The position numbers and the translations under genes were made by a program. Below are positions 1 to 33,314 of a stretch of DNA of 33,314 nt, one piece after another (the stretch's first letter is position 1; each line of letters opens with the position of its first letter). Origin of the DNA: an uncultured Mucispirillum sp. (lineage in GTDB: Bacteria > Chrysiogenota > Deferribacteres > Deferribacterales > Mucispirillaceae); contig CALUWN010000020.1 of the NCBI GenBank assembly GCA_944324495.1, forward strand, positions 1 through 33,314. Reading direction: 5' to 3'. The notes beneath the pieces are model-generated. The model was not told the origin of the DNA, searched no databases, and saw nothing but the letters and a program-made list of their open reading frames with translations.

Positions 1-17
1 TCGCATTCGCTTATAAT
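1..17 (+). repeat. 17-bp repeat, left copy
   Basis: TCGCATTCGCTTATAAT is repeated exactly at 33130-33146 in the same orientation. In both places it is followed within about 35-80 bases by A7TGGGGGTGAAGCA. This suggests the window opens inside the right-hand part of the repeat element seen at 32571-33227. It has no coding potential. Confidence 0.75.
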
Positions 18-48
18 GGCTTATGAGTATGTGAATAGTTTTCTTTTA

Positions 49-93
49 CTGCTTCACCCTCATTTTTTAATAAAAAAAATGGGGGTGAAGCAG
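49..93. repeat. long hairpin repeat (GCTTCACCC family)
   Basis: An inverted repeat with 21-base arms (49-69 and 73-93). The outer part reads CTGCTTCACCC on the left and GGGTGAAGCAG on the right, then T-rich and A-rich inner parts, with one mismatch (a G-U pair in RNA) and a loop of a few bases. The same arms recur at 32582-32600 and, inverted, at 33209-33227. It may act as a transcription terminator for a gene to the left, but its recurrence marks it as a dispersed palindromic repeat. Confidence 0.8.
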
Positions 94-105
94 ACTGATA
101 AATTC

Positions 106-133
106 TTGACTTATTTTGTGAAAGTGATATATT
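106..133 (+). promoter_or_regulatory. sigma-70-type promoter for the lipoprotein/barrel genes
   Basis: TTGACT (106-111) and TATATT (128-133) are separated by 16 bases, about 60 bases before the ATG at 194. The dprA promoter at 26789-26816 has almost the same hexamers and the same spacing, which strengthens both calls. Confidence 0.7.
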
Positions 134-193
134 AGTGTCACATTTTGACATTATTTAGAATATAATATTATAAAAATTTTTATGGAGAATAAT

Positions 194-868
194 ATGAAAA
201 AAATATTACCATTAATTATGTCTTTTATTTTGATTATTTTTATTAGTGGCTGTGGCGAAAGTATGTTTGCAGCAGGAGGTAATGACCAATCACCTGAAGC
301 TAAGGAAAGCATAGTACTAAAAGCATTTATGGACAAAGACTATGATAAAATATTAAGCCTGTATTCTAATAATTATAGTACTTTTTCTAATGAAGATGCT
401 TATAATTATGTTTCTGCCTTATTAGGTAAAGGTGGGTTTGACATACTAAATGGCATTGACTATTTTCTTGGCAGTAATCAAGGCAACACAGATGATATGT
501 ATAGTATGTTTTATACACTTATTGGTATAAATAATAATACAGATAATTCTCAACATTTAATAGATAACGCAAAACGTTTTTTTGATGAAGCTGCACTTGT
601 ATGTAACACAGTAAGTTGTATAAGACAAGACGGTCAATTTACTTATAACGATGATGGTACTACATCGTGCTCCGTTAAAGCAACAGACAGCACTATAAAT
701 TCAGTAGATAATAATACAGCATTTGTATGTTCATTGTCTGGTGGGTTTGGTACTGTTACAAATGTTTCAAATACTGTTAAAACCTTAGCAGAGAAAGCAG
801 GTTTAAATATAGATGGTATAGATTTAACATCACAAGCAGGTTTGTCAAAAGTAATAAATCAATTTTAA
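194..868 (+). CDS. predicted lipoprotein, apparently truncated by an in-frame TAA
   Basis: No family is recognised. The start at 194 is chosen because GGAG (184-187) lies six bases before it; the in-frame ATG at 182 overlaps that ribosome site. The first 20 residues are a lipoprotein signal: two lysines, a hydrophobic run, then I-S-G-C with Cys20 as the expected lipid-modified residue. The rest is soluble and rich in Asn and Asp, with a stretch (about 30-60) resembling the small NTF2/DUF4878-type folds of other lipoproteins, though weakly. The reading frame stops at TAA 866-868 but continues open in the same frame to 1109-1111, so this is probably the front of a once longer protein of about 305 residues. 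It lies upstream of two outer-membrane barrel genes and may share their promoter. Confidence 0.7.
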   Translation: MKKILPLIMSFILIIFISGCGESMFAAGGNDQSPEAKESIVLKAFMDKDYDKILSLYSNNYSTFSNEDAYNYVSALLGKGGFDILNGIDYFLGSNQGNTDDMYSMFYTLIGINNNTDNSQHLIDNAKRFFDEAALVCNTVSCIRQDGQFTYNDDGTTSCSVKATDSTINSVDNNTAFVCSLSGGFGTVTNVSNTVKTLAEKAGLNIDGIDLTSQAGLSKVINQF

Positions 869-1111
869 ACAAGTGACAAAAAGCTTGAAGACACTATAAA
901 AGAATTAAATGATGAAGATATAAAAGATTTAGCTAATACACTTAATAATTTAAACAGCAATATATCTAACTTGGAAAGCATAGTAGGAAATGTATCAGAA
1001 GTTGACAAGTTATTTGAAGATTTTGCTACAGATACTGGTGATTTTACAACAACATCTGTTAAAAGTGGATTAAATAAGTATTTAACAGGTATTGGTGGAA
1101 CTCAAAATTAA
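869..1111 (+). pseudogene. in-frame continuation of the lipoprotein gene after the TAA
   Basis: Eighty codons in exactly the same frame as the gene at 194-868 follow its stop without interruption and end at TAA 1109-1111, just before the ribosome site of the next gene. The translation is polar and helix-like (LEDTIKELNDEDIKDL, then repeated Asn/Leu/Ser heptad-like runs) and matches the upstream part in composition. It has no start codon or ribosome site of its own, so it could only be translated by readthrough. A single base change (for example AAA or CAA to TAA at 866) would explain it. A sequencing error cannot be excluded. Confidence 0.7.
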
Positions 1112-1129
1112 TAATGGAGAAAATGTTTT

Positions 1130-2257
1130 ATGAATATGAAAAATATATATAAACTTATTTTTATTGGTCTTTTTATAATTATACCTGTTTATTCAAGCTA
1201 TGCACAGAATGTATCTATGGAATATCCAAGAGTAATGTCATCTGTTAGAGCAATGGGTATGGGTAATGCTTTTTTTGGTGTAAGTGATGATAAATGGGCA
1301 GCTTTTTATAACCCTGCAGGGCTTGCACGAAATAAAATGCACTGGCAGCTTGATTTAGTACCTGTAGCAGTTGGAATAAACAATAATATACTTAATTCTG
1401 GAATGGATTTTTTAAACGGTGGCTTTAATTCAAATAATATGGCTAATACAATAGGCAATGTATTAGGTACATATAATAATATTGCACCAGTTAATTCGTA
1501 TATAGCTTTTACATATAAAAACTGGTCTTTTGGTTTTTTTGCTAATGCAAATGTTAATCTTTTAACATACAATAACATTAACCCTACTGTTGCTGCAAAA
1601 GTAAAAGCTGATACTGGAGCAGTATTTACATATGCACATTCGTTTTTAGAAGATAAGTCATTACATTTTGGTGTATCTATTTATGGGCTTGCTAGAATAG
1701 GCTATCAAGGAATGTATAATGTTGTAGATTCTACAAATATTGATACAAATGCTATGATACAAGATGCATTAAACAATACTGGCTGGGGTGTATTTTTCAG
1801 TGCTGGTGTAATGTATGAACTGCCTTGGCTTAGAAAAGTTTTAAACCCTCGTGTAGGTTTATCATTAAATGATGTTGGCTTTCAGACTATGAAGTCATAT
1901 AACAGGATAGACCCTTCATTAAATTTAAGCTTTGCCATATCACCTAACTGGAAATTTATATCTTCAAATATTGTAATAGATTTTAATGATATTTTATTTA
2001 CAAATGGAAATGACCAGTCTTTTGGTAAAAGAGTAAATATTGGTGCAGAAATAGGCTTTTGGAACAGGTTGTTTTTAAGAACTGGTTTCCACCAAGGTTA
2101 CTGGACTGCTGGTGCTGGTTTTGATATATGGTTATTAAGGTTTAATTATGCTTATTATACTGAAGAACTTGGTGCATATGCTGGGCATATTCCTGATGAA
2201 AGGCACGTTATTGAGCTTGTCCTTGGCTGGGATAAAATGCAGAAAAATAAAAATTAG
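1130..2257 (+). CDS. outer-membrane beta-barrel protein, PorV/UPF0164/FadL-like
   Basis: A 375-residue exported protein. Residues 1-26 are a Sec signal peptide ending near Y-A-Q. The mature N-terminus carries the pattern RAMGMGNAFFGVSDD followed by NPAGLA, typical of the PorV/PorQ, UPF0164 and TraF-like barrel families distantly related to FadL. The remainder alternates short amphipathic strands rich in Phe, Tyr, Trp and Gly with turns, as expected of a barrel. GGAG at 1116-1119 lies ten bases before ATG 1130; ATG 1136 is a possible alternative. The substrate is unknown. It follows the lipoprotein gene and precedes a second barrel gene, so the three form an envelope cluster. Confidence 0.7.
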   Translation: MNMKNIYKLIFIGLFIIIPVYSSYAQNVSMEYPRVMSSVRAMGMGNAFFGVSDDKWAAFYNPAGLARNKMHWQLDLVPVAVGINNNILNSGMDFLNGGFNSNNMANTIGNVLGTYNNIAPVNSYIAFTYKNWSFGFFANANVNLLTYNNINPTVAAKVKADTGAVFTYAHSFLEDKSLHFGVSIYGLARIGYQGMYNVVDSTNIDTNAMIQDALNNTGWGVFFSAGVMYELPWLRKVLNPRVGLSLNDVGFQTMKSYNRIDPSLNLSFAISPNWKFISSNIVIDFNDILFTNGNDQSFGKRVNIGAEIGFWNRLFLRTGFHQGYWTAGAGFDIWLLRFNYAYYTEELGAYAGHIPDERHVIELVLGWDKMQKNKN

Positions 2258-2285
2258 TTGAATAAATGGTATTGAGGTTAGAAAA

Positions 2286-2924
2286 ATGAAAAAACTTATA
2301 TTAACATTATTATTTACCATGGTAGCAGCTATTAGTTATGCTCAAAGTAATTCAGAAAATAATAAGTCTGGCAGTAATATAGATAAACGAGAATGGATAA
2401 ATAAAGAATATAAAAACAAATTTAAATACCCAATAACAGCAGGTATTTCAGTTTTTTATGATGCAGCATATGCTAAATCAAATATTAATACTTATAATAA
2501 ATTTCACCATGGCGGTGGTGCAGCATTAACATCTAAATTAAGCTTTTCTAAATATTTAGCATTTGGCCTTGATTTATCGCTTGCAGGTACTACTAAAACA
2601 TTAAATAATAATACAAAATCAAACTTTACTTCATTTGCCATAGCTCCATCATTGATTTTCCAAAGGGAAACAGAAAGAAATCAGGCAGGGCTTGTGCCAT
2701 GGGGTGGTGTTGGTGTATTAATTACTGCTAATAACTATGATGTAACAAATACCACAAATGGTGGATTTGGTTTTACATTTAATGTGGGTTTAAGGTATAA
2801 CTTTAAAGAAAACTTCTATACTGGCGGCAGGGTTGACTATTTAGTTTCCCCTATAGTAGATTCTGTCCATAAAGGTGCTTTACAGACTATTAGAGTTGGT
2901 GTTGAAGCAGGCTACAGATTTTAA
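2286..2924 (+). CDS. small outer-membrane beta-barrel protein
   Basis: A 212-residue exported protein with a clear signal peptide (residues 1-20, ending S-Y-A-Q). The mature part has a short Lys/Asn-rich lead and then about eight predicted amphipathic strands, ending in an aromatic C-terminal Phe (GYRF), the usual recognition signal for the Bam assembly machinery. This resembles OmpA/OmpW-type eight-stranded barrels (outer membrane protein beta-barrel domain), but no specific family can be named. GAGG lies eight bases before the ATG. It starts 28 bases after the preceding barrel gene and is followed by a hairpin, so it is probably the last gene of the transcript. Confidence 0.65.
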   Translation: MKKLILTLLFTMVAAISYAQSNSENNKSGSNIDKREWINKEYKNKFKYPITAGISVFYDAAYAKSNINTYNKFHHGGGAALTSKLSFSKYLAFGLDLSLAGTTKTLNNNTKSNFTSFAIAPSLIFQRETERNQAGLVPWGGVGVLITANNYDVTNTTNGGFGFTFNVGLRYNFKENFYTGGRVDYLVSPIVDSVHKGALQTIRVGVEAGYRF

Positions 2925-2953
2925 GAATACTTTAATATACTACTATAAAATAT

Positions 2954-2980
2954 TTAGGCTCTGCAATTTACAGAGCCTAA
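2954..2980. terminator. hairpin after the barrel genes
   Basis: TTAGGCTCTG (2954-2963) and CAGAGCCTAA (2971-2980) form a perfect ten-base stem with a seven-base loop, 30 bases beyond the barrel stop. The T-run after it is poor on the plus strand; on the minus strand AATATTTTAT follows. It is likely a terminator, perhaps working in both directions between convergent genes. Confidence 0.6.
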
Positions 2981-3051
2981 GTGTTATATGAGAATTATTT
3001 AAATAATAAAACAGATTATTTGATTACTTAAAATCTAAAAAAGATGACTTT

Positions 3052-3093
3052 ATAAGCACTTTATCTTACTTTTATATAAGATAAAGTGCTTAT
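3052..3093. terminator. 17-bp hairpin after hisD
   Basis: ATAAGCACTTTATCTTA (3052-3068) is perfectly complementary to 3077-3093, with an eight-base loop. It begins just three bases after the hisD stop codon on the minus strand. The stem is long and AT-rich with a modest T-rich tail, which fits a terminator for the hisD operon. Confidence 0.65.
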
Positions 3094-3096
3094 ATT

Positions 3097-4365
3097 TTAT
3101 ATTCTCACTTTTATGCTGTTTGCATGCCCCTGCAGGCTTTCATTTTCTGCCATTGTGATAATATCATCACTTTCTGCCTGTAAAGCTGCTTTATTATAGT
3201 AAATAATACTTGAGCGTTTAAAAAAATCGTATGTGCCAAGGGGAGAGAAAAACCTTGCACTGCCACCTGTTGGAAGCACGTGGTTTGGTCCTGCATAATA
3301 GTCCCCTGCAGCTTCTGGTGAATTTTCACCTACAAATATTGCTCCCGCATGGCGAATTTTACCAATATGGCTTAAAGCATCATCAATATATAATTCTAAA
3401 TGCTCTGGGGCAATACTATTTGCCACTTCACATGCTTCATCTAAATTATCAACCAAAATAATGGCAGAGTGTTTTTCCAGTGATACTTTTGCAATATCCT
3501 TTTTAGGAAGTTTTTCAAGCTGAGTATATACTTGACTTTCTATTTTTTCTGCCAGCTCTTTATTCCATGTAATAGTAACAGCAGAAGCCAGCTCATCATG
3601 TTCACATTGAGCAAGCATATCAGCTGCCACATATTCTGACCTAGCATTATCTCCTGCTATGATTAATATTTCACTTGGCCCTGCTATCATATCAATATCG
3701 CAGGCACCAAAAACAAGTTTTTTAGCCATTGCCACATAAATATTGCCGGGACCAGTTATTTTATCAACCTTTTTAACACTTTCTGTGCCGTATGCTAAAG
3801 CTGCTATTGCCTGAGCACCGCCTATTTTATATATCTCTTTAATACCGCAAATATCAGCAGCAACTAAAACAGCACTGTTTATTGCTCCACCTGTTGCAGG
3901 GCTTGCCATATATATATCTTTAACTCCAGCTGCAACAGCAGGAAGAGCGTTCATTAAAACAGAAGAAAAATAAGCAGCCTTACCACCGGGCACATATATG
4001 CCTGCACTATCAAGTGGTGTTATTTTCTGCCCCAGCATTGCCCCCATTTCTGTTTCATAAAGCCATGTTTTTTCCATCTGCATTTTATGAAATGATAATA
4101 TGTTTTCCTTTGCTTTTTTTATAGCATCAATAAGTTTTTCATCAGTATTTTTATAGGCTTCTTCTATTTCCTGCCTGCTGACTTTTATATTATCCTTATT
4201 AATATCAAATTTATCAAACTTTTTAGTATATTCAAAAAGGGCAGCATCGCCATTTTTTATAACATTATTAATAATATCTGATGCTGTCTGCAAATAGTTG
4301 CCCTCCATGAGAGCACCTCTGTTTTTAATATCCTGTAGTTTTTTATCACTTTTGCTAATTATCAT
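3097..4365 (-). CDS. hisD: histidinol dehydrogenase
   Basis: Catalyses the last two oxidations of histidine synthesis, histidinol to histidine, using two NAD+ per turn in the cytoplasm. The 422-residue length is normal. Family motifs are present: TGPGNIYVA near 205-212, AGPSEILI near 228, AQCEHDE (Gln253 and His256, zinc ligands), PEHLEL with catalytic Glu321 and His322, GDYYAGPNHVLPTGG (zinc ligand Asp355) and QGHA (zinc ligand His414). All key residues are intact. No other his gene is nearby. The start codon overlaps the stop of the upstream GGDEF gene by four bases (ATGA), so the two are probably translated together. A strong hairpin follows the stop. Confidence 0.95.
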   Translation of the reverse strand: MIISKSDKKLQDIKNRGALMEGNYLQTASDIINNVIKNGDAALFEYTKKFDKFDINKDNIKVSRQEIEEAYKNTDEKLIDAIKKAKENILSFHKMQMEKTWLYETEMGAMLGQKITPLDSAGIYVPGGKAAYFSSVLMNALPAVAAGVKDIYMASPATGGAINSAVLVAADICGIKEIYKIGGAQAIAALAYGTESVKKVDKITGPGNIYVAMAKKLVFGACDIDMIAGPSEILIIAGDNARSEYVAADMLAQCEHDELASAVTITWNKELAEKIESQVYTQLEKLPKKDIAKVSLEKHSAIILVDNLDEACEVANSIAPEHLELYIDDALSHIGKIRHAGAIFVGENSPEAAGDYYAGPNHVLPTGGSARFFSPLGTYDFFKRSSIIYYNKAALQAESDDIITMAENESLQGHANSIKVRI

Positions 4366-5444
4366 TCATCTATCCCCATTACTTTACTTTCAAGAGATAA
4401 TCCGTTTTCTCTTTTTATCATATTTTTAGCCTTATAAAGCCTGTCATCAGCAAGGCGAACAATATCTTCAAATGAATTAAATTCACCTTCTTTTACAATA
4501 ACAGCTCCGGCACAAAAACCAAATTTAATATTAAAATCTTCAATAAATGTGGTTTCTTCCACTGCTTTTATAAGGTTATCTATTAATGTATTTAATTCTT
4601 TTTTATCAGTAGTTTCTGTAAATAAATAAAACTCATCACCACCAAATCTGCCTAATATATCGTAATCGCCTATACAGTTTCGCATATTACGTGCAATAAG
4701 TTTTAATATCTCATCACCTGCTAAATGCCCCAGCTCGTCATTAATATATTTATAATTATTTAAGTCAAACATAAAAAATGTAAAACTTCTGCCGTTTTCC
4801 TTATATTCTCTAAATGAATTATTACCTGTTAAATCAAATATAAATTTATTTGGCAGCCCTGTTAAATAATCAGTATTTGCCTGCATTTCAAGTAAAAATG
4901 CATTATCTAATTTTTTTAATGCAATAGAAGCAATTAATGCAAATTCTTCCACAAAATCAAAATTATATTCTTTTGTAAACCTGTTTTTATCACTGGAGTA
5001 AAATCCAAGAGCCGCTACTATCCGCCCGTTATCTGTTATTGGCACAAGTACATAGGAATAATCACTATCATGTGGCATTAACTGAAAATCTTTATGTATT
5101 ACAGATTTATCTGTACCAGATCGAACATCATCATCTAAAAATGTATAAGAAAATGCTTCATTATTTACAATCTGCACCCTTGAGCCTTTTGATTCAAAAT
5201 TTTGAGCTACAGCCAAAGCATCTTTTCTAATAAATAATACAGCACGTTCAATATCAAATATTTCTTCAATATATTTTATTGGTTTATTACTTATTTCATC
5301 AAGATTATCACTTAAAAGCATAGAAAACTGTATAACTTTAAAGCCGTTATGTTTTGCTTCGTTTTCTTTTACACGCATCACCATGCTTTCAAGTTCGTTT
5401 TTAAGGTCATAATTTTCTTTTAACAGGTTGCTAATGTTTGACAT
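4362..5444 (-). CDS. diguanylate cyclase with N-terminal DUF484-like GAF sensor
   Basis: Predicted to make cyclic di-GMP from two GTP. The 360-residue protein has a short coiled coil (about 5-30), a GAF-like region resembling DUF484 (about 30-180), then a GGDEF domain (about 190-355) with TDYLTGLPNK, DLNNYKYINDELGHLAGDE and an intact GGDEF active site at 268-272. The usual inhibitory I-site RxxD is GDYD here (Arg replaced by Gly259), so product inhibition may be weak. There are no membrane segments, so the sensor is cytoplasmic. The start is the ATG at 5444 because GGAG lies seven bases upstream; a longer reading from TTG 5456 would overlap that site. It lies 19 bases after polA and overlaps hisD. 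Confidence 0.85.
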   Translation of the reverse strand: MSNISNLLKENYDLKNELESMVMRVKENEAKHNGFKVIQFSMLLSDNLDEISNKPIKYIEEIFDIERAVLFIRKDALAVAQNFESKGSRVQIVNNEAFSYTFLDDDVRSGTDKSVIHKDFQLMPHDSDYSYVLVPITDNGRIVAALGFYSSDKNRFTKEYNFDFVEEFALIASIALKKLDNAFLLEMQANTDYLTGLPNKFIFDLTGNNSFREYKENGRSFTFFMFDLNNYKYINDELGHLAGDEILKLIARNMRNCIGDYDILGRFGGDEFYLFTETTDKKELNTLIDNLIKAVEETTFIEDFNIKFGFCAGAVIVKEGEFNSFEDIVRLADDRLYKAKNMIKRENGLSLESKVMGIDE

Positions 5445-5463
5445 TTTCTGCTCCAACTAAAAA

Positions 5464-7851
5464 TTATAACTGCCCCCAGTTATCGCCTTTTTCTCCGTTT
5501 ACTACTAAAGGTACAGAAAGTTCAACAACACTTTCCATAATATTTTTAACTTCTTCCATAAACTTATCTACTACGCTTTCTTCCACTTCAAAAATAAGTT
5601 CATCATGTATCTGTAAAATAGATTTTGCATTTATATTATTATCATTAATATATTTATGGCAGGCTATCATAGCAAGTTTTATAATATCTGCTGCACTGCC
5701 CTGTATTGGTGCATTAATTGCCATACGCTCTGCTCTCATTCTTAGGTTTGCGTTTCTGCTGTTTATATCTTGAATAAAACGTTTTCTTCCTAAGATAGTA
5801 CTGCAAAACCCATGCTCTTTTGTTTGGTTTATAATGCTTTCAATAAATTCTTTTACTTTTGGATAAAGTGCAAAATAACCGTCTATAAAATTCTGTGCCT
5901 CTTTCCTTGTTACTTTTGTATCTCGGGAAAGCCCAAAAGCAGAAAGCCCATATAATATACCAAAATTTACAGCCTTAGCTATACGCCTAATCTCTGGGCT
6001 AACCTGCTTGATAGATGATAAATGGAAAATTTTTAAAGCCGTTAATGAGTGGATATCATCGTTATTATTAAATGCTTTTAATAAGTTTTCATCTTGGGAC
6101 ATATGGGCTAATATGCGTAATTCTATTTGAGAATAGTCAAAAGATACAAGTTTATAGCCTGCTTTTGCTTTAAATGCCCCACGCAGAATTTCGCCATATT
6201 CACCTTTTTGCGGAATATTCTGCATATTAGGGTTTATGGATGAAAGCCTGCCTGTAGCTGTTCCTGTCTGCTTAAATTCTGTATGTATTCTTTTATCTTC
6301 TTTTACAAACTCTAATAAATTTAAAGTATATGTGGATAAAAGCTTATTAAGTTCCCTGTATTTTAAAACAAGGGATAAAAACTTCTCATGTTCTGGGTAT
6401 GTTATAAGCAAATCTTTTAAAGTTTCTTCATCCGTTGAATAGCCACTTTTATTTTTCTTTGCTCCTTTTAAAGCAAGTTTTTCATAAAGATAAGCTGCCA
6501 TTTGTTTTGGTGAGTTCGGGTTTATATTCTCCCCTGCTATAGAGCATATCTGACTAAGTATTGTTTCCACATGGTTTTTTAATACATCAGCTGTATGCCT
6601 GATTTCATTTTCATCTATTAATATACCAGCCTGCTCCATATCTGCTAGTATATATATAACAGGAAGTTCTATATTATAGTATAAATCAAGCAGATTATTC
6701 TGCTGTAATTTTTCTTTTATATCCTTTGTTTTTTCAACCACTTTTGATAAAAATACCCCTGCTTCCTCATCTTTTAAAGGTTTTATACCCCCTATGTCTG
6801 GGTTTAAAAGATAATCTGCAATTAAAATATCAAGTGGCATATCTTTTATTTTTATATTATTTTTTATTAATGATTTTACATCGTAATAATATAATGTTTC
6901 TTCATTATTATATTCATAATAGTTTTTTTCATCTGCTGTATATATTTTTTCATTGTAATAAACTACAACTTTAGGGTTTGATACAGCTTTATAATCTAAA
7001 GCAGTTTGTTTGGCTTCCACATTTAATGATGATAAATGTTTATTTAATTTATAAAGCTCATAATAATATTTTAATTTTTCTTCATCTCGCTCAATATGGG
7101 TGCATGTCATATCATCAATGAAAAAAAGCTCCACTAATTTCCTGCTTAAATAAGCATCCTGCCTGCCCTGCTCTATTTTTTCCTTTGTTTTGCCTTTTAG
7201 TTTATCAGTATTTTCAAAAATATTATCTAAAGTTTTATATTCATCAAGCAGTGTTTTAGCTGTTTTTGGCCCAATACCTGCAATACCCGGTATATTATCA
7301 GAGCTGTCCCCCATAAGTGCAAGCATATCAGGTATGCTTTCAGGGTAAAGCCCAAATTTTTCATATACTTTTTCTCTATCTATTACTTCATCTTTTTGAT
7401 AATCATAAATCTGCACTTTATCATTTACAAGCTGATGTAAGTCTTTATCTTTTGTAACTATCCACACTGTATTTTTAAGAGTTTTAGATAATGTATTTAT
7501 AACATCATCTGCTTCATAGCCTTCCACCACATATATTTTATAGCCAGTATATGGTAAAATCTCTTTTAATATATTTTGCTGTACTATTAAATCTTCAGGC
7601 ATAGCAAGTCGTGTTGCCTTATATTCAGAATACATTTCATGGCGGCGGTTTTTGCCTTTTGCATCAAAGACAATAATAATATCATCTACATTTGGGTTAT
7701 TTTTAAGTTTTTCTAAAACTGATAAAAATACATGGATAACCCCAGTTGGTACACCATTAGCAGTCAATGGGGGTACATTATAAAAAGCTCTGTATATTAC
7801 GGAGTTACCGTCTATTAAGACGGTAACTTTATTATTATTTATTTCTGACAT
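5464..7851 (-). CDS. polA: DNA polymerase I lacking an active proofreading domain
   Basis: Fills gaps in repair and removes Okazaki primers. The N-terminal 5'-3' nuclease (about 1-290) shows DGNSVIYRAF, YEADD, KDKDLHQLV and GDSSDNIPGIAGIGPKTA. The polymerase domain (about 390-795) has motif A (DYSQIELR), motif B (RRIAKAVNFGILYG) and motif C (QIHDELIFE). The intervening 3'-5' exonuclease region is short and degenerate: I find no DxE motif and little else of the metal site. At 795 residues it is shorter than the E. coli enzyme (928), much like Taq-type enzymes, so it probably cannot proofread. The ATG lies three bases after the ilvE stop with no strong ribosome site, suggesting translational coupling. 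Confidence 0.95.
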   Translation of the reverse strand: MSEINNNKVTVLIDGNSVIYRAFYNVPPLTANGVPTGVIHVFLSVLEKLKNNPNVDDIIIVFDAKGKNRRHEMYSEYKATRLAMPEDLIVQQNILKEILPYTGYKIYVVEGYEADDVINTLSKTLKNTVWIVTKDKDLHQLVNDKVQIYDYQKDEVIDREKVYEKFGLYPESIPDMLALMGDSSDNIPGIAGIGPKTAKTLLDEYKTLDNIFENTDKLKGKTKEKIEQGRQDAYLSRKLVELFFIDDMTCTHIERDEEKLKYYYELYKLNKHLSSLNVEAKQTALDYKAVSNPKVVVYYNEKIYTADEKNYYEYNNEETLYYYDVKSLIKNNIKIKDMPLDILIADYLLNPDIGGIKPLKDEEAGVFLSKVVEKTKDIKEKLQQNNLLDLYYNIELPVIYILADMEQAGILIDENEIRHTADVLKNHVETILSQICSIAGENINPNSPKQMAAYLYEKLALKGAKKNKSGYSTDEETLKDLLITYPEHEKFLSLVLKYRELNKLLSTYTLNLLEFVKEDKRIHTEFKQTGTATGRLSSINPNMQNIPQKGEYGEILRGAFKAKAGYKLVSFDYSQIELRILAHMSQDENLLKAFNNNDDIHSLTALKIFHLSSIKQVSPEIRRIAKAVNFGILYGLSAFGLSRDTKVTRKEAQNFIDGYFALYPKVKEFIESIINQTKEHGFCSTILGRKRFIQDINSRNANLRMRAERMAINAPIQGSAADIIKLAMIACHKYINDNNINAKSILQIHDELIFEVEESVVDKFMEEVKNIMESVVELSVPLVVNGEKGDNWGQL

Positions 7852-7854
7852 ATA

Positions 7855-8781
7855 TTATTTTACAGGGTATAACCAGTTGCTGTATTTTTGGTTTTTACCT
7901 TTTACCACATCAAAAAATGCTGCTTGAATTTTTTGAGTGATTTCACCACGGCTGCCGCTGCCTATAATTCTGCCATCAAGCTCTCTAATAGGTGTAACTT
8001 CTGCTGCTGTACCTGTGAAAAACGCTTCATCTGCTAAATAAAAATCATCTTTTGTAAACCTTTGTTCAATAACTTCATAGCCTAAATCAGAAGCAAGGTG
8101 CATAACTGCATCACGAGTGATACCTCTTAAAATAGAAGTCATAGGAGTAGTGATGATTTTACCATTTTTAACAATAAATACGTTTTCGCCACTGCCTTCA
8201 GCCACATAGCCTTCAGTATCTAAAAATAAAGCCTCATCATATCCGCCTAAAATAGCTTCCCTTTTAGCAAGTACACTTGCCACATAGTTACCGCAGGTTT
8301 TAGAGCGTGTAGCTGTAGAATTAACATGAAATCTGTTAAAAGAAGAAGTGCAAACTTTAATACCTTTTGCCATACCTTCTTCACCAAGATAAGCACCCCA
8401 GTTCCAAGCTGCAATAGCTGTTTCAACTGGGTATTTTTCATCAATTTTAATACCTAAACCGCCGTCACCTAAATAGATAATAGGGCGGATATAACATTCT
8501 TCTAAATTGTTTGCTTTAATAGTTTCAACAGTTGCTTTGCATAATTCATCAATAGAATAGCCGGGGTTAATCATAAATATACGAGCTGAATCTAAAAGCC
8601 TTTGCATATGTTCTTTTAAACGGAAAACAATAGAGCCATTATCTGTTTTGTAACAGCGAATTCCTTCAAAAACGCCTACACCATAATGGAGTGTGTGGGT
8701 TAAAACTGAAACATTTGCATTTTCTTTGGCAACTAATTTGCCATTCATCCAAATTTTACTATCATTACTAACTGCTGACAT
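7855..8781 (-). CDS. ilvE: branched-chain amino acid aminotransferase
   Basis: A fold-type IV PLP enzyme that exchanges amino groups between glutamate and the 2-oxo acids of leucine, isoleucine and valine. The 308-residue length is typical. Visible motifs are GVFEGIRCY near 36-44, the PLP lysine Lys161 in RSKTCGNYVAS, GYVAEGSGENVF, LRGITRD and FFTGTAAEVTPI. The pattern fits IlvE better than D-amino acid transaminase or aminodeoxychorismate lyase, but substrate choice is inferred from the family. AAGGAG lies seven bases before the ATG. It sits between gpsA (15 bases upstream) and polA (3 bases downstream) in one transcript. Confidence 0.92.
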   Translation of the reverse strand: MSAVSNDSKIWMNGKLVAKENANVSVLTHTLHYGVGVFEGIRCYKTDNGSIVFRLKEHMQRLLDSARIFMINPGYSIDELCKATVETIKANNLEECYIRPIIYLGDGGLGIKIDEKYPVETAIAAWNWGAYLGEEGMAKGIKVCTSSFNRFHVNSTATRSKTCGNYVASVLAKREAILGGYDEALFLDTEGYVAEGSGENVFIVKNGKIITTPMTSILRGITRDAVMHLASDLGYEVIEQRFTKDDFYLADEAFFTGTAAEVTPIRELDGRIIGSGSRGEITQKIQAAFFDVVKGKNQKYSNWLYPVK

Positions 8782-8796
8782 AGTCTTCTCCTTATA

Positions 8797-9792
8797 TTAA
8801 TATGGCATTTCCACAGTTAATGGTCTTGTCATTAAATCTTTTACAGAATCATGTGGGTTTTTGCGTTCATATATTATTTTATAAACTTCTGTACATATTG
8901 GCATTTCCACCCCTCTTTCATGAGCTGCTAAGTAAACAGCTTTAGCAGTAGGTACACCCTCTGCCACCATTTTCATAGACTGGGTGATTTCTTCAATATC
9001 TTTTCCTTGTGCCAATAATTTGCCAACACTGTAATTTCTTGACTGCTCACCAGTGCATGTTAAAACTAAATCACCAAGCCCTGAAAGCCCTACAAAAGTT
9101 TCTCTTTTTGCACCATATGCTAAACCAAAACGAGTGATTTCTGCTAAACCTCTTGTAATTAAAGCAGCACGTGCATTATTATCAAGAGCCATACCGTCGC
9201 TTAATCCTGTTGCAATAGCAATAACATTTTTTACTGCTCCGCCAACTTCTAAGCCTATCATATCATCTGAAGTGTAAACTCTAAAATAATCACATGATAA
9301 TGTTTCCTGCCACCATTTAGCAAGGGAAGCAGAATACGATGCAATAGATACAGATGTTGGTTTTTTCTGAGATAATTCTTTTGCAAAAGAAGGACCAGAA
9401 AGCACAGAATATTTAGCTGTTACTTCGCTTGATATTACAGTTAATATTAACTGACCAGTTGCAATCTCAACGCCTTTTGTAGCAAGCAATATATTTTTTC
9501 CAGTTAAACTTTTAGCATAAGTTTTTGCCATAGTTCTAGTAAACTGTGACGGTACAGACCAAATAATATATTCTTCACTGCAATTTTCAAGCTCTTCCAT
9601 TGGTTTTGCAATTAAATTTTTTGGTAATAATAAATCAGGTAAAAAAACAGGGTTTACATGAGCTTTATTAATAGCTTCAATAATCTCCTCTTCTCTAACA
9701 TACATTACAACTTCTCTGCCATCTTGGGCGGCTAAAGTTGCAAGAGCAGTACCAAAACTGCCTCCTCCTATAACTGCTACTTTGTTATTCAA
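8797..9792 (-). CDS. gpsA: glycerol-3-phosphate dehydrogenase [NAD(P)+]
   Basis: Reduces dihydroxyacetone phosphate to sn-glycerol 3-phosphate, the backbone for phospholipids. The 331-residue protein begins with the nucleotide-binding loop GGGSFGTALA, then has SGPSFA, the catalytic-lysine motif GGAVKNVIAIA and GLSGLGDLVLTC. I place the start at TTG 9792, because GGAGG lies seven bases before it and the nucleotide-binding strand follows at once. A longer reading from ATG 9810 would put the ribosome site inside the coding region. It appears to be the first gene of the operon running to hisD. Confidence 0.93.
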   Translation of the reverse strand: MNNKVAVIGGGSFGTALATLAAQDGREVVMYVREEEIIEAINKAHVNPVFLPDLLLPKNLIAKPMEELENCSEEYIIWSVPSQFTRTMAKTYAKSLTGKNILLATKGVEIATGQLILTVISSEVTAKYSVLSGPSFAKELSQKKPTSVSIASYSASLAKWWQETLSCDYFRVYTSDDMIGLEVGGAVKNVIAIATGLSDGMALDNNARAALITRGLAEITRFGLAYGAKRETFVGLSGLGDLVLTCTGEQSRNYSVGKLLAQGKDIEEITQSMKMVAEGVPTAKAVYLAAHERGVEMPICTEVYKIIYERKNPHDSVKDLMTRPLTVEMPY

Positions 9793-9839
9793 TTTATATC
9801 CTCCACACATATAGGTTGTAATACTAAAAATATGAAATG

Positions 9840-9845
9840 ATTATA
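9840..9845 (-). promoter_or_regulatory. possible -10 element of the gpsA operon
   Basis: TATAAT on the minus strand (9840-9845), about 48 bases before the gpsA start. No convincing -35 hexamer lies 16-18 bases upstream, where there is a run of T and A. The rest of the 9793-10001 gap shows only AT-rich sequence. Confidence 0.35.
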
Positions 9846-10001
9846 ATAAGTTTTTTTAAAAAAATAAAGAGATAAAAATAAAATGAGAGATTATTTTATG
9901 ATATATCCGTATAAAATATTTATTAATAAAATGATTTTCATAATTATTTATGATATTTTTTAGTTTTATAATCTAAAAGCAATATACTAATACACTGCAT
10001 T

Positions 10002-10682
10002 TTACATATTACGCCTTTTTCTTGATTCATCTTTTTTTAAAGCTGACTTGTAAAATTCCGCATCTTCTTCAGATTGCATAAAATGAGCTGAACCCAGCCT
10101 TAAATCTATTATTTCAATTCCTTTGCCTGCATATTCAACTATTATACTACTTTTTATTTTTTCTATATCATAATATAGATTATCAAAGTTATCAGCTGAC
10201 AGCCCATATGTTTTTGTCATTGCTTCATCTCTAATAACTGTTATTAAGCTGTCAATTATTTTGCCAAGGTTTTCATCAAAAGAAACAGAATGATTTATCT
10301 TATATTTCAATTTAACATTACTATCTGCGTACCCTTGCGGTGATATTTCAAAGCATATATCTATATACTGTATATTTTCTTGATTTTTATCCACTAAAAC
10401 AATATATTCTGTATTAGATGAATCTATTAATGTAGGCTTATAAGTATCAAGATAATTAGCAAAACGGCGTATATACCCTTTTGTTTTGGTACAAATATAT
10501 TTATCTCTATTATATATTATTGCCATTTGGTCTTTTTTAATAGGTTTATAACGTATTATTCTTATTAGCAGTAATATGATTAATACAACTATAATTATAT
10601 TTAGATTATCTAAAACAAAATTTTTGATATTTTCTGGTATAATATCACTTATATTTAATAATATTTCTTCCATATGTCCCAC
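10002..10682 (-). CDS. small SPFH/band-7-like membrane protein, second of a pair
   Basis: A 226-residue protein with one membrane segment (about 25-43) and a domain that looks like SPFH/band 7 (stomatin, prohibitin, HflK/C). After the membrane come PIKKDQMAIIYNRDKY, a D-rich strand region, and near the end VEYAGKGIEIIDLRLGSAHF, the usual strand after the long helix. The tail is charged (KKDESRKRRNM). It is clearly paralogous to the next gene upstream: IKKDQMAIIYNRDKYICTK matches IKKNEIVLFYEKDKLVSVK. Such proteins form membrane rings or scaffolds; the role here is unknown. The start may be GTG 10682, two bases after the upstream stop, or ATG 10673; neither has a good ribosome site. Confidence 0.6.
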   Translation of the reverse strand: MGHMEEILLNISDIIPENIKNFVLDNLNIIIVVLIILLLIRIIRYKPIKKDQMAIIYNRDKYICTKTKGYIRRFANYLDTYKPTLIDSSNTEYIVLVDKNQENIQYIDICFEISPQGYADSNVKLKYKINHSVSFDENLGKIIDSLITVIRDEAMTKTYGLSADNFDNLYYDIEKIKSSIIVEYAGKGIEIIDLRLGSAHFMQSEEDAEFYKSALKKDESRKRRNM

Positions 10683-10684
10683 AA

Positions 10685-11224
10685 TTAACGCATTTTTCCT
10701 ATATAATCTACATTTAAGTAGTGTATTTTAAGAGTTTCTATACCCCTTATGCCATAGATACTGTTTACTTCTCTAATAATTTCACTGCTTAATGTATCCA
10801 ACTTACCTATTTTATAATTACCAGCTTCTCTTTGTATATCCTCTATAATTTTTCTATAAAACCCGTCATATATATTTCCAAAATATTCAATAAAATATAA
10901 TTGTTGAGTGATTTTAAATGTAACTAATAAATCCACTTGAAATATATTTTTATTTGATGCCGTAATCTTCAAGTAACATCTAAAAAAATTGATTTTACTG
11001 CTGTCTAATATTATAGTACTTTTTTTCTTCTTATATACAAAACCATTATTATACATAAGATTATCTCTATAATTAAAACGTGAAATAATGCCTGAAGTTT
11101 TTACAGACACCAGTTTATCTTTTTCATAAAAAAGCACAATCTCATTTTTCTTTATAATCTTAATATTTTTAATTAAAGATATTAAGATTGCAATTATAAC
11201 TACAATTAAAAATATTCTATCCAT
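10685..11224 (-). CDS. small SPFH/band-7-like membrane protein, first of a pair
   Basis: A 179-residue protein with an N-terminal membrane segment (about 3-20) followed at once by a short SPFH-like domain: IIKKNEIVLFYEKDKL, a strand-rich middle, a helical stretch IIEDIQREAG, and GIRGIETLKIHYLNVDYIG at the end, where SPFH domains usually have a 'GI.v..v.i' strand. It lacks the long coiled-coil tail of full-length HflK/HflC or flotillin. AGGA lies five bases before the ATG, and the start shares one base with the stop of the DUF4340 gene (TAATG), so the three genes are one unit. Assignment rests on pattern and on similarity to its neighbour. Confidence 0.55.
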   Translation of the reverse strand: MDRIFLIVVIIAILISLIKNIKIIKKNEIVLFYEKDKLVSVKTSGIISRFNYRDNLMYNNGFVYKKKKSTIILDSSKINFFRCYLKITASNKNIFQVDLLVTFKITQQLYFIEYFGNIYDGFYRKIIEDIQREAGNYKIGKLDTLSSEIIREVNSIYGIRGIETLKIHYLNVDYIGKMR

Positions 11225-12087
11225 TATTTTCCTGTAAATGAGAATATGCGTTTTACTATTTCCTTATCCACATACAATATTCTTCCCTTTAGAGGCATTA
11301 AAAACTGATTATGAAGCGTAGGGATAGTGAAAAAATAACGGGTAATACCACGCCTGTTTACTTTTAAAGTGATTGTTGCCGTTGGACGCTGTGGTATTTT
11401 TATATTTTCATCTTCCACAAATCCGTCTGCCTCAGCAGCAAGCAATTCTTCTATTAAGCTTTGTGCCTTTTCTTCTTTTACTATATTATTACCATCTAAC
11501 ATCCAGCCACTTTCTGTTCTAAAAAGTGATATATAGTCCATACCTAAATTGGCTTCTAAACTTTTTATTTGTGGATAATATGCTTGGAAAAGCAGAGTAT
11601 CTGAAAAAGCTCCTGCATCTTTTGGAAGCAAGCTTAATGCCCCAGAATGAACCACTAATATATCAGGGTCGCCAGATTTTGTAATGTATATGTAATCTTC
11701 ATCATTTTCAACTCTATTACCTATAGCAATAGTTATGCGTTTACCACCATAATCTAGTATTAAATAACCATTACTGCCTATGCTGAATTCTGGAGCATCT
11801 ATTGCACCAGATATTCTTTCATCCACATTTAAATCACTTAACCTGTTTAAGAGTTTTGTAACTTTAGTTCTATCTGCTTCCCAGTCAGAATCTATAACAT
11901 ACCATATGCCTTTTCTTTTCTCAAGCTGCAGGCTGTATGCTGATGTTTTATATTCCATAGCTGTAATGCCTTTAATATCTGGTAAAAGTTTTTTAAAAAT
12001 TTTCCCTTTTAATCTTCTATATGGCAGAAAATATATGCCTGCCAGCACTGCCACAAGGATTAAAATGCCTATATTTGCCCATAACAT
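11224..12087 (-). CDS. DUF4340 membrane-anchored protein
   Basis: A 287-residue protein with one N-terminal membrane segment (about 3-22) and an extracytoplasmic region with the DUF4340 pattern: strands with Leu/Lys pairs, then GIWYVIDSDWEADRTKVTKLLNRLSDL, a YGGKRITIAIGN strand and a later SDTLLFQ segment. In other bacteria DUF4340 proteins accompany gliding or ABC-type export genes, but none are here. The start is ATG 12087, six bases after GGAG; the GTG at 12099 overlaps that site. It overlaps the first SPFH-like gene by one base, so a shared membrane-associated role is likely. The exact function is unknown. Confidence 0.65.
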   Translation of the reverse strand: MLWANIGILILVAVLAGIYFLPYRRLKGKIFKKLLPDIKGITAMEYKTSAYSLQLEKRKGIWYVIDSDWEADRTKVTKLLNRLSDLNVDERISGAIDAPEFSIGSNGYLILDYGGKRITIAIGNRVENDEDYIYITKSGDPDILVVHSGALSLLPKDAGAFSDTLLFQAYYPQIKSLEANLGMDYISLFRTESGWMLDGNNIVKEEKAQSLIEELLAAEADGFVEDENIKIPQRPTATITLKVNRRGITRYFFTIPTLHNQFLMPLKGRILYVDKEIVKRIFSFTGK

Positions 12088-12152
12088 ACAAAACTCCACA
12101 AGTGCTTAGTTAAATTACATATCGTCACCTTATACTTATTAGTTTAGGTATT

Positions 12153-14414
12153 TTAATATTTTAACTCTAAATCACACAGATAATAATACACCTGCCCTAA
12201 AGCTATTCCTGCATCATTGGCTGGTACTTTCTTATGTATCATTACCTGCATTCCTTTAGATGAAAGCTCATTATATATTTTAGAGCTTAATAATATATTC
12301 TGCATCACTCCGCCAGATAATGCAATAGTATTTATGCAATATTTTGAAGATAATTCAACACATATATCACATATTACCTTTGCAAACCCATTATGAAACT
12401 TAGAGGATATAATATTTTTATTTTCACCGTTTATTACATCATTTATTATTTCTTCAAATACTTTTTGCAGCTTGATTTTACTATCTTCATATATAAAATT
12501 ATATGACTCTTCACACTCTTTAATTGCAAGGTTTTCCAAAAGTATAGCAAGCTCACCTTCATACTCATTACTTCGCTTCATAAGTATTAATGAGCCTATG
12601 GCTTCAAAAAGCCTGCCTGCTGCACTTGTATATATTGAATTAATTTTATTATCTACTGCCATTTTAATAAGAGATATTTCCTGCTGGCTTGTATATCCAT
12701 TTTCTATTAATAATGGCTCTATTTTATCAAGCAGATTATTTGTATGCAGGTATGAAAGCATCATCCTTACAGGGTTTTTAGCAGCAGAATCAAGCCCCGG
12801 TTGAATATAGTTTTCAATATGAACGCTTCTATATATTGTATTTTCTTCTTTTACAAATATTTCTCCGCCCCAGCCTTGATTATCAAGCCCTAAACCAAAG
12901 CCATCCATGACTACGCCTATGGCATCTCCATAGTATGAATTTTCTGCCAGATTTGATGCAAAATGAGCAGCATGATGCTGAACTTTATATATATTTTTAT
13001 AGTTTTTTTCTGCAAATACTGTGCTTCTGTACTGGCTGTGGTAGTCAACTATTGCTGTATTTGTATTAATATTAAAAAGTGATTTCATATTATTATGTAC
13101 TTCCTGATACATATTTTCTGTATCAATATTATCTAAATCACCTATATACTGGCTTAAAAATCCATAGCCACCCTTATAAAAAAGCATAGAGCTTTTAAGG
13201 TTTGCTCCACTTGCAAAAAGTTCTTCATCTTTACAGGCTCTTAACCCTACAGGGTATGGTGCAAAGCCTCTTGCACGCCTTAAAAGAATATAGCCATAAT
13301 CTGCAAAACTGCATACGCTGTCATCTACTCTCTGATATATTTTTCTATTGTGGTGAAGAAAAACATCTGTAAATTCTTTTAGATTATTTTCTGCTTCCTC
13401 TATGCTTTTAGCTATTGGTTCATCTTTATAGTTGCCACTTGTTGCTACAATAAATTTTGTTTTCATAAACTGAAATAAAGTAACATGAAGTGGAGTATAT
13501 GCAAGCATAACACCTATTTTATTTGAATTTGGCGAAACATTATCTGAAAATGGCCTTCTATACCATTCAAATATTGCAATAGGGCTTTCAGCTTGAGTTA
13601 ATATTTTTTCTACATCCTGCGGTACAACTGCATAACGCTTTAATGTTTGGATATTTTCTACCATAATAGCAAAAGGCTTTGTTTTACGCTTTTTATACTC
13701 TCTTAGTTTTGCAACTGCTTCATCATTTTCTGCACTGCATATTAAGTGATAGCCTCCAAGTCCTTTTACAGCAGCTATTCCGCCATTATCTATATGGTCT
13801 GCTACTTTCTTAAAAACATCTTCTGAATTTTCTATTATTTTTCCTTTAAAATTTGCGTATACTTTTGGTCCACAATCACTACAGGCAATAGGCTCTGCAT
13901 GAAATCTTCTATCTTTACTATCTTCATACTCGCTTCTACATTCGCTGCACATTTCAAATTCATTCATTGTAGTATTGCACCTGTCATAGGGCAGATGTTC
14001 AATTATAGAATAACGTGGACCGCAGTTTGTACAGTTTGTAAAAGGGTAAAAAAACCTGCGTTCTGAAATATCTAAAACTTCATCTCTGCATTCATCACAT
14101 ATGGCCATATCAGGTGGGATTAATGTTATACCACCTGTATTTTTAGAAGTTTCTATACTAAATTCATTAAAATCAATATGTGCAATATCTTCTACTTGAA
14201 TATCTACTATATGAGAAAGTGTTGGGGCTTTTAATTTTATTTGATTAATATATTTTTCAAGCTCTTCATCCCACAGGTTTGCTTTTATGATAACACCTTC
14301 ACTGGTATTTATAACGCTTCCCTTTATATTTAAACTGTCTGATAAATTTTTTATAAAAGGCCTAAACCCTACACCTTGAACTATGCCTTGAATTTTTATC
14401 TGCCTTGTAATCAT
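12153..14414 (-). CDS. hypF: carbamoyltransferase HypF, hydrogenase maturation
   Basis: Uses carbamoyl phosphate and ATP to make the carbamoyl group, passed to HypE, that becomes the cyanide ligand of [NiFe]-hydrogenase. Domains in order: acylphosphatase (1-90, VQGVGFRPF), two C4 zinc fingers (about 105-190, CDEC, CTNCGPRYSI, CSEC, CSDCGP), YrdC-like (about 200-385) and a Kae1-like C-terminal part with HHAAHFASNLAE, DGFGLG and SGGVMQN. Length (753) is normal. The start is ATG 14414, with AAGGT seven bases upstream; an earlier ATG at 14447 would overlap trkH. No hydrogenase or other hyp gene is in the window, so its partners must lie elsewhere. Confidence 0.93.
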   Translation of the reverse strand: MITRQIKIQGIVQGVGFRPFIKNLSDSLNIKGSVINTSEGVIIKANLWDEELEKYINQIKLKAPTLSHIVDIQVEDIAHIDFNEFSIETSKNTGGITLIPPDMAICDECRDEVLDISERRFFYPFTNCTNCGPRYSIIEHLPYDRCNTTMNEFEMCSECRSEYEDSKDRRFHAEPIACSDCGPKVYANFKGKIIENSEDVFKKVADHIDNGGIAAVKGLGGYHLICSAENDEAVAKLREYKKRKTKPFAIMVENIQTLKRYAVVPQDVEKILTQAESPIAIFEWYRRPFSDNVSPNSNKIGVMLAYTPLHVTLFQFMKTKFIVATSGNYKDEPIAKSIEEAENNLKEFTDVFLHHNRKIYQRVDDSVCSFADYGYILLRRARGFAPYPVGLRACKDEELFASGANLKSSMLFYKGGYGFLSQYIGDLDNIDTENMYQEVHNNMKSLFNINTNTAIVDYHSQYRSTVFAEKNYKNIYKVQHHAAHFASNLAENSYYGDAIGVVMDGFGLGLDNQGWGGEIFVKEENTIYRSVHIENYIQPGLDSAAKNPVRMMLSYLHTNNLLDKIEPLLIENGYTSQQEISLIKMAVDNKINSIYTSAAGRLFEAIGSLILMKRSNEYEGELAILLENLAIKECEESYNFIYEDSKIKLQKVFEEIINDVINGENKNIISSKFHNGFAKVICDICVELSSKYCINTIALSGGVMQNILLSSKIYNELSSKGMQVMIHKKVPANDAGIALGQVYYYLCDLELKY

Positions 14415-14428
14415 AATATTTACCTTTT

Positions 14429-15919
14429 TTATTTTTTCCAAAACCATGGGCTAAATAAAATTAAAACAGTAAAAAGTTCTAAACGTCCAATAATCATTGA
14501 TACAAAAAGCGTAATTTTTGCAAAATCTGGTAAAAATCCATAGTTATCAGCAGGCCCTACTGCTCCAAAACCGGGGCCTACAGTACCTAATGCACCAAGC
14601 ATAGCAGAAATACTTTCAAATGCTGTAAGCTGCCCACTTAATGCCACAATAAAAGCACCTATAAAAAGTGTTGTAAAATACATGATTACAAAGCCCATTA
14701 CAGTAATAACTACTTTATTAGAAATTGGGTTATTATTTATACGCATTGTAAAAACACCTTTTGGGTGGATTAATGATTTTATATTTATTACTGCCTGCTT
14801 AAACATAACAATATGGCGTATAACTTTTATACCGCCTGAAGTTGAACCAGATGAGCCGCCTATAAAAAACAGTAAAAATATTAAAATTTGAGCTGAAGGG
14901 TGCCATAAGTTGTAATCGGCTGTGGCAAAACCTGTGGTACTTATAATTGATACCACTTGAAATGTACCAAACCGAAAAGCATCTAATAATGATGTATGGG
15001 TATTACCATGAATATCTTTAAACCCACCCTCACTAAAATATAGTAAAAGTGATACTATTACAGAAACCACTATTATAATTAAAGTAAATACCCTTATTTC
15101 TGAATCATAAAAAAAACTTTTTAAATTACCTTTTAATGCTTTTATTAATACTAAAAAGTTTAAAGAGCCAATATACATAAACCCTATTAATATCCAGTCA
15201 ATATAAGCTGACTGAAAATAACCTACTGATGTATTTTTATTTGAAAAACCACCTGTTGCTATGGCACTTGATGCATGAGTAAAAGCATCTAAATAGTTCA
15301 TACCACCATGGTGAAGCAATGCTACACCTATTATATTTAATATAAGATAAAGTATCCATATATATTTAGCCGTTTGAGTTATACGTGGAGTCAACTTTTC
15401 CTTTGTGACCCCTGTTGTTTCTGCCTGCATTAAATGTGTGCCGCCAATACCTAAAAGTGGTAATATGGCAACAGATAATACCACTATCCCACCACCACCT
15501 ATCCAGTGGGTTAATGCCCGCCACAAAAGTATAGATGAAGGCAGACTTTCGATATCTGTTAATATTGATGCTCCCACCGTAGTAAAACCAGAAACAGATT
15601 CAAATAAAGCATCTACAATCTTTGGAATTGAGCCAGATAAATAATAAGGCACTGCCCCTATAAAGCACGTAAATATCCATACTAATACCACTAATACAAA
15701 ACCACTTCTTATGGTAATTATCTTTTTCTCACGGCTTTTTGAAAACATACCCATTATAATTGATAAAACTATTGCAAAAGCTGTTGATTGAAAAAACGAT
15801 ACCGCTGCTTCCCGCTCATGATTAAGTAAACCATAAACTCCACATAAAACCATTAAGACACTTAAAAGTAGATTTATAAATATAATAGGTCGCAGTATTA
15901 ATCGCAGCTGGTGTATCAT
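14429..15919 (-). CDS. trkH: Trk-type potassium uptake channel subunit TrkH
   Basis: A multi-pass inner-membrane protein of 496 residues importing K+. The four pore loops of the TrkH/KtrB fold are visible: SGFTTVGASI, SAIATGGFSNK, SIISTTGFATAD and GALGTVGPGFGAVG, each with the filter glycine. Ten or so hydrophobic segments cover the protein. The ATG overlaps the trkA stop (ATGA), so channel and regulator are translated together. hypF begins 14 bases after its stop. Confidence 0.94.
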   Translation of the reverse strand: MIHQLRLILRPIIFINLLLSVLMVLCGVYGLLNHEREAAVSFFQSTAFAIVLSIIMGMFSKSREKKIITIRSGFVLVVLVWIFTCFIGAVPYYLSGSIPKIVDALFESVSGFTTVGASILTDIESLPSSILLWRALTHWIGGGGIVVLSVAILPLLGIGGTHLMQAETTGVTKEKLTPRITQTAKYIWILYLILNIIGVALLHHGGMNYLDAFTHASSAIATGGFSNKNTSVGYFQSAYIDWILIGFMYIGSLNFLVLIKALKGNLKSFFYDSEIRVFTLIIIVVSVIVSLLLYFSEGGFKDIHGNTHTSLLDAFRFGTFQVVSIISTTGFATADYNLWHPSAQILIFLLFFIGGSSGSTSGGIKVIRHIVMFKQAVINIKSLIHPKGVFTMRINNNPISNKVVITVMGFVIMYFTTLFIGAFIVALSGQLTAFESISAMLGALGTVGPGFGAVGPADNYGFLPDFAKITLFVSMIIGRLELFTVLILFSPWFWKK

Positions 15920-17259
15920 CTATTTATTAATGCCTCCAGCTCACTTATAACATCATGGGCAACAAACGCTATAATACTATCCCCCTCATCTATAACAAAT
16001 GAACCATCAGGTATAATAGTCTTTCTATTACGTTTAATCGTAATGATAAGACAGCCCTCTGGAAGTTTTAACTCCATTAACTTCTTACCGATTATTTTTT
16101 TATTTTTAGTTACTATAAACTCTATGGCTTCTGCCTGCCCCTCAAAAATCGTATATACATTTTTAATATTACCCTTACGGATAAACTTTAAAATTGCATC
16201 TACAGAACTCATCTTTGCACTGATACAAGAATCTATCCCTAAATTAGAAGCAAGGCTTATATAATTTAATTTATCTATTAAAGCTACTGCTCTTTTAACA
16301 CCCTTGCCCTTAGCATAGACACCTGCAAGAATATTTAATTCTTCACTTTGAGTGGTTGTAATAATAGCATCAGTATAAGCTATATTTTCTTCTTCAAAAA
16401 CATCTCTATCTGAAATATTACCATTTATGACTGTAGCTTCTGGAAACAATGCTGAAAGCTCTTTGCATCTTTCATAATCTTTTTCAATAATGCGTACGTC
16501 TTTTCCGTCTTCAATAAGCATACCTGCCACGTGCTTTCCTATTAACCCACCACCTACAAGCACTATACGTTTTAATTTATCAACAGTCATTCCTGCCCGT
16601 GCTAATATCTTATTAAAGGATTTACCCAAAGCTGCTATATATATATGATCGCCTGTAAGGATTTGGAAATCACCATGTGGAATATATAACTGCTCCTGAC
16701 GTAATACACCTGCAATTATAAATTTCTGGTCTATTATAGAGCGTATATCTTTTACTAATACACCATTAAATACACTATCTTCTTTAACTAAAAAATCGCG
16801 TAATTGTGCGTTTGTTCCTTGAAATGCAAAAATACCACTTGTAGCACCATGAAGCACTGTCTGCACTATATCAAATGCTGCCTCTATCTCTGGATTAACA
16901 AGATAATCTATACCAATAGCTGCATTCTTTAAAAGACCTTTTCGCATATAGTCCACATTTCTAACACGTGCGATTTTTACAGGTGTATTAAATGTAGAGC
17001 CTGCCACAAAGCAGGATATCATATTAACTTCATCTATACTTGTAGCAGCAATAAAAATATCTGCTTTAGATGCTCCTGCCTGCTTTAAAACATCTACATT
17101 TGAACCTTCGCCAGTTATAACAAGACAATCAAGCATACTTGATGCTCTTGCTGCACTTTCTGGGTCTTTTTCTATTATAACAACATCTTTTTGTTCTGAT
17201 ACAAGCTGCGATGCAATATGAGTACCAACTTCACCAGCACCAACAATTACAATATTCAT
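15916..17259 (-). CDS. trkA: Trk potassium uptake regulatory subunit TrkA
   Basis: A cytoplasmic gating protein of the Trk channel that binds NAD(H) or nucleotides. Its 447 residues hold two RCK units, each with a Rossmann loop (GAGEVGTHIA near 7-16, and VGGGLIGKHVAGML near 235-248, each ending in an acidic residue after IIEKD) and a TrkA-C domain (about 140-220 and 365-447). This is the full double-RCK form of the E. coli protein. AAGGT precedes the ATG by about eight bases. It sits between the GspA-type ATPase (16 bases upstream) and trkH. Confidence 0.94.
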   Translation of the reverse strand: MNIVIVGAGEVGTHIASQLVSEQKDVVIIEKDPESAARASSMLDCLVITGEGSNVDVLKQAGASKADIFIAATSIDEVNMISCFVAGSTFNTPVKIARVRNVDYMRKGLLKNAAIGIDYLVNPEIEAAFDIVQTVLHGATSGIFAFQGTNAQLRDFLVKEDSVFNGVLVKDIRSIIDQKFIIAGVLRQEQLYIPHGDFQILTGDHIYIAALGKSFNKILARAGMTVDKLKRIVLVGGGLIGKHVAGMLIEDGKDVRIIEKDYERCKELSALFPEATVINGNISDRDVFEEENIAYTDAIITTTQSEELNILAGVYAKGKGVKRAVALIDKLNYISLASNLGIDSCISAKMSSVDAILKFIRKGNIKNVYTIFEGQAEAIEFIVTKNKKIIGKKLMELKLPEGCLIITIKRNRKTIIPDGSFVIDEGDSIIAFVAHDVISELEALINR

Positions 17260-17275
17260 TAGTTTATACCTTTTA

Positions 17276-18814
17276 TTATTGCTCGCTAATGCTTACATAC
17301 TGTTTGAAAACCCAGCCAGTAAGTGTAGGTGATAAGCGAATTTCTACCCACTCATCATTTTCTTGTATATATTCAAATTTCTGCCCTAATTTTGCAGCCC
17401 CAACTCGTACTGCTTCAAGGCTTGGTGAAGAACGCACATTTAATGAGTTTGCTAATATATATACATCTTTTTTAACAATCACAGGCTCAACAGGAGCTGG
17501 TGCCACAGGTGTTTCTATAACAGGAGTTTGCGTAACTGGTGCTTCTATAACTGGCTCTGGAATATTTTGCTGTGCAACAGCTGGCGTTTCCTGCTCTGGT
17601 GCAGGTGTAACAGGAGCTGGAGCAACAGGTGAAGGTGTCACAGGCTCAGGAGTAACTGGTGTTTGCTCTGCTAAAATATTATTTGCAGTATTTTGGGCTG
17701 CCTGAGTATCTGTATTATCTACCATATTATTTTGAGCTGTTTCTACAGGTTCATTTTCCACATGCTCTGCTTTTATATTTTCATGCTCATTTACTGCTTG
17801 AGCATTATTTTCATTTTGTTCTACTACAGCTTTATTATCTGGTTCAACATTATTTGAAGCCACATATACTGGTGCTTCTTTTTTAAAGCTTGAAAGGATT
17901 TTATCAACCCCAAGATAGCCTACTAAAATAGCAAGTACACCAATAACTGCTACTACTGCAAGAGGTTTTGCTTTTAGATTTGACCCTTTTCTGCCAGCTG
18001 CTATTACATGGTTAATACTAGAAATTGCATTACGTAAATGCTCTTCTGTAATTGTGTGAGAATCATCTAAAAAGGCTGCAATAATTGTCCTATCCATCAG
18101 TGTATTAATTAAACGCGGGTTACCTCGTGTTATTTTTGCAATCTTTCTAATTACTCCACGCTGTATTTTAATGTGGCCTTTACCTGCTTTATCAAGATGA
18201 GAATATATATAATCTTTTATATCTTCATCTTTTATATTATAAAGTTTTACATATAATGTTACACGCTGTTTTAACTGCCTTAACCCTTCATCGTTTAATT
18301 TTGCATCAAGTTCAGGCTGGCCTGCTAAAATGATTTTTAAAAGTTTATCTTTTTCAGTTTCTAAGTTTGATAAAAGGCGAAGTTCCTCTAATGTTTCATT
18401 AGGTAAATTCTGTGCCTCATCAATAATAATAACAGCCTTTTTGCCTTGAGAGCCAATATCTATTAAAAAATCTCTTAATCTTGCAAAAAGAGCATTTTTT
18501 GTTAATGTTTTATCAACATGTATATCAAAATCTTCCAGTATTGCCATAAAAAGTTCTTCTGGTGTAAGGTTTGGAAATAAAATATATGCTGAAACTATAT
18601 TTTCAGGAAGTTCATTTATAAATTTTTTAATTGTAATAGTTTTACCAGTTCCCGGCTCACCTGTTAAAACTACAAATGGTTCATCTGAATGGATAAGATA
18701 TGATAATGTGTCTAATGCCTCTAAGTGCATTTTTGTAGGATAGTAAAATTCCACATCAGGAGTTCTTTTAAAAGGGTCCTGATAAAAGCCAAAAAATTCC
18801 GTAGATGTTCTCAT
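17276..18814 (-). CDS. ExeA/GspA-type AAA ATPase with a periplasmic SH3 domain
   Basis: A 512-residue inner-membrane protein. A cytoplasmic AAA domain (about 1-270) has Walker A GEPGTGKT (52-59), Walker B AVIIIDEAQNL (about 127-137) and the start typical of ExeA (FFGFYQDPFKRTPD). A single membrane segment follows (about 284-304), then a long Pro/Ala/Val/Thr/Glu linker (about 315-440) with repeats such as TPVTPEPVTPSP, and a C-terminal bacterial SH3 domain (about 446-512, SLNVRSSPSLEAVRVG). In ExeA the periplasmic part binds peptidoglycan and helps place secretin machines; here an SH3 domain probably does so. It lies 46 bases after the fapA-like gene and 16 bases before trkA. No secretin gene is nearby, so the machine it serves is unknown. 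Confidence 0.85.
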   Translation of the reverse strand: MRTSTEFFGFYQDPFKRTPDVEFYYPTKMHLEALDTLSYLIHSDEPFVVLTGEPGTGKTITIKKFINELPENIVSAYILFPNLTPEELFMAILEDFDIHVDKTLTKNALFARLRDFLIDIGSQGKKAVIIIDEAQNLPNETLEELRLLSNLETEKDKLLKIILAGQPELDAKLNDEGLRQLKQRVTLYVKLYNIKDEDIKDYIYSHLDKAGKGHIKIQRGVIRKIAKITRGNPRLINTLMDRTIIAAFLDDSHTITEEHLRNAISSINHVIAAGRKGSNLKAKPLAVVAVIGVLAILVGYLGVDKILSSFKKEAPVYVASNNVEPDNKAVVEQNENNAQAVNEHENIKAEHVENEPVETAQNNMVDNTDTQAAQNTANNILAEQTPVTPEPVTPSPVAPAPVTPAPEQETPAVAQQNIPEPVIEAPVTQTPVIETPVAPAPVEPVIVKKDVYILANSLNVRSSPSLEAVRVGAAKLGQKFEYIQENDEWVEIRLSPTLTGWVFKQYVSISEQ

Positions 18815-18860
18815 GTTTTTATTAATGCCTCATTTATAAATTAATTTATATTATTCCTAA

Positions 18861-20399
18861 TTAACAGCTTGCTGATATAGGTTTATTAACAATCTCACGT
18901 GCGTATTCGTTGTAGGTAAACTCTACCCTTGTCATCTCAGATTTAATTATTCTGCTTACTCCCAAAATTTTAAGCTCAACACCGGGATATATTGTATCTT
19001 CCACAGTAATTCTTGGTGCATCACATACAGATTTTGAATTTAAATCATTATATTTTTTTTCAAGCAGTTGCAGCCTTCTTTTAAAAGCATCTGCACTATC
19101 TATTAACATTTTTACTTTTGGGTTGTTTTGTATTTTTGGGTCAGAAATATTTAATTTTGATAATGCTTCACTTATTCTGCTGATAGAGTCACTAAGCTGA
19201 GTAATCTCCACCTTAACTTTTTCAGCCTTAGCCTGCAAAAGTGGTGAATAACCAAGAGCAACTTCCATTCTGCCAGAACTTTTAGAGCCTATTTTAGATA
19301 CTTTTATAGTAGAAAACGCCTTAATCTCACCGCCATTAATAATAGTATCTTTGCCGTTTGCTACAATGCTGTTTGCTTCAATTGTAGAATTGTAGCAGTA
19401 TTTTTCAATGGAAAGTTCTCCACCTGTTGAAATACGTGCATTTTCGCCATATCCTATGGAAACATTACCGCCTGCTTTTACAAACCCTTTACTAATAATA
19501 CCCTTAATACCACGGCGTATAACAATAGTATTACGTGCTTTAAGCTCCGCATTTTCTACAATACCATCAACAATAATATCATCAGCCTCTATTATAAATC
19601 CACTTTGTACATTACCTGTTATATGAATAGTGCCTTCAAAACGGATATTACCTATACGCATATCCACATCGCCATCAATTTGTAAAAGTGGCAGCACCGT
19701 AATAGTATCACCTGATAGAATTATATGACCATTATATTTGGAGCGGAACTCAGTTTTTTCAAGATTTGCGTAAACTCCATCTACAACTTCTACCTGCCTG
19801 TCCATACCTTCAACAGCCTTTATAACATTGCCAGTAATATCTCTGCCATCTTTTCCTTTATCTGCAGGTGTGCGTTTTATAATGAGCTGGTCTTTTTGCA
19901 CAAATATGAATTTAGTAAACTCTTTATAGTCTACTTTACCATTTGGAAGAAGTTTTGGTTTAACACTTGGGCGTTCAAAAAGGTATTCTATAACAGCATT
20001 TTTTCCATGAACTGGTGGGTTACCCCTGCATACTGTAACACCTTCTACTATAAAACCTTCGTTTAAAAGATTAACAGCATCCTGTAACGCTTTATCATCA
20101 ATATAGCCAGGGCTTACTTTGTGCTTTTCTGTAAGCATAAATGCAACTTGCTGATATGATATTTTTTTATCATTATTAATGCCGGGATACAGCGATATTC
20201 TTGCCGTAAGCATATCATCTGATATAACAAACCTAATAATAGGCTCAATCATACGGATAGTTTTGACTTCAAGTATATAATCCCCATCTTTAGCAGAGGA
20301 CGGCAGCACTCTGTATTCTTCATTTGGCAACGTATAAACATTACGCGCTGCAAAATCCAGCTTATGCTTATCCTGCTCACCAGCAAGCTTAATAGTCAT
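18861..20399 (-). CDS. fapA: FapA/DUF342 family protein
   Basis: A 512-residue soluble protein of the FapA (DUF342, COG1315) family. A mixed N-terminal domain (about 1-200) is followed by a right-handed beta-helix (about 225-380, with stacked Gly/Asn turns such as ITGNVQSGFIIEADDIIVDG) and a coiled coil (about 385-455), then a short C-terminal strand domain. The name comes from a flagellar assembly protein in Vibrio, but the biochemical role is not settled. GGAG lies six bases before the ATG. A sigma-54-like promoter at 20484-20498 lies about 85 bases upstream, which supports a flagellum-related regulon. It heads the transcript to the GspA-type ATPase and trk genes. Confidence 0.82.
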   Translation of the reverse strand: MTIKLAGEQDKHKLDFAARNVYTLPNEEYRVLPSSAKDGDYILEVKTIRMIEPIIRFVISDDMLTARISLYPGINNDKKISYQQVAFMLTEKHKVSPGYIDDKALQDAVNLLNEGFIVEGVTVCRGNPPVHGKNAVIEYLFERPSVKPKLLPNGKVDYKEFTKFIFVQKDQLIIKRTPADKGKDGRDITGNVIKAVEGMDRQVEVVDGVYANLEKTEFRSKYNGHIILSGDTITVLPLLQIDGDVDMRIGNIRFEGTIHITGNVQSGFIIEADDIIVDGIVENAELKARNTIVIRRGIKGIISKGFVKAGGNVSIGYGENARISTGGELSIEKYCYNSTIEANSIVANGKDTIINGGEIKAFSTIKVSKIGSKSSGRMEVALGYSPLLQAKAEKVKVEITQLSDSISRISEALSKLNISDPKIQNNPKVKMLIDSADAFKRRLQLLEKKYNDLNSKSVCDAPRITVEDTIYPGVELKILGVSRIIKSEMTRVEFTYNEYAREIVNKPISASC

Positions 20400-20433
20400 T
20401 AAAGCTCCATAAAATATTATAATTTAACGCTTT

Positions 20434-20462
20434 ATATTAATAAAAATATAATATAAAAGCAA
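20434..20462 (-). promoter_or_regulatory. possible sigma-70 promoter before fapA
   Basis: On the minus strand TTGCTT (20457-20462) and TAATAT (20434-20439) are 17 bases apart. Another TATAAT lies closer to the gene without a good -35 element. The sequence is so AT-rich that such matches are common, so this is weaker than the sigma-54-like site just upstream. Confidence 0.3.
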
Positions 20463-20483
20463 TACTTTTATGTTTAATTAGTC

Positions 20484-20498
20484 GCAAAATGTGTGCCA
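20484..20498 (-). promoter_or_regulatory. sigma-54-type promoter for the fapA operon
   Basis: The minus strand reads TGGCACACATTTTGC, matching the -24/-12 consensus TGGCACR-N4-TTGC at every fixed position, with the GG and GC doublets ten bases apart. The following base is G rather than A/T. It lies in the short gap between thiL and fapA, with transcription expected to begin about 70 bases before the fapA ATG. Sigma-54 commonly drives flagellar genes, which fits the target. Confidence 0.65.
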
Positions 20499-20508
20499 TT
20501 TACACTTT

Positions 20509-21423
20509 TTATTTAAAATGTTGGTAACCAGATGACGATATTCTTTGCATTTGTCTATCTTTTTCTAGGTATAAACCTTCGCCATACTCTATTCTGCCTA
20601 TTTCATAAATACTTATTTTTAAGTTGTCATATATACTTTTTTTTAGATATGCTGCTTGATTTTTTTCTACTGTAAATAAAAGTGCAAATTCTTCACCAGA
20701 ACTTAAAAAATAATCTAAATAATCTACATTATATTCTTTTAAGTAATCAATATTTAATTTATCATACTCTATAACTGCTTTTTTATGGGAACTTTCTGCA
20801 ATATTTAATAAATCAACAGATACACCGTCGCTAACATCTGTCATAGCAGTAACTGCATCGCAGCTTGAAAGCAAACTTCCAAGCTTATATTCTGCATTCT
20901 TATTGTAATGATAATATTTATCTACCTTAAAATTATGTATGCCTAATTCCTTTTCCAGTGATATTCTACATTTTCCCACATTCCGTGATAAAAATATAAT
21001 ATCGCCCTCTTTTGCACCATTTCTTTTTATTACATTTTTTCCTTTTTCCCCAACTACTGTTAATGATAAAAACAGCCCATTTTTTGAAGATGTGGTATCC
21101 CCTCCTGCAAGAATAACATTATATTTTTCGCATTCTCTTTTTATAAATGGCGTTAATTCTTCTAATATCTTCTCATTATCTGCTGCTATGCCTAAAAATA
21201 CATATTTTGAAGTGCCACCCATGGAAGCTATATCGCTTATATTTGATGTAAAAAGTTTATGGATAACATATTCAAGGGGAGTGCTTTTTAAAAAATGAAT
21301 ATTTTCTACTAAAATATCTTTTGAAATAAGTATATTATTATATATTAATGCTGCATCATCGCCTATTAAGTTATCTTGATTAAAATCTTTTTCTAAAAGC
21401 CTTATAAACTCAAACTCTTTCAT
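20509..21423 (-). CDS. thiL: thiamine-monophosphate kinase
   Basis: Phosphorylates thiamine monophosphate with ATP to give the active cofactor thiamine diphosphate, the step after ThiE. The 304-residue protein has the AIR-synthase-like fold signatures: GDDAALI near 21, SKDILVENIHF, a metal-binding AGGDTTSSKNG and DVSDGVSVDL. It is slightly short for the family but complete at both ends. It overlaps thiE by 14 bases, so the two consecutive pathway steps are coupled. It is the last gene of the minus-strand operon; the sigma-54-like site for fapA begins 11 bases past its stop. Confidence 0.92.
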   Translation of the reverse strand: MKEFEFIRLLEKDFNQDNLIGDDAALIYNNILISKDILVENIHFLKSTPLEYVIHKLFTSNISDIASMGGTSKYVFLGIAADNEKILEELTPFIKRECEKYNVILAGGDTTSSKNGLFLSLTVVGEKGKNVIKRNGAKEGDIIFLSRNVGKCRISLEKELGIHNFKVDKYYHYNKNAEYKLGSLLSSCDAVTAMTDVSDGVSVDLLNIAESSHKKAVIEYDKLNIDYLKEYNVDYLDYFLSSGEEFALLFTVEKNQAAYLKKSIYDNLKISIYEIGRIEYGEGLYLEKDRQMQRISSSGYQHFK

Positions 21424-22039
21424 TAATAATTTCCATAAGTTTTAAAGCATCATCATAAGGTTTTTTAGATGCACAAAGATATGATGAAACAGCTAACCCT
21501 GTAACCTGTGATGAAAGCACATCTTTTGCATTTATGCTGTTAATACCGCCTATTGCAACAGCAGGAATCTTTAACATACTATTTAATGAAAATATACCCT
21601 CTGCCCCTAAAACTGCCCTGTGGTCTTTTTTTGTGGAAGTATCAGTATATGGCCCAATACCTGCATAATCTGCGTAATCATTAGCAAGTAATACATCATC
21701 TTCATTATTACAGGAATAACCTAAAATCAAACCTTTATTATTTTGCCTAATCTCTTTAATATGGCCGTCTTTATAACTTAAATGAAGCCCGTCTGCACCT
21801 AATTTTAATGCAAGCTCTAAACTATCATTCATTATAAATAACGCATTATAATCTGATGTGATTTTTCTAACGATTTGTGCTGTTTTGATTTTTTCTTCAT
21901 AAGGCTGATATTTGTTTCGCAGCTGTACAACACCTGCACCTGCACTTAAAACTTCCTTTAAAAATTCATCTAAAGGAAGTTTAAGCATATCTGTTTCTAA
22001 TACAATATAGAGTTTTAAACAAGATGATAAATTCATCAC
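21410..22039 (-). CDS. thiE: thiamine-phosphate synthase
   Basis: Joins the pyrimidine diphosphate and the thiazole phosphate to make thiamine monophosphate. The 209-residue TIM barrel has GVVQLRNK, the substrate-binding NDSLELALKLGADGLHLS, GYSCNNEDDV, ADYAGIGPYTDTSTK (the phosphate/thiazole loop) and VAIGGINSINAKDV. The start is GTG 22039 or ATG 22036, both overlapping the stop of the csd4-like gene; GGAG is too close for a normal ribosome site, so translation is probably coupled to the gene before. No thiamine-diphosphate riboswitch is visible; thiE and thiL lie at the end of a mixed operon. Confidence 0.92.
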   Translation of the reverse strand: MMNLSSCLKLYIVLETDMLKLPLDEFLKEVLSAGAGVVQLRNKYQPYEEKIKTAQIVRKITSDYNALFIMNDSLELALKLGADGLHLSYKDGHIKEIRQNNKGLILGYSCNNEDDVLLANDYADYAGIGPYTDTSTKKDHRAVLGAEGIFSLNSMLKIPAVAIGGINSINAKDVLSSQVTGLAVSSYLCASKKPYDDALKLMEIINERV

Positions 22040-23589
22040 TCCAGCTCAACAAATATCTTTGCTATATTTTTATTTTTACTGCTGTCTACTGCAACAACAG
22101 GGTATAATTTGCCGTCTTTTCTAACAGAATATTTTTTCAACATATTTTTTGGAGGGAAGATTATTTCATAGCCTCTGTCATCGCCGTCATTTGACCTTAA
22201 ATCATCAGGAAACCAGCCTTTAAAGTTAATAGCTATATTATAATCTTTTACCTGTGCACTAAAAAGTTTTACAAACACTACTTTTGAGCCATCTAGTATT
22301 CTTATACTATCCCCGTTCTTAACATATACATCTTTGTTATTTATAAGCAGATGAAAATATTTTTCACCGGGCTCTATTTTTGTAAGTTTTTCTTCATGCT
22401 TTGTAATATTATTAAGCTTTTGTTGTTCCACTTGAACTTCTATTTCTTCTTGATGAACTTTTTGTTCAACTACTTTTTCTGCTTTTTTAACTTTTGGTTC
22501 AACTGCTTTTATTTTCACTTCACCCATAACAATATTATCTTTTCTAAAAATGATTTTATTGTTTTTAGTAACAGTATATTCTTTATCAATATCATTTAAG
22601 TTACCAAAATTCATAATATCACATGTTAAACCGCGTTTATGGTTTGCAAATATCTCCGTTACTTTTATGGTTGAACCTTTTTCTACTGTAATCTCCTTAC
22701 CACCACGTATAAATTTTTCCATATCACCTGTTTTTATAACAGCACCAACAAATTCAGGTTTATATGTATGAGTATTTGGATACTCTATTTCAATACCTAA
22801 ATTTTTCATAAACTCATTAATCACATAGTTATGGTAAAGCACGTTTTTATCAAGCTTCATATTTTTAGAGCCTTCTATACCAAAAGCAGGTATACATAAA
22901 TCAGCTACCGCATACCATGTGGCAGACTTTCTCATCCCTTTAAATCGTGTTGTGCTTTTACTTGTTTCTGTATTAAAATAATGTTTTTTAGGGTCATCAT
23001 CTGGAATTTTAGCATTAGCTGCATCCATTGCTTTTCTAGCCATTTCACCAAGTTTTAACACTCTGCCGTCTTTACAGGTATATTCTTCTTCATCCACAAT
23101 AACTGAATAGCCAAACCTATCAGGGCTTTTATGCCAGCTAATATGTTCTGGATAATGGTAGCCCCAGCCGTCATGCAGGTTTAAAAACATATCTGATTCT
23201 TTCATATATTCTTTGATTTTATTTACAATATCACCCTGCCAGTCATCTGGAGCCTGTTCAAAAAGCCTGTTCATATCCACGCCTTTTACTTCCCTGTTAT
23301 AAAGCATAATAGAATAAAAATTTGTACGTGGTATAACTATTAAATTACCTTTTTCAAGCTTTATGTCAGCATATGAATCAGCAGATAAAAAGCCACCGGG
23401 CTCATCTCCTTGTATGCCGCCAATAATCAGCATTGTAGGGCCATCCTGCCTGCCATATATTTTATAAACTTCTAATTCATGGTTTGTGCCTTTAAAAAAA
23501 ACTTCCCTTTCTGTAGAAGGTCTTGTAACAGCAAAACTATAATCAATAAATGAAAATAATATTATTACTAAAAAAGCAAATACTCTCAA
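22036..23589 (-). CDS. csd4: M99-type peptidoglycan carboxypeptidase, Csd4/Pgp1-like
   Basis: Predicted to trim peptidoglycan tripeptides to dipeptides in the periplasm. Counting from the TTG start, a signal peptide (1-20) is followed by the peptidase domain, where the zinc site is Gln-x-x-Glu (IQGDEPGG, Gln60 and Glu63) with His139 in LNLHDGWG. Glutamine in place of the usual histidine marks the M99 (Csd4) subfamily. KGVDMNR supplies substrate-binding Asn-Arg, and FGIEGSK holds a likely catalytic Glu239. The C-terminal half is strand-rich. TTG 23589 is preferred because GGAG lies six bases upstream; ATG 23601 lacks a site. It overlaps the stop of the csd6-like gene, its likely partner. The symbol is by resemblance. 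Confidence 0.78.
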   Translation of the reverse strand: MRVFAFLVIILFSFIDYSFAVTRPSTEREVFFKGTNHELEVYKIYGRQDGPTMLIIGGIQGDEPGGFLSADSYADIKLEKGNLIVIPRTNFYSIMLYNREVKGVDMNRLFEQAPDDWQGDIVNKIKEYMKESDMFLNLHDGWGYHYPEHISWHKSPDRFGYSVIVDEEEYTCKDGRVLKLGEMARKAMDAANAKIPDDDPKKHYFNTETSKSTTRFKGMRKSATWYAVADLCIPAFGIEGSKNMKLDKNVLYHNYVINEFMKNLGIEIEYPNTHTYKPEFVGAVIKTGDMEKFIRGGKEITVEKGSTIKVTEIFANHKRGLTCDIMNFGNLNDIDKEYTVTKNNKIIFRKDNIVMGEVKIKAVEPKVKKAEKVVEQKVHQEEIEVQVEQQKLNNITKHEEKLTKIEPGEKYFHLLINNKDVYVKNGDSIRILDGSKVVFVKLFSAQVKDYNIAINFKGWFPDDLRSNDGDDRGYEIIFPPKNMLKKYSVRKDGKLYPVVAVDSSKNKNIAKIFVELE

Positions 23590-24944
23590 ATTCCTCTCCA
23601 TGTTTCAGACTTAATCTTAAAAAACGCTGGACAGCCTGAAAGTTTTAATGTTTTTATTCCTTTATCTTTTACACTGCCTGAAGAATATTCCTGCATAAAT
23701 TCAACAGTATATACTCCTTTTGAATAATACCATTTAATATTAGAAATATTTAATGTTATAGGTATATTTTGTGCAAAAATGGCAGATTTTTTCTCTTTCC
23801 ATTTTAAATAATTATCTCTTCCTGATTTAAAAGTTAAATCATAATTTTCCATATATTTATCAATATCTTGAGATTTCCATGAAGAAGCCCAGTTATTAAC
23901 AAATGCTTTTATCTCATTATCTAAAAACGAAGCTGAAGTAACAGGTTTTGAACGCACTTCCTCACTTATTAATTTTAAACTGCCGTTTTCATCAATAAAA
24001 TAATATCTTTTATTAGTAAAAGTTGTTAAGTTTGGTGCACAGTAAAACTGCTCTGTATCTACAACTGCATATTTTTCATCTTTTATGAAATATTTTGTAT
24101 TCATATTTCTAATATCTTTTTGTGGGTAGATATCCATAAGGGTTGTTTTTGTTGCAGTGTATGCTTTTTTAGTTGTTCCACCAAAAGTTTTAAAATTTGT
24201 ATGGACTGCATCTCTAAATGCCTGCTTATTATTTTTTTCCCATGCAGTCATAAAATCATTAAATGCTTTTTCCACCTTTGATTTTGTGCTTTCATAATTA
24301 TACTCATCTGTATACATTAATTTTTCTGCAATAATAGTAGGTGTGGTTACTTTTATATTTTTAAAAAGCGTGTTAAAATGAGTGTTATTCATAGCAACAC
24401 AACCTTGAGTATATGTTTTATCTAAATCTGGTTTAACGCCGTGCAGCCATATACCGCCGCCAGTTTTTTTCTCTATTCTATCCACCATATTTGGATAGTT
24501 TAATGGGAAAGAGCCAGCCCCATATATTAACGCATAATCGCCATATCTTTTTACAAGCTCATCACCTGAAGAATATGATAATACATAATATACGCCTTCT
24601 GGAGTTTTCTCATCACCCCTTTTAATCTTATTACCGTCAACCCTGCCTGTAAGAATAGGAAATTCTTCTAAAACTTCCATATCATTTCCTTTAAGGCGTG
24701 CAATATACAATCTTTTTAATGATTTATCCACAAGTACAACATTAGTTTCTTCTGCACCATTACCAGATAAATTAGCAATAGTGTTTTTCCCAAGCCTGCT
24801 TTTAGCCTCTGGTGCTTGGTTTTCAATTACTTCTTTAGATACATCTTCTTTTTTTACTTTTGCATCTTCTGGCACTTGTTCATAACCATAACTTATGGAA
24901 GATGAAACAAAAAGAATGCATAATATTGCATAAATTATTCTCAT
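23586..24944 (-). CDS. csd6: YkuD-type L,D-carboxypeptidase/transpeptidase with NTF2-like repeats, Csd6/Pgp2-like
   Basis: Predicted periplasmic enzyme that trims tetrapeptides to tripeptides (Csd6/Pgp2) or makes L,D-crosslinks. Counting from ATG 24944, a signal peptide (1-20) and a short charged linker precede a YkuD domain (about 65-210) with the motif GIWLHGVKPDLDKTYTQGCVAM; the catalytic His168 and Cys182 are intact. Two NTF2/SnoaL-like repeats follow (about 220-335 and 345-450), where Helicobacter Csd6 has one. GGTGAT lies five bases before ATG 24944; an ATG at 24956 overlaps the RsmF stop. Its neighbour is the M99 enzyme that would act on its product, which favours the Csd6-type role over a generic crosslinking enzyme. 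Confidence 0.75.
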   Translation of the reverse strand: MRIIYAILCILFVSSSISYGYEQVPEDAKVKKEDVSKEVIENQAPEAKSRLGKNTIANLSGNGAEETNVVLVDKSLKRLYIARLKGNDMEVLEEFPILTGRVDGNKIKRGDEKTPEGVYYVLSYSSGDELVKRYGDYALIYGAGSFPLNYPNMVDRIEKKTGGGIWLHGVKPDLDKTYTQGCVAMNNTHFNTLFKNIKVTTPTIIAEKLMYTDEYNYESTKSKVEKAFNDFMTAWEKNNKQAFRDAVHTNFKTFGGTTKKAYTATKTTLMDIYPQKDIRNMNTKYFIKDEKYAVVDTEQFYCAPNLTTFTNKRYYFIDENGSLKLISEEVRSKPVTSASFLDNEIKAFVNNWASSWKSQDIDKYMENYDLTFKSGRDNYLKWKEKKSAIFAQNIPITLNISNIKWYYSKGVYTVEFMQEYSSGSVKDKGIKTLKLSGCPAFFKIKSETWRGI

Positions 24945-24949
24945 TCTTA

Positions 24950-26308
24950 TCACCATTCTATATTTTTTCCATATAAAAAATATCTATCCAGCTTATTTTT
25001 TATAGTATTTTCTATTTTTTTACCATACCCTACAGGTATATTGTTATAATATAAAAGTTCGTTATTATAATTATCATTGCAGGATATGTCAAACCCTTTC
25101 ATATAATTTTTGCTAAATTCATAAGAAATATTATATTTCATATTTTCTTTTGTATAATTTCCAAGCTCCCAAACACTTTGACATGTTGGCTCATATATTT
25201 TACCAGTATCCTTATATAAATTTAGCCCACGCCTTTTAAAACGTATGTTTTTAAATATTTCTGGTGCTGTTTCAATATAGCCTTTTCTATCCACTTCTTT
25301 TATACTTATATGGTCATGGCTATATTCTGGAAAATATTTTTTAAAAAATTCTTCCTCTTTTTTACTTAATTTTGTATGTATGAAATCATAGGGTATTAGC
25401 TCGCCTTTTTTAGCAATAGCTGCAGCAAAAAAGCCGTCTATATTATCTTTATCTGGCATAATGCGTGCAACATTTTCATCTATCTCATCTATTCCTGAAA
25501 GACCTTTGCCATATTCTTTTCCACATGGTAAAAGATAGGCATCAGAAAATTCATCTAATAATTTTTTTACAACCATTTCATTTTCTTCTAAACTTAAAGT
25601 GCAGGTAGAATAAACAAGCACACCGCCAGATTTTAAACAAGAAAAGGCAGATTTTATTAATTGAAATTGAAGTTCAGCCATACGGCATACAAGCTCTTTG
25701 CCCCATGAAGCCTGCACTGTTTTATTACGAAATATTTTATTTTCATTGGAGCAAGGAGCATCAAGCAAAATACCATCAAAAGAATTTTCAAAATATTTTG
25801 GCAAAAGCCTGCCATCAAGGGATATGGTTTTTACATTATATGCACCGTATTTTTCCAAATTAAAATGAAGTGATTTTAACCTGCTTGATGATATTTCATT
25901 GGCAACTATCACACCTTTTCTATTTGTCATATCAGAAAGGGCACAAGTTTTACCACCGGGGGCAGATGATACATCAAGCATAACAGGGTTTTGCCCCATA
26001 TAAGACATTAATATTTTAGCAGGTGCTAAAGATGACGGGTTCATAATATATGCACCACCTGTTTGAAACGTGATGCTTTCTACTATATTTTCTTTTTCTT
26101 CCACCACTTTATACATATTTTCATACTGACTAAGGCTTTCAAGACTGCTTATGCTTTCTAGCTCCTGCATATAATCAATATTTCTGCATTTGCTTAAACG
26201 TATATGGCGAGCTTTCGGGCATGACAGCCCATATTCAAACTCATCATATCTATCTTTTAAAAGTGGTTTATATTCTTTTCTAAAAAGTTCAAGCCAATTA
26301 TTTTCCAT
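24950..26308 (-). CDS. rsmF: RsmF/NOL1-NOP2-Sun-type rRNA cytosine-C5 methyltransferase
   Basis: Predicted S-adenosylmethionine-dependent enzyme making 5-methylcytosine in 16S rRNA. The methyltransferase core (about 70-280) shows the SAM loop DVSSAPGGKT, motif IV LLDAPCSNE and motif VI VYSTCTLSLEENE, with both Cys (PC and TC) needed for release and attack. A C-terminal region (about 285-452) is like the RNA-binding extension of RsmF/YebU rather than RsmB, which has an N-terminal NusB domain absent here. RsmF is therefore favoured, but the exact target base is unproven. ATG 26308 is chosen as GGTG lies six bases upstream; ATG 26320 is an alternative. It is the first gene of the operon to thiL. 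Confidence 0.85.
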   Translation of the reverse strand: MENNWLELFRKEYKPLLKDRYDEFEYGLSCPKARHIRLSKCRNIDYMQELESISSLESLSQYENMYKVVEEKENIVESITFQTGGAYIMNPSSLAPAKILMSYMGQNPVMLDVSSAPGGKTCALSDMTNRKGVIVANEISSSRLKSLHFNLEKYGAYNVKTISLDGRLLPKYFENSFDGILLDAPCSNENKIFRNKTVQASWGKELVCRMAELQFQLIKSAFSCLKSGGVLVYSTCTLSLEENEMVVKKLLDEFSDAYLLPCGKEYGKGLSGIDEIDENVARIMPDKDNIDGFFAAAIAKKGELIPYDFIHTKLSKKEEEFFKKYFPEYSHDHISIKEVDRKGYIETAPEIFKNIRFKRRGLNLYKDTGKIYEPTCQSVWELGNYTKENMKYNISYEFSKNYMKGFDISCNDNYNNELLYYNNIPVGYGKKIENTIKNKLDRYFLYGKNIEW

Positions 26309-26366
26309 AGCATACACCATATTAAATTAATAAAATTTATGCAAGGAAAAAAGTAAGTTAATGTGT

Positions 26367-26372
26367 ATTATA
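26367..26372 (-). promoter_or_regulatory. possible -10 element of the rsmF operon
   Basis: Minus-strand TATAAT (26367-26372) lies about 60 bases before the rsmF start. The sequence 17 bases upstream (TGGGTG) is a poor -35 match. ACACCCA at 26389-26395 just beside it is repeated inverted (TGGGTGT) at 26459-26465, near the antitoxin start. Confidence 0.35.
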
Positions 26373-26417
26373 ACTTTAAATTTATACTACACCCATACAA
26401 TTTTTTATTTGCATTTT

Positions 26418-26443
26418 TAATATAATACATATATATTATATTA
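26418..26443. promoter_or_regulatory. palindrome before the antitoxin gene, possible operator
   Basis: TAATATAATA (26418-26427) and TATTATATTA (26434-26443) are perfect inverted copies separated by CATATA, ending 25 bases before the antitoxin ATG. RelB/DinJ proteins bind such palindromes to repress their own genes, so this is a candidate operator. The AT-rich composition makes chance palindromes fairly common. Confidence 0.4.
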
Positions 26444-26468
26444 AAATATATTAAAATGTGGGTGTGTT

Positions 26469-26723
26469 ATGGAATATTCAACTATTAGCGTTAGAATTGA
26501 TAAAGAAAACAAACAAGCCTTTGATAAGTTTTGTAATGATGTTGGTATGAATACATCTACTGCAATATCATTATTTATAAAAGCAGTATTGCGAAATAAC
26601 TGCATACCATTTGAAATATCTACAGACCCATTTTATTCAAAATCAAACATGGAACATTTAAAAAGAGGTATCTCTGCAATTAATGAAGGAAAAGGCAGAG
26701 AACATGATTTAATTGAAGAGTAA
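26469..26723 (+). CDS. RelB/DinJ-family antitoxin, no toxin next to it
   Basis: An 84-residue ribbon-helix-helix protein. The N-terminal strand and helices (STISVRIDKENKQAFDKFCNDVGMNTSTAISLFIKAVLRNN) are the standard RelB/DinJ DNA-binding dimerisation domain, followed by IPFEI and a C-terminal tail INEGKGREHDLIE of the kind that wraps a RelE/YafQ-type toxin. GGTG lies four bases before the ATG. The next 120 bases hold no toxin gene; the dprA promoter begins 66 bases after the stop. It is likely a solitary antitoxin whose toxin was lost or lies elsewhere, perhaps acting as a plain repressor. Confidence 0.8.
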   Translation: MEYSTISVRIDKENKQAFDKFCNDVGMNTSTAISLFIKAVLRNNCIPFEISTDPFYSKSNMEHLKRGISAINEGKGREHDLIEE

Positions 26724-26788
26724 TACATTACAATAAACACTTAACTTTATCAAATTTATATCCAAATAAAAAGTAAATTCAATTTTAT

Positions 26789-26816
26789 TTGACATTTTAT
26801 AATCTTTTATTATATT
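26789..26816 (+). promoter_or_regulatory. sigma-70-type promoter for dprA
   Basis: A perfect -35 TTGACA (26789-26794), 16-base spacer and TATATT (26811-26816). Transcription would begin near 26823, about 24 bases before the proposed ATT start of dprA, leaving room for its ribosome site. Confidence 0.75.
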
Positions 26817-26833
26817 CTTTTTTAATAAATTTT

Positions 26834-26840
26834 AGGGGAG
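26834..26840 (+). promoter_or_regulatory. ribosome binding site that fixes the dprA start at ATT
   Basis: AGGGGAG is the strongest Shine-Dalgarno sequence in this area and lies six bases before ATT 26847. The dprA frame has a stop at 26826-26828, so the start must lie after it, and no ATG, GTG or TTG occurs in frame until 27144. Confidence 0.75.
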
Positions 26841-26846
26841 TTTCTT

Positions 26847-27947
26847 ATTAATAAGATATATGAATATTTAGCACTTAAACACATTAAGGGTTTAAGTGAT
26901 GTTGTAATACACACTATTTTAGAAAACCGTGGCACTATTTCTGGTATATTTAATGAAAGGGCAGATTTCTTCTATGGCTCAAATATACAAAGTGCTGTTG
27001 CTGAAAAAATATATAACCAAGCATTTAACGAACAGGCAGTTGAAAGTATTATTGAATGTACTAAAAACGAAGGTATAGAAATAATTACTTTAGAAGATGA
27101 AAAATACCCTGCACTTTTAAAAGAAATATATGCTCCACCTGCTTTGCTTTTTGTAAAAGGTAATGTGGAATGCTTAAATAATGTATCAGTTGGTATAGTA
27201 GGCTCTAGAAACTGCTCATCTCAAGCAGAAAAATTTACTTATAAACTATCAAAAGAATTAGCAGAAGTAGGCATTACTGTTGTAAGCGGTTTTGCTTACG
27301 GTATAGATATTGCTTCTCATCTTGGAGCAATTGAAAAAGGTGCTACAGCCTGCGTGCTTGGCAGTGGTCTTTTTCAGATATACCCTAAAAACCATATGAA
27401 ATATATTGATAAAATAATTAATATGGGTGGCTGTTTGATTAGTGAATTTATGCCAGATGAAATGCCACTTCCTAAAAATTTTCCTAGAAGAAATAGAATT
27501 ATTTCAGGTCTTTCAAAAGTAATAGCAGTTATTGAAGCAAGTAAACGAAGTGGCTCGCTTATTACCTGCCGTTTTGCTTTGGAGCAAAATAGAGAGATTT
27601 TTGCAGTGCCAGCTTTTCCCAGTGGCAGAAACAGTGCTACAAACTCACTTTTAAGGGACGGTGCAAAATTTTTAGAAACATCTCTTGACATAATAAGCGA
27701 ATTACAATATGACTTAAAAGTTGAGCTTAATACAACTTGCCACGCACCTAAAAGCAATATTAATATAGAAGATGAAGATTGTAGAAAAATATATGATACT
27801 CTTGCAATTGAGCCTTTATCTTTAAATAATATATGTATAAAATTAGATATGGATGTGGTTAGAGCCATGAGTGCGTTAGCTGCTTTAGAGCTTGATGGTT
27901 TAATAGAAAAGTTAGTTGATGAAAAATATACAATAAATAATATATAG
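26847..27947 (+). CDS. dprA: DNA processing protein DprA, probable ATT start
   Basis: Binds single-stranded DNA taken up by the cell and loads RecA for recombination. With the ATT start the protein has 366 residues: an N-terminal helical domain (about 1-80, YLALKHIKGLSDV), the conserved EDEKYPALLKEIYAPPALLFVKG, then the Rossmann-like DprA core with GIVGSRNCSS, GFAYGIDIASHLGA, LGSGLFQIYP, SEFMP and FPRRNRIISGLS, and a winged-helix C-terminus (about 305-366). The first ordinary start codon, TTG 27144, would remove 99 residues, including the conserved YP..L..I..PP stretch, so ATT 26847 behind AGGGGAG is the best start. It is directly followed by topA. Confidence 0.88.
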   Translation: MNKIYEYLALKHIKGLSDVVIHTILENRGTISGIFNERADFFYGSNIQSAVAEKIYNQAFNEQAVESIIECTKNEGIEIITLEDEKYPALLKEIYAPPALLFVKGNVECLNNVSVGIVGSRNCSSQAEKFTYKLSKELAEVGITVVSGFAYGIDIASHLGAIEKGATACVLGSGLFQIYPKNHMKYIDKIINMGGCLISEFMPDEMPLPKNFPRRNRIISGLSKVIAVIEASKRSGSLITCRFALEQNREIFAVPAFPSGRNSATNSLLRDGAKFLETSLDIISELQYDLKVELNTTCHAPKSNINIEDEDCRKIYDTLAIEPLSLNNICIKLDMDVVRAMSALAALELDGLIEKLVDEKYTINNI

Positions 27948-27959
27948 ATGGTTAGCAAT

Positions 27960-30302
27960 ATGAATCTTGTAATTGTGGAATCGCCTGCTAAGGCTAAAAC
28001 TATTGAGAAATATCTTGGTAATGACTATAAAGTTATTGCCAGTGTTGGTCATATTATAGACCTGCCTGCCAGTGAACTTGGTGTGGATATTGAACATAAC
28101 TTTGAGCCCAAATATATTGTGATTGAAGGTAAAGAAAAAGTTATTTCCGCCCTTAAAAGTAATGCTAAAAAAGCAGATGCAATATACCTTGCCCCTGACC
28201 CTGATAGAGAGGGGGAAGCTATTGCATGGCATATTGCAAGCCAGATAGATAAAAATAAACCTGTAAAACGTGTACTTTTTAATGAGATTACTAAAAAAGG
28301 TATTCTTGATGGTATTAATAACCCGGGCGATATTAATATGAACAGGGTTAATGCACAGCAGTCAAGAAGGATACTGGATAGACTTGTGGGTTACCTTGTA
28401 AGCCCGCTTTTATGGAAACCTTTAAAGTATGGTTTATCTGCCGGACGTGTTCAGTCTGTTGCATTAAGGTTAATATGTGAACGAGAAGAAGAAATAGAAA
28501 GATTTATACCTGTTGAATCTTGGAGCATTAATGCTGATTTTTTAATACAAGGTGCAAAATCTGCTGAAAAAGGTACATTAAAAGCTAAGCTTGATAAAAT
28601 AGGTGGCAAAAAGGCTGAGATTAAAACAGAAGCAGAAGCTGATGCTGTTTTAAAAAGCCTGCCGAAAGATTTTAAAGTTAGCGATGTGGAAGAAAAAGCA
28701 GTTAAGCAGTCCCCTGCTGAGCCGTTTATTACTTCCCGTATGCAGCAGGAAGCTATTAGAAAGCTTGGCTTTACTTCTAAAAAGACAATGTCTGTTGCTC
28801 AAAGCCTTTATGAAGGTGTGGAAATTGCAGAAGGCCCTGTGGGTTTAATTACATATATGAGAACAGACTCTACTCGTATTGCTCCAGAAGCTATAGAGCA
28901 GGCTCAAAAATTTATTGCTGAAACCTATGGGGAAGAATATATTGCAAAAACTAAAAAGATAGCTAAAAAAAGCAATAATAATGTGCAGGATGCCCACGAA
29001 GCAATACGCCCTACTTCAGTATTAAGAACTCCTGAAGCTATTAAAAAATACTTAACTACAGACCAGTATAAGCTTTATAAACTTATTTGGGAACGTTTTG
29101 TTGCAAGCCAGATGAGCGAAGCAGTTTATAACCAAACTGTTGTACGCCTTGCAGGTGATAAATATGAATTTAAAGCAACAGCTAGAGTGCTTGCTTTTGC
29201 TGGTTTTACAAAACTCTATCTTGAAAGTAAAGAAGAAGATGTGAAAAATGATGAAGATGATGAAACTACAATCTCTTTTAAAATAACAAAAGATACACCA
29301 GCATTAAGAGATAAAACAGAGAAAAAGCAGCATTTTACTCAAAGCCCGCCAAGATATACTGAAGCAACATTAGTCAAAACACTAGAACAGCAGGGAATAG
29401 GCAGACCTTCCACATATGCTGCTATTATCTCTACTATTGTAGACAGGAAATATACAGAGTTAATAGAAAAGAAATTTCACCCAACTGAGCTTGGAAGAAT
29501 AGTTAATAAAATATTAATAGAAAACTTTCCTAAAATATTTGAAGTAAAATTTACTGCAAATATGGAAAAAGAGTTAGACCAAATAGAAGACGGCAGCCAA
29601 AACTGGCACAATGTATTATCATCTTTTTATAAAAGTTTTGATAAAGAATTAAAAGCTGCCACAGAAGGCAAAATATCTGCTAATTTAGAAACTAATAAAA
29701 AATGCCCAATATGTAACAGCGACTTAGTTATAAAAATGGGTAAAAACGGTGCTTTTATTGCCTGCACTCAGTATCCAGAATGTAAGTTTACTTCTAACTT
29801 TAAGCGTAGTGAAAAAGGCGAAATAGAGCTGGTGGAAGATAAACAGTTTGAAGGCTCTGGGTTAATATGTGAAAAATGTGGGGCGGAGCTTGTTTATAAA
29901 AAAACAAGATTTGGTGAAGTTATCGCCTGCCCTAATTACCCAGAATGTAAAAATATTAAGAACTTTTTAAGGTATCCTGATGGCTCTGTTAAAATATTGG
30001 AGCAGGGAGAAAAACTTGATATAAAATGCCCAGAATGTTCTAAAGATTTAGTATTAAAATCTGGTAAAAATGGTATATTTGCAGCCTGCTCTGGATACCC
30101 AGAGTGTAAATACACTGCTAATATTGAAATGAAAGAAGATGGAAAAATTGGGGTAAAGGCAGCACCAAGTAACGAAAGTAATGAAGTTTGCGAAAAATGT
30201 GGCAAACCTATGGTTGTAAAAAGAAGCTTCAGGGGTGCATTTTTAGCCTGCTCTGGTTACCCAGACTGCAAAAATACTAAGCCTTTAAAGAAAAAAGATT
30301 AG
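27960..30302 (+). CDS. topA: DNA topoisomerase I (type IA)
   Basis: Relaxes negative supercoils by cutting one strand through a tyrosine. The Toprim domain opens the protein (LVIVESPAKAKTIEKYLG, and APDPDREGEAIAWH binding Mg2+); the active tyrosine is in GLITYMRTDSTRI (about residue 300). The C-terminus carries four C4 zinc fingers (about 582-608, 637-663, 690-716, 744-770), each CxxC...C.xYPxC, which bind single-stranded DNA. Start ATG 27960 fits the family N-terminus and has GGT six bases upstream; ATG 27948, immediately after the dprA stop, would add four residues. It is tightly linked to dprA and to trmFO. Confidence 0.95.
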   Translation: MNLVIVESPAKAKTIEKYLGNDYKVIASVGHIIDLPASELGVDIEHNFEPKYIVIEGKEKVISALKSNAKKADAIYLAPDPDREGEAIAWHIASQIDKNKPVKRVLFNEITKKGILDGINNPGDINMNRVNAQQSRRILDRLVGYLVSPLLWKPLKYGLSAGRVQSVALRLICEREEEIERFIPVESWSINADFLIQGAKSAEKGTLKAKLDKIGGKKAEIKTEAEADAVLKSLPKDFKVSDVEEKAVKQSPAEPFITSRMQQEAIRKLGFTSKKTMSVAQSLYEGVEIAEGPVGLITYMRTDSTRIAPEAIEQAQKFIAETYGEEYIAKTKKIAKKSNNNVQDAHEAIRPTSVLRTPEAIKKYLTTDQYKLYKLIWERFVASQMSEAVYNQTVVRLAGDKYEFKATARVLAFAGFTKLYLESKEEDVKNDEDDETTISFKITKDTPALRDKTEKKQHFTQSPPRYTEATLVKTLEQQGIGRPSTYAAIISTIVDRKYTELIEKKFHPTELGRIVNKILIENFPKIFEVKFTANMEKELDQIEDGSQNWHNVLSSFYKSFDKELKAATEGKISANLETNKKCPICNSDLVIKMGKNGAFIACTQYPECKFTSNFKRSEKGEIELVEDKQFEGSGLICEKCGAELVYKKTRFGEVIACPNYPECKNIKNFLRYPDGSVKILEQGEKLDIKCPECSKDLVLKSGKNGIFAACSGYPECKYTANIEMKEDGKIGVKAAPSNESNEVCEKCGKPMVVKRSFRGAFLACSGYPDCKNTKPLKKKD

Positions 30303-30311
30303 GGTGAGTAA

Positions 30312-31646
30312 GTGGCAGAATATGATGTAATAATTGCAGGTGCTGGCTTGGCAGGCAGTGAAGCAGCTTATCAGCTTGCAAGATATGGTTATAAAGTTAA
30401 GCTTATTGAGATGCGACCTAAGAAAACAACTCCCGCCCATGAAAGTGATAAATTTGCAGAACTTGTTTGCTCTAACAGTTTAAAATCTATTGATGATACT
30501 ACTTCAAGCGGGCTTTTAAAAAAAGAGCTTTCCCTTTATAACTCATTTTTAATTGAAACTGCTTATAAATGCAGTGTACCAGCAGGAAACGCATTAGCAG
30601 TTGATAGGCACGCTTTTTCAAATATAATAACTGATACTTTAAAAAACCATAAAAATATTGATGTGGTATGTGATGAAGTAAAAGAACTACCACTTGATAC
30701 TGATATACCGTTTTTAATTGCCACAGGTCCTTTAACTAGTGATGATTTAGCTTCTGATATTAAAGAAAAACTAGGGGGAGCATTATATTTTGCTGATGCC
30801 ATAAGCCCTATAATAGATGCAGAAAGCATTGATATGGATAAGGGGTATTTTTTAGGCAGATATAATAAAGGCGGCGATGATTACTTTAATATTCCGCTTT
30901 CAGAAGAAGAATATAATACTTTTTATGATGATATAATGAACGCTCCAAAAACAGCATTTCATGATTTTGAGGATATTGCATATTTTGAAGGCTGTATGCC
31001 TATAGAAGTAATGGCAGGCCGTGGCAGAAATACTCTAGCTTTTGGACCTATGAAGCCTGTTGGTTTAATAGACCCAAAAACAAATAAAACTCCATATGCT
31101 GTAATACAGTTACGCAAAGAAAATAAAGATGCAACAGCATTTAATATTGTGGGCTTTCAAACTAAAATGACAATAGGAGCACAAAAAGAAGTATTTAGAA
31201 AAATACCTGCTTTAAGGCAGGCAGAATTTTTACGTTTTGGCTCAGTTCATAGAAATACATATATTATAGGTCCAAAACATCTTACAAGATATTTTAATTT
31301 TAAAGAAAATAAAAATCTTTTTATTGCAGGTCAAATTACAGGGCTTGAAGGTTATGTGGAATCTATTGCAGGTGGCTTAATTGCAGCACTTCAAATATCA
31401 CGATTACTTGAAAATAAACCTTTTTATGAACTGCCTAAAAATACAGCTTTAGGCTGCCTTTCTGATTATATTTCAGGAATTTCAGAATTTTCAAGTGGTA
31501 AAAAATACAGCCCGTCAAACTTTCATTTGGGAATGCTTGCTCCTCTTGAAAAAAGAGTAAAAGATAAAAAACTTAAAAAACAAATGCAGGTAGATATTGC
31601 ATATAATACTACAAAAAGTTTTTATGAAAGTGATGTATGGAAATAG
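30312..31646 (+). CDS. trmFO: tRNA (uracil-54-C5) methyltransferase, folate/FAD-dependent
   Basis: Makes ribothymidine at position 54 of tRNA using methylene-tetrahydrofolate and FAD rather than SAM. The 444-residue protein has the FAD loop GAGLAGSEAAYQLARYG, the family signature ELVCSNSLKS with Cys53, and YFEGCMPIEVMAGRGRNTLAFGPMKPVGL with Cys228; these are the two functional cysteines of TrmFO. The start is GTG 30312 with GGGTGA four bases upstream. It begins nine bases after topA and overlaps xerC by ten bases. Confidence 0.95.
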   Translation: MAEYDVIIAGAGLAGSEAAYQLARYGYKVKLIEMRPKKTTPAHESDKFAELVCSNSLKSIDDTTSSGLLKKELSLYNSFLIETAYKCSVPAGNALAVDRHAFSNIITDTLKNHKNIDVVCDEVKELPLDTDIPFLIATGPLTSDDLASDIKEKLGGALYFADAISPIIDAESIDMDKGYFLGRYNKGGDDYFNIPLSEEEYNTFYDDIMNAPKTAFHDFEDIAYFEGCMPIEVMAGRGRNTLAFGPMKPVGLIDPKTNKTPYAVIQLRKENKDATAFNIVGFQTKMTIGAQKEVFRKIPALRQAEFLRFGSVHRNTYIIGPKHLTRYFNFKENKNLFIAGQITGLEGYVESIAGGLIAALQISRLLENKPFYELPKNTALGCLSDYISGISEFSSGKKYSPSNFHLGMLAPLEKRVKDKKLKKQMQVDIAYNTTKSFYESDVWK

Positions 31647-32551
31647 ATAATGCAATAGAAGAATTTATAAATTTTATAAGAGTAGAAAGGCAGTACAGTA
31701 ATCATTCTATTACAGCTTATGCAAAAGATTTAAGCGAACTTGCTATTTATATTGATGAAGAAAAGCTTGGCAGTAATATAAAGGTGGTAGATTTTTATGT
31801 ACTTCGTGGTTTTATTACTACTTTATATGATAAAGAGCTTTCAAAATCCAGCATTGAAAGGAAAATATCCACCTTAAAATCATTTTTCAAGTTTTTATAC
31901 AGACGTGGCATAATTGAAGATAACCCTGCTAGAATGTTAAAATTTCCTAAAAAAGAAAAATATCTGCCAAATGTATTTAATGTGGATGATATTTTTACAC
32001 TTTTAGACCTGCCGGATAAATCTACCCCTATGGGTATGCGGGATGCTTTAATATTAGAGCTATTATACGGCACAGGCGTCCGTGTTTCTGAACTTGTGGG
32101 GCTTGATAGAAACGCAGTTGACTTAAACGGTATGCGTATACTTGTACGTGGTAAAGGCAAAAAGGAAAGGATTGTGCCACTTGCCCCAGAATTAATATCT
32201 TTAATAAAAGATTATTATAAAGTAATGTATAATATAGTAAGTGAAGGAAGAGTAGTAGAAAGCGATGCTTTAATTATAAACAGGCTTGGCACCCGCATGA
32301 CAGATAGAACTATTCGCCGAGTAGTAGAAGCATATCTGAAAAAAGCAGGGCTTCCCCTTGATTATTCGCCCCACTCTTTTAGGCATACATTTGCCACCCA
32401 TTTACTTGAAGGCGGAGCAGATTTAAGGTCAATACAAGAGCTTTTAGGCCATGAATCCCTTGCTACAACTCAAAAATATACCCATTCTGATTTAGCCTCC
32501 CTTTTAAAAGTTTATGATGATACTCACCCTATGGCTAAAAAAAATAAATAA
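31637..32551 (+). CDS. xerC: tyrosine recombinase XerC
   Basis: Site-specific recombinase resolving chromosome dimers at the dif site, normally with XerD. The N-terminal SAM-like core-binding domain (about 1-95) is followed by the catalytic domain with all key residues: Arg149 (GTGVRVSEL), Lys173 (RGKGKKER), His246 and Arg249 (HSFRHTFATH), His272 (LGHESLATTQKYTH) and the nucleophile Tyr281. Length (304) is normal. XerC and XerD are hard to tell apart by sequence; the position after topA-trmFO, as in Bacillus, favours XerC. In Bacillus hslV and hslU come next, but here a repeat region follows. Confidence 0.88.
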   Translation: MEIDNAIEEFINFIRVERQYSNHSITAYAKDLSELAIYIDEEKLGSNIKVVDFYVLRGFITTLYDKELSKSSIERKISTLKSFFKFLYRRGIIEDNPARMLKFPKKEKYLPNVFNVDDIFTLLDLPDKSTPMGMRDALILELLYGTGVRVSELVGLDRNAVDLNGMRILVRGKGKKERIVPLAPELISLIKDYYKVMYNIVSEGRVVESDALIINRLGTRMTDRTIRRVVEAYLKKAGLPLDYSPHSFRHTFATHLLEGGADLRSIQELLGHESLATTQKYTHSDLASLLKVYDDTHPMAKKNK

Positions 32552-32656
32552 AACAATAAAACTTCTCTTTTTTAAAAAAACTGCTTCACCCCCATTTTTT
32601 ATTAAAAAATGCTATAACTACTTGATAATATATGTAAAAATAGAAATAATTGTAAT

Positions 32657-32695
32657 AACTGTCATTCAGAACCTACGATAGTAGGCGAAGCAGTT
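32657..32695. repeat. imperfect hairpin inside the repeat region
   Basis: AACTG (32657-32661) pairs with CAGTT (32691-32695) and CCTAC (32672-32676) with GTAGG (32681-32685) around a GATA loop. It includes GCGAAGCAG, overlapping in sequence with the GAAGCAG end of the terminal arms, so it may be a related palindrome. Confidence 0.45.
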
Positions 32696-32984
32696 TCTTT
32701 TAACCTTTTTAATTGTATAGGGTTGTAATATTATTAATAGATTATTGATATTACTACTGTGTAATATTGAGCGTAAGAAAATGAAATTGTAAACTTAAAA
32801 AATATAACAGTTTTAGATATATTAAAAGTATATATAATCTATTAATATCTTACTGCCATATTTTTACCTTTCCATATCTTTACGCCGAAAATCTCAAAAA
32901 CGTGTAGAAATGTTATATTATCCCTTCGTCTCCAAATTCCATAACCACTCCGTGTTTTTTTCTCCATATGAAATTTGAACTCGC

Positions 32985-33009
32985 ATTACTAATAAAAAAC
33001 ATTAGTAAT
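32985..33009. repeat. nine-base perfect inverted repeat
   Basis: ATTACTAAT (32985-32993) and ATTAGTAAT (33001-33009) flank AAAAAAC. A second stem, TACGCA/TGCGTA at 33035-33040 and 33049-33054, follows closely. Both lie between the two AATTCCATAACCA units. Confidence 0.5.
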
Positions 33010-33129
33010 ACTCAAACAAAAATTCCATAACCATTACGCAAAAAACACTGCGTATGAAATAAGTCGCTCAGTGATAATATAACTTTAGCTCCTAAATTTG
33101 GATAAAAACTATTAATATTTTACTAACTT

Positions 33130-33146
33130 TCGCATTCGCTTATAAT
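33130..33146 (+). repeat. 17-bp repeat, right copy
   Basis: Identical to positions 1-17 in the same orientation. About 60 bases further on is A7TGGGGGTGAAGCA, again as at the left end. Confidence 0.75.
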
Positions 33147-33228
33147 ATTCCAACTAGTAAAAATTATAGACTCTTCGGCTCCACATCAAGGTGACATAAG
33201 GTGTTGCAAAAAAATGGGGGTGAAGCAA

Positions 33229-33267
33229 TTTAAAAAAACTGGTGGTACCCCATTTTTATTTTAAAAA
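33229..33267 (+). repeat. start of a second repeat copy at the window edge
   Basis: TTTAAAAAAACTG (33229-33241), a few differing bases, then ACCCCATTTTTATTTTAAAAA. This parallels 32571-32611 over about 38 bases, where the same 13-mer is followed by CTTC and ACCCCCATTTTTTATTAAA. It suggests another element copy begins here, in tandem. Confidence 0.5.
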
Positions 33268-33314
33268 TTATTATAAGTTATTGTAATATATAATAAAAAG
33301 AGTGTTTTTAAATT

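Follow-up and report, generated by a model that had tools for sequence, protein, structure and literature searches.

The YkuD and M99 genes and their surroundings

The window is the whole stretch of 33,314 nucleotides that was analysed, from a Mucispirillum-like genome of the Deferribacterota. We confirmed the YkuD and M99 reading frames of the first-pass annotation, both on the minus strand and, as it described, adjacent and overlapping. The features are as follows.

25064..25092, minus strand: predicted sigma-70-type promoter, perfect TTGACA-17-TATAAT, within the 3' end of the upstream gene
24956..23586, minus strand: YkuD-NTF2 gene, LD-carboxypeptidase-type, with signal peptide and two NTF2-like domains (Pfam, PDB, AlphaFold)
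24330..24743, minus strand: YkuD catalytic domain (Pfam and conserved residues)
24441-24443 (His) and 24399-24401 (Cys), minus strand: YkuD catalytic His172-Gly173 and Cys186 (alignment)
23937..24305, minus strand: first NTF2-like domain (second Cds6_C match, E 1e-7 at 23958-24272; model)
23589..23936, minus strand: second NTF2-like domain with predicted peptidoglycan-binding pocket (Y368, F376, K390, K435, E451, Y424, W453)
23601..22036, minus strand: M99 gene, DL-carboxypeptidase, Csd4/Pgp1-like, with signal peptide (Pfam, PDB, Foldseek)
23586..23601, minus strand: overlap of the YkuD and M99 reading frames, 16 bp
22786..23463, minus strand: M99 carboxypeptidase domain (zinc ligands Q64, E67 and H143; oxyanion Arg103; general base E243)
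22501..22752, minus strand: central beta domain at the Csd4 beta-barrel position (model strands; full-length Foldseek alignment with Csd4)
22369..22500, minus strand: charged linker joining domains 2 and 3, modelled with low confidence (residues 376-399 have pLDDT below 50)
22039..22368, minus strand: C-terminal beta domain at the Csd4 Ig-like position (model; Foldseek; weak collinear phmmer match to Csd4 341-420)

The probable start of the YkuD-NTF2 gene is the second ATG, at 24944, which gives the best alignment with relatives and was also the start taken in the first-pass annotation. The 16-bp overlap likely leads to translational coupling, and similar overlaps or abutments of the two genes were seen in other Deferribacteres. 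The TTGACA-17-TATAAT sequence sits about 120 bp upstream of the pair, and 0.05 perfect copies are expected in the window. The predicted promoter is kept in all eight Mucispirillum-genus genomes compared, to which coding conservation could contribute. The pair is flanked in the window by thiamine and rRNA-methylation genes, none of them a shape gene.

Family assignment of the two proteins

The YkuD-NTF2 protein matched the Pfam families YkuD (1.3e-15) and Cds6_C, an NTF2 family (1.4e-20, in two stretches). Its PDB sequence matches were Bd1075 (7o21, 1e-33), Csd6 (4xzz, 3e-14) and Pgp2 (6xj6, 2e-13). The best fold match of the AlphaFold model (pLDDT 93.4) was Bd1075, which is the closest solved relative in both sequence and fold; DpaA was the next YkuD fold after Bd1075, Csd6 and Pgp2. 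Profile, PDB and fold matches therefore agree with the proposed likeness of a YkuD enzyme with NTF2 repeats to Csd6/Pgp2. His172, Gly173 and Cys186 are invariant in all 61 relatives. As in Pgp2 of C. jejuni and Csd6 of H. pylori, the transpeptidase Arg is missing and an Ala stands two residues past the Cys; Bd1075 has a Val near the Cys where the window protein has this Ala. Ala188 occupies the site of the L,D-transpeptidase Arg, and no relative (0/61) has Arg there.

These residues bear on whether the protein could instead be an L,D-transpeptidase making 3-3 cross-links or a DpaA-like amidase detaching lipoproteins. The YkuD profile match, a weak LdtF/DpaA match and the rank of DpaA as the next fold after the three carboxypeptidases would fit such activities. 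However, the three known LD-carboxypeptidases match far more strongly, and the partner gene encodes a predicted user of the LD-carboxypeptidase product. The residue following the Cys disfavours a plain L,D-transpeptidase, and we regard both activities as improbable.

The second NTF2-like domain carries counterparts of the pocket residues that are required for shape elsewhere. Pgp2 Y233, F242, K257 and K307 correspond to Y368, F376, K390 and K435, and Bd1075 Y274 and W303 to Y424 and W453; these residues are nearly invariant, including the C-terminal Trp (W303 of Bd1075), and the peptidoglycan-pocket residues are common to Pgp2 and Csd6. E451 likely corresponds, by its position, to Pgp2 E324. 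Mutations of Pgp2 pocket residues impair the helical shape of C. jejuni (PMC8038945), and Bd1075 is mislocalised on mutation of the Y274 and W303 region (PMC8938487). The window protein has two NTF2 domains, whereas Pgp2, Csd6 and Bd1075 have one. Domains, catalytic triad and pocket support membership of the Csd6/Pgp2/Bd1075 LD-carboxypeptidase group, as judged from sequence.

The M99 protein matched Pfam Peptidase_M99 (PF17033) at 6.2e-33, with 114.8 bits against a cut-off of 27, and its PDB sequence match was H. pylori Csd4 (4q6m, 2e-23). In Foldseek, the top five matches of its model (pLDDT 89) were all Csd4, the best at 2.8e-27. Q64, E67, H143, R103 and E243 correspond to Csd4 Q46, E49, H128, R86 and E222, in accord with the metal-site and catalytic residues named in the literature (PMC4220969). 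Among 65 M99 relatives, E67, R103, H143 and E243 are invariant and Q64 is present in 62. The protein thus shares with Csd4/Pgp1 the QxxE...H zinc site, the catalytic Arg and Glu and the full-length architecture, and the Gln-x-x-Glu zinc site proposed for this gene is borne out by profile, PDB, Foldseek and conserved residues. The three-part architecture matched Csd4 over 504 Foldseek columns, with a different domain placement (rmsd 11 Å). The catalytic domain is about 30% identical to that of Csd4, and the linker before the C-terminal domain is longer. In a tree including a single Csd4 sequence, the window protein fell in a separate, divergent and mostly linked subfamily.

A deacylase or peptidase of the ordinary M14 or AstE/AspA type would share the superfamily fold, and there were weak AstE_AspA and DoeB matches. 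The scores lie far apart, however: M99 at 6e-33 against AstE_AspA at 0.006, and the Csd4 fold at 3e-27 against the next fold at 1e-10. Together with the zinc motif and the three-part architecture, this makes such an identity very improbable; we rejected ordinary M14 or AstE/AspA membership on the Pfam and fold scores, and the profile check raised in the first-pass annotation favoured M99. Sequence and model support the assignment of the protein to the Csd4/Pgp1-type DL-carboxypeptidase family.

Conservation of the pair and cell shape

The upstream rsmF-like gene and the downstream thiE also overlap the pair, so adjacency in one genome alone carries no functional signal. Five successive genes overlap in the window, thiE and thiL among them, as would be expected if the neighbourhood had arisen by chance in a small genome with tightly packed operons. 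The cross-phylum survey contradicts this explanation and leaves it with hardly any probability. We counted at least 541 places for relatives of the window M99 protein in GTDB contigs, and in 76 of the best 80 M99 loci, which span several phyla, a YkuD-NTF2 gene lies upstream on the same strand. The pair appears again in Nitrospirota, Neomarinimicrobiota, Gammaproteobacteria and Desulfobacterota, and across several phyla the two genes remain together as all other neighbours vary. As evidence for a common pathway, then, the neighbourhood fails in the single genome and holds through its conservation across phyla.

The earlier view that the two genes lie at separate loci elsewhere needs correction. 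According to Frirdich et al. (2014, PMC3961634), pgp2 was found via STRING, and pgp1 and pgp2 lie within 300 bp of each other in four other genera (Nitratiruptor, Nautilia profundicola, a Desulfococcus and Persephonella marina), a spacing like that of the window pair. The same paper places the two genes apart in C. jejuni 81-176 (cjj81176_1344 and _0915), where the Pgp2 gene is unlinked to the M99 gene; linkage in Campylobacterota was taken from the literature. Its list has no Deferribacterota, Nitrospirota, Neomarinimicrobiota or Gammaproteobacteria, and the parts read mention no bactofilin or adaptor linkage. The Bd1075 paper (PMC8938487) makes no mention of Csd4. The adjacency has thus been partly known since 2014, and our survey adds a conserved unit in several phyla.

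Within the Deferribacterota, whose cells are described as curved rods or spirals (PMC12887300), both genes were present in the same 44 of 51 genomes. All 41 Deferribacteres with the two genes have them side by side, and the three most distant of the 44 genomes keep both though unlinked. The vibrioid Denitrovibrio and Calditerrivibrio carry both, so the term 'helical' module is too narrow. Flexistipes, represented by one named species, is a non-motile straight to acutely bent rod and lacks both genes. The loss there takes in a block that also holds chemotaxis and GGDEF genes; the joint loss is one event, and we dropped it as an independent sign of shared function. Support from shape covers the species with a described shape. 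Family assignments, conserved active sites and the NTF2 pocket support the earlier suggestion that a bacterium outside the Campylobacterota may use the same chemistry.

Proposed stem-peptide trimming and a possible link to bactofilin

In Helicobacter and Campylobacter the two wall-trimming enzymes give the cells their helical form. We propose, with a probability of about 0.78, that the window genes supply successive periplasmic enzymes of peptidoglycan stem-peptide trimming and thereby curvature or helicity; activities, order of action and effect on shape are inferred. The YkuD-NTF2 LD-carboxypeptidase would remove D-Ala from tetrapeptides to yield tripeptides, with its NTF2 domain or domains placing it on the wall, and the M99 zinc DL-carboxypeptidase would remove meso-DAP from tripeptides to yield dipeptides. 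The pair is probably co-expressed through the conserved promoter and overlapping frames. Spatially biased trimming could alter the cross-linkable stems and so the curvature or helicity of the sacculus, with spiral shape as the output in Mucispirillum-like bacteria. The analysis establishes to which families the proteins belong, their predicted folds, the conservation of catalytic and pocket residues and of the linkage, and the joint occurrence in a curved or spiral phylum; support for the role in shape comes from the distribution.

Bactofilin is a cytoskeletal shape determinant. In Desulfobacterota the unit is often joined by a bactofilin gene and a gene for a bitopic membrane protein, and many Desulfobacterota and Nitrospirota loci have bactofilin in the M99 cluster. 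The N-terminus of the bitopic protein is similar to the end by which LmdC-type M23 peptidases bind bactofilin. Compared with the bactofilin-LmdC module (PMC10945521), M99 in these two phyla often stands beside bactofilin and a bitopic protein with an LmdC-type N-terminus, but this adaptor bears a beta domain rather than an M23 peptidase. Such clusters connect this pathway with the machinery through which bactofilin sets shape. We found nothing relevant on a bactofilin-M99 operon in the open-licence literature.

The window cluster has neither a bactofilin nor an adaptor gene, and the only bactofilin of this genome lies on another contig, after parAB-like genes. An alignment search for an adaptor homologue in Deferribacterota matched the N-terminal part only and gave no match in the window genome. 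Three of the matches, read as full ORFs, look like M23 peptidases and were rejected.

The same chemistry would also serve to turn over or recycle the wall or to escape host NOD recognition, with shape set otherwise. Loss of Pgp1 alters host IL-8 responses (PMC4220969), and the unit occurs in many free-living bacteria. However, the pocket by which the NTF2 domain targets or activates shape enzymes is conserved, and bactofilin and the bactofilin-type adaptor are linked to the unit in other phyla. Free-living curved Deferribacterota also carry the pair, which disfavours host evasion. We consider this alternative unlikely, though the least so of the rival explanations.

Building on consecutive trimming for shape, we tentatively suggest that the pair may form the periplasmic part of a widespread machine that curves cells under the guidance of bactofilin, a broader idea that we hold to be possible but doubtful. 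The bitopic adaptor, through its LmdC-like cytoplasmic N-terminus, would tie bactofilin filaments to local tetra- to tri- to dipeptide trimming. On this view most bacteria with the unit would have it as a linked operon, and the separate genes of Helicobacter and Campylobacter would derive from it by dispersal.

If the unit works as proposed, the same chemistry would curve gut spirals like Mucispirillum and vibrioid bacteria in several phyla. The tandem NTF2 arrangement could separate a targeting domain from one that tunes activity, and the bactofilin-adaptor-M99 clusters would be a direct, testable candidate for how trimming is aimed to one side of the cell.

The YkuD-NTF2 and M99 gene pair

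The first-pass annotation had described adjacent genes for a YkuD-NTF2 protein and an M99 peptidase, and our reading of the window, a 33,314-base contig from the genus Mucispirillum in Deferribacterota, confirmed it: both open reading frames are genuine and lie where they had been placed. Pfam profiles identify them as follows.

24956..23586, minus strand: YkuD-NTF2 protein (signal peptide, YkuD domain, two NTF2-like domains)
23601..22036, minus strand: M99 carboxypeptidase, downstream gene of the pair

The two frames share 16 bp and belong to a tightly packed minus-strand run (rsmF-like, ykuD-ntf2, m99, thiE, and thiL). A perfect −35/−10 promoter (chance expectation in the window, 0.05) precedes the pair by about 120 bp and falls within the 3′ end of the rsmF-like gene. 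It was found in 8/8 Mucispirillum-genus genomes compared, a conservation that may be partly due to coding constraint. Just downstream of thiL, positions 17276-20399 encode a FapA-type beta-solenoid protein and an XrtA/PEP-CTERM-type ATPase with an SH3 domain, and a RelB/DinJ-type antitoxin gene lies at 26469-26723.

In sequence and fold searches, the nearest solved relative of the YkuD protein was Bd1075 of Bdellovibrio, followed by Csd6 and Pgp2, and the YkuD model reached a TM-score of about 0.9 against Bd1075 (normalized on Bd1075). Csd4 was nearest to the M99 protein in both searches; all five Csd4 entries formed the top five of the fold search, about 16 orders of magnitude before the next fold. 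The models are confident, with pLDDT of 93.4 (YkuD) and 89 (M99). The first-pass interpretation of a helical-shape module is partly supported: its assignment to Csd6-like and Csd4-like families holds in sequence and fold, whereas its view that the genes occupy separate loci elsewhere does not. Frirdich et al. (2014; PMC3961634), working from co-occurrence, describe pgp1 and pgp2 as neighbours in four genera, so that the gene pair itself is already known.

Conserved residues and predicted activity

His172, Gly173, and Cys186 of the YkuD protein did not vary in 61 relatives. Arg never occurred at position 188, where the residue was Ala, Ser or Val and in a few cases Gly or Thr. The equivalent residue is Arg in most L,D-transpeptidases. 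The other YkuD protein of the 2.43 Mb window genome (L177:6133-6699, plus strand; motif TEGCIAV) is also devoid of this Arg, so the genome may be without any classical L,D-transpeptidase. The Pgp2 pocket residues Y233, F242, K257, and K307, whose substitution harms the helical shape of C. jejuni (PMC8038945), correspond to the nearly invariant Y368, F376, K390, and K435, the Pgp2 and Csd4 sequences for such mapping being partly taken from printed search alignments. Y274 and W303 of Bd1075, in a region required for targeting (PMC8938487), correspond to Y424 and W453.

In the M99 protein, E67, R103, H143, and E243 were invariant in 65 proteins (for roles of the Csd4 residues, see PMC4220969). 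Position 64 was Gln in 62 of these and His in three Chrysiogenia-like genomes. This zinc-ligand change (GIHGDE; L033, L035, and L037) is the one in the Csd4 Gln46His variant structure 4wcm. Homology and residue conservation make it likely that the pair would trim peptides from tetra- to tri- to dipeptide.

Linked M99 genes, bactofilin and a putative adaptor

One scan of GTDB contigs gave at least 541 places with relatives of the window M99. The best 80 fall in Deferribacterota, Nitrospirota, Gammaproteobacteria, Neomarinimicrobiota, Desulfobacterota-type deltaproteobacteria, and one Methylomirabilis. Profile searches place YkuD-NTF2 upstream of M99, in the same orientation, at 76 of these 80; in three of the four exceptions the contig is short or ends at the locus, and Methylomirabilis has no upstream YkuD-NTF2. 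In an even draw from the Desulfobacterota group, M99 scored above cut-off in 29/148 genomes and YkuD-NTF2 adjoins it in 18 of the 26 loci read; it is not adjacent in the five with the highest, Csd4-like M99 scores. The M99 tree sets these five and Csd4 apart from a mostly linked subfamily including the window protein, with several nodes poorly supported.

Between YkuD-NTF2 and M99, 29 of the best 80 loci encode a bitopic protein, which has a cytoplasmic stretch at its N-terminus, a single membrane helix, a coiled coil, and a beta domain in the periplasm; none of its Pfam matches exceeded the cut-off. In 17 of the 80, M99 is followed by a bactofilin gene at a distance of up to about 130 bp. Among the loci read for Desulfobacterota and Nitrospirota, some of them shared with the best 80, bactofilin was found in 7/26 and 3/4, respectively; in the Nitrospirota cases bactofilin is upstream and YkuD absent. 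The beta domain of the bitopic protein is fused to YkuD-NTF2 in two loci.

Surveyed loci with bactofilin genes by M99 (together Desulfobacterota-type and Nitrospirota) or with fused YkuD-NTF2 genes
L112, L117, L123, L124, L125, L127, L129, L134: bactofilin downstream of M99
L211-L213: bactofilin upstream of M99
L208:4771-6312, minus strand: fusion of YkuD-NTF2 and the bitopic protein's periplasmic beta domain
L209:5121-6854, minus strand: fusion of YkuD-NTF2 and the bitopic protein's periplasmic beta domain

The N-terminus of the bitopic protein matched Deferribacterota proteins across a hairpin-like stretch, helix, and coiled coil (best 1.4e-6), and the full frames of three of them resemble M23 peptidases, as judged by eye. 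The corresponding region of LmdC binds bactofilin (PMC10945521). We hypothesize that the bitopic protein may act as an adaptor, a cautious wording because helix and coiled-coil composition may inflate the match. In the window genome, an M23 protein has an N-terminus of this kind, and the single bactofilin gene lies on another contig after parA-parB-like genes (L176:7135-7521, minus strand).

Occurrence in the phylum and cell shape

The M99 and Cds6_C profiles matched the same 44 of 51 genomes. The genes are adjacent in all 41 Deferribacteres having both (34 loci read, the window, and six judged from coordinates), and three distant genomes, one presumably Desulfurispirillum indicum, keep both unlinked. 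Both are present in Calditerrivibrio (G006, vibrio-shaped), in Denitrovibrio (G018, vibrioid), and in two 1.3-Mb genomes of another family, probably spiral Rimicaris gut symbionts. Neither profile matched G015, taken as Flexistipes sinusarabici, which is described as non-motile rods, straight to acutely bent. The hypF-like and rsmF-like flanking genes are kept at this Flexistipes site, and the block that a sister genome carries there (GGDEF regulator, the pair, chemoreceptor, another GGDEF gene) is gone. According to PMC12887300, cells of the phylum are spirals or curved rods, and Frirdich et al. (2014; PMC3961634) state that pgp1, not pgp2, is mostly confined to curved or helical bacteria. 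The correlation of the pair with cell shape in the phylum is suggestive, since Flexistipes is the one informative named species and lost a larger block.

We infer a cell-shape role for the pair. Going by open-licence papers, what is new is the breadth of the linked M99 subfamily, the tandem-NTF2 form of the YkuD protein, and the linkage to genes for bactofilin and the putative adaptor.
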